DNA of 64,000 nucleotides from Pseudomonas baetica (GTDB lineage: Bacteria; Pseudomonadota; Gammaproteobacteria; Pseudomonadales; Pseudomonadaceae), in contig NZ_PHHE01000001.1 in NCBI RefSeq assembly GCF_002813455.1, positions 4,522,001 through 4,586,000 of the forward strand, written 5' to 3'. Position 1 is the stretch's first letter; every line of letters begins with the position of its first letter. The translations under genes and the position numbers were made by a program. The notes beneath the pieces are model-generated. The model was not told where the DNA came from and ran no database searches. It saw only the letters and a program-made list of their open reading frames with translations. Positions 1 through 64,000 of this stretch are shown in pieces.

Positions 1-1
1 C

Positions 2-412
2 ACCATCACCCAAGCGCCTTACCCGGCACTCGCGCAGGCCCAGACGATCTACGGCCCATGGCTCTACACCTTGCACACCGGCGCCGACACCCTGAGCGAA
101 ACCGGTGTGGCGGCGACGGCTACCGGTTACACCTCGCAGGCGTTGCTTAATGCTTTACCGAACGTGCAGTTGATGCCGTTCGTGATCGAGTGCGGGACGT
201 ATCCGGGGGCGAATGTGCATCGGCATTTACGCGATGACCATTGGCTGCATCTGCATGGCGATCCGCTGGACGCGATGGGGAGGGGGATCAAGTTGAATCT
301 GCTGGAGCAGTTTTATCCGGCTGATCCGGACTGGAGGGCGATGGTGGGGTTGCGGACTCGGCAGATCTGGGCGAAGGGGGTGACGGCGCTGTCGGCAGAA
401 AACCCGAAGTAG
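2..412 (+). CDS. DUF2817 family protein (M14-like peptidase fold), 3' part only
   Basis: The frame is open to the left window edge, so only the last 136 residues are visible and the true start lies outside. The visible part has the ending I associate with DUF2817 proteins, which resemble M14 zinc carboxypeptidases: a run with FVIECGTYPG (a Glu in a peptidase-like strand), then RHLRDDHWLH, then a C-terminal helix with LLEQFYPAD. Substrate and location are unknown. The first in-frame start-like codon, a TTG at 71, is internal. No following gene is transcriptionally linked; a REP palindrome follows. Confidence 0.6.
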   Translation, partial: TITQAPYPALAQAQTIYGPWLYTLHTGADTLSETGVAATATGYTSQALLNALPNVQLMPFVIECGTYPGANVHRHLRDDHWLHLHGDPLDAMGRGIKLNLLEQFYPADPDWRAMVGLRTRQIWAKGVTALSAENPK

Positions 413-430
413 GTCAGACATAGCATTGTG

Positions 431-531
431 GTGAGGGGATTTATCCACGATGGACTGCGTAGCAGCCCCATTTATTTCTACTGAGAAGAGGGGGGCGCTG
501 CGCACCCCATCGGGGATAAATCCCCTCGCCA
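431..531. repeat. REP-like imperfect palindrome
   Basis: The outer arms GAGGGGATTTATCC and GGATAAATCCCCTC are inverted, with a GC-rich centre containing a second short inverted pair. This matches a common intergenic repeat family of fluorescent pseudomonads. It separates the DUF2817 gene from the immunity genes. Confidence 0.7.
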
Positions 532-565
532 CGGGTTCGGTGTTGTTTCGAGGGATAAAAAGCGC

Positions 566-835
566 TTATTGCTTAAATACGGGCAGTCCATTAGCAGCAC
601 GCCATGCCGCAACTGTACGAGCTATACCAGCGGACGACGTGTCAGCTCCGGGTTCGGGATAATAAATGAGGTCCATCCCGTCTGGGTGCCCAATAACCTC
701 GTTGAAGTGCCGCACTAAGACATCTGCATGCTTATCTGTGGGCGCTTTATCTTCTTTTCTAATCTCGTCCACGAACTCCACGAACTCTTGTTCAGTGTAG
801 TCCGCGACGCTGCGTTTGATGAATGGATCGGCCAT
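566..835 (-). CDS. Colicin/pyocin DNase immunity protein (third of three)
   Basis: An 89-residue acidic protein of the colicin E2/E7/E8/E9 and S-type pyocin immunity family. It has the N-terminal SVADYTEQEF motif, the central YYPEPGAD stretch that in the family contacts the DNase, and the C-terminal WRAANGLPVFKQ. Such proteins bind and block the HNH nuclease domain of a bacteriocin in the producer cytoplasm. It lies downstream of two further immunity genes and the DNase gene on the same strand. It differs clearly from both, so it probably confers immunity to a different toxin. The ribosome site is weak. Confidence 0.85.
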   Translation of the reverse strand: MADPFIKRSVADYTEQEFVEFVDEIRKEDKAPTDKHADVLVRHFNEVIGHPDGMDLIYYPEPGADTSSAGIARTVAAWRAANGLPVFKQ

Positions 836-864
836 GTTGTTATTTTCTACGACGCGTCGAGCTG

Positions 865-1140
865 CTAAGCATTCTTGAACCCTGGCAAGCCCTGCGCTGC
901 TCGCCAGTCTTTTACAATTTGCGTTACGCCCTGAGGTGAGCTATCCGCACCAGTCTCTGGGTAATAGATAAGATCCGACCCGGCCGGGTGTTCGCTGATT
1001 TTCTCGAAGTGCAACAACAGCAAATCATCACGGTCATCGTTTTCGGCTTCTTCGTCTTCTTTGGCGAGTTCTTCCAAGAGCGCGACGAACTCGGCTTCGG
1101 TGTAATCCGAAATTCTGCTTTTGGTAAGAGGAGAGATCAT
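865..1140 (-). CDS. Colicin/pyocin DNase immunity protein (second of three)
   Basis: A 91-residue member of the same family, with RISDYTEAEF near the N-terminus, a central YYPETGADSSPQG and the ending GLPGFKNA. I place the start at the ATG at 1140. A GTG at 1191 is also in frame, but it would overlap the preceding immunity gene and add residues not found in the family. Compared with its neighbours it has a more acidic insert around residues 30-40 (EDEEAENDD). Probably co-transcribed with the DNase gene and the other two immunity genes. Confidence 0.85.
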   Translation of the reverse strand: MISPLTKSRISDYTEAEFVALLEELAKEDEEAENDDRDDLLLLHFEKISEHPAGSDLIYYPETGADSSPQGVTQIVKDWRAAQGLPGFKNA

Positions 1141-1156
1141 ATTTTGGGTTCGATAC

Positions 1157-1408
1157 CTATTGCTTGAAGCCCGGAAGTCCATTAGTGGCACGCCACTCCT
1201 TTACAGTCTTCGCAATGCCCTCAGCAGAACTGTTTGCTCCTGGCTCGGGATAAAAAATCAGGTCGGTTCCATCCGGGTGACCGGTAAGCGTTCTGAACTG
1301 TGCCAGCAGTTCACCAAGCTCCGTATCCGATCCACATTTGTTGGTTGCCCGTATTTTTTCAATGAAGCGGATAAATTCGGCTTCTGTGTATTCGGATATT
1401 TTTACCAT
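1157..1408 (-). CDS. Cognate DNase immunity protein (first of three)
   Basis: An 83-residue immunity protein with KISEYTEAEF at the N-terminus, FYPEPGANSSAEG in the centre and WRATNGLPGFKQ at the C-terminus. It begins 9 bp after the stop codon of the DNase gene, the usual place for the cognate immunity gene, so it most likely neutralises that nuclease. The 3' end comes within about 20 bp of the next immunity gene. That the adjacent gene is the cognate one is inferred from order alone. Confidence 0.88.
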   Translation of the reverse strand: MVKISEYTEAEFIRFIEKIRATNKCGSDTELGELLAQFRTLTGHPDGTDLIFYPEPGANSSAEGIAKTVKEWRATNGLPGFKQ

Positions 1409-1417
1409 GTGCGTTCA

Positions 1418-2665
1418 CTAATTTTTGTGCTGGCTGATGTGATTTCTAGGGGTGTTGATGCGGAGGTTGTCTATGTCGTACACAGCGCCGCCGTCTACGA
1501 TCCGCTCGACGTGATGTATTTCAAATACGCCTCGTGTGCCAACGGCCTCTCTATCTCGAACGGCGGGAGCATTGCCTGACACTAAACGATCTTGGGCATC
1601 CACATTGAACTGATCAAACAGGGCTGGATCATCCCGCACGGCCTGCCAGAATGCTTTCCGAAATGCATCGAAGCTCGAAAACTCCCTCCCCCTAAGCCTA
1701 TCCGCAATCCGTGTCGGAATCGGCGCACCGATCCCCGTTCCGGCTCCAGCAAGCCATATACCCGGAACATCCTCCCCAACCCCCGTCACCGTGCCCGGCG
1801 TCAGTCTCGCCGGCCTCGAGAACACTACATATAGCGACTTAAGCCCAGTGTCCGCCGGGAACACCAGAATACAATCCTCGGCAGTAATGTCCTCGCCGGG
1901 CAGGCCTTCTATCTGGGTATCTGTGTTCTCGGGAATCGGATGAACAAGGATCGTGTTCAGTTGCTCGCCGTGTTCGGGATAGACCAGCGGCGGCATAGAT
2001 CCTAGGGGCCCGCGCTGCGGCGTCCACAAAATGGTAATGCCGTTGAGCTTGGCCTCCATCGCAGTCTTGTCGCTGTTCCACTCGACGTTGACAGTACGCA
2101 CCGAGTCATCGCCCGAAGCGCCGGAGTGGATGCCGTAAACCTGCATGACCCCTTCGGCATCATGCCGAAACTGGAAGCGCACACGAGTGGGCGCGCGGCT
2201 CATGCGGCGCAGTTGCTCATCGGTATGCAGCGTGCCGTCACCCATGCGGGTCGGCAGCATCCCGAGGACGAACACGCTGGCCGGCCCGGCAGCGCCGCGA
2301 ATTGCCCAGTTGAGGCGCTGTTGCAGAATCCCGCCGCCCGCCAAACGCCCCAAGGCCAGATCGGCACCTATTGCCGTCGCGACAGCGGTGCTGGCGGAGG
2401 GAAAGAGCATGGCACCCGCGACCATGACCTTGCCGAAGTTGGCGGCGGACTCGGGCACCGTGCCAGCGTCCGTTCGGCACCAGTTACCCGGCGTGCAGGA
2501 CTTCGCGAACACCTGATCTTCGCGGGGCCTGGGCGTTGGCCATTCATCCTTTTCGATGTACACCGGCTCCGGCGCGGGGGGCGGATTCCACGCAGCCCAT
2601 GAGCCGTTTCCGCTCGGACGTTTCCAAGGCCAAGCTTCATCGAAGAGAGATTTGAATCGAGCCAT
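1418..2665 (-). CDS. Short S-type pyocin-like protein with colicin HNH DNase domain
   Basis: A predicted 415-residue antibacterial DNase. Residues about 190-300 resemble the Pyocin_S translocation domain. The last 110 residues match the colicin E9-type nuclease, with GIGAPIPTRIADRL, the FDAFRKAFW helix and a complete HNH site (H384, H385, N400, H409, H413). I choose the ATG at 2665 because AGGGAGT lies 5 bases upstream; the reading frame continues to a TTG at 2731. The protein is much shorter than classical S-pyocins (about 690-780 residues), and I see no clear receptor-binding domain. A 14-bp repeat (2651-2664 and 2684-2697) spans the start region. It could be a true bacteriocin or an effector delivered another way. 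Confidence 0.82.
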   Translation of the reverse strand: MARFKSLFDEAWPWKRPSGNGSWAAWNPPPAPEPVYIEKDEWPTPRPREDQVFAKSCTPGNWCRTDAGTVPESAANFGKVMVAGAMLFPSASTAVATAIGADLALGRLAGGGILQQRLNWAIRGAAGPASVFVLGMLPTRMGDGTLHTDEQLRRMSRAPTRVRFQFRHDAEGVMQVYGIHSGASGDDSVRTVNVEWNSDKTAMEAKLNGITILWTPQRGPLGSMPPLVYPEHGEQLNTILVHPIPENTDTQIEGLPGEDITAEDCILVFPADTGLKSLYVVFSRPARLTPGTVTGVGEDVPGIWLAGAGTGIGAPIPTRIADRLRGREFSSFDAFRKAFWQAVRDDPALFDQFNVDAQDRLVSGNAPAVRDREAVGTRGVFEIHHVERIVDGGAVYDIDNLRINTPRNHISQHKN

Positions 2666-2697
2666 GCCAACTCCCTGTATGGCTTTGAATCGAGCCA
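2651..2697. repeat. 14-bp direct repeat at the DNase gene start
   Basis: TTTGAATCGAGCCA occurs at 2651-2664 and again at 2684-2697, in the same reading frame as the DNase gene. The chosen start codon is in the first copy. The repeat suggests a small duplication of the 5' end, and it explains why two alternative starts give similar N-termini. Confidence 0.75.
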
Positions 2698-3039
2698 GGG
2701 AAGCTTGTCGGTCGATGGGGAATTCGGGCAAACGGATGGGTTGAATTTCAGGCGCGAGATTTTACGAAAAATCCTATTCGTACCTGAAACGGACCCGTTT
2801 CCTACAGCGCTCTCCCGGCCTGTTGATTGGCGATTGATTCAAATGCACCAGCGGTGTTTTACGCTTGTAGTCTTTCGGTTTGGATGGAGGGGCGGTCTGC
2901 ATTTCTCCTACAGACTTTTCAGGTCGACAACTTACGCACCGTTGCCTGAGGATGTTTTCTGTTGTTTTTTTCAGGATGGATTTCAGATGAAAAGGATGAG
3001 TCCGTTGCCATTCAACTCTATTTTCAGTCGGCCATTGTC

Positions 3040-3438
3040 ATGAGCATTTCCAATGAGGATCGCGATTTTCTGGTGGCGATGGGCAGTCGCATTGCTCACT
3101 TACGCACAGTGCACGAGATTACACAGACGCGGTTTGCACGGGCTTTAGGTCTTTCCCGGCAGACCTTTCAGGGTTACGAGGAGGGCACGCGCAGCATGCC
3201 GGTCACGACACTGGTGAAGATGGCATTTGCGCTTCGCGTGCCTGTTGAAGACCTGCTCGGGGTTCCCTCGTACACGGAGAAGCCAAGACGCAGCTTGACC
3301 TCGACGTGGTATCGACGGCTGCAGTCCATCAATGAGCTTTCGAAGGTTCAACAGAAGGTTATTGCGCAGATGCTCGACGCCCTGATCGCACAGGCAGCGA
3401 CCAAAACAAGCGACGAAGAGGGGGATGCTTTGAAGTAG
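3040..3438 (+). CDS. XRE-family helix-turn-helix regulator
   Basis: A 132-residue protein with a Cro/CI-type HTH at about residues 15-70: the recognition part is TRFARALGLSRQTFQGYEEG, followed by the family's typical VEDLLG. The C-terminal half is helical and may dimerise. I use the ATG at 3040 (MSISNEDRD); the reading frame runs further upstream without family-like sequence. It is divergent from the DNase gene, with 374 bp between the starts, so it may control the bacteriocin locus, but this is only inferred from position. A bidirectional terminator follows. Confidence 0.75.
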   Translation: MSISNEDRDFLVAMGSRIAHLRTVHEITQTRFARALGLSRQTFQGYEEGTRSMPVTTLVKMAFALRVPVEDLLGVPSYTEKPRRSLTSTWYRRLQSINELSKVQQKVIAQMLDALIAQAATKTSDEEGDALK

Positions 3439-3466
3439 CAGATCACCGAGACTTTTCTCGAGGCAT

Positions 3467-3500
3467 AAAAAAACGGCCTACCTTTCGGTAAGCCGTTTTT
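3467..3500. terminator. Bidirectional intrinsic terminator
   Basis: An A-tract, an AACGGCCTACC / GGTAAGCCGTT-type stem and a T-tract. It can end the XRE gene on the plus strand and the tRNA-Met transcript on the minus strand. Confidence 0.85.
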
Positions 3501-3506
3501 AGTACT

Positions 3507-3583
3507 TGGTGGCTACACAGGGACTTGAACCCCGGACCCCAGCATTATGAATGCTATGCTCTAACCAACTGAGCTATGTAGCC
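3507..3583 (-). tRNA. tRNA-Met (CAT)
   Basis: A 77-nt cloverleaf on the minus strand with acceptor GGCTACA/TGTAGCC, D-arm AGCTCAGTTGGTTAGAGC, anticodon CAT, T-arm GTTCAAGTCC and an encoded CCA end. The sequence is that of the elongator methionine tRNA rather than the initiator. Confidence 0.95.
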
Positions 3584-3698
3584 AAGTGGCGCGCATTATT
3601 CCCCTGAAATGGAAAAGCGTCAAGCGTAAATTTAAAATATTTCTTCTTATTTTCAACCGCTTATCCCCCAGCCCGGGAAATCCGGGCCGGGCAGGGCG

Positions 3699-5756
3699 TC
3701 AACGTAGCTGGAATCTCGCGGTATTGGCGCTCAACGCATGGCTGCCCTGGCTCAGGGTGTCCGCCGCCAGATTCACCGCCCGCGCACCTTCAAGCAAACG
3801 CACTGCGGCCTGATCGACCTGCTGGATATTGCCGCTGACCTCATCGGCGGTGCTCGCTTGCTCTTCCACCGCCGTGGCGATCTGCGCGAGGGTGTCGGTG
3901 ACGCTCTGCACGGCGCAGGCAATTTCTCCCAGGCGTTCACCGAGACCGGTGACCGACTCGGCATCGGTTTGCGCCTGGCCGCAAGCGGCTTCCATCAAGC
4001 TCACGGCCTCGTTGACCGTAGCGCGCAAGCTGTCGACCGTGCTGGCGATCTGCGCGGTGGACGACTGCGTGCGTTGTGACAGGCTGCGCACTTCGTCAGC
4101 GACCACGGCAAAGCCGCGACCTTGTTCACCCGCGCGAGCAGCCTCGATGGCCGCGTTGAGCGCCAACAGGTTGGTTTGCTCGGCGACGCCGCGAATGGTG
4201 TCGACCACCAATTGAATCTGCTGACCTTGTTCACTGACCCGACCCAACGCCGCAGCCGTTTCATTCAAACGCTGATTGAGCTGCTGAATACTCGCCGTGG
4301 TGCGCTGGCTGTCACGGCTGCTGTCAGCCGCGATGCGCCGGGTGTGCTGGGCGCTGCCGGACGCCTGCTCGCAACTCTGCGCCACGCCTTGCGAGGTCGC
4401 GGCCAATTGCGTGGCAGCAGCGGCGATCTGGCTGATCTGTAACTGCTGCGCCTCGACTTCGCTGAGGGCGCCGCTTGAGTGTTCGTTGAGGCTGCGCACG
4501 GCGTTGCTCAATTGCGAAGTCTCGTGATCGACACCGAGCATACTGCTGCGCAGTTGCACCACGGCAACGTTGAGCGCAGTGCTGATCGCCGCAAGCTCAT
4601 CACGCCCCACCACCGGCACCTGCAGGCTCAGGTTGCCATCGCGCAGGGCTTCGGCGAGCAGGGTGATGCCGCTGGCACTGCGGCGGATTGAAGCTTGCAG
4701 GCAGATGAACAGATACAGCGCCGCGAGCAGCAGACAGCCGAATATCGCCGCGACGAGGATGAACTGGCGGATCGCCGAGCCGTGGTAGGCATCGAGACGC
4801 TGATCCAGCGATACCAATGACTGTTGGCGCAGGGCGGCGAGGTCGGTCAGCAAGGCGTCGAGGCTGCGCTCGAAGTCGTCCGGTTTGAGGTTGATGCTGC
4901 CGCCGAACACGCCGTCATCCAGCACCTTCAGACCGCTGTCGAGGTGTTTGAGGCTGTCGTGGTATTGGCTGGCCCAGCTCTGCTGATCTTTCGGCAGGCG
5001 TGCTTCCAGCAGCGTGGCGGTTTTGACCAGTTGTTCGCGAGCGTCGCCGATACGGCTGCGCAGGTCGCGTAATTGCAGACGGCTTTGCAGGGTGAACTGG
5101 CCGGAGACGACCGAGGCCTGACCGACCGCAGCGAGGCGACCGACGCGTTCGATCAAGTCCGGCGCGTGCTGGGTGGAAATTTGCGTCAACAGATAGGTTT
5201 CCAGCCACGGTGCGAGGGTCAGGCGATTGTCCATGACGATCTGCTCGCGCAACGCTTGCAGAGCGCTCAGCGCATTGGTGAAACGGTCGTAACCGTCCGG
5301 CCACCAACCGACGCTGCTCAGGCTTTTCGAATCCAGACCATTGAGTGCGGTTTGCAGCGCTTGATAACGGGTGAGGGTTTCGCCTTGCGCTCCTTCATTT
5401 TTCAGAGCGTTGCCCAAGTCTGTGGTGGCTTGCAGAACAGCCGGTTGTACTGCATCGAACGCGCCCATGGCGGCAAGCGTCGCCGGCGTCGGTTGGCGAT
5501 TGGTTTCGGTGGCGCGCCAACGGGCGGCGCGGTCACGTTGCGCGGCGAGCAAGTTGTCCAGCGCATCGAGTGCGAGCAACTGCCGTACACCGGCACGTTC
5601 GCCGGAAATCAGATTGAGCTTGTCGCGATAGTCCTGGCCGATCATCAACAGGCTGCCGGCCAACGGCAGAATGAACAGCAGAAACAACAACTGGAATTTA
5701 CCTGCGAAGCCAAACCGCCCCAGCAATTTGATCCCCGGTGAAAGGAAAGCCTGCAT
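3699..5756 (-). CDS. Methyl-accepting chemotaxis protein
   Basis: A 685-residue inner-membrane chemoreceptor. A short cytoplasmic N-terminus precedes the first membrane segment (FQLLFLLFILPLAGSLLMI). A long helical periplasmic domain follows, then a second membrane segment near residue 340, a HAMP region, and a conserved cytoplasmic signalling tip with [15 protein letters not shown] that contacts CheA and CheW. The ligand cannot be read from the sequence. I prefer the ATG at 5756, with GAGGAG 9 bases upstream, over the upstream in-frame ATG at 5798, which adds residues that do not look like a membrane protein N-terminus. It is transcribed alone. Confidence 0.92.
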   Translation of the reverse strand: MQAFLSPGIKLLGRFGFAGKFQLLFLLFILPLAGSLLMIGQDYRDKLNLISGERAGVRQLLALDALDNLLAAQRDRAARWRATETNRQPTPATLAAMGAFDAVQPAVLQATTDLGNALKNEGAQGETLTRYQALQTALNGLDSKSLSSVGWWPDGYDRFTNALSALQALREQIVMDNRLTLAPWLETYLLTQISTQHAPDLIERVGRLAAVGQASVVSGQFTLQSRLQLRDLRSRIGDAREQLVKTATLLEARLPKDQQSWASQYHDSLKHLDSGLKVLDDGVFGGSINLKPDDFERSLDALLTDLAALRQQSLVSLDQRLDAYHGSAIRQFILVAAIFGCLLLAALYLFICLQASIRRSASGITLLAEALRDGNLSLQVPVVGRDELAAISTALNVAVVQLRSSMLGVDHETSQLSNAVRSLNEHSSGALSEVEAQQLQISQIAAAATQLAATSQGVAQSCEQASGSAQHTRRIAADSSRDSQRTTASIQQLNQRLNETAAALGRVSEQGQQIQLVVDTIRGVAEQTNLLALNAAIEAARAGEQGRGFAVVADEVRSLSQRTQSSTAQIASTVDSLRATVNEAVSLMEAACGQAQTDAESVTGLGERLGEIACAVQSVTDTLAQIATAVEEQASTADEVSGNIQQVDQAAVRLLEGARAVNLAADTLSQGSHALSANTARFQLR

Positions 5757-5998
5757 GCCCCATGACTCCTCTGGACACCACGCACCATCGGCGTGCATTG
5801 CGGTCTGACGACGTTGACGTTGTGCCCTGCTAAAAGGCCTCGAAAGTTCACTCTCGCCCGCTCTGTAGGCCGGCTATGTAGCGAAACTTCCCATTCTCGG
5901 CACCCTTGGTAAGGCCGCCGCGTTCAAGGGATGAAGCAAGGCAAGATTCAGACCATGGCGTTGCGCTATCACCTATATGCCAGATATCAGATTTCCCC

Positions 5999-6085
5999 CC
6001 TGTAGGCGCTGCCGAAGGCTGCGATCTTTTGATCTGTTTTTAGAAGCAAGATCAACAGATCGCAGCCTTCGGCAGCGCCTACAGG
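5999..6085. repeat. REP palindrome, 29-bp perfect arms
   Basis: The arms at 5999-6027 and 6057-6085 are perfect inverted copies of the CTGTAGGCGCTGCCGAAGG type, separated by 29 bp. This is the same repeat family that is interrupted by the insertion sequence near 36230. It occupies most of the middle of the 438-bp gap between the chemoreceptor and the fsr gene, where I see nothing else. Confidence 0.92.
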
Positions 6086-6194
6086 ATTCGGTCAGTTTAA
6101 TAGTTAGCTGGCTAAGGGGATGGCGCTGGCGCACCGAAAAATGGCACATTGACGCACCTGCCTGCGGGCACCCATCTGCTGTCCGGAAACTTCC

Positions 6195-7412
6195 ATGGCT
6201 ATCAGCAACGCTCAGACCGCCGCTGCTTCGGCGCCCGCGGCTCCCCAAAGCAGTCCACTGGTGATGCGTATCATCGGCGCGGTGGCGCTGGCGCATTTGA
6301 TCAACGACCTGATCCAGTCGGTGCTGCCGTCGATCTACCCGATGCTCAAGGCCAATTACGGCCTGACCTTTACTCAGGTCGGCCTGATCACTTTGACCTT
6401 TCAACTGACTGCCTCGTTGTTGCAGCCGTGGGTCGGTTATCACACCGATCGGCATCCGAAGCCGTGGCTATTGCCGGCCGGTTCGATCTGCACGCTGATT
6501 GGCATCGTGATGATGTCGATGGTCGGCAGTTTTCCATTGATTCTGCTGGCGGCGGCGCTGATCGGTATCGGCTCCTCGACGTTTCACCCGGAGGCGTCGC
6601 GGATTGCGCGGCTGGCCTCAGGGGGGCGTTTCGGTCTGGCGCAATCGACCTTCCAGGTGGGTGGTAACGCCGGTTCCGCATTTGGTCCGTTGCTGGCGGC
6701 AGCGATCATCATTCCGTTCGGTCAGGGCAATGTGGCGTGGTTCGGTTTGTTCGCGGTATTTGCGCTGTTCGTGCTGTACCGCATCAGTCGCTGGTACGCC
6801 CATCACTTGAACCTGTTCAAGCTCAAGGCAGGCCAGGCGGCGACTCACGGGCTATCGAAGGGCAGGGTGACCAGTGCGTTGGTGGTGCTCGGTTTGCTGG
6901 TGTTTTCCAAGTATTTCTACATGGCCAGTCTCACGAGCTATTTCACGTTCTACCTGATCGAGAAGTTCGATTTGTCGGTGGCCAGCTCGCAGTTGCACTT
7001 GTTCCTGTTTCTTGGCGCGGTGGCGGCGGGGACCTTCTTCGGTGGGCCGATTGGCGACAAGATCGGACGTAAGGCAGTGATCTGGTTTTCGATCCTCGGC
7101 GTGGCGCCGTTTACGCTGCTCATGCCCCATGTCGATCTGTTCTGGACGACCGTCCTCAGCGTGGTGATCGGCTTCATCCTTGCTTCGGCATTCTCGGCGA
7201 TCGTTGTGTACGCTCAAGAGCTGGTACCGGGCAATGTCGGGATGATCGCCGGGGTGTTCTTTGGTCTGATGTTTGGTTTCGGCGGGATTGGCGCGGCGTT
7301 GCTCGGGCATCTGGCGGATGTACACGGGATTGAGTACGTGTATTTCCTTTGCTCGTTCCTGCCACTATTTGGCGTACTGGCGATTTTCCTGCCACGCACC
7401 AAAAAGACCTGA
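6195..7412 (+). CDS. fsr: MFS transporter, fosmidomycin resistance (Fsr) type
   Basis: A 405-residue major facilitator with about 12 membrane segments, similar throughout to E. coli Fsr. Shared stretches include LLQPWVGYHTDRHP, the loop GSSTFHPEASR, GLAQSTFQVGGN, FSKYFYMAS and the second-half GDKIGRK loop. Fsr proteins export small toxic compounds such as fosmidomycin by proton antiport; the natural substrate here is unknown. A Ser/Ala-rich cytoplasmic N-terminus (residues 1-20) precedes helix 1, as in E. coli. Transcribed alone, with REP palindromes on both sides. Confidence 0.9.
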   Translation: MAISNAQTAAASAPAAPQSSPLVMRIIGAVALAHLINDLIQSVLPSIYPMLKANYGLTFTQVGLITLTFQLTASLLQPWVGYHTDRHPKPWLLPAGSICTLIGIVMMSMVGSFPLILLAAALIGIGSSTFHPEASRIARLASGGRFGLAQSTFQVGGNAGSAFGPLLAAAIIIPFGQGNVAWFGLFAVFALFVLYRISRWYAHHLNLFKLKAGQAATHGLSKGRVTSALVVLGLLVFSKYFYMASLTSYFTFYLIEKFDLSVASSQLHLFLFLGAVAAGTFFGGPIGDKIGRKAVIWFSILGVAPFTLLMPHVDLFWTTVLSVVIGFILASAFSAIVVYAQELVPGNVGMIAGVFFGLMFGFGGIGAALLGHLADVHGIEYVYFLCSFLPLFGVLAIFLPRTKKT

Positions 7413-7428
7413 CGCCACACAAATCCAA

Positions 7429-7527
7429 CTGTGGGAGCGGGCTTGCTCGCGAATGCGATGTATCAGCTATAGATGTACTGACTGACTGACTGACACGACG
7501 CCTTCGCGAGCAAGCCCGCTCCCACAG
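7429..7527. repeat. REP pair with an ACTG microsatellite in the loop
   Basis: The inverted arms are 25 bp each (7429-7453 and 7503-7527), of the GTGGGAGCGGGCTTGCTCG family. The spacer contains four tandem ACTG units at 7477-7492. Confidence 0.92.
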
Positions 7528-7560
7528 GGGAATTGCGTACAGCCATAAATTTCAGGCACA

Positions 7561-7590
7561 AAAAAGCCGCGTATCAAACGCGGCTTTTTC
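7561..7590. terminator. Intrinsic terminator of the pth-ychF unit
   Basis: A GCCGCGT/ACGCGGC stem flanked by A5 and T5 tracts, 15 bp beyond the ychF stop codon. It can act in both directions. Confidence 0.88.
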
Positions 7591-7604
7591 TTGAGCGGTG
7601 TTGC

Positions 7605-8705
7605 TTAGACGTTGAAGCGGAAGTGCATCACGTCGCCGTCTTTAACGATGTAGTCCTTGCCTTCCAGGCGCCATTTACCGGCTTCTTTGGTGCCGGCTTC
7701 GCCCTTGTACTGGATGAAGTCGTTGTAGGCGATGACTTCGGCGCGGATGAAGCCTTTCTCGAAGTCGGTGTGGATCACGCCGGCAGCCTGAGGTGCGGTG
7801 GCGCCGACTTTGACGGTCCAGGCGCGGACTTCTTCAACACCGGCGGTGAAGTAGGTCTGCAGGTGCAGCATTTCGTAGCCGGCGCGGATCACGCGGTTCA
7901 GGCCAGGCTCTTCCAGGCCCAGGGCCTCGAGGAACATGTCTTTCTCTTCGCCGTCATCCAGCTCGGCGATTTCTGCTTCGATCTTGTTGCAGACCGGAAC
8001 AACTATGGCGCCTTCTTCTTCGGCGATGGCGCGAACCACGTCCAGGTGCGGGTTGTTCTCGAAACCGTCTTCAGCGACGTTGGCGATGTACATGACCGGT
8101 TTGGTGGTCAGCAGGTGGAAGCCCTTGATCACTGCCTTTTCGTCAGTGCTCATGTTCTTCATCAGGCTGCGTGCCGGCTTGGCTTCGGTGAAGTGCGCGA
8201 TCAGTTGCTCCAGCAGAGCCTTCTGAACCACAGCGTCCTTGTCACCGCCCTTGGCGTTACGCGCGACTTTCTGCAGTTGCTTCTCGCAGCTGTCGAGGTC
8301 GGCGAAGATCAGTTCCAGGTCGATGATTTCGATGTCGCGTTTCGGGTCGACGCTGTTGGAAACGTGGATCACGTTTTCGTCTTCGAAGCAGCGTACGACG
8401 TGAGCGATGGCGTCGGTTTCACGGATGTTGGCCAAGAACTTGTTGCCCAGGCCTTCACCTTTCGAGGCGCCGGCTACCAGGCCTGCGATGTCGACGAACT
8501 CCATGGTGGTCGGCAGGATGCGCTTCGGATTGACGATGGCCGCCAAGGCTTCCAGACGCGGATCCGGCATCGGCACGATGCCGCTATTGGGCTCGATGGT
8601 GCAGAAGGGGAAGTTCTCGGCCGCGATCCCGGATTTGGTCAGGGCGTTGAACAGGGTGGACTTGCCGACGTTAGGCAGGCCGACGATGCCGCAATTGAAT
8701 CCCAT
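7605..8705 (-). CDS. ychF: YchF/OLA1-type ATPase
   Basis: A 366-residue Obg-family P-loop protein. The G1 motif is at residues 9-17 (GLPNVGKST). The usual NKxD specificity motif is replaced by NVAE at residues 209-212, which is why this subfamily hydrolyses ATP rather than GTP. A helical insert and a C-terminal TGS domain follow (from about residue 280). YchF binds ribosomes and is linked to stress and redox responses. It follows pth by 22 bp on the same strand, a conserved pairing in gammaproteobacteria. Confidence 0.97.
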
Positions 8706-8727
8706 GGTGTTTCCCCTCGGTAAAGAG

Positions 8728-9312
8728 TCAGGCCTTCTGGCTGTGCAGGTTTTTCATCGCACGGTTCCATTCACCGGCGAGGATATCCGGCAGCACGCCG
8801 AGGGCAAAATCGATGCTGGCATCGAGTTTTTCCTGTTCGGCGCGTGGCGCACGACCCAGGACGAAATTTGAAACCATACTGGCGACGCCCGGGTGGCCGA
8901 TGCCAAGCCGCAGGCGGTAGAACGTATTCTGATTGCCCAGTTGCGCGATGATGTCGCGCAACCCGTTGTGACCGCCATGGCCGCCGCCCTGCTTGAGCTT
9001 GGCGACGCCCGGAGGCAGATCGAGTTCGTCGTGCGCCACCAGGATTTCTTCAGGCTTGATGCGGAAGAAACCGGCGAGTGCCGCCACGGCCTGGCCGCTG
9101 CGGTTCATGTAGGTGGTGGGAATCAGCAGACGAACATCCTGACCCTGATGCGAATAGCGCCCGGTCAGGCCGAAATATTTGCGATCGGCCACAAGACTCA
9201 CATTCTGTGCGTGGGCGATGCGCTCAACAAAAAGGGCCCCTGCGTTATGCCGGGTCTGTTCGTATTCAGCGCCTGGATTTCCCAGGCCAACGATCAGTTT
9301 GATGGCAGTCAC
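8728..9312 (-). CDS. pth: Peptidyl-tRNA hydrolase
   Basis: A 194-residue enzyme that releases tRNA from prematurely dropped peptidyl-tRNA in the cytoplasm. It has the GLGNPG motif with N12, the catalytic H22 in QTRHNAG, and HDELDLPPG with the catalytic Asp. The start is a GTG at 9312, preceded by an AAGGAAGG-like site. It sits between rplY (upstream) and ychF (downstream), the standard order. Confidence 0.97.
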
Positions 9313-9481
9313 GATAGGGGCCCTTCCTTGGAGTGGTGGATAACATCGCCGCGATCCGGGAAAGCGGCGAAAGTGGACGAAAATTGCTCATTTACCATGA
9401 ATGTAAACTCCGCGTTCTCGCCCGCTTTCTCGCTACGCTCAGTCCGCGATGTTTCCGGTCACTCCGGCGAACAGAGTGAAA

Positions 9482-10084
9482 TTACTCTGCTGCGCCTTCT
9501 TCGGTAGCTTCTGGAGCAACACGTGGAGCGTGGACGTTGGCAACAGCCTTGTCATCGCCGTGTGCCAGAGCAACGAATTCAACGCCTTTCGGAGCTTTGA
9601 GGTCCGAGAGGTGAATGATCGAACCGATTTCAGCGTTAGCCAGGTCGACTTCGATGAACTCAGGCAGATCTTTCGGCAGGCAAGTTACTTCGATTTCAGC
9701 AACAACGTGCGAAATCTCGCCGCCTTTCTTCACTGGAGCAGCTTCGTTGATGAAGTGCACAGGAACGATAGCGGTCAGTTTCTGGCCAGCTACAACGCGT
9801 ACGAAGTCAGCGTGCATCACGTGGCCTTTGGCCGGGTGACGTTGCAGAGCTTTGATGATTACGTTTTGCTTGGTGCCGCCAACGTTCAGCTCGATGATGT
9901 GGCTGTAAGCCGCTTCGTTTTCGAGCAGTTTGGCAACTTCTTTGGCCAGCATGCTGATGGATTCAGGGGCTTTTTCGCCACCGTAAACAACAGCTGGAAC
10001 CAGAGCGGCGAGACGACGCAGGCGGCGGCTCGCACCTTTCCCCAGGTCGGAACGCACTTCAGCATTCAGAGTAAAATCGTTCAT
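9482..10084 (-). CDS. rplY: 50S ribosomal protein L25/general stress protein Ctc
   Basis: A 200-residue protein in the long Ctc form. The N-terminal 90 residues are the 5S rRNA-binding L25 domain ([19 protein letters not shown]). The rest is the beta-rich TL5 C-terminal domain, ending in an Ala/Glu-rich tail. It binds 5S rRNA in the large subunit. It lies 143 bp after prs, with a strong terminator in between, so it probably has its own promoter. Confidence 0.97.
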
Positions 10085-10149
10085 TTTGTATCTCCAAAAT
10101 AGCCATGACCGGAGTGGCGTTTGCGACCAGCGCCAAACACGGTATGGGC

Positions 10150-10194
10150 AAAAAAGCCCCGCCCCGACAGGAATGCCGGGGCGGGGCGCTTTTC
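10150..10194. terminator. Intrinsic terminator after prs
   Basis: A long GC stem (GCCCCGCCCCG / CGGGGCGGGGC) with A and T tracts. On the minus strand it terminates prs before rplY. Confidence 0.85.
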
Positions 10195-10226
10195 GTCAAC
10201 GAGACATCTCGAGAAGGGCAGGGCCC

Positions 10227-11168
10227 TTAACGGAACATCGCGCTGATCGATTCTTCGTTGCTGATGCGGCGAACCGCTTCGGCAACAACCGGTGCGATAT
10301 CCAGTTGACGGATACGTGCACAGGCTTGTGCGGCAGCGGACAGCGGGATGGTGTTAGTCACCACCAGCTCGTCCAGCACGGAATTTTCGATATTCTCGAT
10401 GGCCCGACCCGACAGCACAGGGTGTGTGCAGTAGGCAAAGACCTTGGCTGCGCCATGCTCTTTCAGGGCCTTGGCCGCGTGGCACAGAGTGCCGGCGGTA
10501 TCGACCATGTCATCGACCAGAATGCAGGTACGCCCTTCGACATCACCGATGATATGCATCACTTCAGAGTGATTGGCTTTCTCACGGCGTTTGTCGATGA
10601 TCCCGAGATCCACGCCCAGCGACTTGGCAACAGCACGTGCACGCACGACGCCACCAATGTCCGGGGACACGATCATCAGGTTTTCGAAGCGCTGATCTTC
10701 AATGTCATCCACCAGAACCGGGGAGCCGTAGATGTTATCTACCGGAATATCGAAGAAACCCTGAATCTGGTCAGCATGCAGATCAACCGTGAGAACACGG
10801 TCGATGCCGACTACGGTAAGCATGTCAGCGACGACTTTCGCGCTGATAGCCACACGTGCGGAACGCGGACGGCGATCCTGACGGGCATAACCAAAATAAG
10901 GAATAACAGCAGTGATACGAGTAGCCGAGGAGCGGCGGAAGGCATCAGCCATCACTACCAGTTCCATCAGGTTATCGTTGGTCGGAGCGCAAGTCGGCTG
11001 AATAATGAAAACGTCTTTACCGCGAACGTTTTCATTGATCTCGGCAGTAATTTCGCCGTCGGAAAACTTGCCGACAGAGATGTCACCGAGAGGGATATGC
11101 AGCTGACGTACAACACGCCGAGCCAGATCGGGGTTAGCGTTCCCCGTAAAGACCATCATCTTGGACAC
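10227..11168 (-). CDS. prs: Ribose-phosphate pyrophosphokinase
   Basis: A 313-residue class I PRPP synthase, making PRPP from ribose 5-phosphate and ATP for nucleotide, His and Trp synthesis. Visible landmarks are the ATP-binding FGYARQDRR loop, [12 protein letters not shown], the flexible KRREKAN segment and the PRPP loop [10 protein letters not shown]. The start is a GTG at 11168. It follows tRNA-Gln and ispE on the same strand, a conserved Pseudomonas arrangement. Confidence 0.97.
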
Positions 11169-11213
11169 GCGCAGTACCTAGAGGCTGAGGGTAACCTGGA
11201 TGAGTATAGAAAA

Positions 11214-11288
11214 TGGCAGGGGCGGCTGGATTCGAACCAACGCATGGCAGGATCAAAACCTGCTGCCTTACCGCTTGGCGACGCCCCT
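11214..11288 (-). tRNA. tRNA-Gln (TTG)
   Basis: A 75-nt cloverleaf with acceptor AGGGGCG/CGCCCCT, anticodon TTG, T-loop GTTCGAATCC and an encoded CCA. It lies between ispE and prs and may be processed from a common transcript. Confidence 0.95.
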
Positions 11289-11324
11289 GTATCTGTTGCA
11301 TCAAGTGCCGAGCACTTGGTTCCT

Positions 11325-12176
11325 TTAGAGCAGACTTTGCAGCTTGCGATGCAACATCGAAATGTTGCTTCCTTTTGCTACAAACCCTGTAAAGGTCTCT
11401 GTCAGAAGGGCCGAGACTTTATCAGCTTCAGCTTTGCTTGGGAAGCCCCCAAACACACAACTTCCAGTTCCGGTGAGCTTTGCTTCGGTAAATTTACCTA
11501 ACAAATCCAATGCGTTACGTACTTCTGGATAACGCCTTGCAACCACCGGCAAGCAGTCATTTCGACTGTTTCCCTCGGGAACGGGGCGCACTTTAATGGG
11601 CGGCGTGTTACGTGTCAACAAAGGATCGGAAAAAATTTCTGCCGTACTTACAGAGACTTGCGGCACGAGCACCAGATACCACGGTTCTTCAGGGTCGACC
11701 GGGGTGAGTTTTTCGCCCACGCCCTCGGCAAACGCCGCGTGGCCACGGACGAAAACCGGCACGTCGGCTCCGAGCGCCAAGCCCAGTGCGGCGAGTCGAT
11801 CTTCATCCCAACCCAACTGCCACAAATAATTGAGGCCCAGCAAAGTGGTCGCCGCATTCGAACTGCCGCCACCGATGCCGCCACCCATGGGCAGAACCTT
11901 GTCGATCCAGATATCGATGCCAAGTGAACAGTCGGATTGTTCCTGCAATATTTTCGCCGCGCGCACGATCAGGTTGCTGTCGTGGGGCACGTCGGCGAAC
12001 TCGGTGTGCAGGCGGATCACGCCGTCATCGCGCACGGCAAAAGTGATTTCATCGCCGTAATCGACAAACTGAAACAGCGTCTGCAACTCGTGATAACCGT
12101 CTTCACGGCGACCGAGAATGTGCAGCATCAGGTTGAGTTTGGCCGGCGACGGCAGGGTCAGGCGTGGAGCGGTCAT
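11325..12176 (-). CDS. ispE: 4-(cytidine 5'-diphospho)-2-C-methyl-D-erythritol kinase
   Basis: A 283-residue GHMP kinase of the MEP isoprenoid pathway. It has the substrate Lys in PAKLNL (K13), the ATP loop [14 protein letters not shown] at residues 96-109 and the LGADVPVF motif with the catalytic Asp. The start is 3 bp after the lolB stop, so the two are almost certainly translated from the same message. The lolB-ispE-tRNA-prs order is conserved. Confidence 0.97.
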
Positions 12177-12179
12177 GCG

Positions 12180-12797
12180 TTATTGCCCCAGTTTGCGCGG
12201 TTGCCAGGTCTTGATCACCAGCGTCACGTCCAGGTCAGTGCCATGCAGCTTGATGCGCTCGGGCAACCAGTAACCATTTTGTTCGGTGTAGGCGGTGTAC
12301 TCGACTTTCCAGCCATCCTGTTCAAGGTTGGCCAGGCGGCTGTCGGCATCCAGGCTCAAACGGCTTTTGCTGTCCGGTGCCGGCAGGCCACGGACCCACC
12401 AGGCGAGGTTCGAAACCGGCAGTTTCCAGCCAAGCTGTTCTTCGAGCAGCGCTTCCGGCGACTGCGATTCGTAGCGGCCCTGATTGGCCACTTCCAGCGA
12501 CACCTTGCCCGGACGCCCGGTCAGGCGTGCCGCGCCACGGCCCAGCGGACCCGACAGACGAATGTCGTAATAGTCCTGACGTTGCAGCCAGAACAACGTG
12601 CCGCTACCGGAGTCTTTCGGGGCACGGATGCCGATCTTGCCGTCAATCTGCCAGCCATCGAGGCCGGTCAGTTGCTGTTTGTTCGCGGCCCATTGAGCGG
12701 GGCTGCCGTGGCCCTCGACCGATTCACGAGCGCCGAAGCCCGCGCAACCGGCGAGCAGGGCGATGAAGCTGAAAACAATAACGTGGCGCAAAAACAT
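12180..12797 (-). CDS. lolB: Outer-membrane lipoprotein receptor LolB
   Basis: A 205-residue lipoprotein with a signal peptide and lipobox LLAGC (C18). LolB takes lipoproteins from periplasmic LolA and inserts them into the outer membrane. The [10 protein letters not shown] and [11 protein letters not shown] stretches are typical of the LolB beta-barrel-like fold. It begins 3 bp after the stop of the TPR gene. Confidence 0.95.
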
Positions 12798-12800
12798 GAG

Positions 12801-14525
12801 TTAAAGAGTCTCTGATCCGGTCAGGCGCTTGATGGTGCTGCGCAGAATGGTGCTGTCGGGCTGATCCTTGAGGAATTTGCCCCAGATTTGTTTGGCTTCG
12901 CGCTGGTTGCCCTTGGTCCACAACACTTCGCCCAAATGTGCGGCGACTTCGTGGTCCGGGAAACGCTCCAGCGCCTGACGCAGATATTTTTCGGCGTCGT
13001 CCAGATTGCCCATGCGATAGTTCACCCAGCCAAGGCTGTCGAGTACCGCCGGGTCTTCCGGATTGATCTTGTGTGCCTGCTCGATGAGTGCCTTGGCTTC
13101 AGCGTAGCGGGTCGTACGGTCAGACAGGGTGTAGCCCAAAGCGTTCAGCGCCATGGCGTTGTCCGGATCACGCTTGATGATCAGGCGCAGGTCTTTTTCC
13201 ATCTGCGCCAGGTCATTGCGTTTTTCCGCCAGCATGGCCCGGGTGTACAGCAGGTTCAGATCGTCCGGGTATTGCAGCAAGGCTTGCTGCAAGACTTTCC
13301 AGGCCTTGTCGTCCTGTTTGTTGGCCGACAGGGTTTCCGATTCGATGAGGTACAACTGGACCGCGTAATCCGGTTGTTCGTCACGCTCGGTTGCCAGTTT
13401 GCTTTGTGCTTCGGCGGTCTTGCCGTTGTTCATCAGAATATCGGCCTGACGTAATTGCGCAGGCAGATAATCATTACCGGGGCCGACCTGGGCATATTCG
13501 ATCAACGCGCCCTGCGGGTCGTTACGCTCTTCAGCGATGCGACCGAGGTTCAGGTGCGCCGAATCGACATGACTTTCCCGGGCGATCAGGTCTTCCAGAT
13601 AACCTTTGGCCTCATCCCAGGCCTTGGCTTCCAGGCAGACCAGAGCCAGCGAGTAACGCAGTTCATCGTCTTCCGGGTATTGCTGAACGAGGCTGGAGAA
13701 CTCGGCCTTGGCGTCGTCCATCCGGTCCTGTTCAACCAGCATGCGCGCGTAAGTCAGGCGCAGGCGCTTGTCGTCCGGGTATTTTTTGATGTTCTTTTTC
13801 AGCAGCGGCAAGGCTTCGTCGCCACGGCTCAACAGTTGAAGCAGGCGTGCACGCAGCAGGATCGGCGCGATTTCGCCGTCATCCGGCGGATTGTCTTCGA
13901 GCAGGGCCAGGGCGGCTTTGTTGTCGCCATCCTGTTGCAAGAGCAGGGCTTTGCCGAAAATCAGCTGGCTGTTGTTCGGGTGACGCTGCAGCAGACGGTC
14001 GAAACTTTTCATCAGGCCGTTGCGGGTTTCCTGATCGGTATCGGCCGCCGACAGTGCGAGGAAGTCGAAATGGGTATCGCCCTTGCCTTGCAGGACTTTC
14101 TCCATATAGACCATCGAGTCGTCGTAACGCCCGGCACGTGCCAGTTGCACGGCGGCGGCGCGTTGCGCTTCGAGGTCGTCCGGGGCGTTTTTCGCCCAGA
14201 TCAGCGCGGTATCGAGGGCCGGTTGATCGGCGCCCAGGTACTCGGCGATACGGAATGCACGCTCGGAGACGCCCGGATCCTGAGTGTTGATGGCCTGGGT
14301 CACGTAGTTGTCCAGGGCAATGTCGAAACGATTGCGCTGGCCGGCGAGTTCGGCGCTCAGCAGGCTGAACACGGTTTCTTCGCTGAACGAGCTGTAAACC
14401 TTTGGCTTTTCAGGCGCGGGCGTGGTGTCTTCGACCGACGGCGTACCGTCCGGCGCAACGGGGGCCAGGGCCTGGCAGCCGCTGAGGAAGACAAAAGCAA
14501 GGAGCAACGCGGAGGATCTATTCAT
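12801..14525 (-). CDS. TPR-repeat lipoprotein
   Basis: A 574-residue lipoprotein (lipobox LSGC, C17) built mostly of tetratricopeptide repeats, with clear units such as NAMALNALGYTLSD and AVLDSLGWVNYRMGNLDDAEKYLRQAL near the C-terminus. It corresponds by position to P. aeruginosa PA4667. It is expected to face the periplasm from a membrane anchor and act as a protein-interaction scaffold; the partner is unknown. It is first in the unit with lolB and ispE, and divergent from hemA across 182 bp. Confidence 0.88.
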   Translation of the reverse strand: MNRSSALLLAFVFLSGCQALAPVAPDGTPSVEDTTPAPEKPKVYSSFSEETVFSLLSAELAGQRNRFDIALDNYVTQAINTQDPGVSERAFRIAEYLGADQPALDTALIWAKNAPDDLEAQRAAAVQLARAGRYDDSMVYMEKVLQGKGDTHFDFLALSAADTDQETRNGLMKSFDRLLQRHPNNSQLIFGKALLLQQDGDNKAALALLEDNPPDDGEIAPILLRARLLQLLSRGDEALPLLKKNIKKYPDDKRLRLTYARMLVEQDRMDDAKAEFSSLVQQYPEDDELRYSLALVCLEAKAWDEAKGYLEDLIARESHVDSAHLNLGRIAEERNDPQGALIEYAQVGPGNDYLPAQLRQADILMNNGKTAEAQSKLATERDEQPDYAVQLYLIESETLSANKQDDKAWKVLQQALLQYPDDLNLLYTRAMLAEKRNDLAQMEKDLRLIIKRDPDNAMALNALGYTLSDRTTRYAEAKALIEQAHKINPEDPAVLDSLGWVNYRMGNLDDAEKYLRQALERFPDHEVAAHLGEVLWTKGNQREAKQIWGKFLKDQPDSTILRSTIKRLTGSETL

Positions 14526-14707
14526 ATAGGAAGAGGACGACTAACCTGCGGTCGGATCATCATGACACAAGCCTTCGGCCAAACATAACCGAGTCTCAAT
14601 TGTGCCCATTATAGGGGCGGACAATTGGGACAATAGTCAGCGGTAGTTGTTCTGAATCTGGCGAAGGTGGACAATTGCCGGCTTCACGTCACCATCAGCG
14701 ACCTTGA

Positions 14708-15994
14708 ATGGCCTTCCTTGCACTCGGTATTAACCACAAGACTGCTTCTGTAGACGTCCGCGAGCGCGTGGCCTTTACCCCTGAGCAATTGGTTGAGGCC
14801 TTGCAGCAGCTCTGCCGACTGACCGACAGCCGCGAAGCTGCGATCCTCTCCACCTGCAATCGCAGTGAGCTTTATATAGAACAGGATCAGCTTTCGGCCG
14901 ATATCGTGCTGCGCTGGCTGGCCGACTATCACCATTTAAGCCTCGATGAGCTGCGCGCGAGTGCTTATGTGCATGAAGATGATGCGGCAGTTCGTCACAT
15001 GATGCGCGTCGCCTCCGGGCTCGACTCGCTGGTACTGGGCGAACCGCAGATTCTCGGCCAGATGAAATCGGCCTACGCTGTGGCCCGCGAAGCCGGCACC
15101 ATCGGCCCGCTGCTGGGGCGACTGTTTCAGGCAACGTTCAATGCCGCCAAGCAGGTGCGAACCGACACCGCCATCGGTGAAAACCCGGTGTCCGTGGCGT
15201 TTGCGGCGGTCAGCCTGGCGAAACAGATTTTCAGTGATTTGCAACGCAGCCAGGCCTTGCTGATCGGCGCCGGCGAGACCATCACCCTGGTCGCCCGCCA
15301 TCTGCATGAGCTGGGGGTCAAGCGCATCGTCGTCGCCAACCGCACGCTGGAGCGCGCCAGCTTGTTGGCCGAGCAGTTCGGCGCCCACGCGGTGTTGCTC
15401 TCGGACATTCCGGCGGAACTGGTGCGCAGCGATATCGTCATCAGTTCGACCGCCAGTCAGTTACCGATTCTCGGCAAGGGCGCGGTCGAGAGCGCGCTGA
15501 AGCTGCGCAAGCACAAGCCGATCTTCATGGTCGACATCGCCGTTCCCCGGGACATCGAACCGGAAGTCGGCGAGTTGGACGACGTTTACCTGTATAGCGT
15601 CGACGATCTCCACGAAGTGGTCGCCGAAAACCTCAAGAGCCGCCAAGGCGCGGCGCAAGCGGCCGAAGAGATGGTCTCGGTCGGCGCCGACGATTTTATG
15701 GTGCGCCTGCGCGAACTGGCGGCAGTCGACGTGCTCAAGGCCTATCGTCAACAGAGCGAACGCCTGCGCGACGAAGAGCTGCAAAAAGCCCTGCGTCTGC
15801 TGGCTAACGGCGGCAACGCCGAAGATGTGCTCGGCCAATTGGCCCGTGGCCTGACCAATAAACTCTTGCACGCACCCAGCGTGCAATTGAAAAAGCTTTC
15901 TGCCGAAGGCCGCCTCGATGCGCTGGCCATGGCCCAGGAACTCTTTGCCCTCGAGGGCTCACCGGATAGCTTTTCGGATAAAAAACCGCAATGA
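14708..15994 (+). CDS. hemA: Glutamyl-tRNA reductase
   Basis: A 428-residue enzyme catalysing the first committed step of C5-pathway tetrapyrrole synthesis (glutamyl-tRNA to glutamate-1-semialdehyde). The catalytic Cys is C50 in STCNRSE. The NADPH-binding LLIGAGE motif lies near residue 180, and a C-terminal dimerisation helix follows. Its last codons overlap prfA in an ATGA arrangement, so the two are translationally coupled, as in many gammaproteobacteria. Confidence 0.97.
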
Positions 15995-17073
15995 AAGCGT
16001 CACTGCTCAATAAGCTGGATGTTCTCCAGGACCGTTTCGAGGAACTGACCGCGTTGCTCGGCGACGGCGAAGTCATTTCCGATCAGGCCAAATTTCGCGC
16101 TTATTCCAAGGAATACGCTGAACTCGAGCCGGTCGTAAACGCCTATAAAAAGCTGCTCAGCGTACAAGGTGATCTTGAAGGCGCGCAGGCGCTGCTCAAG
16201 GACAACGACCCGGACATGCGTGAAATGGCCGTGGAAGAAGTCCGCGAAGCCAAGGAATTGCTGGTCACGCTGGAATCCGACCTGCAACGCATGCTGCTGC
16301 CCAAGGATCCCAACGACGGGCGCAATGTCTTTCTCGAAATTCGCGCCGGCACCGGTGGCGACGAGGCGGCGATCTTCTCTGGCGACCTGTTCCGCATGTA
16401 CTCGCGTTACGCCGAACGCCGTGGCTGGCGTGTGGAGATCCTCTCGGAAAACGAAGGCGAACACGGTGGCTATAAAGAAGTCATCGCCCGCATCGAAGGT
16501 GACAACGTTTACGGCAAGCTGAAATTCGAATCCGGCGCGCACCGCGTACAGCGTGTGCCCGCCACCGAATCCCAAGGCCGTATCCATACCTCGGCCTGCA
16601 CCGTGGCGGTATTGCCGGAGCCGGACGAGCGCGAAGCCATCGAGATCAACCCGGCGGATTTGCGCGTCGACACGTTCCGCTCCTCCGGAGCCGGCGGTCA
16701 GCACGTCAACACCACCGACTCGGCGATCCGCATCACGCACATACCGACCGGCACCGTCGTCGAGTGTCAGGAAGAGCGCTCCCAGCACAAGAACCGTGCC
16801 CGGGCGATGGCGTGGCTGTCGGCCAAGCTCAACGATCAGCAAACCGCCGCGGCGGCCAATGCAATCGCCAGCGAGCGTAAATTGCTCGTCGGTTCCGGTG
16901 ATCGTTCCGAGCGCATTCGCACCTATAACTATGCTCAAGGCCGGGTCACCGACCATCGCGTCAACCTGACCCTGTACTCGCTCGATGAAATTCTCGCCGG
17001 CGGCGTGGAGGCGGTGATCGAGCCGTTGCTGGCCGAATACCAGGCTGACCAACTCGCTGCGATAGGTGAATAA
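15991..17073 (+). CDS. prfA: Peptide chain release factor 1
   Basis: A 360-residue RF1. It has the PAT stop-codon recognition tripeptide at residues 190-192 and the GGQ hydrolysis motif at residues 235-237, whose Gln is methylated by the product of the next gene, prmC. It terminates translation at UAA and UAG. It overlaps hemA by 4 bp, and prmC begins at the next base after its stop. Confidence 0.98.
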
Positions 17074-17904
17074 ATGACCATCATTGCCAGCCTGTTGCGC
17101 GCCGCCGAACTGCCGGACTCGCCCACCGCGCGTCTGGACGCCGAACTGCTTCTGGCGGCGGCGCTGGGTAAGTCGCGCAGTTTTCTCCACACCTGGCCCG
17201 AGCGCATTGTGCCAACGGAAGCCGCGCAGACCTTTGCTGCCTACCTGCAACGTCGTCGTGGCGGCGAGCCAGTGGCTTACATTCTTGGTCAGCAAGGTTT
17301 CTGGAAACTTGATCTGGAAGTCGCGCCGCATACGCTGATCCCGCGCCCCGACACTGAACTGCTGGTGGAAGCAGCGTTGGAGTTATTGCCCGCGACCCCG
17401 GCCAAAGTCCTCGACCTCGGTACTGGTAGCGGCGCGATTGCCCTGGCTCTGGCCAGTGAGCGTCCGGCGTGGCAGGTTACTGCGGTGGATCGCATTCTGG
17501 AAGCCGTGGCCCTGGCCGAGCGCAATCGCCAGCGCCTGAGCCTGAACAACGCCATCGTGCTGAGCAGCCATTGGTTCAGCGCCCTTGAAGGCCAGCGTTT
17601 TGAGCTGATCATCAGCAACCCGCCGTACATCGCGTCCGCCGATCCGCATCTGGTCGAAGGCGATGTGCGCTTCGAACCGGCCAGTGCGCTGGTGGCCGGT
17701 GAGGATGGGCTCGACGATCTGCGTCTGATCGTCACCCAGGCGCCGGATCATCTGGACGCCGGTGGCTGGCTGATGCTCGAACACGGCTATGATCAAGCCG
17801 AAGCCGTGCGCGATCTGTTGATCACTCGTGGTTTCGAAGAAGTCCACAGCCGTACCGATCTGGGCGGCCATCAACGCATCAGCCTGGGGCGCCTGCCGTG
17901 CTGA
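17074..17904 (+). CDS. prmC: Release factor glutamine methyltransferase
   Basis: A 276-residue SAM-dependent enzyme that methylates the GGQ glutamine of RF1 and RF2. The SAM loop is DLGTGSG (114-120) and the active-site motif is NPPY (182-185). The N-terminal helical domain (1-80) binds the release factor. It lies directly after prfA (no gap) and overlaps moeB by 7 bp. Confidence 0.97.
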   Translation: MTIIASLLRAAELPDSPTARLDAELLLAAALGKSRSFLHTWPERIVPTEAAQTFAAYLQRRRGGEPVAYILGQQGFWKLDLEVAPHTLIPRPDTELLVEAALELLPATPAKVLDLGTGSGAIALALASERPAWQVTAVDRILEAVALAERNRQRLSLNNAIVLSSHWFSALEGQRFELIISNPPYIASADPHLVEGDVRFEPASALVAGEDGLDDLRLIVTQAPDHLDAGGWLMLEHGYDQAEAVRDLLITRGFEEVHSRTDLGGHQRISLGRLPC

Positions 17905-18653
17905 ATGATCAGGAGTTGCTGCGCTACAGCCGGCAGATTCTGCTGCAACACATCGACATCGATGGGCAATTGAAGCTCAAGGAAAGCCGCGTGCTGATCG
18001 TCGGTCTCGGCGGTCTGGGTGCGCCGGTTGCCTTGTATCTGGCGGCGGCAGGTGTCGGCGAACTGCATCTGGCGGATTTCGACACGGTCGATCTGACCAA
18101 CCTGCAACGCCAGATCATTCATGACACCGACAGCGTCGGCATGAGCAAGGTCGACTCGGCGCTCAAGCGTCTGGGGGCGATCAATCCCGAGATCAACCTG
18201 GTCGCTCATCGTCAGGCGCTGGATGAGGATTCCCTTGCCGCCGTTGTGGCGGCGGTGGATCTGGTGCTCGATTGTTCCGATAATTTTTCCACCCGCGAAG
18301 CGGTCAACGCCGCGTGTGTGGCTGCGCGTAAACCGTTGGTCAGCGGTGCGGCGATTCGCCTGGAAGGGCAGCTCTCCGTCTTCGATCCGCGTCGCGCCGA
18401 GAGCCCGTGCTACCACTGTCTGTACGGCCACGGCAGCGAAGCCGAACTGACCTGCAGCGAGGCCGGCGTGATCGGGCCGCTGGTGGGGCTGGTCGGCAGT
18501 CTGCAGGCGCTTGAGGCGTTGAAAGTCTTGGTCGGCTTCGGTGAGCCGCTGGTTGGCCGTTTGCTGTTGATCGATGCCTTGGGCTCGCGTTTCCGCGAGT
18601 TGCGAGTCAAGCGTGATCCAGGTTGCAGTGTCTGTGGGGCGCACCATGCGTGA
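17898..18653 (+). CDS. moeB: MoeB/ThiF-type adenylyltransferase
   Basis: A 251-residue E1-like enzyme that adenylates the C-terminus of a small sulfur-carrier protein (MoaD, or ThiS-like). It shows VGLGGLGAP (nucleotide loop), [10 protein letters not shown], the catalytic-type [10 protein letters not shown], and two zinc-binding CxxC pairs (CYHC and CSVC). The start is a GTG at 17898 overlapping prmC; the end overlaps murI by 8 bp. MoeB is the usual name at this locus, but a ThiF role cannot be excluded from sequence alone. Confidence 0.92.
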
Positions 18654-19437
18654 GGCGCCGGTCGGCGTGTTCGATTCCGGTGTCGGCGGCTTGTCGGTAT
18701 TGGCGGAAATCCAGCGCTTGCTGCCCAATGAGTCACTGCTGTATTTCGCCGATTGCGGGCACATTCCTTATGGTGAGAAAACTCCGGAATTCATCCGCCA
18801 GCGTTGCAGCGTGATGGCCGGTTTTTTCCGCGAGCAGGGCGCCAAGGCTTTGGTGGTCGCCTGCAATACCGCGACGGTAGCGGCTGCTGCCGATCTGCGC
18901 CGTGACTTTCCCGACTGGCCGATCGTTGGCATGGAGCCAGCGGTGAAACCGGCGGCCGCAGCAACTCGCAGTGGTGTGGTCGGCGTACTGGCCACCACTG
19001 GCACCTTGCAAAGTGCCAAGTTCGCCGCTTTGCTCGACCGCTTTGCCACTGATGTGCGCGTGATTACGCAACCGTGTCCGGGTCTGGTCGAGTTGATCGA
19101 AAGTGGCGATCTGCACAGCGCCGAGTTGCGCCAGTTGCTGCAAAGCTATGTCGATCCGCTGCTGGCCAAGGGTTGCGACACCATTATTCTCGGCTGCACG
19201 CACTATCCCTTTCTCAAGCCGATGCTCAAGTCGATGATCCCCGCGGACATCAGCCTGATCGATACCGGCGCCGCTGTGGCGCGGCAACTTCAGCGCTTAT
19301 TGGTCGAGCGCAATCTGCTCGCCGAGGGGCCAAGTCAAGCGACGAAATTCTGGACCAGCGCCGATCCGGGTCATTTCAGAAAAGTCCTTCCTGTGCTGTG
19401 GCATTCGTCTGGCAGCGTAAAACCCTTCGATTTGTAA
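18646..19437 (+). CDS. murI: Glutamate racemase
   Basis: A 263-residue cofactor-independent racemase making D-glutamate for peptidoglycan. The two catalytic cysteines are C73 (VACNTATVA) and C184 (LGCTHYPF); [12 protein letters not shown] lies at the N-terminus. I use the ATG at 18646, inside the end of moeB. The longer reading frame from 18574 has no family support. Confidence 0.96.
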
Positions 19438-19550
19438 AAATAATGTGAAACAAACATGGAAATCGGCTGAACTTCTGTTCGAGCGCAGATTTCTATAGCG
19501 TTGAATCACCTTAAAAACCAAACGATCGTTCCGGAAAGGGAAGTTTCAAA

Positions 19551-20069
19551 GTGAAGCGACTATTCTGCTTGGCCGCGATTGCGGCCGCACTGATGGGGCA
19601 AAGCATTACTGCACAAGCTGCCGGCGTTGAATTCGCCGTCGGTGCTACCAGCGATTCGACCATGACTTATCGCCTGGGGATGAATTTTGACTGGGACAAG
19701 AGCTGGCTACAGAGTGACGTCGGTCGCCTGACCGGTTACTGGAGTGGCGCCTATACCTACTGGGAAGGTGACAAGACGTCCAGCAACAACAGCCTGTCGT
19801 TCTCGCCTGTATTCGTTTACGAGTTTGCCGGTCAGTCGGTCAAACCGTATATCGAGGCGGGGATTGGTGTAGCGGCGTTCTCCAACACCCAATACGAATC
19901 GAACAATCTCGGCGGCTCCTTCCAGTTCGAAGACCGTATCGGGTTTGGTCTGCGTTTCAATGGCGGGCATGAAGTCGGGATTCGTGCGACGCACTATTCC
20001 AACGCCGGCCTGGCCAGCGACAACGACGGTGTAGAAAGCTACGCGCTGCATTACACGATGCCACTGTAA
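19551..20069 (+). CDS. pagL: Lipid A 3-O-deacylase PagL
   Basis: A 172-residue outer-membrane beta-barrel enzyme that removes the 3-position acyl chain from lipid A, reducing endotoxicity. A signal peptide ends near AQA (about residue 22-23). The catalytic triad is visible as H148 and S150 in HYSNAGL, plus E162. The start is a GTG at 19551. It follows murI by 113 bp, the same order as P. aeruginosa PA4661-PA4662, and is probably separately transcribed. Confidence 0.92.
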   Translation: MKRLFCLAAIAAALMGQSITAQAAGVEFAVGATSDSTMTYRLGMNFDWDKSWLQSDVGRLTGYWSGAYTYWEGDKTSSNNSLSFSPVFVYEFAGQSVKPYIEAGIGVAAFSNTQYESNNLGGSFQFEDRIGFGLRFNGGHEVGIRATHYSNAGLASDNDGVESYALHYTMPL

Positions 20070-20100
20070 GAACGACGTTCCAACAGCCTGCATCAAACCT

Positions 20101-20190
20101 TGTGGGAGCGGGCTTGCTCGCGAATAGGGTGTATCAGTCGACAGGTGAGTTGATTGACCCACCGCTTTCGCGAGCAAGCCCGCTCCCACA
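20101..20190. repeat. REP pair
   Basis: Inverted arms of the GTGGGAGCGGGCTTGCTCG family at 20101-20124 and about 20167-20190. It is followed by T8 and G10 homopolymers (20196-20213). Confidence 0.92.
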
Positions 20191-20218
20191 TTTGGTTTTT
20201 TTTGGGGGGGGGGCGGGA

Positions 20219-20524
20219 TCAGCGGTATACCGTGGCGATACCCTGGCGCTCTTCGATGCACTCGGGTGAGCCCATCTCGAACTCGCGACAAATCAGCGGA
20301 CGCTTCTCATAGATCGTGCACATCATCGTGTCGCGATCCAGTGCCGCACACCAGCCGTCGTCCAGACGCAGCATCACTTCGCCGCCCCACTCATCGGTAT
20401 CGATAAAGCGATCAGGCACGCCGGTGTCGGTGATCAGCATCACTTCGAGCTGGCAGCAGCACGCTGCGCAAGTCGAACAGGTGACCGCCGGTTCGGTGAT
20501 TTGCTGGTGGGGAATGGTTTTCAT
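20219..20524 (-). CDS. YkgJ-family cysteine-cluster protein
   Basis: A 101-residue protein with a CSTCAACC cluster near the N-terminus and further cysteines (WCAALD, MCTIYEKRPLICREF), the pattern of the YkgJ/CxxCxxCC family predicted to bind zinc or an Fe-S cluster. Function unknown. I use the ATG at 20524 (MKTIPHQQ); the frame upstream is a shadow. It lies 53 bp after the last gene of the light operon on the same strand, so it might be read through. A G10 run sits 5 bp past its stop. Confidence 0.85.
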   Translation of the reverse strand: MKTIPHQQITEPAVTCSTCAACCCQLEVMLITDTGVPDRFIDTDEWGGEVMLRLDDGWCAALDRDTMMCTIYEKRPLICREFEMGSPECIEERQGIATVYR

Positions 20525-20577
20525 GGCCGGCAGTGTAAGGCAGAGCTCGTCGAGTGTGTGAAAGCTCTGACGGACGC

Positions 20578-21069
20578 TCAGTGGCTCAGGCGTCGCGCCA
20601 TGCTGTGCAACAACGGAAACAGCAGTGCCCAAAGCAGGCCGATGCCGATCAGGGTCGGTAATTCGCCGTAGGGAAATTGCACCCCGGCCAGTCGTCCGCC
20701 GCCGTAGTACGACAATGCGCCGCCGACAGCGCCCAGTGCGGTGGCCAGCCACCATGGCCGTGCAGTCCACGCAAGGCAGTGACGCAGGGTCGTGGCGAGC
20801 AAGGCCCAGAGCAGCATCAGCCACAGCGGAATCAATGGTGACTGATCCTGGAACTCAAACACGCCAAGACCACGCAAAACGCTGTCCACCGCCGTACCGA
20901 CCAGCACCACGCAGAGAATCAAGCGACCTTCAGCCGCCCAACTGCTGATCCAGCGCAGATGAATCACCAGCACCGCCAGCGCCAGCAGCAGCCACAAACT
21001 GTTGCCGCCGAGCACACAGACCAGCCAGCCGATCTGGAACAACACGGCATTGGCGATCCGCTCAAGCAT
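20578..21069 (-). CDS. DUF2878 membrane protein (last gene of light operon)
   Basis: A 163-residue integral membrane protein with five or so hydrophobic segments, matching DUF2878. The family is often encoded beside Cfa-like methyltransferases and DUF1365 genes in photo-oxidative stress regulons. Function unknown. Its start overlaps the end of the upstream Cfa-like gene by 8 bp, so it is translationally coupled to it. Confidence 0.82.
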   Translation of the reverse strand: MLERIANAVLFQIGWLVCVLGGNSLWLLLALAVLVIHLRWISSWAAEGRLILCVVLVGTAVDSVLRGLGVFEFQDQSPLIPLWLMLLWALLATTLRHCLAWTARPWWLATALGAVGGALSYYGGGRLAGVQFPYGELPTLIGIGLLWALLFPLLHSMARRLSH

Positions 21070-22333
21070 CGAAGCGGCCGAGCAGTGGCGCGGGCATGGC
21101 GGCCGGTTTGGCCAGCAACAACTGCGCGGTGCCGATGGTGCGTTCGAGGAAGCCGCCCTCGCAGTAGCACAGGTAAAACTCCCACAGCCTGAGGAAATAA
21201 TCGTCGTAGCCCAGCTCGCTCAAGCGACTTTGGGCGCGGCGAAAATTCTCGTGCCACAGGCGCAGGGTTTTTGCGTAATGCAGGCCGAAGTCTTCCATGT
21301 GCAGCAGGTTCATATCGGTGTCGCGGCTGACCACCTCGAGCATCTTCTGCACAGAGGGCAGGGCGCCGCCGGGGAAGATGTAGCGCTGGATGAAATCGAC
21401 GCTGCGCTTGGCTTGCTCGTAGCGCTGTTCGCGAATGGTGATTGCCTGAATCAACATCAGGCCGTTGCTTTTGAGCAGGTGTGCACATTGTTTGAAGTAG
21501 GTCGGCAGGAAGCGATGGCCGACCGCTTCGATCATTTCGATCGACACCAGTTTGTCGTACTCGCCGGTGAGGTCGCGGTAGTCCTTGAGCAACAAGGTGA
21601 CTTGATCCTGCAAGCCCAGTTGTTCGATGCGTTTTGCGGTGAACGCGTACTGCTCTTTCGACAATGTGGTGGTGGTCACGCGGCAGCCATAATTCTGTGC
21701 GGCATAGAGTGCCATGCTGCCCCAACCGGTGCCGATTTCCAGCAGGTGATCCTCAGGCTTGAGCGCGAGCTTCTGGCAGATGCGCTCCAGTTTGTTCAGT
21801 TGCGCCTGTTCCAGACTGTCTTCGGGGGTGAGGAACTGCGCCGCCGAATACATCATGGTTGGGTCGAGAAATTGTTCGAAAAGATCGTTGCCGAGGTCGT
21901 AGTGCGCCGCGATGTTTTTCTGCGAACCCTTGCGCGTATTGCGATTGAGCCAGTGCAAGCCTTGCACCAGCGGCCGGCCGAGACGGGCAAGGCCGCCCTC
22001 CATTGCATCAAGTACGTCGAGGTTGCTGACAAACACTCGCACCACGGCGGTCAGGTCGGGCGAACTCCAGTAACCGTGGATGAAGGCCTCGCCAGCACCG
22101 ATCGAACCGCTGCTGGCGACCATGCCCCAGACCGCCGGATCCTGGATATGGATTTCCCCAAGCAGTGCACTGCCGGGATTGCCGAACAGCAGGTGCTCGC
22201 CCTCTTCGACGACCCGCAGATGCCCGTTTCTGAGCTGACCCAGTTGGCGCAACACGCCACGGCGCAGGAGCGAGCCGGTCAGGCCGTTGGTGCTGAACAG
22301 ATTGGCTTTGGCCGAGACGCTAGAGGATTTCAT
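21062..22333 (-). CDS. Cyclopropane-fatty-acyl-phospholipid synthase family (UfaM-like)
   Basis: A 423-residue SAM-dependent methyltransferase of the CFA synthase superfamily. The SAM loop is LEIGTGWGSMAL, followed by a conserved EMIEAVG and a C-terminal FYLCYCEGGF. The N-terminal domain (about 1-120) resembles the lipid-binding region of E. coli Cfa. In this gene context, with DUF1365, an amine-oxidase-like protein and a photolyase, it is more likely a light-induced unsaturated-lipid methylase than housekeeping Cfa. I use the ATG at 22333, overlapping the DUF1365 gene by 14 bp. Confidence 0.88.
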   Translation of the reverse strand: MKSSSVSAKANLFSTNGLTGSLLRRGVLRQLGQLRNGHLRVVEEGEHLLFGNPGSALLGEIHIQDPAVWGMVASSGSIGAGEAFIHGYWSSPDLTAVVRVFVSNLDVLDAMEGGLARLGRPLVQGLHWLNRNTRKGSQKNIAAHYDLGNDLFEQFLDPTMMYSAAQFLTPEDSLEQAQLNKLERICQKLALKPEDHLLEIGTGWGSMALYAAQNYGCRVTTTTLSKEQYAFTAKRIEQLGLQDQVTLLLKDYRDLTGEYDKLVSIEMIEAVGHRFLPTYFKQCAHLLKSNGLMLIQAITIREQRYEQAKRSVDFIQRYIFPGGALPSVQKMLEVVSRDTDMNLLHMEDFGLHYAKTLRLWHENFRRAQSRLSELGYDDYFLRLWEFYLCYCEGGFLERTIGTAQLLLAKPAAMPAPLLGRFDA

Positions 22334-23135
22334 GGCGGCGCTCCTTGGGAAGCACGGTGGCGGTTTGAAAGCTGCCGTCAGCAGCCTTGTGAGGGAAGAT
22401 CGGTGCACGCTTGAGCAACAGGCGCAGCGCCTGCCAGTAAATCGCCAGAGCCGTTTTTGCCGTCATCCATGGAAAGCGCCGCAAATAGCGATGCAAGTTG
22501 GCGCGGTCGAGTGTTTCGCGTTTCAGGCTGAGGGTGGCATCGAACAGTTTGTGTTCGCCCTGCCAGTCCGCCATGTGCACGCCGAGGCTTTGCGCGGCGG
22601 GGCTGAAACTCATGCGGTATTCCAGATCGCGCGGCAGAAATGGCGAAACGTGAAAGGCTTTGGCCACAGCGAAGTGTTGATGGAAGTCGTGCACGTTCGC
22701 CGGGGGCCGGGCAGGCAATACGTAGTGATAACGCTCGCGCCACGGCGTGTTGGTCACTTCGCAAAGGATTGCCGCCAGTTGCCCGTCAGCCTCATGGCAA
22801 TAAAAGAAACTCACGGGATTGAATGCCAGGCCCCAACTGCGCGGCTGGGTCAGCAGGCAGATCGAACCTTGTGGTTCATGCCCGATAGCCTCGGCGACCC
22901 GCTGGCGTACCGCATCGATAAGACGGACGCCGCGCCCGGTGAAGACTTTCAGGTAGTCGGTCTCGCGAAACGAGAACGGCGCGAACCGGCTGTTTCCCGC
23001 CAATGGCGATAGTCCGAGCACCGTGTCCTGCTCGGCCAGATCCAGATACAGCAGACCGATCCGGTAGCGGAACTCGTGCCGGCGCGGCGAGAAACGGCGA
23101 TGGCCGATCCAGCCGCTGTAAAGGGCGCTGTTCAT
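22320..23135 (-). CDS. DUF1365 protein
   Basis: A 271-residue protein with the conserved family stretches HRRFSPRRHEFRYR, NPVSFFYC and a late AKTALAIYWQALRL helix. DUF1365 proteins co-occur with Cfa-like and FAD amine-oxidase-like genes, and are thought to take part in lipid modification under singlet-oxygen stress; the reaction is unknown. It overlaps both neighbours (14 bp and 4 bp). Confidence 0.88.
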   Translation of the reverse strand: MNSALYSGWIGHRRFSPRRHEFRYRIGLLYLDLAEQDTVLGLSPLAGNSRFAPFSFRETDYLKVFTGRGVRLIDAVRQRVAEAIGHEPQGSICLLTQPRSWGLAFNPVSFFYCHEADGQLAAILCEVTNTPWRERYHYVLPARPPANVHDFHQHFAVAKAFHVSPFLPRDLEYRMSFSPAAQSLGVHMADWQGEHKLFDATLSLKRETLDRANLHRYLRRFPWMTAKTALAIYWQALRLLLKRAPIFPHKAADGSFQTATVLPKERRHEIL

Positions 23136-24379
23136 AAGGTTTCCCCGAACGCGGCGGCCACGCGCAAACCGCTGACCACGCCGTCTTCATGAAAACCGTT
23201 GGCCCAGTAGGCGCCGCAATAATGGGTGTTCTGCACGCCGTCCAGTTCGGCCCAGCGATTTTGCGCGGCTACGGCAGCGAGGCTGAATTGCGGGTGGGCG
23301 TAGGTGTATCTGGCGAGCACCTTCAACGGACTGATGCCGGCACTCTGGTTGAGGCTGACGCAGAAAGTGGTGTCGCTCTCGATCCCTTGCAGGATGTTCA
23401 TGTCGTAAGTGACGGCCGCGTGGGTAGGGCCGGCACCGCTCAAGCGGTAATTCCAACTGGCCCAGGCAAGTTTGCGTGTCGGCAACAGACGCGTGTCGGT
23501 GTGCAACACGACTTCGTTGTCGGCGTAGGGCAGGGCGCCGAGAATCGCCCGTTCGGCGTCGCTCGGGGTCGCCAGCAGGTGCAAGGCCTGATCGCTGTGG
23601 CAGGCAAACACCACTTTGTCGAAATGCTCGATGCCCGCCGGGCTGTGGATAACTACGCCGTGTGCGTCGCGATCGACCCGGGTCACCGGGCAATTCAGGC
23701 GAATCCGGTCCCTGAAAGTGGCGGTCAGTGGTTCGATATAGGCGCTGGAGCCCCCTTCGATAACCTGCCACTGCGGGCGATCACTGACTGACAGCAGCCC
23801 GTGATTCTTGAAGAAGCGCACAAAGAACTGCAGCGGAAAATTGAGCATCTCGGCCATCGGCATCGACCAGATCGCCGAGCCCATCGGCACGATGTAATGC
23901 AGGATGAAGCGCTCGCCGTAACCGCCGGCCTTGAGGTAGTCATCGAGGGTGGTGTCGGCGGCGATCCGTTGTTCGGCCAGGTCGCGCTGGGCTTCTTTGT
24001 TGAAGCGCAGGATGTCGCGCAGCATGCCCCAGAAGCCCGGCGAAAACACATTGCTGCGCTGGGCAAACAGGCTGTTGAGGTTGTTGCCGTTGTACTCCAG
24101 GCCGGTGTCCGGATCGGTCACCGAAAAGCTCATTTCGGTCGGTTTGAACGGCACGCCGAGCTGGCCGAGCAAGCGGATGAAGTTGGGGTAAGTCCAGTCG
24201 TTGAATACGATGAACCCGGTGTCCACCGCGTATTGGCGATCATCGACCGTCACCTGCACGGTGTGGGTGTGGCCACCGATCCAGTCGCTGGCCTCAAACA
24301 CCGTGACTTCATGTCGGCGATTGAGCAGGTAGGCGCAGGTCAGCCCTGCAATCCCGCTGCCGATAATGGCGATTTTCAT
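23132..24379 (-). CDS. FAD-dependent amine-oxidase-like protein
   Basis: A 415-residue flavoprotein. It has the dinucleotide-binding GSGIAGLTCAYLL at residues 7-19, a following acidic residue (TVFEASDWIGGHT), and a C-terminal YCGAYWANGFHEDGV that closes the FAD site. It belongs to the COG2907 group, typical of ChrR/RpoE and light-response gene sets, where it may desaturate or oxidise a lipid. It overlaps the SDR gene upstream and the DUF1365 gene downstream by 4 bp each (ATGA-type). Confidence 0.9.
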   Translation of the reverse strand: MKIAIIGSGIAGLTCAYLLNRRHEVTVFEASDWIGGHTHTVQVTVDDRQYAVDTGFIVFNDWTYPNFIRLLGQLGVPFKPTEMSFSVTDPDTGLEYNGNNLNSLFAQRSNVFSPGFWGMLRDILRFNKEAQRDLAEQRIAADTTLDDYLKAGGYGERFILHYIVPMGSAIWSMPMAEMLNFPLQFFVRFFKNHGLLSVSDRPQWQVIEGGSSAYIEPLTATFRDRIRLNCPVTRVDRDAHGVVIHSPAGIEHFDKVVFACHSDQALHLLATPSDAERAILGALPYADNEVVLHTDTRLLPTRKLAWASWNYRLSGAGPTHAAVTYDMNILQGIESDTTFCVSLNQSAGISPLKVLARYTYAHPQFSLAAVAAQNRWAELDGVQNTHYCGAYWANGFHEDGVVSGLRVAAAFGETL

Positions 24380-25158
24380 GCCGGGTCTCGCAGTGGCGGT
24401 TGTTTACGCACCATGCGTTTGCCAATCGCCAGTTGCAGGCGCGCAGGCAATTTCGACAAGGGCCACAGCGCCGCAATGAACAACGCCGGGAAAGCGATTT
24501 CCAGTGGGCGATCCTTGAGTTTGGCGAAGATGTGCCGGGCGGCTTTATCCACAGGCCAGCTCAGAGGCATCGGGAAATCGTTCCTGGCGGTTAACGGGGT
24601 CTCGACAAAACCCGGGCTGACCACGGTGACTTCAATGCCTTCATCCGCCAGATCAATACGTAACGATTCGAACAGATAGCGCAGGCCAGCCTTCGATGCA
24701 CCATAGGCTTCGGCCCTTGGCAGCGGCATGTAAGTCACCGAACTTGCGACCCCTACCAGATGCGGCGCCGTGCCATTGCGCAGTAACGGCAGGGCGGCTT
24801 CGATACAATAAGCGCTGGCGAGCAGATTGGTGCGCACCACGTGTTCGACGATGGAAGAATCGAATTGCCGGGCATCGACATATTCACAGGTGCCGGCATT
24901 GAGGATCACCGTGTCCAGTGAGCCCCAGTCCTCGCTGATCTGCTGGCCGATTTCCCGCACGGTCTGGCTGTTGGTCAGATCACCCGGTACCACCAGCACT
25001 TGTCCGGGATAACGTTGCGACAATACTTTGAGCGGGGCGATCTGACGGGAGCTAACGGCCAGATGCGCGCCGGTTTTCAGAATCTCTTCAGCCAGTGCCG
25101 CGCCGATGCCACTGCTGGCACCGGTCAGCCAATAACGCCGTGGAGGTGTACGACTCAT
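24376..25158 (-). CDS. Short-chain dehydrogenase/reductase
   Basis: A 260-residue classical SDR with the cofactor loop TGASSGIG (residues 13-20), the NAG motif (LNAGTC) and the catalytic YGASK. Its substrate is unknown; within this operon it could act on an oxidised or modified lipid. It overlaps both neighbours by 4 bp. Confidence 0.92.
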   Translation of the reverse strand: MSRTPPRRYWLTGASSGIGAALAEEILKTGAHLAVSSRQIAPLKVLSQRYPGQVLVVPGDLTNSQTVREIGQQISEDWGSLDTVILNAGTCEYVDARQFDSSIVEHVVRTNLLASAYCIEAALPLLRNGTAPHLVGVASSVTYMPLPRAEAYGASKAGLRYLFESLRIDLADEGIEVTVVSPGFVETPLTARNDFPMPLSWPVDKAARHIFAKLKDRPLEIAFPALFIAALWPLSKLPARLQLAIGKRMVRKQPPLRDPA

Positions 25159-25577
25159 CCCATTCTCCTTTTCAACCAGGCGATCACCCGGCCCAATACT
25201 GGTAAGTGTTCATACAGCAATGCCCCGGCATCGAAATAATCCCGGTGGCGATAAACCTTGTCGCGCCAAAGCAGATGCGAGCAGCCGCCGACGCGGATCT
25301 CCCGGCCACTGGCCAGGCGCGGGTGGCGATAACTCATGACCCAGCGCAGGTAGCCTTCACCCTCGCCGATCTGATCGAAACCGTGGAAGTCGAAATGCAG
25401 CTCACTGACGTTGGCATAAAGTTCACCAAAGTAACTGCGCAATTGCGCGAGTCCCTGAACTTCATGCAGCGGATCAGTGAAATGAACGTCTTCGCTGTAC
25501 AGCTCGCCCAGGCGGTGCAGGTTGTCTTTGTTCAACCCGGAAAATTGCCGGGCGAAGCTGCGCAGGAATTCACTCAT
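25155..25577 (-). CDS. NTF2-like/SnoaL-like protein
   Basis: A 140-residue single-domain alpha+beta-barrel protein. It shows the family pattern FARQFSGLNKDNLHRLGELYSEDVHFTDP in several short blocks, then LRSYFGELYANV, with a WRDKVYRHRDYFDAG end strand. Such folds bind small hydrophobic ligands or catalyse simple eliminations. It sits between photolyase (8-bp overlap) and SDR (4-bp overlap), so it belongs to the same message. Confidence 0.85.
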   Translation of the reverse strand: MSEFLRSFARQFSGLNKDNLHRLGELYSEDVHFTDPLHEVQGLAQLRSYFGELYANVSELHFDFHGFDQIGEGEGYLRWVMSYRHPRLASGREIRVGGCSHLLWRDKVYRHRDYFDAGALLYEHLPVLGRVIAWLKRRMG

Positions 25578-27015
25578 GATCGACTCCGGCCGGTTGCCGG
25601 GACGGCAGATTCTTGAACGCAGTCAGCGCCCGTTCCCGCGAAGCACTGAGGTTGACGATGGGCTGTGGATAGTCCGCGACGCCGAACAGGCCACCGGCAC
25701 TGGCCGGGTTATGCACTTCCTTTTTGTTCAGTTTGGCCAGCTCAGGCAGCCAGTGCTTGATGAACAGACCTTCGCTGTCGAATTTTTCCGACTGGCTCAG
25801 CGGGTTGAAAATGCGGAAGTACGGTGCCGAATCAGTGCCGGTTGACGAACTCCATTGCCAGCCACCGTTGTTCGCCGCCAGATCCCCGTCGATCAGATGG
25901 CGCATGAAAAAGCGTTCGCCTTCACGCCAGTCGATCAGCAGGTTCTTGGTCAGGAACATCGCCACCACCATGCGCAGGCGATTGTGCATCCAGCCGGTTT
26001 CGAGCAGTTGGCGCATGGCGGCATCGATGATCGGCAGGCCGGTGCGCGCTTCTTGCCACGCGGCGAGTTCGTCCGGCGCGTTGCGCCAGGCCAGCGCTTC
26101 GGTCTCTGGACGAAATGCGCGATGGCGCGAGACTCGTGGATAACCCACCAGAATGTGTTTGTAGAATTCGCGCCACAGCAGCTCATTGATCCAGGTGACA
26201 GCGCCGACCTTGCCGCTTTCGAATTCACCCTGATTGCTTTGCAACGCGGCGTGCAGACATTGGCGTGGCGAGATCACGCCAGCGGCCAGATACGCCGAAA
26301 GCTGACTGGTGCCGGGCTTGGCCGGAAAGTCGCGCTCGTTCTTGTAGTAATCGATTTGTGCGTCGGCAAACGTGTCGAGACGGCGCCTGGCTTGCTGTTC
26401 GCCGGCGGGCCAGAGGGCGCGCAGCGATTCGCTCGGAGTGGCAAAACCTTTGACGGATGCCGGAACCGGATCACTGTCGATGGCCTGCGGCGACTGTTTG
26501 CCGGGTGCTTTCACCAGCGCCGGCATCGAGCGATGCAGGCGTTCATAGCAGACCTTGCGGAACTGGCTGAACACCTGAAAGTAGGTACCGGTTTTGGTCA
26601 GCACCGTGCCAGGCTTGAACAGCAACTGATCAAGGTAGCTGTGAAATTCGATGCCCTCGGCCTGCAATGCCTTGGCCACCGCGGCATCGCGGCGGCTTTC
26701 GTGGATGCCATATTCCTCGTTGACGTGCAGCGCTTCGATGTTCAGTTGTCGACAAAGCTTGAGCAGTTCCGTCGGCGCCTGATCCCAATGCGTTGCAGTG
26801 CGAATCAACAATGGAATGTTCAGTTGGCCGAGACTTTTGCTCAGTTCGCCGAGATTGCGCAGCCAGAAGTCGACCTTGCACGGGGCGTCGTCGTGTTCCT
26901 GCCATTGCTGGGGGCTCAACAGATACACGGCGACCGTCGGGCCGCGGGCAGCGGCGGCCGCGAGGGCGGTGTTGTCATGTTGGCGCAGGTCGCTGCGCAG
27001 CCAGATCAATTGCAT
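25570..27015 (-). CDS. phrB: Deoxyribodipyrimidine photolyase
   Basis: A 481-residue class I CPD photolyase, which uses blue light and FADH- to split cyclobutane pyrimidine dimers. The N-terminal antenna domain starts LIWLRSDLRQHDN. The FAD domain shows ELLWREFYKH, the LRMVVAMFLTKNLL helix, and NNGGWQWSSSTGTD with the electron-transfer Trp. The frame also offers an ATG at 27036 whose TAATG overlaps the regulator's stop, which would add seven residues; the family usually starts MQLIW. It lies directly after its probable regulator. Confidence 0.95.
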   Translation of the reverse strand: MQLIWLRSDLRQHDNTALAAAAARGPTVAVYLLSPQQWQEHDDAPCKVDFWLRNLGELSKSLGQLNIPLLIRTATHWDQAPTELLKLCRQLNIEALHVNEEYGIHESRRDAAVAKALQAEGIEFHSYLDQLLFKPGTVLTKTGTYFQVFSQFRKVCYERLHRSMPALVKAPGKQSPQAIDSDPVPASVKGFATPSESLRALWPAGEQQARRRLDTFADAQIDYYKNERDFPAKPGTSQLSAYLAAGVISPRQCLHAALQSNQGEFESGKVGAVTWINELLWREFYKHILVGYPRVSRHRAFRPETEALAWRNAPDELAAWQEARTGLPIIDAAMRQLLETGWMHNRLRMVVAMFLTKNLLIDWREGERFFMRHLIDGDLAANNGGWQWSSSTGTDSAPYFRIFNPLSQSEKFDSEGLFIKHWLPELAKLNKKEVHNPASAGGLFGVADYPQPIVNLSASRERALTAFKNLPSRQPAGVDHE

Positions 27016-27035
27016 GTCGGTCTTCACTGAGTTCA

Positions 27036-27977
27036 TTAAATCAGCCCACGCTCGACGAGCACCTGATGCGCCGAAAGCGGATCTTCAGCCAGGTACAAAT
27101 CAGCCATTTCGGTAGTTCTTACGGACAACTCGGCGTGGTGGATGCACACCGTTGGTCCGGCAATCATTTTTGAGCATTCGACACCCGCCAAAAGTTTCGG
27201 CAACTGCCCGACTTGCATGGCTTTGCTGGAATACAGCAGTACGCCACGGGCTTGCAGATGCTCGACCGCCAGTGCCAGTTCTCCGGCCGGCAGCGGCCAG
27301 TCAAACACTTGCACCGGGCAATCGGCGCTACTGATCAGCCACGCGCATAGCCACAGATGAGGTTCCAGTGGCAGGTCGGAATGATTGATCAGCAACAGAG
27401 GAGCGGCGTGCAATTGACGATTGTTATGGTAGATGCGTGCGCCGAATTTGCTGCGCAACCACGAATAAAAAAACACTCGCTCCATCTGCGCGCCGAACTG
27501 GCCCTGCCAACGCTGTTCGAGTTCGGCCAGCAGCGGCATCAGTAATTGCTCGCACAGCGTGCGTGGTGGATAGAGCGCCATGGCTTGATTGACGCTGTCT
27601 TCGACGGCGCGTTCGTCAAGCTGGGTGACGGCCGTCAGGAGGATGTGGTGCAACCGTTGCCAGTCGTTTTCCACCGTTTCGCTGAAGGCTTGTGGCGTGT
27701 CGAGCAGCGGCTTGACCTGACTGACCGCAACCCCACGGTTGAGCCAGGTGAGGATGGTCAGAATGCGTTGCACATGATCGGCCGAATACAGCCGATGGCC
27801 CTTGGGTGTGCGTTGCGGGATGACCAGTCCATAGCGACGTTCCCACGCGCGCAGCGTGATCGCATTGACGCCGGTCTGGCGCGCCACTTCACGAATCGGC
27901 AGCCAGCCTTCGTCGAGGGCTTTCTTGAAGTCGGCGCCGAGGTCTTCCTGGGCGCTTGAGTCGGTTTTTTCGTTCAT
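27036..27977 (-). CDS. LitR/CarH-like MerR regulator lacking the B12 motif
   Basis: A 313-residue regulator with an N-terminal MerR HTH (residues about 25-90: LPIREVARQTGVNAITLRAWERRYGL, read in two parts) and a C-terminal region matching the helical and Rossmann parts of cobalamin-binding LitR/CarH. The helical motif that normally reads W...EH here is W-x9-ER (EHxx replaced), and the DxHxxG loop that holds the cobalt-ligating His is absent. This is what is expected of the B12-independent class of LitR known from P. putida. It overlaps the upstream gene (TAATG) and precedes phrB, so it likely autoregulates the operon. Confidence 0.88.
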   Translation of the reverse strand: MNEKTDSSAQEDLGADFKKALDEGWLPIREVARQTGVNAITLRAWERRYGLVIPQRTPKGHRLYSADHVQRILTILTWLNRGVAVSQVKPLLDTPQAFSETVENDWQRLHHILLTAVTQLDERAVEDSVNQAMALYPPRTLCEQLLMPLLAELEQRWQGQFGAQMERVFFYSWLRSKFGARIYHNNRQLHAAPLLLINHSDLPLEPHLWLCAWLISSADCPVQVFDWPLPAGELALAVEHLQARGVLLYSSKAMQVGQLPKLLAGVECSKMIAGPTVCIHHAELSVRTTEMADLYLAEDPLSAHQVLVERGLI

Positions 27978-28939
27978 TAGATAGCGTTTCGCAGGCTGAG
28001 ATTTTCCGGGTGCGGTTGCAGGTAGACCTGCTGCGCAATGTACGGGTCCGGATGGAGGCGAAAGTGATGTTTGAGCAGCGTCAGCGGCACCACCAGCGGC
28101 ACGATGCCGTGGCGATACTGGCCGATGACGTGCTGCATTTCCTGTTTGTCTTCGGCAGTGATGACCTGCTTCAGGTAACCGCTGATGTGCTGCAAGACAT
28201 TGCTGTGGGTGCGCCGGGTTGCGCACTTTTTCAACGCCGCCATCAGCTCGCTGAAGTAGCGCGGGCCGAGTTCGGCCGGGTCGGTGTGGCCCATGTTGCC
28301 GAGCATGTTGCCCAGCGTTTTGTATTGCACCGGGTTGTGCGCCATCAGCAGGTATTTGTAGCGCGAGTGAAATTCTGTGAGAACGCGCCGGCTCAGGCCT
28401 TCGGCAAGCACCTGCTGCCATTCGCTGTAGGCGAGCACGCGGGTAATGAAGTTTTCCCGCAGTACCGGGTCGTTCAAGCGACCGGCTTCTTCCACCGGCA
28501 AGTCGGGGTGCCGGGCACAGAAAGCCTGGGCGTAGATGCCACGTCCGCCGCCGTTCACTGGCGCGCCGTTGGCGCCATAGACCTTGACCCGTTCCAGCCC
28601 GCAGGACGGCGATTGCTGCATGAAGATGTAGCCGCAGATGTCATTGAGTTCGCCAGCCATTTTCTCGCCGTATTCGGCCAGTGGCGCGGTGACGTTGATC
28701 GTCGGGTTGACGGTGCCGATGGCTTCGGGGCTTTCTGTGTCGCCGACCAGACGAATCGGCTCGCGGGGAATCCCCAGGCCGATAGCGACTTCCGGGCAGA
28801 CCGGGACGAATTCGAAATGTTCTGCGAGCGTGCGGCTGCACAGTCGCGATTCCTTGTGTCCGCCGTTGTAGCGCACCTCGGCGCCCAGCAGGCAGGCGCT
28901 GATGGCTATCTTTGGTTTGAGCGCAGAAGGTTCGGACAT
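27977..28939 (-). CDS. DUF523 and DUF1722 protein (YbgA-like), first gene of light operon
   Basis: A 320-residue two-domain protein. DUF523 (about 1-150) has SACLLGAEVRYNGGHK and an SPSCG motif with conserved cysteines; DUF1722 (about 195-310) has HSRYKYLLMAHNP. The pair often occurs next to photolyase and MerR genes. The biochemical role is unsettled; DUF523 has been linked to tRNA or thiouracil metabolism. The ATG at 28939 is the first start after the double-operator promoter. Confidence 0.88.
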   Translation of the reverse strand: MSEPSALKPKIAISACLLGAEVRYNGGHKESRLCSRTLAEHFEFVPVCPEVAIGLGIPREPIRLVGDTESPEAIGTVNPTINVTAPLAEYGEKMAGELNDICGYIFMQQSPSCGLERVKVYGANGAPVNGGGRGIYAQAFCARHPDLPVEEAGRLNDPVLRENFITRVLAYSEWQQVLAEGLSRRVLTEFHSRYKYLLMAHNPVQYKTLGNMLGNMGHTDPAELGPRYFSELMAALKKCATRRTHSNVLQHISGYLKQVITAEDKQEMQHVIGQYRHGIVPLVVPLTLLKHHFRLHPDPYIAQQVYLQPHPENLSLRNAI

Positions 28940-28959
28940 GAGCACCTCGAATCTATTCC

Positions 28960-28983
28960 TGTACACAGAGTTATCTCTGTACA
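28960..28983. promoter_or_regulatory. LitR-type operator A, TGTACA-N12-TGTACA
   Basis: A perfect palindromic half-site pair with a 12-bp spacer, 21 bp upstream of the DUF523/1722 start, between the predicted -10 box and the gene. The half-sites match the operator form I recall for P. putida LitR-type regulators (TRTACA-N12-TGTAYA; from memory). Confidence 0.75.
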
Positions 28984-28993
28984 ACTTTTCTTT

Positions 28994-29021
28994 AGCATAG
29001 ATTCAGTGGTGTACAAGTCAA
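28994..29021 (-). promoter_or_regulatory. Sigma-70 promoter of the light operon
   Basis: On the minus strand, a -35 TTGACT (29016-29021) and a -10 TATGCT (28994-28999) are 16 bp apart. Operator B overlaps the -35 box, and operator A lies just downstream of the start point. A dark-state repressor bound here would therefore block initiation. Confidence 0.7.
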
Positions 29022-29033
29022 ATCATTTGTATA
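29010..29033. promoter_or_regulatory. LitR-type operator B, TGTACA-N12-TGTATA
   Basis: A second operator with the same 12-bp spacer, 50 bp from operator A. It overlaps the -35 box of the operon promoter. Both half-sites fit TRTACA-N12-TGTAYA exactly. Confidence 0.75.
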
Positions 29034-29040
29034 AGTTTTC

Positions 29041-30317
<1,277 letters not shown>

Positions 30318-30439
30318 CTAGCGTTCTCGTTCTGACAGCTTGGCCTATGGTTAAACAATAGAGCTTGCCCGTCCGAAAAGATCCCTGCTTATAAAAATAG
30401 ACTAGTGATCCGGGTAAAACGCCACGCGAGGAAGAAGTC

Positions 30440-31342
30440 ATGCACATATTGCTGACCGGCGGTACTGGTTTGATAGGACGTCAGCTCTGCCGGCATTGGT
30501 CGGCGCAGGGCCATCGTTTAACGGTCTGGAGCCGACGCCCGGAAAAAGTCGCAAAAATCTGTGGCGCGCAAGTGCGTGGTATCGCGCGACTGGAAGACTT
30601 GGGCGATGAATTTGTTGACGCCATTGTCAATCTTGCGGGCGCGCCGATTGCCGACCGACTCTGGACGCACCGCCGCAAAGCGTTGCTGTGGAGCAGCCGC
30701 ATCAAGCTCACCGAAACGCTGTTGGCGTGGCTCGAAACCCGAGCGCAAAAGCCGTCGGTGCTGATCTCTGGATCGGCCATTGGCTGGTACGGCGACGGCG
30801 GTGAGCGCGAACTGACCGAAGAGTCGCCACCGGTGATCGACGATTTCGCCAGCCAGTTGTGTATCGCCTGGGAAGAAACCGCCCTGCGCGCAGAGTCGCT
30901 GGGGATGCGCGTGGTGCTGGTGCGAACAGGGCTGGTGCTGTCGGCCGAGGGCGGTTTTTTGTCGCGGTTGCTGCTGCCGTTCAAGCTTGGGCTGGGCGGG
31001 CCTTTGGGCAATGGTCGGCAGTGGATGCCATGGATTCATATCGACGATCAAATCGCCCTGATTGATTTTCTTCTGCACCGCGATCAGGCGAGCGGTCCTT
31101 ATAATGCCTGCGCGCCGAAACCTGTGCGCAATCGTGAATTTGCCAAGACGCTGGGCAGCGTGTTGCACCGCCCGGCGTTCATGCCGATGCCGACCCTGGC
31201 GCTGAAGGTCGGTTTGGGCGAGATGTCTCTGTTGTTGCTGGGCGGCCAAAAGGCCATGCCCGTACGCTTGCTGGAAGCGGGTTTCTCTTTCCAGTTCACG
31301 GATTTACGCGCGGCTCTGGACGATCTCTCCAGCCGCCTCTGA
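30440..31342 (+). CDS. TIGR01777 family NAD-dependent epimerase-like protein
   Basis: A 300-residue extended SDR (YfcH-like). It has the NAD loop GGTGLIG at residues 7-13, [12 protein letters not shown] with the Tyr of the family, MPWIHIDDQ, and the C-terminal DUF1731 segment ending with ALDDL. The substrate is unknown. It is divergent from the light-regulated FAD gene across 198 bp and is followed 13 bp later by hemH, so it may be co-transcribed with hemH. Confidence 0.92.
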
Positions 31343-31355
31343 AATAGGACGTTGC

Positions 31356-32381
31356 ATGACCGATCACGCCTTGCTTCTGGTCAACCTGGGTTCCCCGGCC
31401 TCCACCTCGGTGGCCGATGTGCGCAGCTACCTCAATCAATTCCTGATGGACCCCTACGTGATCGACCTGCCGTGGCCGGTGCGGCGTTTGCTGGTGTCGT
31501 TGATCCTGATCAAACGGCCCGAGCAGTCGGCCCACGCCTATGCCTCGATCTGGTGGGAAGAGGGTTCGCCGCTGGTGGTGCTCAGCCGTCGCCTGCAAGC
31601 GCAGATGAAGGCGCAGTGGAAGCATGGCCCGGTCGACTTGGCCATGCGTTACGGCGAGCCTTCAATCGAAACGTGCCTGACAAGACTGGTAGCAGCGGGG
31701 CACAAGCGCATCACGCTGGCGCCGCTGTATCCACAGTTCGCCGACAGCACGACCACCACGGTGATCGAAGAGGCCAAGCGTGTCATTCGCGCGAAGAATC
31801 TCGGTGTGCAGTTGTCGATCCTGCAACCGTTCCACGATCAGCCGGAATACCTTGACGCCCTGGTGGCCAGTGCCAAGCCGCATTTGCAGCAGGATTACGA
31901 TCACTTGTTGCTGAGTTTCCACGGTTTGCCGGAACGGCATCTGACCAAGCTCGACCCGACCGGCGATCACTGCTTCAAAAATGAAAACTGCTGCAAGAAT
32001 GCATCGCCTGCAGTGTTGGCCACTTGTTATCGCGCGCAATGCTTGCGCACGGCGGCGTTGTTTGCCGAGCGCATGGGCTTGCCGGAGGGTAAATGGTCAG
32101 TGTCGTTTCAGTCGCGCCTGGGCCGAGCGAAGTGGATTGAACCCTACACCGAAGCGCGGCTGGATGAACTGGCGAAAAGCGGCGTGAAGAAGATTCTGGT
32201 GATGTGCCCGGCGTTCGTCGCCGACTGCATCGAAACGCTGGAGGAGATCGGTGATCGCGGCAAGGAGCAGTTCCGCGAAGCGGGGGGCGAGGAGTTGGTG
32301 CTGGTGCCGTGCCTCAATGACGACCCGCAATGGGCGAAGGCGTTGGCCACTCTTTGCGAAAGAGCGCCGTTGGCGTTGTAG
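31356..32381 (+). CDS. hemH: Ferrochelatase
   Basis: A 341-residue enzyme that inserts Fe2+ into protoporphyrin IX, the last step of protoheme synthesis. LLVNLGSPA at the N-terminus and the metal-binding H189 in [10 protein letters not shown] are clear. Five cysteines lie close together after the active site (C206, C212, C213, C224, C229), reminiscent of the Fe-S cluster ligands of some bacterial ferrochelatases; whether a cluster is present is an inference. It is followed by a palindromic repeat. Confidence 0.96.
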
Positions 32382-32382
32382 T

Positions 32383-32484
32383 GATCGTTCCCACGCTCTG
32401 CGTGGGAATGCCTCTAGGGACGCTCTGCGTCCAGTGACGCGGAGCGTCACGGGCTGCATTCCCACGCAGAGCGTGGGAACGATC
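32383..32484. repeat. Long palindromic repeat (GATCGTTCCCACGC family)
   Basis: Inverted arms of about 28 bp (32383-32410 and 32457-32484) reading GATCGTTCCCACGCTCTGCG on one side. The centre contains a second inverted GACGC / GCGTC pair. The same family recurs at 47710-47814. It lies between convergent hemH and uraA. Confidence 0.9.
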
Positions 32485-32489
32485 AGGCC

Positions 32490-33770
32490 TTAGATCAGCG
32501 GCTCATCCGCCTTCTTGTTCTTCCAGCCATCATTGCCCGGCAGAATCAGGTTCAGCGCAATCGCCACCACCGCACACAGCGCGATGCCTTTGAGGCCGAA
32601 GTCGTCGGGCCCGGTGCCGGTGCCGACCAGCACACCGCCAATCCCGAACACCAGCGTCACCGAAACGATCACCAGGTTGCGTGCTTCGCCCAGATCGATC
32701 TTGTGACGGATCAGGGTGTTCATCCCCACCGCGGCGATCGAACCGAACAGCAGGCACAGAATCCCGCCCATCACCGGTACCGGAATGCTTTGCAGCAACG
32801 CGCCGAACTTGCCGACGAACGCCAGGCTGATGGCGAAGATCGCCGCCCAGGTCATGATTTTCGGGTTGTAGTTCTTGGTCAGCATCACCGCGCCCGTCAC
32901 TTCGGCGTAGGTAGTGTTCGGTGGGCCGCCGAACAAGCCGGCGGCGGTGGTGGCAATGCCGTCACCGAGCAGGGTGCGATGCAGGCCTGGCTTCTTCAGA
33001 TAGTCGCGACCGGTCACGCTGCCGACGGCAATCACGCCTCCGATGTGTTCAATGGCCGGAGCCAATGCCACCGGGACGATGAACAGAATCGCCTGCCAGT
33101 TGAATTCCGGCGCGGTGAAGTGCGGAATCGCAAACCATGGCGCAGCGGCAATCTTCGCGGTATCAACGACACCGAAATAGAACGCCATACCAAAACCGAC
33201 CAGCACGCCGGAAATGATCGGCACCAGACGGAAGATGCCTTTACCGAACACGGCGACGATCAACGTGGTCAGCAATGCGGGCATCGAGATCATCATTGCG
33301 GTCTGGTAATGGATCAGCTCCGAACCGTCGCCCGCCTTGCCCATCGCCATGTTCGCGGCAATCGGCGCCATGGCCAGGCCGATGGAGATAATCACCGGGC
33401 CAATCACCACCGGCGGCAGCAGACGGTCGATGAAGCCAGTGCCTTTGATCTTCACGGCCAGACCGAGGAAGGTGTAGACAAAGCCGGCCGCCATCACGCC
33501 GCCCATGGTCGCGGCCAGACCGAACTGGCCCTTGGCGAGAATGATCGGGGTGATGAAAGCGAAGCTCGACGCCAGAAACACCGGCACCTGACGGCCGGTG
33601 ACGATCTGGAACAGAATCGTGCCTAAACCCGCGGTAAACAGTGCCACGTTCGGGTCAAGGCCCGTGATCAGCGGCATCAGCACCAAAGCGCCGAAAGCCA
33701 CGAACAGCATCTGCGCGCCGGACAGCACCGTGCGCCAGAGCGGATCGTTGAACTCTTGCTGCATGCTCAC
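32490..33770 (-). CDS. uraA: Uracil permease
   Basis: A 426-residue member of the nucleobase:cation symporter-2 family with about 14 membrane segments. [12 protein letters not shown] and the signature [18 protein letters not shown] are present. It imports uracil with protons. It overlaps upp by 4 bp, so import and phosphoribosylation are co-expressed. Confidence 0.95.
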
Positions 33771-34405
33771 GCGTCCTTCTGCTTGGTGCCGAAGATCTTG
33801 TCACCGGCGTCGCCAAGTCCAGGGATGATGTAACCGTGTTCGTTCAAACGCTCATCAATGGACGCGGTGTAGATGGTCACGTCCGGGTGAGCCTTTTCTA
33901 CGGCAGCAATGCCTTCCGGCGCGGCAACCAGCACCATCGCGCGGATGTCTTTGCAGCCGGCTTTCTTCAGCAGGTCGATGGTCGCAACCATGGAGCTGCC
34001 GGTGGCGAGCATCGGGTCGATGATCATGGCCAGGCGTTCGTCGATTTCCGGAACCAGTTTTTCCAGATAAGTGTGTGCTTGCAGGGTTTCTTCGTTGCGG
34101 GCAACGCCCACAGCGGAAACCTTGGCACCCGGGATCAGGCTCAGCACGCCTTCGAGCATGCCTATACCGGCGCGCAGGATCGGCACGACGGTGATCTTCT
34201 TGCCGGCGATTTTCTCGACCGACACGGTGCCGCACCAACCTGCGATATCGTAGGATTCGAGCGGCAAATCTTTTGTAGCTTCATAGGTCAACAGTGCGCC
34301 GACTTCCTGAGCGAGCTCGCGGAAATTCTTGGTGCTGATGTCAGCGCGGCGCATCAGGCCGAGTTTATGACGGATCAGCGGATGGCGGATCTCGAGGATG
34401 GGCAT
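33767..34405 (-). CDS. upp: Uracil phosphoribosyltransferase
   Basis: A 212-residue pyrimidine salvage enzyme (uracil + PRPP to UMP). The PRPP loop [11 protein letters not shown] is clear, and the uracil-binding [11 protein letters not shown] lies near the C-terminus. I use the ATG at 34405 (MPILEIRHP). It is first in the upp-uraA pair and divergent from hpt across 175 bp. Confidence 0.97.
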
Positions 34406-34580
34406 GGGAAAGGCTCCGGCGGCGGGCAAAAAAACCGGCCTAGATTAATCTATCCGAGGGTGATGTCCTATAGGACATTGAGTACGTTAGTCCATAAAGG
34501 CTTGATTCGGCCGTGCGAGATGCGTACCTTTGCCCGCTTTTCGCAGCCATACCCCCACCCATCACCCCCCGGAGAGCGCC

Positions 34581-35138
34581 ATGTCCGCTGATCTCGAGCA
34601 TATCCGTCAAATCATGCGAGAGGCTGACTGCCTGTACACCGAGTCTGAAGTCGAGGCTGCCATCGCTCGCGTCGGTGCACAAATCAACGAACAACTGGCC
34701 GACAGCAATCCTGTGGTGTTCTGCGTGATGAACGGCGGCCTGATTTTCTCCGGCAAACTGCTGACTCATCTGCAATTCCCGCTGGAAGCGTCTTACTTGC
34801 ACGCGACCCGTTATCGCAATGAAACCAGCGGCGGCGACCTGTTCTGGAAAGCCAAGCCGGAAGTCTCGTTCATCGACCGTGACGTGCTGATCATCGACGA
34901 CATCCTCGACGAAGGTCACACCCTGGGCGCGATCATCGACTTCTGTAAACACGCTGGCGCGCGCCAAGTGCACACCGCCGTGCTGATCGACAAGGACCAC
35001 GACCGCAAGGCGCGTCCTGACCTGAAAGCCGATTTCGTCGGCCTGCCGTGCATCGACCGTTACATCTTCGGTTACGGCATGGACTACAAGGGTTACTGGC
35101 GCAACGCCAACGGGATCTTTGCCGTTAAAGGCATGTAA
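34581..35138 (+). CDS. hpt: Hypoxanthine-guanine phosphoribosyltransferase
   Basis: A 185-residue purine salvage enzyme with the PRPP motif VLIIDDILDEGHTLG and a GLPCIDRYIFGYGMDYKGYWRN-type C-terminal loop (shown in short blocks). It converts hypoxanthine and guanine to IMP and GMP. The ATG at 34581 follows GGAGAG by 5 bases. It is transcribed alone; a REP palindrome follows. Confidence 0.95.
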   Translation: MSADLEHIRQIMREADCLYTESEVEAAIARVGAQINEQLADSNPVVFCVMNGGLIFSGKLLTHLQFPLEASYLHATRYRNETSGGDLFWKAKPEVSFIDRDVLIIDDILDEGHTLGAIIDFCKHAGARQVHTAVLIDKDHDRKARPDLKADFVGLPCIDRYIFGYGMDYKGYWRNANGIFAVKGM

Positions 35139-35154
35139 GACCCCCGCGCTATCC

Positions 35155-35260
35155 CCTGTGGGAGCGAGCCTGCTCGCGAAAGCGATCTTTCATTCAGCAT
35201 AAGTGTTGAATGTGAAATTGCCTTCGTCGGAACGCCGCCCGGAGCAAGCCCGCTCCCACC
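35155..35260. repeat. REP pair with degenerate right arm
   Basis: The left arm is CCTGTGGGAGCGAGCCTGCTCG (read in parts, 35155-35180). The right arm (about 35222-35260) keeps GGAGCAAGCCCGCTCCCAC but has lost the inner match. Confidence 0.85.
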
Positions 35261-35330
35261 GTTGTTTTGTGTGTGCTGATCCATCTGTGATACCCATGCT
35301 AGAGTGCTCGGCCCCTCCCCGGAGCCTGTC

Positions 35331-35810
35331 ATGAGCCTCTTGATCCGCAGCTTTGCCGCCCTGTTGCTGACCCTCAGCCTGCCTCTGTCCGCCGCCCCGA
35401 TGCACAGCCAGTTCCTGCCGCCGGACGATCTGACCCTGCGCGATGCCGAGCCCGAGCATCAGCAACTGCTGCAAGTCACCGATTATTCAGTAGTGGTGGG
35501 CGCGCAACGCCAGTCCAACCAGCAGCCGATTCCGGTCACCTCGTCACTGTTAATCCGTCTCAAAGGCAAGTCCCTGAACAAGGGCGCGACGATCAATCAG
35601 GTGCTGGTCAGTTTCGATGGCGAAAGCAAAAGTCTGAAGAAACCGGTGTATGACGACAAAGGTAAAACCCTGACGCTGTTTTATCCTTTGGCGCAGTACC
35701 GCGTGGTGATCGATTTGCTGCGCAATGACACTGTCTATGTGCAATTCCTCAGCTACGCCAACGGCCATATCTGGGCTGATTTGCACACCGGTAGCGTGCG
35801 CGCGCGTTGA
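35331..35810 (+). CDS. Exported protein of unknown function
   Basis: A 159-residue protein with a signal peptide (hydrophobic residues 7-21, cleavage after LSAAP-like residues) and a beta-rich mature part without cysteines or recognisable catalytic motifs. It is found at the same place in related Pseudomonas genomes (between hpt and the PA4642-like gene). I do not recognise its family. It is likely periplasmic. The ATG at 35331 follows CCGGAG by about 6 bases. Confidence 0.7.
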   Translation: MSLLIRSFAALLLTLSLPLSAAPMHSQFLPPDDLTLRDAEPEHQQLLQVTDYSVVVGAQRQSNQQPIPVTSSLLIRLKGKSLNKGATINQVLVSFDGESKSLKKPVYDDKGKTLTLFYPLAQYRVVIDLLRNDTVYVQFLSYANGHIWADLHTGSVRAR

Positions 35811-35872
35811 GCGCGGCGGCGGGGCAGGGGTAAACTGCCCGCCCGTGAAATGTCTGCGAGCTGGAGTCGGCA

Positions 35873-36160
35873 ATGCGTAAAGATAAGAAACAAGTGATTG
35901 GTGACGAGATCGGCGATGAGCAGATCAAGCTGTTCCTCGATTTTGAACCGGTCGACGCCACCTCGCCGTCGCTGCACAAACTGGTCAAGGCCTACCGTGG
36001 CCTGCGGATTGATGACTTTGAGCGGTTTCTGGGCTTCTTCGTTGCGGCTGGCTACGACGTCGATGGCAAGGACGAACAGGGCAAGACCTTCGTTGAGCTG
36101 ATCGCCGATCAGCGTAACGCCCCGGAATACATCGAGCTGATCGAAAAGTCCCGCGGTTAA
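35873..36160 (+). CDS. PA4642-family protein
   Basis: A 95-residue, mostly helical, charged cytoplasmic protein: MRKDKKQVIGDEIGDEQ at the N-terminus, FLDFEPVDATSPSLHKL, then YRGLRIDDFERFLGFF. It matches a small conserved Pseudomonas family of unknown function placed next to mqo. The insertion sequence lies 69 bp downstream and does not touch it. Confidence 0.8.
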   Translation: MRKDKKQVIGDEIGDEQIKLFLDFEPVDATSPSLHKLVKAYRGLRIDDFERFLGFFVAAGYDVDGKDEQGKTFVELIADQRNAPEYIELIEKSRG

Positions 36161-36174
36161 GGTCGAAAGACAAG

Positions 36175-36229
36175 GTCAAAAGATCGTAGCCTGCGGCAGC
36201 TCCTACATGGGATTTATGGTGACCCTGTA
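36175..36229. repeat. Left part of REP pair interrupted by the IS
   Basis: 36175-36208 is one complete arm (AAAGATCGTAGCCTGCGGCA, CTCCTACA). 36224-36229 (CCTGTA) is the first six bases of the opposing arm, which resumes at 37668 with GGAGCTGCCGAAGG. Removing the IS restores a normal REP pair. Confidence 0.85.
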
Positions 36230-36234
36230 ATTGG

Positions 36235-36246
36235 ATGGACTCGCCC
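36235..36246. repeat. IS left subterminal inverted repeat
   Basis: ATGGACTCGCCC, the inverted copy of 37651-37662. A third copy, in the right-end orientation, occurs at 36300-36311 and overlaps the transposase start codon. Confidence 0.85.
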
Positions 36247-36309
36247 AAGCCGAGGCGTCAATGCGCCACGGTGGCAGTCTAAACAGCCATCGACAGCGAG
36301 GGCGAGTCC

Positions 36310-37395
36310 ATGAAAAATCATAGTTCGAATGATCAATCCCTGTCTTCTTCCGATTTGTCGGCCTGCACAACTTTGGCGGTAGATCTGGCCAAACAGGTCT
36401 TTCAGGTCGCTGGTGAAGATGTCCTCGGCCAGGTGCGCTATGAACAGCGGATCAAGTCGCGTGAGGCGTTTTATGAGTTTCTCCAACAGCTGCCGCCTCA
36501 TGTCGTGGTTTTGATGGAGACCGGTCCGGGAGCTCAAGCCTGGGCCCGGCAGTTGCAAGACAAAGGTAATCTGGCGCGGATTCTTCCAGCCGGTTTGGTG
36601 ACCACACACCGCAGTGGGCCTAAAAATGATCGCAACGATGCGCTGGCGATTCTGCGCGCTGGTCGCGATGAAAAAATCTGCGCGGTACCGGTCAAAAGCG
36701 TTGCTGCGCTGGCAATGCAAGCGCTGCATCGCGCCCGTCAGGGCTATGTGCGTCGACGCACGGCGGTCAGCAATCAGATGCGCGGCCTGCTGCTCGAGCA
36801 CGGCGTGGCCTTGGCGCAGGGCGATGTTGCGATCAGTCAGAAGATTCCGCGGGTACTGGAAGATGCGACCCAGCCACTGCCTGGCCTGCTGCGTGAATTG
36901 ATCGACGAACTGTTGGCTGAGTGGCGCCATTTGGGCGAGCGCATCGGCGTGTTGACGGGCCGCCTGGAAGTGGCCGCTAACGCCGACATGACAGCGAGGC
37001 GACTGATGACCGTGCGCGGCATTGGCCCAGTCATTGCCACGGCACTGGTGGCCAAGGAAACCAACCCTGAGCGGTTTCCCAATGCCCGCAAGTTTGCCGC
37101 GTACTTTGGCATGGTGCCTGACCAGCACAGCAGCGGGCAGACGGTCCGGCTGGGCGACATGACCAAGCGAGGTGATGTTTATTTACGCAGCTTGATGATC
37201 CAGGGAGCCCATTCGGTCCTGCAACAACTGCGACCTGATTCCCTGCAACCCGATGACCGCCGCTTGTTGCGGTGGATGAGCCGACTGGGCCGTAAGGAGG
37301 CTGCGATCAGGTTAGCCAACCGCAACCTACGAATCGTCTGGGTGCTTCTACAGAATGACCAGTCTTATCGTCGTCATGCTGGTAATGGTCAGTAA
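36310..37395 (+). CDS. IS110/IS1111-family transposase
   Basis: A 361-residue RNA-guided-type recombinase. The RuvC-like N-terminal domain has VDLAKQVFQVA (first Asp), METGPGAQAW (Glu) and KNDRNDALAIL (Asp pair). The C-terminal Tnp_20 domain has MTVRGIGPVIATAL and YFGMVPDQHSSGQ with the catalytic-type Ser, then MTKRGDVYLR. The reading frame is intact, so it may be active. Its ATG lies inside a copy of the element's inverted-repeat sequence (36300-36311), which can pair with the left repeat 53 bp upstream. Confidence 0.93.
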   Translation: MKNHSSNDQSLSSSDLSACTTLAVDLAKQVFQVAGEDVLGQVRYEQRIKSREAFYEFLQQLPPHVVVLMETGPGAQAWARQLQDKGNLARILPAGLVTTHRSGPKNDRNDALAILRAGRDEKICAVPVKSVAALAMQALHRARQGYVRRRTAVSNQMRGLLLEHGVALAQGDVAISQKIPRVLEDATQPLPGLLRELIDELLAEWRHLGERIGVLTGRLEVAANADMTARRLMTVRGIGPVIATALVAKETNPERFPNARKFAAYFGMVPDQHSSGQTVRLGDMTKRGDVYLRSLMIQGAHSVLQQLRPDSLQPDDRRLLRWMSRLGRKEAAIRLANRNLRIVWVLLQNDQSYRRHAGNGQ

Positions 37396-37439
37396 GCGAC
37401 GATAAGCCACTGAGCGACCGAGTTCTGCCACCGAGGTAC

Positions 37440-37650
37440 TGACTGTCCGACCCTTTGCTGAAAAAAATTGACCCCAGGTAAGACCGGCGTGGATTGATGC
37501 CTAAGCTCCTACTGGCCTTCGAGGCCTGACTGTAATCGGCATGCCACGAGCTCTTCCAATTTTGGCCAGAGGCCGAAGACGGCTTCCACGAATAGGCCTA
37601 ATACATAGATGCAACGGGGCGACAGTTTTCAAAAAACGGGTAGACAGTGG
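37440..37650 (+). ncRNA. Candidate bridge RNA (seekRNA) of the IS
   Basis: The downstream non-coding end folds into guide-bearing loops. Loop 1: the stem CGTGG/ATGCC (37488-37492, 37497-37501) pairs with GGCAT/CCACG (37538-37542, 37544-37548). Inside, AGCTCCTAC (37504-37512) is antisense to the right target half GTAGGAGCT, an apical hairpin GGCCT-TCG-AGGCC follows (37514-37526), then CTGTA (37530-37534) is the sense left target half. Loop 2: TCCAATT (37555-37561) is antisense to the IS left end AATTGGA, and ATACATA (37601-37607) is the sense IS right end. The exact RNA ends are not determined. Confidence 0.72.
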
Positions 37651-37662
37651 GGGCGAGTCCAT
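37651..37662. repeat. IS right subterminal inverted repeat
   Basis: GGGCGAGTCCAT, five bases inside the right end of the element. Confidence 0.85.
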
Positions 37663-37667
37663 ACATA

Positions 37668-37694
37668 GGAGCTGCCGAAGGCTGCGATCTTTTG
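37668..37694. repeat. Right part of REP interrupted by the IS
   Basis: GGAGCTGCCGAAGGCTGCGA and onward continues the REP arm whose first bases CCTGTA are at 36224-36229, on the other side of the element. Confidence 0.85.
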
Positions 37695-37706
37695 CTTTTC
37701 AAGGCC

Positions 37707-37749
37707 ATAAAAAACGCCCCGCACTCACTGAGTACGGGGCGTTTTTTAT
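37707..37749. terminator. Intrinsic terminator of mqo (bidirectional)
   Basis: A CGCCCCG / CGGGGCG stem flanked by A6 and T6 tracts, 10 bp past the mqo stop codon. Confidence 0.9.
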
Positions 37750-37758
37750 GCCGCAAGA

Positions 37759-39267
37759 TCAAGCGTAGCTTGGGGTCTCGCTGTTTTCTTCAACCAGTTC
37801 CAGCGCGATGTTGTTCTGCGCGTTGATCTTGCGATACAGCGCAGCATCGGTTTCCAGCACCTTTTCACGGGCCGGGAAGATTTCCGCCAGTTTGCCGGCC
37901 CACTCGCCCTTGGCCTTGCCCGGGAAGCACTTCTCGATCAGCTCGAGCATGATCGAAACGGTCACCGAGGCACCCGGCGATGCGCCGAGCAGGGCGGCAA
38001 GAGAGCCGTCCTTCGCAGCGACCAGTTCGGTACCGAATTGCAGGATGCCGCCTTTTTTCGGGTCTTTCTTGATGATCTGCACCCGTTGGCCGGCGACTTC
38101 CAGGCGCCAGTCTTCGGCTTTCGCCTCAGGGTAGAAGCGGCGCAGGGATTCCAGACGCTGCTCCATCGACTGCATCACTTCGCTGACCAGGTACTTGGTC
38201 AGGTCCATGTTGTTTTTCGCCACGGCCAGCATCGGGCCGATGTTGCCGGCGCGAACCGACATCGGCAGGTCCATGAAGGAGCCGTGCTTGAGGAACTTGG
38301 TGGTGAAACCAGCGTATGGTCCGAACAGCAGGGATTTCTTGCCATCGACCACGCGGGTGTCCAGGTGCGGCACCGACATCGGTGGCGAACCCACGGCTGC
38401 CTGGCTGTAAACCTTGGCCTGATGGTGTTTGACCACTTCCGGGTTGTCGCAACGCAGCCACTGGCCGCTGATCGGGAAGCCGCCGAAGCCTTTGCTTTCT
38501 TCGATGCCCGAAGCCTGCAGCAATGGCAGGGCTGCGCCACCGGCGCCGAGGAAGACGAATTTGGCATCGACTTCACGGCTGCTGCCGCTGTTGACGTCCT
38601 TGATGCTGACGGTCCAGCCGCTGCCGTTACGCTTGAGGCCAGTGACGCGCTTGCAGTATTTGACCTGGGTGTCGGGTGCGCTGGTCAGGTGCTTGAGCAA
38701 CTGATTGGTCAGGGCGCCGAAGTTGACGTCGGTGCCGTTCATCACGCGGGTTGCGGCGAGTACTTCGTCCGGCGAGCGGCCCGGCATCATCAGCGGCATC
38801 CACTCGGCCATCTTGGCTTTGTCTTCGGTATATTCCATGTCGGAGAAAGCGTGGTGCTTGCTCAACACGTCGAAGCGGTCCTTGAGGAAGGAAACGCCTT
38901 TGTCGCCCTGGACGAAACTCAGGTGTGGCACCGGGCTGATAAAGGATTTGCACGAGCCGAAGGTGCCTTTTTTGGTCAGGTACGACCAGAACTGCTTGGA
39001 CACTTCGAACTGGGTGTTGATGTGCACGGCTTTCTTGATGTCGACGCTGCCGTCGGCAGCCTGCGGCGTGTAGTTCAGCTCGCACAGGCCGGCGTGGCCG
39101 GTACCGGCATTGTTCCACGGGTTGGAACTCTCCGCCGCGCCGGAATCCATCAGCTCGACAACTTCCAGCTTGATCGCCGGATCGAGCTCTTTGAGCAGCA
39201 CGGCAAGGGTGGCACTCATGATGCCGGCCCCAACCAGTACTACGTCGACTGCTTCGTTATGCGCCAT
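37759..39267 (-). CDS. mqo: Malate:quinone oxidoreductase
   Basis: A 502-residue FAD-dependent peripheral membrane enzyme oxidising malate to oxaloacetate with electrons passed to quinone, replacing NAD-malate dehydrogenase in pseudomonads. The FAD loop is [16 protein letters not shown] near residue 10. [20 protein letters not shown] (read in parts) and GLGGASPGAS-like [10 protein letters not shown] near the end are typical. It is transcribed alone; by position it matches P. aeruginosa mqoB (PA4640). Confidence 0.96.
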
Positions 39268-39974
39268 TTAACGCGTCTCCAAAATCTGCAGCACCAAATT
39301 GTCGGCATGGCTGCCAGGCGTTCCGGGGCAGGTCAGTGATGCCCCAGGTAACGGTGGTCAGGTTCGCCATGTCCGAATCTTCGCAATTTTTCGCAACTTC
39401 GGCGGATGCAGGCGGCCTGGCTTCGAGGGTTCAATGAACTCATTTCTGCGCAAGGCTGGCAATTCGACTTATGGTCGAGACATCCGTTTTGTGCAACCAA
39501 ATCCGTAGCGGACAGGCTTCAGGCTCCGATATTCGAGGTGTACCCGGTCCTGTGTCGTTGGGCTGTTTCAGACGCTAATGGTGCATGTTCAGACGCAAAA
39601 CTATTCATTTGCTCGCCACACTCTTGTGAAGTTGTGAAAACCCGTTTTTTCACGCTCTTTTGAAGACGTGAACCTCAAAAAAGGGCTGTCGAAGCCTGGC
39701 ACCGTGCCCGCAAGGGCAAAACAACTCGGTGGCAGAGCGTAATGACAGCTCTGCAGATTCGCGAAAAGCGGGGGTTTTGCCGGAAGAACAGGCAAGCACG
39801 CCAACTTCACTCGATCTGTGTGGGCGGCTCTCTGTGGGCGATTTGGGTGTCGAATGCATGCGCATTGACGCTGTTGCGGGGCCCGATCAGGAGACGTCCT
39901 TATAATCGGGGGGAGATTGTATCGAAGAAATGCGCGGAGTTGGTTGTGTTTAATGACTTTTATTAGGCATCCGG
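39268..39974. other. 707-bp region without a recognised gene
   Basis: The upstream region of mqo. Short reading frames on both strands have no family-like content. The only structure I see is a TTCACG/CGTGAA inverted pair (39649-39654 and 39667-39672) next to T and A runs, and a TATAAT at about 39901 without a properly spaced -35. It may hold the mqo promoter and operators. Confidence 0.5.
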
Positions 39975-40208
39975 TCAGATGCTCAACTGCACCTGTGCCC
40001 GTGCGCGCATTTGTCGCGGTACGACCCTGGCACTGGCGGGCAACGGCTGGTGTAACCAGTTAAGGCGAATTTCTTCGATTTCGACCCAGCCGTCACCCAT
40101 GGGCTGCAGACTGCACTGCTTGAACGCCTGGCAGTGGCCGTTGCGGTCAAGCAAGGCGAAGCTGCGATGCAGCGGACGTGGGGAGAACAACGAGATCAGA
40201 TAACGCAT
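39975..40208 (-). CDS. Small conserved protein of unknown function
   Basis: A 77-residue protein starting MRYLISLFSPRPLHRSFALLD, rich in basic and aromatic residues, without cysteines or a signal peptide. I use the ATG at 40208; the longer frame up to 40337 contains no ribosome site that I can see. Its codon use and position next to the lipoprotein gene suggest a real gene, but I recognise no function. Confidence 0.55.
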   Translation of the reverse strand: MRYLISLFSPRPLHRSFALLDRNGHCQAFKQCSLQPMGDGWVEIEEIRLNWLHQPLPASARVVPRQMRARAQVQLSI

Positions 40209-40413
40209 GGCCGAGTACCTTGTTGGAGGACTGGATTGAAGGTTGCCAGCAGGCCGTGACGTGAAAGTGAATGGGCGGTGACGAATGTGTGACAGGAACC
40301 GCGTTCTCCCGGTTTTGTCAGACATTTCAGTATTCACCGCGGGATGCTGGTTACCCGCAGTGGCCCACCGCTATACTGCCGGCCTGTTTGTGCCTGATTC
40401 TGGAGAGAAGAGC

Positions 40414-40998
40414 ATGTTGCAACGCCTGTTGTTCGGTTTGATCACTGTGGCCGGTTTGACCCTGGCCGGCTGCGCCCACAGCCCGCAACAACTGAGTCCG
40501 GAGCCGAAGCTGACCACGCAACTGGCCGCGGTCGGCCGCGGTCAGCCGGTGGTGGTGCGTGTGGTTGACGGTCGTCCGTCGCCAACCCTGGGCACCCGTG
40601 GCGGTCTGTACCCGGAAACCAGCGCCATCACCGTACAACGCGAGCAGATCCTGCCGAAACTGCAGGCTCAGGCCGAAGCTGCTGTGCGCCTGCTCGGGTT
40701 CACCCCGACCAACAACGCGCCGAATGCTCCGCAACTGACCGTGACCCTGGCCGAGCTGAAGTACCAGTCGCCGAAAGAGGGCATGTACGTGACTGAAGCG
40801 ACCATCGGCGCGACCTTCCGCTCCGACGTACAGAATGCCAACCGTCGCTACAGCGGCCGTTACGGCGCTTCGCTGGACCAGCGTTTCGGCATGGCGCCTA
40901 ATCAGGAAACCAACACCAAACTGGTCAGCGATGTATTGAGCGATGCGCTGACGCGTCTGTTCAAGGATCCGACTGTGGGTCAGGTGCTTGCTGAGTAA
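40414..40998 (+). CDS. YajG-family lipoprotein
   Basis: A 194-residue lipoprotein with lipobox TLAGC and a mature domain of the YajG type: RVVDGRPSPTLGTRGG (the family's D-x-R region) and a C-terminal helix LVSDVLSDALTRLF. It is expected at the outer membrane; function unknown. The ATG at 40414 follows GGAGAG by about 6 bases. It is followed by a strong terminator. Confidence 0.85.
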   Translation: MLQRLLFGLITVAGLTLAGCAHSPQQLSPEPKLTTQLAAVGRGQPVVVRVVDGRPSPTLGTRGGLYPETSAITVQREQILPKLQAQAEAAVRLLGFTPTNNAPNAPQLTVTLAELKYQSPKEGMYVTEATIGATFRSDVQNANRRYSGRYGASLDQRFGMAPNQETNTKLVSDVLSDALTRLFKDPTVGQVLAE

Positions 40999-41014
40999 GC
41001 CTTTCGGCAGATGC

Positions 41015-41053
41015 AAAAAAGCCCGGTGCCAGCAATGGCTCCGGGCTTTTTTG
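41015..41053. terminator. Intrinsic terminator after the YajG-like gene
   Basis: An A6 tract, a GCCCGG.../CCGGGC stem and a T6 tract, 17 bp past the stop codon. Confidence 0.88.
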
Positions 41054-41084
41054 TGAGTGCATGTTTTGAACCTTGCACAAATCC

Positions 41085-41177
41085 CCTGTGGGAGCGGGCT
41101 TGCTCGCGAAAGCGCTGGATCAGTCAATCTGGAAGTCGACTGACACTCAGTCTTCGGGAGCAAGCCCCCTCCCACAG
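41085..41177. repeat. REP pair
   Basis: Arms at 41085-41110 and 41152-41177 of the CCTGTGGGAGCGGGCTTGCT family, with a few mismatches in the right arm. Confidence 0.88.
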
Positions 41178-41188
41178 TGAGCGGTGGG

Positions 41189-41470
41189 TCAGGCCGCTTG
41201 TGAGTAGAAATCGAGCACGCTGACGCCGGTCAGCAAGTCGGTTTCGGGTAAATCCGCATGCTGATGCCCGCCCAGCGCGCAATACACCAGCCAATGGCGA
41301 TCCTGAACATTGAAGGCAAGGCTGCCGACGAGGCTTTGTTGTTCGTCGCTCGGGGTGATGAGGTAAAGACGATCCTGGTTTTCAGCGTGCAGCATGTCGC
41401 GTTCCATGTGTGTTTCGAGGCGCGCATGGTCGCCGATGTAGATGACGAAGCCGTGACACAGGGCAGCCAT
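41189..41470 (-). CDS. Conserved hypothetical protein
   Basis: A 93-residue acidic protein (MAALCHGFVIYIGDHARLETHM, read in parts) with a beta-rich pattern and LVGSLAFNVQDRHWLVYCALGG in the middle. No signal peptide or known motif. It is convergent with the YajG-like gene and divergent from the small membrane protein gene, so it probably has its own promoter. Function unknown. Confidence 0.65.
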   Translation of the reverse strand: MAALCHGFVIYIGDHARLETHMERDMLHAENQDRLYLITPSDEQQSLVGSLAFNVQDRHWLVYCALGGHQHADLPETDLLTGVSVLDFYSQAA

Positions 41471-41586
41471 CGGTCGATTGTCACGTTATTTGTCGTAAAG
41501 GGGAGGCGGCCTCGGCAGGTTTCGGTAGAATCCGGGCGCGGTCGTCGGTCTGGCGCCTGCCACACCGATTACGTTTGAGGTCTGTG

Positions 41587-41865
41587 ATGTCGCTGCATTT
41601 GATGACGCTGTTTACTGCCCATCCCGCCAAATTGATCAACCTGTTGGCCTTGCTGCTGGCCTTCCCGGGCAGTTGGCTGCTGCACGCGACTCGCCGCCGT
41701 GAGCAACGCGCAATGGCCAGTATTGCCGCCCAGCGCCAGGCGCAACCGAACGCCGAGCCGATTCTCGATTGGGCAACGTTGCGCATGAACCGGTTTTTCT
41801 ACCGCTTCGGCTTTGCCTGCCTGGGCCTGGCACTGCTCATTTCGTGGATCAGCACCCGCTTCTGA
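41587..41865 (+). CDS. Small two-helix membrane protein
   Basis: A 92-residue protein with a hydrophobic segment at about 14-32 (LINLLALLLAFPGSWLL), a basic cytoplasmic stretch (HATRRREQR), and a second segment at the C-terminus (FACLGLALLISWIS). Function unknown. I choose the ATG at 41587 over the one at 41575 because the family-like sequence starts MSLHLMTLF. A terminator follows directly. Confidence 0.7.
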   Translation: MSLHLMTLFTAHPAKLINLLALLLAFPGSWLLHATRRREQRAMASIAAQRQAQPNAEPILDWATLRMNRFFYRFGFACLGLALLISWISTRF

Positions 41866-41876
41866 TGATTTTCGGC

Positions 41877-41909
41877 AAAAAAAACGGCGCCCCGAGGGCG
41901 CCGTTTTTG
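41877..41909. terminator. Bidirectional intrinsic terminator
   Basis: A8, a perfect CGGCGCCC / GGGCGCCG stem and T5, between the convergent small membrane protein gene and the acyltransferase gene. Confidence 0.9.
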
Positions 41910-41926
41910 TATCTGGCCGAAGACAC

Positions 41927-43093
41927 TTACAGCGCCAACCCAGCCTTGACCCGATACTGATTACGCACCGGCGTCGCATATTGCAGCACCAGATATGGAC
42001 GATGCTCCTCAGGACAAGCATCCAGCCGTTGCTGCCACTCCTCCTGTGCCTTGGCCAGCTCATCCGCCGGGAACACCTCGGCCGCTTTCGGCACATTCAG
42101 CGTCGGATCAGCCTCCGCCCACTGCGCATACGCCAGGTAATGCACCGGGAACAGGCGATAACCGCCGAGAATCTGCTTGTCCATCTCGATCGCCAATTGC
42201 TTGGTGTCTTCGAACAGCTCGGTGATCGGCGCAGCAAAGTTCACGTGCACCCGGCCTTTGTAACCGGTGATACCTTTGGCGATGCTCACGTCATCTTCAC
42301 CCGGCGCCTTGGCGTAGGTGCCGGTGGTGGCGCGGATGTACAACTCGCGGGCCTTGGCCTGGTCGCACGGGTCGTATTCGTAGCTGATCGACACCGGAGT
42401 GACGTTCAGCGACTGAATCACTTCACCGAAAGGCTCGTCCTTGCGGCTCATATGGAACATCTTGAGGATCGCCGACTCGGTACGGTCGTCGCCGTCCTTC
42501 GCGCGGCCTTCGGCCTGAGCGATCCAGATCGAGGCGCAGTCGTTGCGGATCGAGTGGTTGATGTAGGCCGACAGCAATTGGTACGCGGCCATTTTCTCGC
42601 GGCGTCCGGTGATCGAGCGGTGAACGATGAAGCTCTTGTTCAGGCGCATCAAGTCGCTGACAAACGGCTTTTGCAGCAAGTTGTCGCCAATCGCGATGCG
42701 CGGCGTCGGCAGGCCGGCGTGGTACACGGCGTAGTTGACGAAGGCCGGGTCCATCACGATGTCGCGGTGATTGGCGATGAACAGATAGGCGCTGCCGGAC
42801 TTGAATTGCTCGACACCGGTGTAGGTCACGCCATCGGTGGCGCGCTCGATGGTGTGGTCGACGTAGAACTCGACTTTGTCCTGCAGGGTGGCCACCGAAT
42901 TGACGCCGGCGAACTCACGACGCAGCCGATGGGCTATAAGTGGTTTGAGCATCCAGCCGAAGGCACCGGCAAAACGCGGGAAGCGGAAGTGGGTGAGGAT
43001 ATCTAGAAACGCCTTGTCGCCGAGCAGTCTTGCCAGTACCGCAGGTACTTCGCTGTCGTCGTAAGGTCGGATGGCATCGAATTCGCCCATCAT
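41927..43093 (-). CDS. PlsC-like acyltransferase
   Basis: A 388-residue protein with a glycerolipid acyltransferase core. The catalytic block is ANHRDIVMDPAFV (residues about 128-140), with five rather than four residues between His and Asp. Later blocks are IWIAQAEGRAKDG, matching the family's EGTR-type substrate motif, and VTPVSISYEYDPCD. The acceptor is unknown; a lysophospholipid is likely. I use the first of two adjacent ATGs at 43093, preceded by AAGAGAG. No transmembrane segment is obvious. Confidence 0.82.
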   Translation of the reverse strand: MMGEFDAIRPYDDSEVPAVLARLLGDKAFLDILTHFRFPRFAGAFGWMLKPLIAHRLRREFAGVNSVATLQDKVEFYVDHTIERATDGVTYTGVEQFKSGSAYLFIANHRDIVMDPAFVNYAVYHAGLPTPRIAIGDNLLQKPFVSDLMRLNKSFIVHRSITGRREKMAAYQLLSAYINHSIRNDCASIWIAQAEGRAKDGDDRTESAILKMFHMSRKDEPFGEVIQSLNVTPVSISYEYDPCDQAKARELYIRATTGTYAKAPGEDDVSIAKGITGYKGRVHVNFAAPITELFEDTKQLAIEMDKQILGGYRLFPVHYLAYAQWAEADPTLNVPKAAEVFPADELAKAQEEWQQRLDACPEEHRPYLVLQYATPVRNQYRVKAGLAL

Positions 43094-43232
43094 GCTCTCT
43101 TGTTGGAAACGGCTAGGGTAAGTAAAGGTTTTGATCGAAAACCAACGGGGCACGGTCTGAAAAGGTAGCCAGACAAAAATAGCCCTGCAAATAGACCGGC
43201 GATTATACGCACAAGTCACTTGGGAGACCTCG

Positions 43233-43415
43233 ATGCTGGAAAGCGCACTGTATGAATGTCCGTATTGTGGTGAAGAAGTTGAAACGACTGTGGATCTGTC
43301 CGGCGGTGATCAGACCTACATCGAAGACTGTCAGGTGTGTTGTCGGCCGATCACGTTTGTATTGCAGGTTCACGAAGATGAATGGCACCTGGAAGTCTTC
43401 AGCGAAAACGAGTGA
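43233..43415 (+). CDS. CPXCG-motif zinc-ribbon protein
   Basis: A 60-residue protein with CPYCG (C9, C12) and CQVCC (C33, C36), a small zinc ribbon of the CPXCG family. Function unknown. It is followed 9 bp later by a DUF2007 gene on the same strand, a conserved pair. Confidence 0.88.
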   Translation: MLESALYECPYCGEEVETTVDLSGGDQTYIEDCQVCCRPITFVLQVHEDEWHLEVFSENE

Positions 43416-43424
43416 GGGGCGCCC

Positions 43425-43685
43425 ATGCAGCGAATCTACGAGCCGGAAAATCTGATGGAAGGCGAAATGCTCAAGGGCATGCTTGCCAGCGAAGGCATCG
43501 AGGCGCATCTGGTGGGGCGGGACTTGCTCGGGGGCACCGGTGAGCTGCCGATCTTCGGCCTGTTGGGGCTGTCGGTCGATAATGATCAGGCCGAATACGC
43601 CCTCGAGTTGATCACCGCGTACAATGCCGCGCTGCCGCTGCCCGGCGATGAACCGGAGAGCTTCCCCGGTACGCTGGTCTGTTAG
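43425..43685 (+). CDS. DUF2007 protein (putative signal-transducing protein)
   Basis: An 86-residue protein with the DUF2007 pattern: an N-terminal EPENLMEGEMLKGMLASEGI, then HLVGRDLLGGTGELP, and a late NDQAEYALELI. The fold resembles a PII/GlnB-like domain. Function unknown. Probably co-transcribed with the CPXCG gene. Confidence 0.85.
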   Translation: MQRIYEPENLMEGEMLKGMLASEGIEAHLVGRDLLGGTGELPIFGLLGLSVDNDQAEYALELITAYNAALPLPGDEPESFPGTLVC

Positions 43686-43721
43686 GCTGGCGTTCGTTTT
43701 ATTTCTGAGCCGTGTTGCCCC

Positions 43722-44345
43722 ATGTGTGGACGTTATGCCCTGTTTCGCTGGAACCGCGACTTCGCGGCGCTGCCAGGTTTTCCTGCCGATCAACTGGCGC
43801 AGTGGAACATTTCCCCCAACGATTCGGTGTTGATGCTGCGTGCCGGTGAAGACGGCCAGCGTACGTTGGCCCGCGCGCGCTGGGGGCTGACGCCGCCGTG
43901 GCTGACCGATCTGTCACGCACCCCGGCCCATGCGCGGGCGGAAACGGTGGCCGAGCAGCCGATGTTCCGTGAGGCGCTGCGCCTGCGTCGCTGCCTGTTG
44001 CCGGCCAACGGTTTCTACGAATGGCGCGGGACTCAGCGCAAGCGTCCGTACTGGCTGACGCCGGGTGAGGGCGCTTCGCTGTTTTTTGCGGCGATCTGGG
44101 AAGCTTATCCGGTGCAGGAGCAGGTGTGGCTGAGCACGGCGGTGATCACTCAGCCGGCGGCCAGTCAGCGCCGGCCGTTGATTCTTGATGAAGCAGGTCA
44201 GGCAGCTTGGCTCGATCCTGAGACGCCGTTGCATACCTTGCAGGCGTTGCTCGCCAGTGAGCCTGCCGCGTTGCGCGAGCGGGTGTTGGCGAACCTGGTC
44301 AATGATCCGAAGCTCAACGGGCCGGAGTGTCTGACCCCGGGTTGA
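43722..44345 (+). CDS. SOS response-associated peptidase (YedK/HMCES)
   Basis: A 207-residue SRAP-domain protein. The catalytic Cys2 (MCGRY) is exposed after Met removal, and it forms a thiazolidine crosslink with abasic sites in single-stranded DNA, shielding them from cleavage. ARAETV (with the conserved Asn/Glu environment) and NGFYEWRG are also present. I see no clear LexA box upstream, so damage control of this copy is not shown by sequence. Confidence 0.93.
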   Translation: MCGRYALFRWNRDFAALPGFPADQLAQWNISPNDSVLMLRAGEDGQRTLARARWGLTPPWLTDLSRTPAHARAETVAEQPMFREALRLRRCLLPANGFYEWRGTQRKRPYWLTPGEGASLFFAAIWEAYPVQEQVWLSTAVITQPAASQRRPLILDEAGQAAWLDPETPLHTLQALLASEPAALRERVLANLVNDPKLNGPECLTPG

Positions 44346-44372
44346 CGAGTTGACGGGTTGTCATTGCCGGCC

Positions 44373-44444
44373 CCTTCGCGAGCAGGCTCGCTCCCACCGT
44401 TGAAATGCATTCCAAAGGTGGGAGCGAGCCTGCTCGCGAAAAGG
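44373..44444. repeat. REP pair
   Basis: Close inverted arms of the CGCGAGCAGGCTCGCTCCCA family with a 14-bp loop, between the convergent YedK-like and chemoreceptor genes. Confidence 0.92.
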
Positions 44445-44466
44445 TTCGAAGAACCTTCCGACGTCC

Positions 44467-46608
44467 TTAAACCTTGAACTGATTGATCAACCGCCGCTGC
44501 TGCTCCGCCAATTTGGTCAGATCCGCGCTCGCCGAACTCGACTCATCCGCGCCGCCCGCCACTTCATTGGCCACTTGCCCGATATTGATCACGTTGCGAT
44601 TGATGTCGTCGGCCACTGCGCTCTGCTCCTCGGCCGCACTGGCAATCTGGGTGTTCATGTCGTTGATCACCGACACCGCCTGAGTGATCGTCTCCAGTGC
44701 CTCGGCCGCCTTCGCCGCGTGTTGCACGCTTTCGTCGGTGCGGTTCTGGCTGTCTTCCATGACCCGCACCACATCGCGGGTGCCTTGTTGCAGTTGCTGG
44801 ATCATGGACTGGATTTCTTCGGTGGCTTTCTGGGTCTTTTGCGCCAGATTGCGCACCTCATCGGCGACCACTGCAAAGCCACGACCCTGTTCACCGGCGC
44901 GCGCCGCTTCAATGGCCGCGTTCAGCGCCAGCAGGTTGGTCTGCTCGGCAATCGCGCGAATCGCCGTGAGGATCGTGTTGATGTTTTCGCTGTCCTTGGC
45001 CAGCGTCTGCACCACGTCCACAGCCTTGCCGATTTCCACTGCCAGCACGCCAATCGAGTTAGAGGTGTCACGGACGATCTGCATGCCTTGGCTGGCGGCC
45101 TGATCGGCATGGCTGGCGGCTTGCGCCGCCTGGGTCGCGTTACGCGCGACATCCTGCGCGGTGGCCGTCATTTCCTGCACGGCGGTGGCGACCTGATCGA
45201 TCTCGGCCATTTGTTTTTGTATGCCGATGTTGGTGCGAATCGCGATGTCGGCCGTGTGTTCCGAGGAATCACTGACGCTCTGTACCGAGGTCACCACTTG
45301 GGTGATCATCGCCTGCAACTTGGCGAGGAAGGTGTTGAAGCCCTTGGCGATCAAACCGAGTTCATCGCTGCGATCACTGCTCAAACGCCGGGTCAGGTCG
45401 CCCTCACCTTTGGCGATGTCATCGAGCATGGCGACCATTTGCTTCAGCGGCCGGGCGATGCCGTGGCCCACCAGCCAGATCACCAGCAGGCCAATGCCGG
45501 CGATGATCAAGCCGACCATGGCCATGCCGAAGGTATCGGATTTGCGCTGGGCGTCGAGGTCGGCCTGCAGTTTCTGCAAATCGGCCATCACCGCGTTGAG
45601 TGGCAGTTGCAGCATCAGCGTCCAGCGTGCGTCGGTCTGGCCGATGCCGAACGGCAGGTACAGTTCGATGCGGCCTTTGTCCTTGTCGACGGTATAGGTG
45701 ACTTCGCCGCGCTTGAGGTTGGCCATATTGGCGATCTGCTCGGCGTCGAGGATGTCGCTGACTTTTTCGCCGAATTTGCTCGGGTCCTTGGTGTACGCCA
45801 CGATCCGCCCGTTACTGCCGACCAGGGCCATTTGCCCGGCGCCGCTGTACAGCTTCTGGTTGGCGGCGAGGAGCATTTCCTGAATGAAGTTCACCGACAG
45901 GTCGGCGCCGATGATGCCCTGGAACGCGCCGTTGAGCATGATCGGTTCAATAAAGGAGGCGAGCATGACGATCTTGTCGCCGACCTTGTACGGCGCCGGA
46001 TCGATCACGCAGGATTTTTTGTTTTCTTTCGAGCACAGGTAGTACTCGCTGGCGCGCACGCCGGTGGACAGGACTTTCTGGTCGTCGACGTCCACCAGTT
46101 TGTCCAGGCCGAGGGTGCCGTCGTCGTTGCGGAACCACCACGGCAGAAAGCGCCCGTTGGCCGCATCGATCCCGACGACGCTGGTGCCGAGGTAGGCGGC
46201 GTCATTGTGATCCAGTGCGTTTTTTTCCCAGGCGATGTAGGTGCCGAGGATCTTCGGGTTTTTCTCGACGTTCTCTTTGATCAGGCTGATCAGTTGCTCA
46301 CGGCTGACGCTCAGGCGCGGCTGACCATCGGCGCCCGGCGTGCCGAGCAGGGCGTTGACCCGCACCAGTGCGCCGGCAATCAGCAGCGGCGCCTCCAATT
46401 CACGCTGGATCTGGCTGACCTGGGTCTGCGCCAATGAGGTCAGGCGTTGTTCGATGACTTGCTCGAACTGGGCCTGAGTGCGCTGCTGCACCATGTCCTG
46501 AGTGCGCGCACCGGAGAACAGCGCATACAGCACCAGCGCGGCGACCACGCTGAGGACGATGGCGCCGGCCAGGGCAGCGACGGAAAACTGGATCGACTTG
46601 AACTTCAT
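44467..46608 (-). CDS. Methyl-accepting chemotaxis protein with dCache sensor
   Basis: A 713-residue chemoreceptor. It has an N-terminal membrane segment (about 10-32) and a large periplasmic double-Cache domain (about 40-370) with [14 protein letters not shown] and [17 protein letters not shown] second membrane segment ([17 protein letters not shown]), a HAMP domain and a signalling tip with [21 protein letters not shown] follow. The dCache region suggests an amino acid or organic acid ligand, but this is a family expectation only. Transcribed alone. Confidence 0.93.
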
Positions 46609-46867
46609 GGGAGCTCCGCACGCAAGAGGACGTCTGCGCTGTTGTATCGGCAGCGGCTAATGCGCCATGAGTGGTGCAAGCCGTGATTGGGCGGGGATGT
46701 CGCAAATGGATCAGTGCGCGACGCAGTTGCCGGGGCTTGCCGGGCGCTGTGAATTTTTTACGACACACGGGGGGGAACATCTGAAAGTCGCTGCAACACG
46801 TCTGTTGTATCTGGCGCCGATACAATTACCCGCCTAGGATACGCGCAGGTTTTCAGGGAGCTTTTGA

Positions 46868-47686
46868 ATGAACAAGACATTGGTTGTAAGTGCACTGAGC
46901 GCAGCGCTGTTGCTGGCCGGTTGTCAGTCGGTCAACACCACCAGCGGCGGCGCCGTGGGCGTGGAACGCAAGCAGTACATGTTCAGCATGCTGTCCTCGC
47001 AAGAGGTCGACCAGATGTATGCCCAGTCGTATCAGAAGACCGTCGGCGAAGCATCGAGCAAAGGCGTGCTGGACAAGACCAGCCCAGAGGCCAAGCGGGT
47101 TCAGGCGATTGCCAACCGCTTGATCGCTCAGGCGCCAAACTTCCGCCCGGATGCCGCGCAGTGGCAATGGGAGGTCAATCTGATCAAGAGCGATGAGCTC
47201 AACGCCAACTGCGGGCCTGGTGGCAAGATCATTTTCTACACCGGGCTGATCGACAGCCTGAAACTCACCGACGATGAAATTGCCGCGGTCATGGGCCATG
47301 AAATCGCTCACGCCTTGCGCGAACATGGTCGCGAAGCGATGTCCAAGGCTTACGGAATGGAGATGGCCAAGCAGGGCGCGGGCGCCTTGTTCGGTCTGGG
47401 CCAGGACAGCCTGGCGCTGGCCGACACCGTGGCCAACTACGGCATGACGCTGCCTAACAGCCGCGCCAACGAAAACGAGGCTGACCTGATCGGTCTGGAG
47501 CTGGCCGCCCGCGCCGGTTACAACCCGAACGCGGCGATCACCTTGTGGAACAAGATGAGCAAGGCCTCGGAAGGTTCGCCACCGGAGTTCATGAGCACTC
47601 ACCCGGCGTCGACCAGTCGCATCGCCTCGTTGCAGGCGGCGATCCCGAAAGTCATGCCGCTGTACGAGAAAGCGCCGAAGTCCTGA
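46868..47686 (+). CDS. M48-family metallopeptidase lipoprotein
   Basis: A 272-residue lipoprotein (lipobox LLAGC, C19) with the zinc motif HEIAH at residues 144-148 and the third-ligand region NENEADLIGLELAARAGYNP. This is the LoiP/YcaL-like group of periplasmic membrane-anchored peptidases acting on misfolded envelope proteins. It corresponds by position to P. aeruginosa PA4632. A palindromic repeat follows. Confidence 0.92.
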   Translation: MNKTLVVSALSAALLLAGCQSVNTTSGGAVGVERKQYMFSMLSSQEVDQMYAQSYQKTVGEASSKGVLDKTSPEAKRVQAIANRLIAQAPNFRPDAAQWQWEVNLIKSDELNANCGPGGKIIFYTGLIDSLKLTDDEIAAVMGHEIAHALREHGREAMSKAYGMEMAKQGAGALFGLGQDSLALADTVANYGMTLPNSRANENEADLIGLELAARAGYNPNAAITLWNKMSKASEGSPPEFMSTHPASTSRIASLQAAIPKVMPLYEKAPKS

Positions 47687-47709
47687 GTCGGACTTAGCCT
47701 GGAGGTGGT

Positions 47710-47814
47710 GATCGTTCCCACGCTCTGCGTGGGAATGCCTCAAGGGACGCTCCGCGTTCCAGTGGGACGCAGAGCGTCCCCGGTTGCGTTCCCACGCGGA
47801 GCATGGGAACGAGC
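47710..47814. repeat. Long palindromic repeat (GATCGTTCCCACGC family)
   Basis: A second copy of the repeat found at 32383-32484, here with several mismatches between the arms. It again lies between convergent genes. Confidence 0.88.
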
Positions 47815-47827
47815 GGTGTTGGCAGGT

Positions 47828-48412
47828 TTAAACCCAGCCGCTGCTCTGCATTGCCTTGTACACCGCGATGATCGCCAAAATCAGGAACGCCGAAGCGGCC
47901 AGGCGACGGATCAGGGTCAGCGGCAGTTTGTCCGCGGCAAAGTTACCCGCCAATACCACCGGTACGTTGGCAATCAACATGCCCAGGGTGGTGCCGATAA
48001 TCACCAGCCACAACTCAGGATACTGCGCGGCCAGCATGACGGTAGCTACCTGAGTCTTGTCGCCCATTTCCGCCAGGAAAAACGCAATCAGCGTGGTCAG
48101 GAATGGCCCGAACTTGCGCGCGGTGCTGGCTTCATCGTCATCCATTTTGTCCGGGACCAGCGTCCACAACGCCGTGGCGGCGAAGCTGGCGGCGAGAATC
48201 CAGTGCAACACAGAATCGGAGAAGAAGCTGCCGAACCAGGCGCCGACCGCACCGGCTGCTGCGTGGTTGGCCAGGGTCGCGGCGACAATGCCGGCAATGA
48301 TCGGCCAGGGTTTGCGGAAGCGAGCGGCGAGAATCAGCGCGAGCAGTTGCGTCTTGTCGCCGATTTCGGCCAAGGCAACGATTGCGGTGGGAACGAGTAA
48401 CGAGTCCAGCAT
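47828..48412 (-). CDS. TMEM165/GDT1-family Mn2+ exporter (UPF0016)
   Basis: A 194-residue inner-membrane protein with six segments and the two signature motifs EIGDKT (residues 16-21) and EMGDKT (about 110-115). Bacterial members export manganese (MneA). Its leader carries a manganese riboswitch, which supports the Mn2+ role strongly. It lies after rsmC on the same strand, but the 251-bp gap with the riboswitch suggests separate control. Confidence 0.93.
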   Translation of the reverse strand: MLDSLLVPTAIVALAEIGDKTQLLALILAARFRKPWPIIAGIVAATLANHAAAGAVGAWFGSFFSDSVLHWILAASFAATALWTLVPDKMDDDEASTARKFGPFLTTLIAFFLAEMGDKTQVATVMLAAQYPELWLVIIGTTLGMLIANVPVVLAGNFAADKLPLTLIRRLAASAFLILAIIAVYKAMQSSGWV

Positions 48413-48439
48413 CAGGATTTCCTAAGGGGCGGGTCGACA

Positions 48440-48640
48440 CGGCTATGACACGTACAGCCTTCCCGCCCCGGGTAAGGTGTGCGTGTCATAGGTCTTGTCA
48501 AACCCTGCGATCCGTCTGGTGCGGACGCTTGGGTCGCATACGCCATGATCTGAGGATCAAGTATGTTGACGTATGCCGGACGAGCTTGGCGCTCGTGGGA
48601 GACTACTCCCCTAGGACGGAGCGGATTCTGCCTAGGCAAA
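48440..48640 (-). promoter_or_regulatory. yybP-ykoY manganese riboswitch
   Basis: On the minus strand the leader has GGGGAGTAG (about 48605-48613), the CAACATACT loop (about 48563-48571) and the distal GGGTTTGACAAGACC region (about 48490-48504), in the order of the yybP-ykoY aptamer. A CTATGACACG / CGTGTCATAG hairpin (48443-48452, 48482-48491) overlaps the end of the aptamer and is a good expression platform. Mn2+ binding would be expected to turn on the exporter. Confidence 0.85.
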
Positions 48641-48663
48641 TCCGAATGAGCAAGCACAAATTT

Positions 48664-49662
48664 CTAGCCACGCTTGGCCCGGTAAATCCGGAAACCATTG
48701 CCTTCGGCCTTGATGGCGCACACGCCCAGATGCTCTTCGATCAGCGGCTGATACTTCAGGAAGCTGTTCGCTACCAGGCGTAGTTCGCCGCCGTTTTTCA
48801 GATGTTTGGCCGCTTTTCGCAGCAAGTTCTCAGTGGCGAAATAATCCGTGTGTACCCCGACATGGAACGGCGGGTTGCTTAAAATGGCGCTCAAACCCAT
48901 GGGCGCCGCATCGATTCCGTCACCGGTCAGCACATCGGCTTCCAGACCATTGGCAGCCAAAGTCAGTCGGCTGCTGGCGGCGGCAAATGCGTCGACGTCC
49001 AGCAATGTCACCTGATTGTGCGGATAGCGACGTTTGACCGCAGCGCCCAATACACCTGCGCCACAACCGAAGTCGAGCAAATGACCGCTCGGCAGTTTGT
49101 CCAGATGCTCCAGCAGCAAGGCGCTGCCGCGATCCAGTCGACCGTGGCTGAACACGCCCGGCAGGCTGATGACTTTCAGCGGGCCTTCGGCCAGCGGTAG
49201 CTCGTAAGTCTGCGCCAGGCTTTCCAGCGACTTGGTTTCAGGGGCGTTGGCCACGGTGACTTGCCACAGTTGGCAGTGGCGTGCGCTGTCGAGTTTGCGT
49301 GGCTTGCCGAACGGGTTGAGCTGCTTGGAGGCGCCTTCGATGCCGCTGCGTTTTTCCCCGACCAGAAACACTTCGCGCCCGGCCAGGCGCGAGGCCACAG
49401 CGTTGAGGATGTAATCGGTCAGGTCTTTGGATTTGGGCAGAAACACCACGGCGCTATCGAACTCACGCTGGGGAATATCCACACCGAAATGACTGCGGCC
49501 TTCGAAGCGAGCATCGAGTGCAGCTTGGTCGCCGGCATGCCAGCACCAGCCAAACGCATTGGGCAGGCGCCCGAGCAAATCGTCGGCAGGCAAACCGGCC
49601 AACAATAGCGAACCCTGGAATAACTCGGCCTGACGAAGCAGTACTTCACTGCGCGGATCCAT
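48664..49662 (-). CDS. rsmC: 16S rRNA (guanine-1207-N2) methyltransferase
   Basis: A 332-residue two-domain methyltransferase similar along its length to E. coli RsmC. The N-terminal half is a degenerate domain with [10 protein letters not shown]. The C-terminal half has the SAM loop [13 protein letters not shown] and the active-site SNPPFHVG. It methylates G1207 in 16S rRNA within the 30S subunit. RlmG is a close paralogous family, but the matches here ([22 protein letters not shown]) fit RsmC better. Confidence 0.88.
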
Positions 49663-49694
49663 AACTGCTCCTCAAAAAAAAGTGCCGCAGTTTA

Positions 49695-50660
49695 TCAACT
49701 GACGACCCGCAGCGCCTTACCGCTGAAGAACGCCTCGGTGTTTTCGGTCAATTGGCCAACGATGCGCTGTCGAGCCTCGCGACTGCCCCAAGCGTTGTGC
49801 GGGGTGACGATGAGGCGCGGGATGTCGGCGGCCAGCAGCGGATTGCCTAGGGTTGGCGGCTCGACGCTGAGCACATCAGTAGCAGCGCCGCCGAGGTGGC
49901 CGTTGCGCAAGGCATCGGCCAAGGCCTGTTCATCGATCAGTCCACCGCGAGCGGTGTTGACCACGAATGCGCCGGGCTTCATCGAAGCCAGTTCGCGGGC
50001 GCCGATGAAGTGGCGCGTGTGTTCATTGAGCGGGCAGTGCAGGGTGAGGGCGTCGATCTGTGGTAGCAGTTGATCCAGAGGCAAACGATCCGGGCGGACA
50101 GGGCGCCCCGGAATCTGCCCGAGCAACACGCGCATGCCGAAGGCTTGCGCCAACCGTGCGACAGCGCCGCCCAACTCGCCATGACCGAGCAGGCCAAGGG
50201 TTTTACCTTCGAGTTCGACAATCGGGTAGTCGAGCAGACAGAACTGTTTCGCCTGCTGCCAGCGACCTTCGCCTACGGCTTTTTGATAATCGGCCAAGCG
50301 TGTGGCGAGGTTGAGCAGCAGCATGAGGGTGTGTTGCGCCACCGATGGCGTGCCGTACCCCTGACAGTTGCATACGGTGATGCCATGGGCGCGGGCGGCC
50401 GCGAGGTCGACGTTGTTGGTGCCGGTGGCGGTGATCAGGATCAGTTTCAGGTCGGGATTGGCAGCCATCGCGGCGGCATCGATCAGGATCTTGTTGCTGA
50501 TCGCTACTGTTGCGCCTCGCAGGCGTTCAGCGACTTGTTCAGGCAAGGTCTGGGCGAACAGTTGCAGGTCGCTGAAGCAAGCGCGCAACGGGCTGAGGTC
50601 GAGATCGCCAAGATCCAGCGAAGGGTGATCGAGGAATACGGCGCGGCGCGGGTTCGTCAT
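49695..50660 (-). CDS. D-2-hydroxyacid dehydrogenase (glycerate/hydroxypyruvate type)
   Basis: A 321-residue NAD-dependent enzyme of the D-isomer 2-hydroxyacid dehydrogenase family. The cofactor loop is LLGHGELGGAVARL, and the catalytic Arg (NTARGG), Glu (VEPP) and His (TPHNAWG) are present. The locus is called hprA in P. aeruginosa, so hydroxypyruvate or glyoxylate are the likely substrates. The start is the ATG at 50660; an upstream TTG adds one residue. Confidence 0.88.
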   Translation of the reverse strand: MTNPRRAVFLDHPSLDLGDLDLSPLRACFSDLQLFAQTLPEQVAERLRGATVAISNKILIDAAAMAANPDLKLILITATGTNNVDLAAARAHGITVCNCQGYGTPSVAQHTLMLLLNLATRLADYQKAVGEGRWQQAKQFCLLDYPIVELEGKTLGLLGHGELGGAVARLAQAFGMRVLLGQIPGRPVRPDRLPLDQLLPQIDALTLHCPLNEHTRHFIGARELASMKPGAFVVNTARGGLIDEQALADALRNGHLGGAATDVLSVEPPTLGNPLLAADIPRLIVTPHNAWGSREARQRIVGQLTENTEAFFSGKALRVVS

Positions 50661-50722
50661 CAACTGTACCTTTTGTGCTGTGAACGGAAGGCGTAATCTG
50701 CCGAGCCTACCAGATGAAACAT

Positions 50723-50813
50723 CTGTGGGAGCGAGCCTGCTCGCGAAGGCGCTGTGTCAGGCAACAGTCGTGTGTCTGACACTCCTTTTTCGCGAGCAGG
50801 CTCGCTCCCACAG
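50723..50813. repeat. REP pair
   Basis: Perfect 25-bp inverted arms (50723-50747 and 50789-50813) of the CTGTGGGAGCGAGCCTGCTC family between divergent genes. Confidence 0.92.
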
Positions 50814-50840
50814 AAATGTAATAACTCCAGAGGAGCCCCC

Positions 50841-51470
50841 ATGTACTGGACCGAGTTCTTGACCGTTGCACTGATCCACTTGCTGGCCGTCGCCAGTCCC
50901 GGCCCGGACTTCGCCGTGGTCGTGCGCGAGAGCGTGACCCATGGTCGCCGCGCCGGCACATGGACGGCACTGGGGGTGGGCACGGCGATTTTCCTGCATG
51001 TGGGCTATTCACTGCTCGGCATCGGCCTGATCGTGTCGCAGTCGATCGTGCTGTTCAACGCCTTGAAATGGGCGGCTGCCGCTTACCTGCTGTACATCGG
51101 CTTCAAGGCCTTGCGCGCGCAACCGGCAAAAACCGTCACCGACGATCTGCACAAGGAAGCGGGTGTTCGTACCGCGCGCGGTGCGTTTACTTCGGGCTTC
51201 GTCACTAATGGCTTGAACCCGAAGGCCACGCTGTTCTTCCTGTCGCTGTTCACCGTAGTGATCAATCCGCACACGCCATTGTCGGTGCAGGCCGGTTACG
51301 GGATTTATCTGGCGGTCGCGACAGCCGTCTGGTTCTGCCTGGTGGCGATGCTCTTCAGCCAGCAACGCGTACGCGCTGGTTTCGCCCGCATGGGCCACTG
51401 GTTCGACCGCACCATGGGCGCGGTGTTGATCGCTCTCGGCGTGAAAATCGCGTTCACCGAGATGCATTGA
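50841..51470 (+). CDS. LysE/RhtB-family amino-acid exporter
   Basis: A 209-residue inner-membrane protein with six hydrophobic segments and the family's N-terminal SPGPDFAVVV motif. GFVTNGLNPKATLFF is the second family signature. Members export amino acids such as homoserine or threonine; the substrate here is not shown. The ATG follows AGGAG by 6 bases. Confidence 0.93.
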   Translation: MYWTEFLTVALIHLLAVASPGPDFAVVVRESVTHGRRAGTWTALGVGTAIFLHVGYSLLGIGLIVSQSIVLFNALKWAAAAYLLYIGFKALRAQPAKTVTDDLHKEAGVRTARGAFTSGFVTNGLNPKATLFFLSLFTVVINPHTPLSVQAGYGIYLAVATAVWFCLVAMLFSQQRVRAGFARMGHWFDRTMGAVLIALGVKIAFTEMH

Positions 51471-51615
51471 ACGATGGGGAACTGACAAATGCTGGCGCAA
51501 AGCTAGCATTTGTACGGCTATGCAAATCATTCCTTCGGCTGATTTGACTGGCGTATAAGCGATCTAGAGTAGAAAACTCTTCGCCCAACACCATGCAGTC
51601 AGAAAAGGGATTCTT

Positions 51616-53298
51616 ATGTTGCAGACTCGCGTCATTCCCCCGGCCGATGGGGCCTACCAGTATCCATTGCTGATTAAACGGCTGCTGATGTCCGGTGCCC
51701 GTTACGAGAAAACCCGCGAGATCATCTACCGTGACCAGTTGCGCTACAGCTATCCGACCCTGATCGAGCGTGTGGCGCGGCTGGCCAACGTGCTGACGGC
51801 GGCGGGCGTCAAGGCCGGTGACACCGTGGCGGTGATGGACTGGGACAGCCATCGTTACCTAGAATGCATGTTTGCCATTCCGATGATTGGCGCGGTGATC
51901 CACACCATTAACGTGCGCCTGTCGCCGGAACAGATTCTCTACACCATGAACCACGCCGAGGACCGCTTTGTGCTGGTCAACAGCGAGTTCGTCGGGTTGT
52001 ACCAGGCCATCGCGCCGCACCTGACCACGGTCGAGAAAACCCTGCTGCTGACCGACCTGCCGGAGAAAACCGCCGAGTTGCCGAATCTGGTCGGTGAATA
52101 CGAGCAATTGCTCGCGGCGGCGAGCCCGCAATACGCCTTCCAGGATTTCGACGAAAACTCGGTCGCCACCACGTTCTACACCACCGGCACCACCGGCAAC
52201 CCGAAAGGCGTGTACTTCACCCATCGGCAACTGGTGCTGCACACCATGGGCGTGTCGACGATCATGGGCTCGATCGACAGCGTGCGCCTGCTCGGCACCA
52301 ACGACGTGTACATGCCGATCACCCCGATGTTTCATGTACACGCCTGGGGCCTGCCGTACGTGGCGACCATGCTGGGTCTCAAGCAGGTTTACCCGGGGCG
52401 TTACGATCCGGAGTTTCTGGTGGAGTTGTGGCGCAAAGAGAAAGTTACGTTTTCCCACTGTGTGCCGACCATCCTGCAAATGCTGCTCAACGCCAAAGGT
52501 GCGCAGGGCAATGATTTCGGCGGCTGGAAAATCGTCATTGGCGGCAGTGCACTCAATCGCACACTGTACGAAACCGCGAAGGCGCGCGGCATTCAGCTCA
52601 CCGCCGCGTATGGCATGTCGGAAACCGGGCCGTTGGTGTCCTGTGCGCACCTCAATGATGAATTGATGGCCGGGACTGAAGACGAACGCACCACTTACCG
52701 GATCAAGGCCGGTGTGCCCGGGCCGCTGGTGGAAGCCGCGATTGTCGATACTGAAGGCAACTTCCTCCCGGCTGACGGCGAAACCCAGGGCGAGCTGGTG
52801 CTGCGTGCGCCGTGGCTGACCGAAGGTTATTTCAACGAACCGCAGAAGGGCGCCGAGCTCTGGGCCGGTGGCTGGCTGCACACCGGCGACGTGGCAACGC
52901 TCGACAGCATGGGCGTGATCGACATCCGTGACCGTATCAAGGACGTGATCAAGACCGGCGGTGAGTGGATCTCCTCGCTCGACCTCGAAGACCTGATCAG
53001 CCGTCATGTGGCGGTACGCGAAGTAGCAGTGGTGGGCATCGCCGATCCGCAGTGGGGCGAACGCCCGTTTGCCCTGCTGGTGATCCGCGAAGGGCACGAG
53101 ATCGGGGCACGCGAGCTCAAGGAATACCTCAAGCCGTTCGTCGAACTGGGGCACTTGAGCAAGTGGGCAATTCCAAGCCAGATCGCCGTTGTTACGGAAA
53201 TTCCCAAGACCAGCGTCGGCAAGCTCGACAAGAAGCGCATCCGCCTCGACATTACTGAATGGCAGGCCAACAACAGCACCTTCCTCTCGACACTTTAA
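51616..53298 (+). CDS. Fatty-acyl-CoA ligase (AlkK-like)
   Basis: A 560-residue ANL-superfamily enzyme that activates a carboxylic acid through an acyl-AMP to the CoA thioester. The AMP-binding loop YTTGTTGNPKGVYF is near residue 190, YGMSETGP follows, then GWLHTGDVATLD, and PKTSVGKLDKKRIR carries the C-terminal catalytic Lys. It resembles medium-chain AlkK enzymes. It starts the conserved ligase-DUF1302-DUF1329-LuxR cluster (like PA3924-PA3921), which suggests uptake and activation of a lipid-like substrate. Confidence 0.92.
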   Translation: MLQTRVIPPADGAYQYPLLIKRLLMSGARYEKTREIIYRDQLRYSYPTLIERVARLANVLTAAGVKAGDTVAVMDWDSHRYLECMFAIPMIGAVIHTINVRLSPEQILYTMNHAEDRFVLVNSEFVGLYQAIAPHLTTVEKTLLLTDLPEKTAELPNLVGEYEQLLAAASPQYAFQDFDENSVATTFYTTGTTGNPKGVYFTHRQLVLHTMGVSTIMGSIDSVRLLGTNDVYMPITPMFHVHAWGLPYVATMLGLKQVYPGRYDPEFLVELWRKEKVTFSHCVPTILQMLLNAKGAQGNDFGGWKIVIGGSALNRTLYETAKARGIQLTAAYGMSETGPLVSCAHLNDELMAGTEDERTTYRIKAGVPGPLVEAAIVDTEGNFLPADGETQGELVLRAPWLTEGYFNEPQKGAELWAGGWLHTGDVATLDSMGVIDIRDRIKDVIKTGGEWISSLDLEDLISRHVAVREVAVVGIADPQWGERPFALLVIREGHEIGARELKEYLKPFVELGHLSKWAIPSQIAVVTEIPKTSVGKLDKKRIRLDITEWQANNSTFLSTL

Positions 53299-53634
53299 GT
53301 GTCTCTGGCGCGCCGAAAACGGCGCGCCAGACCCACCAAGCAAGCGCTTGGCTTGTGAAATCGAAAAAATCAGCCATCCTTGCCGTGCCGACATCTGTCG
53401 GACTGGCAAAAGGACTGTTCCAGAGTGGTCAGCAGCTGCAAATCACACTTTAGAGGGATCAAGCAGTACCACCTGCTGGCTATAGTCCGCTCAAGGATTT
53501 TTAAGAACGCGGCACACGCACAAAACGGGGCGATGCAGCATTGGAGTGATTTCGGGCAGCCCTTGGCTACCGGTCCTTCAGACGTTTTTAAAAGTACTCA
53601 CTGCCATAACAATAATGCACATGGAGTAGCGTCG
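53299..53634. other. Intergenic region with a hairpin, no gene
   Basis: An 11-bp perfect stem with AAAA loop (CTGGCGCGCCG at 53305-53315, its complement at 53320-53330) follows the ligase gene. It has no T-tract, so it is a weak terminator or an RNA-stabilising hairpin. The rest should hold the promoter of the DUF1302 gene; I cannot assign it. Confidence 0.6.
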
Positions 53635-55524
53635 ATGACCTCAGTAAACCAGTTCTGGCGCCGGGCGAAACTGCCTCTGGCGGTCAGTCTTGCTTCTTCG
53701 CTCGCCGGGCCCGCATTCGGCGTCAGTTTCAACGTCGGTGAAATCGAAGGTCAGTTCGATTCATCCCTGTCGATCGGCGCCAGTTGGTCTACCCAGAGCC
53801 CGAACAAGAACCTCATCGGCGTCAACAACGGCGGCCATGGCCTGTCGCAGACTTCTGACGATGGCCACGCCAACTTCAAGAGCGGCGAAACCTTTTCGAA
53901 GATCTTCAAGGGTATCCATGACCTTGAACTGAAGTACGGCGATACCGGCGTGTTCGTCCGTGGCAAATACTGGTATGACTTCGAACTGAAGGACGAGAGC
54001 CGCCAGTTCAAGGACATCAGCGACAGCAACCGCAAAGAGGGCGCGAAATCCTCTGGCGGCCAGATTCTCGATGCCTTCGTCTATCACAACTACTCCATCG
54101 CCGATCAGCCGGGTTCCGTGCGTCTGGGCAAGCAGGTGGTGAGCTGGGGTGAAAGTACCTTCATCGGTGGCGGCATCAACTCGATCAACCCGATCGACGT
54201 ATCTGCATTCCGTCGTCCGGGCGCCGAGATCAAGGAAGGCCTGATCCCGGTCAACATGTTCTACGTGTCTCAGAGCCTGACCGAAAACCTCTCGGCCGAA
54301 GCGTTCTATCAGCTTGAGTGGGACCAGACCGTCGTCGATAACTGCGGCACGTTCTTCTCGCAGCCGGACATCGTTGCCGACGGTTGTGACAACAACCTGC
54401 GCGTGCTGAACAAACGTTCGCAAATCCCGGCGATCGCCTTGGGGCCATTGGCGGCCAACGGTGTCAACGTCAACGAAGAAGGCGTTCTGGTACGCCGTGG
54501 TCCGGACCGCGATGCCCGTGACAGCGGTCAGTGGGGCGCGTCCTTCAAGTACATGTACGAACCGCTCGACACCGAGTTCGGCGCCTACTTCATGAACTAC
54601 CACAGCCGTGCGCCGATCTTCAGCGCCACCGTCGCACCACAATCGGTCTACAACACCGCGCGCGCGCTGCCGGGGCCTTTTGCGGCACTTGCACCGTTGC
54701 TGGTCGCGGGCAACTCGAACTACTTCATTGAATACCCTGAAGACATTCGTCTCTACGGTCTGAGCTTCTCCACCACCCTGCCTACCGGTACGGCGTGGAG
54801 CGGTGAGATCAGCTACCGTCCGAACGCACCGGTACAACTGAACTCCACCGACATCCTGTTCGCCGGTGTGCGTCCGATCGGCGGCGCACTGACCAACGCT
54901 TCGATACTCAATGGCGTTCCTGGCCAGGATCTGCATGGCTATGAGCGCAAGGAAATCACCCAGATCCAGACCACGTTCACGCACTTCTTCGATCAGGTCA
55001 TGGGCGCCAGCCGTCTGACCCTCGTCGGTGAAGTCGGGGCGACCTACGTCGGCGGGCTGGAAAGCCGGTCCGACAAGCGTTATGGCCGCGATCCGGTGTA
55101 TGGCCCGGGTGAGTTGCCAGCCACTGGCACCGTCAACACCTGCGCCAACATTCTCAACGCCAGCACCATCAATGGTGCAGGGCCGGGTTCGCCGCAGAAC
55201 AACCGCAGCCGCAATTGCGACAACGACGGCTTCACCACATCGATGTCGTGGGGCTACCGCGGTCGTGCCATCTGGGAATACAACGACGTCTTCGCCGGTG
55301 TGAACCTCAAGCCGAACGTGGCCTGGTCCCACGACGTCAGCGGTTATTCGCCAGGTCCTGGCGGCAACTTCGAGGAAGGTCGCAAAGCCGTCAGCCTGGG
55401 CGTCGATGCTGAATACCAGAATACCTACACCGCGAGCCTGGCTTACACCAACTTCTTCGACGGCAAGTACACCACCGTGGATGACCGCGACTTCGTTGCG
55501 CTCAGCTTCGGCGTGAACTTCTAA
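53635..55524 (+). CDS. DUF1302 outer-membrane protein
   Basis: A 629-residue exported protein with a signal peptide (cleavage near PAFG) and a beta-rich body with alternating aromatic residues, ending LSFGVNF with a terminal Phe, as expected for an outer-membrane beta-barrel. DUF1302 proteins are encoded with DUF1329 partners and are thought to form a channel for hydrophobic substrates. The ATG at 53635 follows GGAGTAGC. It is followed 27 bp later by the DUF1329 gene. Confidence 0.9.
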   Translation: MTSVNQFWRRAKLPLAVSLASSLAGPAFGVSFNVGEIEGQFDSSLSIGASWSTQSPNKNLIGVNNGGHGLSQTSDDGHANFKSGETFSKIFKGIHDLELKYGDTGVFVRGKYWYDFELKDESRQFKDISDSNRKEGAKSSGGQILDAFVYHNYSIADQPGSVRLGKQVVSWGESTFIGGGINSINPIDVSAFRRPGAEIKEGLIPVNMFYVSQSLTENLSAEAFYQLEWDQTVVDNCGTFFSQPDIVADGCDNNLRVLNKRSQIPAIALGPLAANGVNVNEEGVLVRRGPDRDARDSGQWGASFKYMYEPLDTEFGAYFMNYHSRAPIFSATVAPQSVYNTARALPGPFAALAPLLVAGNSNYFIEYPEDIRLYGLSFSTTLPTGTAWSGEISYRPNAPVQLNSTDILFAGVRPIGGALTNASILNGVPGQDLHGYERKEITQIQTTFTHFFDQVMGASRLTLVGEVGATYVGGLESRSDKRYGRDPVYGPGELPATGTVNTCANILNASTINGAGPGSPQNNRSRNCDNDGFTTSMSWGYRGRAIWEYNDVFAGVNLKPNVAWSHDVSGYSPGPGGNFEEGRKAVSLGVDAEYQNTYTASLAYTNFFDGKYTTVDDRDFVALSFGVNF

Positions 55525-55551
55525 GCACTGCATTTCAGGACGAACGAATTT

Positions 55552-56916
55552 ATGAAAATAACAAAGAGTCTGTTCCACGCCGGTGTTCTGGGCCTGTCGC
55601 TACTGGCGACCAGTGTCATGGCCGCGGTGCCTGCTGCCGAAGCCGACAAACTGGGCAAGAGCCTGACCCCGATGGGCGCCGAAATGGCCGGTAATGCCGA
55701 CGGTTCGATCCCGGCCTGGAAGCCGCTGCCGAAGAATGCCGGCAGCGTCGACAGCAAAGGCTTCCTGTCCAACCCGTACGCCAGCGAACAACCGCTGTTC
55801 ACCATCACCGCAAAAGATGTGGACAAGTACAAAGACAAGCTCGCCCCGGGCCAGTACGCGATGTTCAAGCGTTACCCGGAAACCTTCAAAATGCCGGTGT
55901 ATCCGTCCCATCGCGGCGCCACCGTGCCGGATGAGGTGTTCGCCTCGATCAAGAAAAACGCCACCACCACCAATCTGGTGTCCGGTGGCAACGGTCTGGA
56001 AAACTTTGAAACCGCCGTACCGTTCCCGATTCCGAAAACCGGCGTGGAAGTCATCTGGAACCACATCACCCGCTATCGCGGCGGCAGCGTGACCCGTCTG
56101 GTGACCCAGGCGACGCCACAGCCGAACGGCTCGTACAGTCTGGTGTACTTCCAGGACCAGTTCGTGTTCCGCGACAAGATGAAGGACTACGACCCGAAAA
56201 ACCCGGGCAACATCCTGTTCTACTTCAAGCAGAAAGTGACCGCGCCGGCACGTTTGGCCGGTGGTGTGCTGCTGGTACACGAAACCCTCGACCAAGTGAA
56301 AGAGCCGCGTTCGGCGTGGGTCTACAACGCTGGTCAGCGCCGTGTGCGCCGTGCGCCACAAGTGTCGTATGACGGCCCGGGTACTGCGGCGGATGGCCTG
56401 CGTACCTCCGACAACCTCGACATGTACAACGGTGCGCCGGACCGCTACGACTGGAAGCTTGAAGGCAAGAAAGAGATGTACATCGCCTCGGACAGCTACA
56501 AGCTCGACGATCCGAAGCTGAAGTACTCCGACATCATCAAGGCCGGCCACATCAACCAGGATCTTGCGCGTTACGAGCTGCGTCGCGTCTGGCACGTGGT
56601 TGCAACCCTGAAGGAAGGTCAGCGCCACATCTACGCCAAGCGTGACTTCTACATCGATGAAGATACCTGGCAAGCAGCCGTCATCGACCACTACGACGGT
56701 CGCGGTCAACTGTGGCGCGTAGCCGAGGCGCACGCCGAGAACTACTACGACAAACAAGTGCCGTGGTACGCGCTGGAAACCCTCTACGACCTGCAGTCCG
56801 GCCGCTATCTGGCGCTGGGCATGAAGAACGAAGAGAAGCAGGCGTATGACTTCGGCTTCACTGCCACCACCAGCGACTTCACCCCGGCCGCTTTGCGTCA
56901 GGACGGTGTTCGCTAA
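55552..56916 (+). CDS. DUF1329 periplasmic protein
   Basis: A 454-residue exported protein. A signal peptide ends near VMAAVP. The mature part contains conserved blocks such as NHITRYRGGS, AWVYNAGQRRVRRAP, RYDWKLEGKKEMY and the late ARYELRRVWHVVATL. The fold is LolB/LolA-like, so a periplasmic lipid carrier that works with the DUF1302 barrel is likely. A strong terminator ends the pair. Confidence 0.9.
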   Translation: MKITKSLFHAGVLGLSLLATSVMAAVPAAEADKLGKSLTPMGAEMAGNADGSIPAWKPLPKNAGSVDSKGFLSNPYASEQPLFTITAKDVDKYKDKLAPGQYAMFKRYPETFKMPVYPSHRGATVPDEVFASIKKNATTTNLVSGGNGLENFETAVPFPIPKTGVEVIWNHITRYRGGSVTRLVTQATPQPNGSYSLVYFQDQFVFRDKMKDYDPKNPGNILFYFKQKVTAPARLAGGVLLVHETLDQVKEPRSAWVYNAGQRRVRRAPQVSYDGPGTAADGLRTSDNLDMYNGAPDRYDWKLEGKKEMYIASDSYKLDDPKLKYSDIIKAGHINQDLARYELRRVWHVVATLKEGQRHIYAKRDFYIDEDTWQAAVIDHYDGRGQLWRVAEAHAENYYDKQVPWYALETLYDLQSGRYLALGMKNEEKQAYDFGFTATTSDFTPAALRQDGVR

Positions 56917-56948
56917 TCCGCTGTAAACCCGAGGCCGCATCCTCGTGA

Positions 56949-56981
56949 AAACGCCCCGACCGGTTCGGGGCGTTTTTTTTG
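56949..56981 (+). terminator. Intrinsic terminator of the DUF1302-DUF1329 unit
   Basis: A perfect CGCCCCGA.../TCGGGGCG stem with a T8 tract, 32 bp after the DUF1329 stop. Confidence 0.92.
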
Positions 56982-57022
56982 CCTGTCTTTCCTCGGCCCC
57001 GAAAACGCGATGGTGCACCGCT

Positions 57023-57119
57023 CTTGTAGGCGCTGCCGCAGGCTGCGATCTTTTGATCCTGCTTTTTTTGGGGGTGCAAAACAACGTCAAAAGATCGCAG
57101 CCTGCGGCAGCTCCTACAG
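57023..57119. repeat. REP pair (CTGTAGG family)
   Basis: Arms at 57023-57056 and 57087-57119 of the TAGGCGCTGCCGCAGGCTGC family, the same family as the IS target near 36230, with an intact TAGGAGC-type core at 57109-57117 on the minus strand. Confidence 0.9.
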
Positions 57120-57247
57120 AGGGAGTGCGTACGTTCATGTAGTCTTTTTGTAGCCATTTGTAGCAGCAACCTTCATAACCGGTTCGTTTAAGGCTAGTCT
57201 GCGGACATCTGCAACGCCGCCAACAGCAATTCGAACAAGAGCCGGCC

Positions 57248-59980
57248 ATGACTGATCTGTCCCCACTTCCGGGTCCTGCAAGCGTTGACGTCGCGGCATT
57301 GGACGGGCGTTTTTTTCGCCCGCCATTACCTGACGGATACGTGCTGCGACCACGCCTGTGCGAGCGCCTGCAAGCCGGGCTCGGTGGACGGCTGTTGCTG
57401 GTCAGCGCCCCGGCAGGGTTCGGCAAGAGTTCGCTGGCGGTGGAGTTCTGTCAGAGCCTGCCGGCGCACTGGCAAAGTCTCTGGCTGGGGCTGAGCCCTC
57501 GTGACAGCGACCCCGGACGCTTTCTCGAGCGCTTGCTCGAAGGCCTTCAGGGCTACTTTCCACAACTGGGCAGCCGTGCACTCGGCCTGCTGAAGATGCG
57601 TCAACGCCATCAGCCATTTGCCTTCGAGGAATGGCTCGACGGTCTGCTTGATGAACTGGCACTGCACCTCGACACGGCAACACCGTTGCTATTGGTGCTC
57701 GACGATTACCATCTCGCCCAAGGGCCGGTGCTCGACCGGTGCCTGCAATTTTTCCTCAATCATTTGCCCGATGGCTTGCTGGTGATGGTCACCAGCCGGC
57801 AGCGCCCGGACTGGCATCTGGCGCGTTTACGTCTTTCGCGGCAATTGCTCGAATTGCACGAGCAGGATCTGCGCCTGACCCACGATGAAGCTCTGACGCT
57901 GCTCGATCGCCACAGCACGTCTTTGCGCGGCGAAGCCCTGGAAAACCTTATCCAGCGCAGCGAAGGCTGGGTCGCCGGGCTGCGCTTCTGGCTGCTGGCG
58001 GTGTCCGAGGCCGGCAGCGACACGGCATTGCCGCAGGCGTTGAATGGCGCAGAAGGGCTGATTCGCGATTATCTGCTCGAAGAAGTCATCGATTGTCTGC
58101 CCACCGAAGTGCAGGCGTTTCTCTACGACACTGCTCCGCAGGAGCGCTTTTGCAGCGAACTGTGCGACGCCGTGCGCGAAGCTCATGACAGTGCCGAGAT
58201 TTTGCGCTTCCTGCTGGCGCATCAGGTGTTTCTGGTGCCGCTGGACGAACACGGGCACTGGTATCGCTATCACCATCTGTTTTCTGATTTGTTGCGCAGC
58301 CGACCGATTGCTCAAGCCATGGTGCCGACCGCGACGCTGCACCTGCGCGCCTGTCGTTGGTTCAATGCCCAGGGCTTGCTCGACGAGGCGGTAGAGCAGG
58401 CGTTACGCGCTGGCCACCTCGATGTGGCGGCAAATCTGGTGCAAAACCTCTCCGAAGAACAACTGCTGGCCGAGCAGAACGTCGGCATGCTGTTGCGCTG
58501 GAAAATGGACTTGCCCGACAGCCTGCTGATCAGCACGCCCCGCCTGATCGTGTTGTACAGCTGGGCGCTGGGGCTGGCCTGCCAGCTCGATGCGGCCGAA
58601 GAGCTGTCCAGTCATTTGAGTCGTTTTCTGCCCGCACCGTCTGCCACCGCGCAAAAATCGATGCTGGCGCAATGGCTGGCGCTGAGCGGGATCATTGCCC
58701 GTGGTCGCGGCCATCGTGAGTTGACCCTCAGGTATTGCACTGAAGCATTGGAGAGCCTGCCCGCCAAACGCTACGGTCAGCGGCTGATGTGTTTGTCGAC
58801 GCTGTCCAATCTGGCGATCGCCGACGGTGATCTGTGGCGCGCCCGTGGCCTGAACCGCGAGTCTCTTGAGCTGGCGCAACGCGTCGGCAATCCCTTGTTC
58901 GAAGCCTTGGCGCACTACGACCGTGCCCGCGTGTTGCAGGCACGCGGCGAAATCCTGCGTGCGCTGGATGAAGTGCATCAGGGCCTGGAGCGCCTGCGCG
59001 GATTGTCTGCGCAACGTTTGTACGCGGTGCGCGCACGGCTGACGTTGTACGAAGGTTTTCTGCTGGCGATGCGCTTGCAGCCGCAGGCCGCACGCGTGCG
59101 CCTATTGGCCGGGATCGGTGAAGCGCGGGCCTGTCGCGATATCAGCGTGTTGATCGGTCACTGCGTGATCGCCCGCCTGGACGGTGCCAGCGGCGAATTC
59201 GCCAAAGCCTTCGCCGAGCTCGCCGAAGCCGAACGGCTGATGCACATCTGGGACGTGCCACCAATCTACTATCTGGCAATGATCACTCTGGTCAAATGTG
59301 AACTTTGGCTGGCGCAGGGCCGCACGGATCTGGCTGAGGCCTGGCTAGCACGTCTTGGCCAGACCTACACCGGCGAACGCGCCGCCGCGCCGCCGGAATT
59401 TCATCCACAGTTACCGTTGCATGTTGAACTGCAACAGGCATTGCTCGATGTGATTCAGGGCCAACCGATGCTCGCCGAAGGGCGCTTGAACGTGCTGCTT
59501 GAAAACGGTCAGCAAACCGGGCGGCAGTTGCTCAGTGTGATGGCGTTGACCCAGAAGGTCGCATTGCTGTTGGCGGGTGGGCGAGAGTCGGAAGCGCGCA
59601 AGGCGTTGAGCCAGGCGCTGGAGGCAGCGGCCGGGGGCGTGCTGCAGCCGTTCGATGCGTTGGTGAAAGGGCACGCGGACTGGTTGCGCGGACAATTGCA
59701 TGCTTCACCGGCGTTGGCCGGGCAACAACTGCTTGAGCACTTCCCGCCCGTTGCTGTCCGTCCAGCAATTGAGTCGAGCGCCGCTGAGCAGCTCAGCAGT
59801 CGCGAGCTGGCAGTGTTACGCCTGATCGCCCAAGGCTGTTCGAATCAGGAGATCAGCGAGCAGTTATTCATTTCGCTACACACTGTGAAAACCCACGCCA
59901 GCCATATCAATAGCAAGCTGGGAGTGGAGCGGCGCACGCAAGCAGTGGCGCGGGCCAAAGAACTGGGGTTAATGATCTAG
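57248..59980 (+). CDS. MalT-like LuxR-family regulator
   Basis: A 910-residue STAND-type transcription activator. The NTPase Walker A is APAGFGKSS (residues 54-62) and Walker B-like LLLVLDDYHLA follows. A long helical TPR-like sensor region comes next, and a C-terminal LuxR HTH (about 848-908) with LSSRELAVLRLIAQG and SNQEISEQLFIS. It lies downstream of the DUF1302/DUF1329 pair, so it probably activates that cluster in response to a substrate, ATP-dependently, as MalT does. Confidence 0.92.
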   Translation: MTDLSPLPGPASVDVAALDGRFFRPPLPDGYVLRPRLCERLQAGLGGRLLLVSAPAGFGKSSLAVEFCQSLPAHWQSLWLGLSPRDSDPGRFLERLLEGLQGYFPQLGSRALGLLKMRQRHQPFAFEEWLDGLLDELALHLDTATPLLLVLDDYHLAQGPVLDRCLQFFLNHLPDGLLVMVTSRQRPDWHLARLRLSRQLLELHEQDLRLTHDEALTLLDRHSTSLRGEALENLIQRSEGWVAGLRFWLLAVSEAGSDTALPQALNGAEGLIRDYLLEEVIDCLPTEVQAFLYDTAPQERFCSELCDAVREAHDSAEILRFLLAHQVFLVPLDEHGHWYRYHHLFSDLLRSRPIAQAMVPTATLHLRACRWFNAQGLLDEAVEQALRAGHLDVAANLVQNLSEEQLLAEQNVGMLLRWKMDLPDSLLISTPRLIVLYSWALGLACQLDAAEELSSHLSRFLPAPSATAQKSMLAQWLALSGIIARGRGHRELTLRYCTEALESLPAKRYGQRLMCLSTLSNLAIADGDLWRARGLNRESLELAQRVGNPLFEALAHYDRARVLQARGEILRALDEVHQGLERLRGLSAQRLYAVRARLTLYEGFLLAMRLQPQAARVRLLAGIGEARACRDISVLIGHCVIARLDGASGEFAKAFAELAEAERLMHIWDVPPIYYLAMITLVKCELWLAQGRTDLAEAWLARLGQTYTGERAAAPPEFHPQLPLHVELQQALLDVIQGQPMLAEGRLNVLLENGQQTGRQLLSVMALTQKVALLLAGGRESEARKALSQALEAAAGGVLQPFDALVKGHADWLRGQLHASPALAGQQLLEHFPPVAVRPAIESSAAEQLSSRELAVLRLIAQGCSNQEISEQLFISLHTVKTHASHINSKLGVERRTQAVARAKELGLMI

Positions 59981-60040
59981 CGACGCTAAAATCGGGATTT
60001 GGCCGTTTTCGACGGTGTTGAACAACTCTCAGGATTCCCC

Positions 60041-60148
60041 ATGACCGTTCCCAGCCTTGCGCTCATCCGCGAAACCTTCCCCGTCGGCCCTTTGCAGTGC
60101 AACTGCAAAATAAGGTCTCGCTGGAGGCCTTTCCGAACGGGCTTTTAA
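60041..60148 (+). pseudogene. Truncated metallo-beta-lactamase-fold hydrolase (5' stub)
   Basis: The first 22 codons (MTVPSLALIRETFPVGPLQC, NC) match the N-terminus of a GloB/YcbL-like MBL-fold hydrolase common in Pseudomonas, where the next residues should be TIIGD and the metal site follows. Here homology stops at about 60106 and the frame runs into foreign sequence with a stop at 60146-60148. The gene has been cut by the integrated element; its remainder should lie beyond the right edge. Confidence 0.65.
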
Positions 60149-60662
60149 GGCTGAAGATCCATCAATACAAGGGTTTTAGGCGTATTCTCGATCATCGATG
60201 ATCATCCTTAATCATCCATAGTCACAGCGTGAGTGTGACAAAAGTGTGCCAGGGTGGTTGAGTTGATTACCGATGATGATTAAGCTGAAGGCAATCGTAC
60301 TGGTAAGGTCCGAAAATGGCCCTGGTCTCTAGATGTTTAACAGTTGGCGCTGTGAGGCATTGATGATGAGTCGCAGGGTGCCTTGGTCCAGTGCCACGCA
60401 GGCGAAAAGCGGAAGTAGCCCGCGTGGAAGAAAGGATGCCTGAGAGCAATCGCCTGATGTCACCAGCCGCCGACTACGATGGGGTCGGATTCAAAACGGT
60501 GAGGTGCGGGGGAGAACGAGAAGAAGTTGAGGGCACAACCCTGCGTATGAATAGATCCCGCTTGATGTGCTGAGCCAGCAGCCCCAAGCGGTCAATTATC
60601 AGCGCTGCCGCGGACCCATCCAATCCTGATCCGGTTTCACCGGATTGGGGGAGGATGTGATT
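60149..60662. other. Element end: repeat cluster and hairpins, no gene
   Basis: Three ATCATC copies start exactly 10 bp apart (60191, 60201, 60211). CTTAATCATC (60207-60216) is repeated inverted at 60275-60284. GTCACA/TGTGAC (60221-60226, 60234-60239) forms a small hairpin. Upstream of the HTH gene, CCAATCC (60620-60626) can pair with GGATTGG (60642-60648) or ATCCGGT with ACCGGAT. Short reading frames here have no family-like content. Confidence 0.6.
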
Positions 60663-60959
60663 GTGTCTCTCGCAAAGCTTCTTACCGTTGATGACTTGGC
60701 TCAAATCTTAGGCCGCACCGCCGGCACTATCAAAAACCAGCACTCGAAAAATCCCTCTCGTTTACCACCTGTTTGCCGAATTCCTGGCGCAAAGCGACTT
60801 CTCTGGCGACAAGAAGATGTTGAGTGCTGGCTGCAACGGCACGTTGTTCAACTCGATACGATTGAGCTCGTAGACCCAATGGTTAAACGAAAACCTGGGC
60901 GTCCTCGAAAATCAGAACAATTTGTTCGAAATTCTGTTGTAGGGGCTCGATATGCTTGA
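60663..60959 (+). CDS. AlpA-like helix-turn-helix protein
   Basis: A 98-residue DNA-binding protein. The HTH is LLTVDDLAQILGRTAGTIKNQ, followed by the AlpA/excisionase-type PPVCRIPGAKRLLWRQEDVECWL and a basic KRKPGRPRK segment resembling an AT-hook. I choose the GTG at 60663, 8 bases after GGGGGAGG; a GTG at 60657 is possible. It overlaps the trfA-like gene by 8 bp, so it likely regulates or assists replication or excision. Confidence 0.78.
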   Translation: MSLAKLLTVDDLAQILGRTAGTIKNQHSKNPSRLPPVCRIPGAKRLLWRQEDVECWLQRHVVQLDTIELVDPMVKRKPGRPRKSEQFVRNSVVGARYA

Positions 60960-61866
60960 GTCCCAATCGCCGGGAACGGCAGCTCAAAAAAACATTTCAA
61001 AGATCCAAATAATTCTGGACCGACGCCTTCGTGAGGCAATCGAGCGTGACAGCTTTAAAGCACAGTTGCAGAACGAACTTACGGTGCCATGTGTGGAGGA
61101 AGTATGTATTCAAGAGCAATTTCCTTTTTTTCCTCCCTTAGCATCCGCAATGCCCACTCAGTGGACGAGAACTGGATTGTTTTCCAATGTGAAGAAAGGA
61201 GAACGTCGCATATTAAAAAATGAAATTCTTGAGGGTAGATCGGATTATCGAGTGCGAATGTCAGGAGAAGAACTCGATATGTATGATAATGACGTTTTTC
61301 TTCATGCGGTTCAATTGGCTCAAGGACTGTCAGTAGGTGAGCCGGTATATTTTGAGCGCGCTGCATTTTTGCGAGCTATAGGCAGGGGTAGCGATCTATC
61401 TGCAGAGAGCTATTGTCGCCTGCATGAGTCAATTGAGCGATTGGCGAGCGCTACTATATTTGTTGATGCTAATAGTGGAGGGGAGACGTTTCGATTGATT
61501 GATAAGCTTAAGTGGGGGCAGGAAAATAATTATTGGATAATGATGGATCCTATGGTTGTTTCACTCTTTGCAAATAGCTACCTCGCATTTGTCGATATGG
61601 AGATCCGGTTGCGTCTTAAGAGTCCACTTTCCAAATATCTGCAGAACTATATTTCGGGGCATTCTATTGGAGTGCATAGGGTGGCTTGGGAATCGCTTCG
61701 AAAGTGGAGTGGGTCCCGTGGGCGTGCACGAGACTTCAAGACCAGGGCTTTGCCGCCAGCATTACGTGAGTTAGAAGGAGTGGGAGTCATCGAACAGTGG
61801 TGCATCAGGGATGAGGTCGTGAATTGGACAAGAATCGCACACGCGAAAAGCAAGCGACGCTCCTGA
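60952..61866 (+). CDS. trfA: TrfA-like plasmid replication initiator
   Basis: A 304-residue protein. The region from about residue 65 (WTRTGLFSNVKKGERR) through MSGEELDMYDNDVFLHAVQLAQ, GEPVYFERAAFLRAIGR and the C-terminal LSKYLQNYISGH and LRELEGVGVIEQW follow the winged-helix pattern of TrfA of IncP plasmids, which binds iterons and opens the origin with DnaA. Its GC content is clearly lower than that of the flanking chromosome. A DnaA box begins 4 bp after the stop codon. Confidence 0.83.
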   Translation: MLESQSPGTAAQKNISKIQIILDRRLREAIERDSFKAQLQNELTVPCVEEVCIQEQFPFFPPLASAMPTQWTRTGLFSNVKKGERRILKNEILEGRSDYRVRMSGEELDMYDNDVFLHAVQLAQGLSVGEPVYFERAAFLRAIGRGSDLSAESYCRLHESIERLASATIFVDANSGGETFRLIDKLKWGQENNYWIMMDPMVVSLFANSYLAFVDMEIRLRLKSPLSKYLQNYISGHSIGVHRVAWESLRKWSGSRGRARDFKTRALPPALRELEGVGVIEQWCIRDEVVNWTRIAHAKSKRRS

Positions 61867-62010
61867 TTTTTATCCACAGGCATCGGGGTATCTGCGCAGA
61901 GTGCTTCGGGGTATCTGCGCGGGGCGATATCTGGAAGGCCCGGAGAACGTGGGCTCTAGACGCGTTCGAGCTGCCTAACATGCTTTTAACATGAATTTAA
62001 CATCTAGCCC
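61867..62010. other. Putative replication origin
   Basis: In order: a perfect DnaA box TTATCCACA (61870-61878); two 15-bp direct repeats TCGGGGTATCTGCGC (61883-61897 and 61906-61920) 23 bp apart, the spacing of iterons; and three AT-rich TAACAT repeats exactly 11 bp apart (61976, 61987, 61998), as in a DNA-unwinding region. A third iteron copy lies at 62525-62539. Confidence 0.65.
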
Positions 62011-62777
62011 TGGATGCATTACGACTCAGGTAGAGGAATTCGACAGGGGAAATACCATGCGGCCTGTCAGGTTGAGGCGCTGCGTGAGCCAACTAGGCCA
62101 GCGACCCAGGCCTATGAGTTGAAGTCCGTGGCTGCGAGCTTTGAGCAAGGCAAGGGCCATTATTCAGCGTGGAGCAGGATGAACAAAAATGATCAATGGG
62201 CCTTTTGGACGCTTGTAGATCCTTGCATAATTAACTTGCGCCTTAGTCGTGTACCACAGGGTGGTCACAGGGATCCGAAAGGATCGCACCCCGTTACTGC
62301 GAAAGCAGTTCGCCCAGCGCGACGCAAGAACGACCTGCCCCGTCGAACGCATGCAGTCGACGGCTGAGAGTCCCTCCTAGAGAGGGATTCGCCGTTTCTG
62401 GCCCCCGATTTCCTGAATAGCCCTAGCCCTCAAGGCTTCAAGCTCTATGGACTCAACCTGACAGGCCGCACGCTTAGCGTACGATTTTTTCGTATTCTCT
62501 ATCGACCCATAGGAGTGCTTATGGTCGGGGTATCTGCGCGCCTGCGAGACGGGATGCCCAATTTTTGATCAAGCGCCAGAGGCGCTTGAGAGGCCCCGGA
62601 AGGGAAGGATGCGGATTGGAGGGCAGTGTGCGAAATTTCGCTCCAGTGGACCACCCGGTGCATTCGACCTGACCAGTGAATGCATCGGATTCGACCAGCA
62701 CGCGTTGTAACCATAATTGGCAGAGAACGGCCTACAGGCTGCAATGTGCCTCATTGCTGTCGGTGCCTGTTAGCGCG
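62011..62777. other. Non-coding region with palindrome and an iteron copy
   Basis: I see no convincing gene. It holds a 15-bp iteron copy (62525-62539), a perfect 9-bp stem TCAAGCGCC/GGCGCTTGA with a 3-base loop (62569-62577, 62581-62589), and a GTCCCTC/GAGGGAT-type hairpin near 62372-62388. The sequence 62640-62720 contains partly inverted GGTGCATTCGACC / GGTCGAAT-like blocks. Confidence 0.5.
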
Positions 62778-63431
62778 CTATGTTGTGGGCTTGATTAATT
62801 GGCGCGCCAGTTTGGCGATCTCGCACGCATCAAGTTTGGACAGGTGGTCAATAAGCGCGATTTTTTTTCCGATCCCGTTCAAGGAGGTGCCCATAACAAT
62901 GCCGGCCATGTTTTCAGCATCTATCCAAAAACGATCATGGAATTCGTCGGTAACAACGTCCTTGATCGAAACCTTTGGCGCGACTGCCTTCAAGGCCGAA
63001 TGCATAGTCGACCTCTTATTAGCCGTTCTACCGTTCGTGAAGAATGTCACGGAGTTAAGCTGGTCGGAAAGTGCGGACATCATTTTTTCGAAGAGGGCAA
63101 CGCAATCAGGATCATCTGAATAAAAATAGGGATCAATAATGAAAAGATCCCTTACACCTTTCAATTTTTCAACGAATTGAAGAACGACGTCCGCGATTTC
63201 ATTCACATGAATACCCCCATGCATTACAGCATCGCAAGCCAGCGAAAAATTAAATAACGAGGAAAATCCATTTTCAACAATATATTCTCGAAAGTAATCG
63301 CGAGCGTTGATCGCATCGAATCTCGTTACGAGAAAATGCGAGAACTCTGGATGTTTGTGGACCTCTTTGAGAAAGTCCACAAAATCTAATCCTTCCTTGT
63401 AGCTTTTGACATAAACGATGCCGGAGTCCAC
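62778..63431 (-). CDS. PLD-like protein of unknown function
   Basis: A 217-residue protein. The C-terminal half has LFIIDPYFYSDD, then VTFFTNGR and FHDRFWID followed by GTSLNGIGKK, the layout of a single phospholipase-D-type domain with an HxR...D variant of the HKD motif. The N-terminal half (1-95) is not recognised. Such single-motif proteins occur in defence and mobile-element cargo; a role here is inference. The start is a GTG at 63431, with AAGGAAGG 5 bases upstream. Confidence 0.65.
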   Translation of the reverse strand: MDSGIVYVKSYKEGLDFVDFLKEVHKHPEFSHFLVTRFDAINARDYFREYIVENGFSSLFNFSLACDAVMHGGIHVNEIADVVLQFVEKLKGVRDLFIIDPYFYSDDPDCVALFEKMMSALSDQLNSVTFFTNGRTANKRSTMHSALKAVAPKVSIKDVVTDEFHDRFWIDAENMAGIVMGTSLNGIGKKIALIDHLSKLDACEIAKLARQLIKPTT

Positions 63432-63529
63432 AGTTCCTTCCTTATCTTGTTGGCGTCGAAGTTTCAGTTTCTTGACAAGCCTCGGAGCGGAGAGCGCACG
63501 AAGGCTCGATCGTTCCGTCGTTCGCGATG

Positions 63530-63934
63530 CTACTCAGATCGGGGCTTCGCCGACCCACGTCCGAAATGTTCGCTTAACGGCTCTTCGCAGTGCCTAAGCA
63601 CCTCCCCGGTCTCGGGATCTACGACGCGCTCGTAGTAAGTGTCAGCATCTCGATCAATATCTCGCACCTTTTCAACAAATTTTTCCCGGGAAACGCTCCA
63701 TTGGCTTCCCGTCTGAAGGTGTCGTCGGATTTTCCGCTTGCCCGTCACGTTCACATTTTTGGATTGAACGTCTAAAAAGTCTGTCACCGTCAGGTTAGCC
63801 TCGTCGACGAACACTAGGTGGATATGCTTCGCAAAGCTCCCGCATCGACTACACGGAGCTTTTTCTTCGCCGACGCGGATGGGGATGCACGGCTCACCGC
63901 AATCTCCACATGTCCAGGTCTCGCCTTGACTCAC
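63530..63934 (-). CDS. Zinc-ribbon protein of unknown function
   Basis: A 134-residue protein with an N-terminal zinc ribbon (CGDCGEPC, then CSRCG) and a basic, helical C-terminal part with GKRKIRRHLQ, ending in VVDPETGEVLRHCEEPLSEH. I recognise it as a recurrent hypothetical family without a known function. The start is a GTG at 63934, with AAGGAGAG 7 bases upstream. It lies 98 bp before the PLD-like gene on the same strand, so the two may be co-transcribed. Confidence 0.65.
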   Translation of the reverse strand: MSQGETWTCGDCGEPCIPIRVGEEKAPCSRCGSFAKHIHLVFVDEANLTVTDFLDVQSKNVNVTGKRKIRRHLQTGSQWSVSREKFVEKVRDIDRDADTYYERVVDPETGEVLRHCEEPLSEHFGRGSAKPRSE

Positions 63935-64000
63935 GGCAAATCTCTCCTTAGAAGCCCGGCCCTGCCTTGCCGGGCGATGTCGTAATATTTGGAAATGTAC

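Follow-up and report, generated by a model that had tools for sequence, protein, structure and literature searches.

An insertion sequence of the IS1111 group in the genome of Pseudomonas baetica very probably encodes a bridge RNA (seekRNA) between the stop codon of its transposase gene and its right end. The element lies in the 64,000-nt stretch of DNA that we analyzed (hereafter, the window). Its target preference, the changes of guide that go with changes of target, the changes of guide that go (less evenly) with changes of the element ends, and the structure of the RNA were deduced by comparing sequences, and our account of transcription, processing, pairing, and catalysis is modeled on published work on ISEc11, ISPa11, and IS621.

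The element spans 1438 bp on the + strand (36228–37665), as delimited by its ends, its subterminal inverted repeats, and the rule that IS1111-group elements extend 7 bp to the left and 3 bp to the right of these repeats (PMC11187229). The 7-bp left-end extension TAATTGG (36228–36234) is followed by the left subterminal inverted repeat ATGGACTCGCCC (36235–36246), and the right subterminal inverted repeat GGGCGAGTCCAT (37651–37662) is followed by the 3-bp right-end extension ACA (37663–37665), all on the + strand; with membership defined by subterminal inverted repeats of 11–13 bp, this is the layout of the IS1111 group. Between the repeats, on the same strand, lies the gene for a transposase of 361 aa (36310–37395), which is of the DEDD/IS110 type according to its Pfam matches (PF02371, Transposase_20, E = 3.4e-23; PF01548, DEDD_Tnp_IS110, E = 1.3e-10) and to residues D25, E70, D107, D110, and S274, which did not vary in an alignment of 15 sequences (that of the window among them) and among which the catalytic residues presumably lie. 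The upstream side is short (75 bp from the left repeat to the start codon, 36235 to 36310), and a long non-coding region follows the gene (270 bp, counted from the last codon through the right repeat). An RNA downstream of the transposase gene and guides in the order antisense then sense do not fit the layout of the IS110 group (IS621-type); by its sequence the element is a member of the IS1111 group of the IS110 family, the family being clear from the transposase. A relative with 94% identity is present in Pseudomonas sp. ERMR1:02, and a search of plasmids at E 1e-60 returned four relatives of about 39% identity.

The P. baetica genome (6.9 Mb, a single contig) holds nine copies of the element, all of them in a single target and a single orientation, with TGTA to the left of the insertion and GGAGCTG to the right, the right flank being TAGGAGCTG in 9/9 copies. 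The copy in the window interrupts a REP, the left half of which, CCTGTA (36224–36229, + strand), shares its TA with the left end of the element, and the right half of which begins TAGGAGCTGCCGAAGGCTGCGATCTTTTG (37666–37696, + strand). An inverted partner REP head, CAGCTCCTACA, lies upstream on the − strand (36197–36207; match at C1:4558177–4558205, minus strand), so that the target resembles a pair of REPs. The junction TA is common to target and element, and the 7/3-bp rule yields ..CTG/TAGGAGC.. as the target. Since the tetranucleotide GTAG is characteristic of REP ends (PMC3733652), the guide is predicted to read the REP head. The word TGTAGGAGCTGC occurs 186 times in the genome and its reversed control pattern 6 times. 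The earlier note, made from the sequence of the window, had predicted a REP-specific target and proposed to check whether all insertions are at CCTGTA/GGAGC. The REP prediction is borne out, no copy in this genome lying at an unrelated site, and the GGAGC side holds throughout, but CTGTA was found at only 5/9 insertion sites vs. TGTA at 9/9.

Within the non-coding region, the right target guide AGCTCCTAC (37504–37512, + strand), antisense to GTAGGAGCT, is followed by the left target guide TGTA (37531–37534, + strand), which has the sense of the target; both were included in the 53-element test described below. The right guide is exactly where the earlier note had placed it, as an antisense match to the REP. 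The left one had been proposed as CTGTA (37530–37534), and its position stands, whereas its five-base length does not, since it works as TGTA on the counts just given. Among 20,000 dinucleotide shuffles of 37440–37641, 4 contained AGCTCCTAC and 1716 contained CTGTA, so that CTGTA alone is weak evidence; no shuffle contained both.

Searches of 149 and 398 genomes of the genus (overlapping draws, own genome included) returned 10 and 14 genomes, respectively, with a match at the E-value limits used. The resulting copy set covers 13 genomes, own included, with at least 60 copies listed and 59 counted; one copy (L060) was left out of the count because its right end is duplicated, and its outer right flank, TAGGAGCCG, fits its own guide. 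A copy's own 9-nt target guide matched in 55/59 copies, and the remaining four (one each in genomes G275, G264, G046, and G139) had one mismatch; the mean guide–target match over the 59 copies was 8.93/9 for the guide of the same element and 7.67 for guides that differ from it. Left of the insertion, G precedes the shared TA in 60/60 listed copies of the 13 genomes (the presence of TA was a condition for listing a copy), and TGTA is present in 53/60, the other seven having CGTA or AGTA.

The RNA is predicted to be 151 nt long (37477–37627, + strand) and to form two consecutive loops that carry the guides, on the evidence of a consensus fold and of matches to a covariance model. The target-binding loop (37488–37548) is closed by CGTGG (37488–37492) with CCACG (37544–37548) and by ATGCC (37497–37501) with GGCAT (37538–37542), and the hairpin GGCCT-TCG-AGGCC (GGCCTTCGAGGCC; 37514–37526) separates its two guides; the donor-binding loop (37550–37612) is closed by GC (37550–37551) with GC (37611–37612) and contains inner helices at 37564–37567/37595–37598 and 37569–37575/37580–37586, all on the + strand. 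The hairpin and the four stem words are found at precisely the positions given for them in the earlier note. Energy folding of the window RNA was no better than that of shuffles (z = −0.84; 0.04, −0.34, and −0.94), and among the four stretches folded, the loop-1 stems were the minimum-energy fold only of the 71-nt one (37481–37551). Single-sequence folds being uninformative, the structure rests on comparison.

An alignment of 12 close RNAs, the window's included (154 columns), was folded with RNAalifold, which was blind to the proposed stems. It recovered both loop-1 stems, a four-pair inner hairpin, and a second loop that is closed by GC/GC and encloses both donor guides. In this alignment 96.1% of cells pair, compared to at most 47.4% in slid versions; the outer loop-1 stem has a compensatory change in 3/5 pairs, the inner loop-1 stem is invariant, and the fifth pair of the inner hairpin is missing in 6/12 RNAs. 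One of five measures on the unfitted 12-RNA alignment, the number of further pair types, was not above shuffles (8 vs. 8.3). A covariance model built from the 12 RNAs was run on the window and on 83 mostly distant loci, with transposases mostly 33–42% identical, and matched 41/83 loci at E ≤5 and 35/83 at E ≤0.05, with no match at the remaining loci. Eight close RNAs and 31 distant best matches to this model made up a 39-RNA alignment in which 22/28 pairs had changes on both sides and 90.4% of cells paired (slid versions: ≤38.7%), figures that are biased in favor of the structure because the alignment was fitted to the counted structure and drawn from chosen matches. In the same 39 RNAs, the outer loop-1 stem had compensatory changes in 5/5 pairs, 77.1% of cells in the inner loop-1 stem paired, and the donor-loop helices showed two-sided changes. 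On this comparative evidence, the conserved two-loop secondary structure of a seekRNA/bridge RNA is present; the earlier note had staked its reading on conserved structure in homologous elements, and both the RNAalifold stems and the covariance matches in distant elements provide it. A scan of 35000–39000 against Rfam at E up to 1 matched no bridge-RNA family. The same scan gave two sub-threshold Thr_leader matches, both over a hairpin near 37708–37756; at 37708–37756, directly after the REP, a strong GC hairpin lies between runs of A and T and looks like a two-way terminator.

For a test across the family, 80 loci from named genomes and the loci from the genus genomes gave 131 loci with a transposase match, 93 of which yielded both inverted repeats under a calling rule that demands TGGA/TCCA. 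Eight named loci (seven with a wrongly picked repeat, plus L074) and three further loci with short flanks or a repeat lacking an ATGGA start were removed, and the 82 that were left were dereplicated to 53 elements. For each element, we scored the longest match between its target or end and the non-coding region of the same element, and compared it with that of permuted partners in 20,000 permutations. The own partner scored higher for the right target half in antisense (6.83 vs. 4.96; z = 14.4), the left target half in sense (6.38 vs. 4.85; z = 12.7), the left end in antisense (5.81 vs. 4.94; z = 6.4), and the right end with core in sense (6.19 vs. 4.59; z = 11.9), and in each case 0/20,000 permutations reached the observed value. 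When the words were taken from the wrong strand, z was −0.1, −0.4, 1.3, and 1.8; the value of 1.8, for the right end, is borderline (reached by 922/20,000). The controls from the outer flanks had z = −0.5 and −0.2. In the best-fitting register, the guides had the order target-antisense, target-sense, donor-antisense, and donor-sense with median spacings of 25, 26, and 44 nt, and the own sum of runs was 24.5 vs. 17.3, with the order imposed and 12 permutations only. The antisense-then-sense order that the earlier note read in both loops is thereby supported across the 53 elements, and it is the order reported for the target loop of IS1111 elements (PMC11187229). Common descent could raise the scores of the donor tests, since ends are alike among related elements; the target tests are less exposed to this, as targets vary more from one element to the next.

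The left-end donor guide TCCAATT (37555–37561, + strand) is antisense to AATTGGA of the left end (36229–36235), and the right-end donor guide ATACATA (37601–37607, + strand) is a sense copy of the right end, where the word is repeated at 37661–37667. TCCAATT was present in 200/20,000 and ATACATA in 39/20,000 of the shuffles, and the two together in none. In a test with fixed columns, which used 27 of the 39 RNA rows (11 had no called ends, and L074 was dropped), the right-end guide agreed with the right-end extension and core base at 4/4 positions in 24/27 elements, over nine different combinations, and scored 3.89/4 vs. 2.40 when permuted (0/50,000); the left-end guide scored 4.33/5 vs. 3.42 (0/50,000). 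Without the close clade (n = 20, window kept), the right-end guide scored 3.85 vs. 2.47 (0/50,000; 17/20 at 4/4) and the left-end guide 4.25 vs. 3.56 (0/50,000; 9/20 at 5/5). Within the close clade, ATACATA and the right end are invariant, so that the clade is uninformative on the right-end guide and distant elements were used. The antisense donor guide varies there: a matching change is seen in genome G104 (TAATCGG with CCGAT), and mismatches are seen in four others. In G255 and G012 the left end TAATTAC faces CACAATG in the RNA, with the last two bases unpaired, and G012 has at least 7 copies and G255 at least 5 despite this mismatch; in G139 (TAATTGA) and G230 (TAATTGT) the guide fails at the base adjoining the inverted repeat. 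These mismatches suggest that the antisense donor arm of this clade tolerates mismatch or has protein help. Donor guides appear to match their own ends in the window and across the family, with the antisense arm inconsistent in the four close genomes. The assignment of ATACATA made in the earlier note is thus upheld; that of TCCAATT is right in its position and in its match within the window, but its link to the left end is loose in the closest clade.

These data bear on a reading that we consider unlikely, namely that the RNA is a seekRNA only, in which loop 1 picks the target, the transposase recognizes the ends via the inverted repeats, and the loop-2 matches are remnant or structural. It would accommodate the behavior of ISEc11, for which an 82-nt RNA was enough and was more efficient than the long form in moving a mini-IS (PMC11187229), so that a donor loop is maybe not strictly needed; the fact that the inverted repeats begin ATGGAC in most listed elements (the search itself demanded TGGA); and the constancy of ATACATA in the close clade together with an antisense donor guide that is not followed in four genomes. 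Against it stand the fixed-column result that the right-end guide follows nine right-end/core combinations (shared ancestry possible in part), the left-end guide that beats permutation in both the 53-element and the 27-element tests, and the two-sided changes in the donor-loop helices. The comparative result favors a role for the donor loop without settling it.

Across the 13 genomes compared, changes of guide go with changes of target. One guide base, adjacent to GCT, varies (A, G, or C), and the target base varies with it (T, C, or G), copy L164 of G275 being the one exception. Genome G129 has the guide AGCTGCTAC, and 6/6 of its copies are at GTAGCAGCT; TGTAGGAGC occurs 1801 times in that genome (reversed control: 109) and TGTAGCAGCTGG 86 times (control: 4), the word counted being the longer TGTAGCAGCTGG and not the 9-letter TGTAGCAGC, so that the two counts are not strictly comparable. 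The left target guide of G129, CCGTA, mismatches the T of TGTA in 6/6 targets. Genome G264 has the guide CGCTCTTAC, one base off GCTCCTAC in the core, and among the matches listed 5/5 copies are at TGTAAGAGCG in a different, longer intergenic repeat, 4/5 of them with an exact match; in this genome TGTAGGAGC occurs 941 times (control: 154) and intact TGTAAGAGCG 12 times (control: 5). The single copy in G046, about 60 bp shorter, has a GCTGC guide yet is located at GGAGC, with one mismatch.

Recognition of the REP sequence or hairpin by the transposase protein itself, with the RNA matches as relics of a captured flanking REP, would suit the finding that most close relatives lie at GTAG-headed palindromes resembling REPs, and other families also include insertion sequences that are specific for REPs (PMC1525189). 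We nevertheless regard it as highly improbable, given that guide differences predict which repeat is chosen in G129 and G264, even though both genomes are rich in TGTAGGAGC, and that 53 elements with different targets have two-sided matches in a shared order and spacing. Short matches arising by chance in non-coding DNA, to which the frequency of CTGTA alone in shuffles (1716/20,000) and the unremarkable single-sequence folds might point, are refuted by the 53-element permutations (0/20,000 per guide), the 39-RNA covariation, and the fixed-column donor test, and in the shuffles the two target words never co-occurred, nor did the two donor words.

Some further observations concern individual copies. 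The G264 copies L051, L058, L150, L151, and L152 lie in a long intergenic repeat, with left flanks alike over most of 300 bases, and on the right the repeat runs on as ..CGCTGTAAGAGCGAAACCATAGGTGGCCGTTACCGCAG.AATGGATATGTAC, where there is no GTAG REP head. In G255, a 73-bp tandem duplication of the right end (L060:2846–2932) leaves the outer end CATACATAGG joined to the element's own donor-loop GGCCTGATACATAG; L060 and a second copy, L056 (C1:1790302 and 1791947 for L056 and L060, respectively), have the same orientation and starts about 1.6 kb from each other, and REP-like GGCTCCTAC words lie in between.

In the mechanism that we propose for the bridge RNA, the element ends would join in a circle with the predicted junction ATACATAATTGG, and the joined ends would make a promoter, TAGACA–17 bp–CATAAT, with the −10 straddling the junction. 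The −35-like TAGACA lies at 37641–37646 (+ strand), 17 bp from a CATAAT that exists as a −10 only when the ends are joined; the −35 matches at 4 to 6 of 6 positions at 17-bp spacing in 12/13 genomes and is shifted by one base in G129. Such a promoter may explain the near-invariant TAAT/ACA in the clade. The transposase mRNA and the downstream RNA would be transcribed together, and the RNA would be processed into a structured molecule of about 150 nt. Loop 1 would then pair with both strands of the REP head, the right half via AGCTCCTAC and the left half via TGTA, loop 2 would pair with both strands of the joined ends, the left via TCCAATT and the right via ATACATA, and the DEDD/Ser recombinase would exchange strands at the shared TA, resulting in insertion without duplication and in one orientation. 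The target loop is 61 nt long, or about 75 nt if its 5′ lead and 3′ edge are counted; judged from the lengths of the 151-nt RNA and the 61-nt loop, a long form would comprise both loops and a short form the target loop only.

The seekRNAs or bridge RNAs of IS1111 elements are already known, that of the REP-targeting ISPa11 included (PMC11187229, PMC11208160), and the element itself is ordinary. ISPa11 (IS1111 group, P. aeruginosa) likewise has a Pseudomonas REP target, an RNA downstream of the transposase gene, and antisense-then-sense guides, and two RNA sizes were bound to its transposase (PMC11187229); it is also one of six elements for which pairing with target and donor was examined manually (PMC11208160). 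Its RNA was measured, whereas the one described here is predicted, and the two are likened by description and not by guide letters. ISEc11 (IS1111 group) has a long RNA of 154 nt and a peak RNA of 82 nt, comparable to the 151-nt RNA and its target-loop part of ~75 nt, and it shares the 7-bp left extension and has a published junction promoter that the one predicted here would fit; it differs in having a short linear target that is not a REP, and the parts of its description covered mention no donor loop. IS621 (IS110 group) is alike in its two loops, target and donor, and in its REP targets (PMC11208160), but the RNAs of the IS110 group are mostly in the left end, upstream of the transposase gene, and the inverted repeats are of 2–3 bp; in ISEc21 (IS110-type), the order of the target guides is reversed (PMC11187229). 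ISPpu9 and ISPpu10 of P. putida are also multi-copy, REP-specific members of the IS110 family, with 7/7 copies of each in REPs, but they are inserted between REP bases 9 and 10, and 2-bp direct repeats are reported for them (PMC1525189).

RNAs of about 80 and 150 nt were found bound to IS1111 transposase, with the role of the long form described as still to be established (PMC11187229), and the two 2024 papers differ, one presenting a short target-seeking RNA and the other a two-loop bridge RNA, with manual inspection of its pairing in six elements, three from each group (PMC11187229, PMC11208160). In the literature listings and passages searched, we found no systematic test of donor-loop co-change for IS1111. 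What this work adds is such a test across the family, together with cases of natural retargeting. The co-change of loop-2 guides and ends across 27 to 53 elements argues for selection on the donor loop and points to a possible function of the long RNA, and the family supplies natural guide changes with matching new targets. We lean slightly toward a fuller reading in which the ~150-nt RNA, and not the abundant ~80-nt one, is the functional bridge, its end-recognizing loop 2 co-evolving with the terminal and core bases across very diverged elements and the inverted repeats acting as a handle for the protein, and in which point changes of the guide re-home Pseudomonas lineages from REP GGAGC to REP GCAGC or to a longer non-REP repeat at GTAAGAGC. 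If this is true, the element follows the repeat families of its host by editing its own guide.
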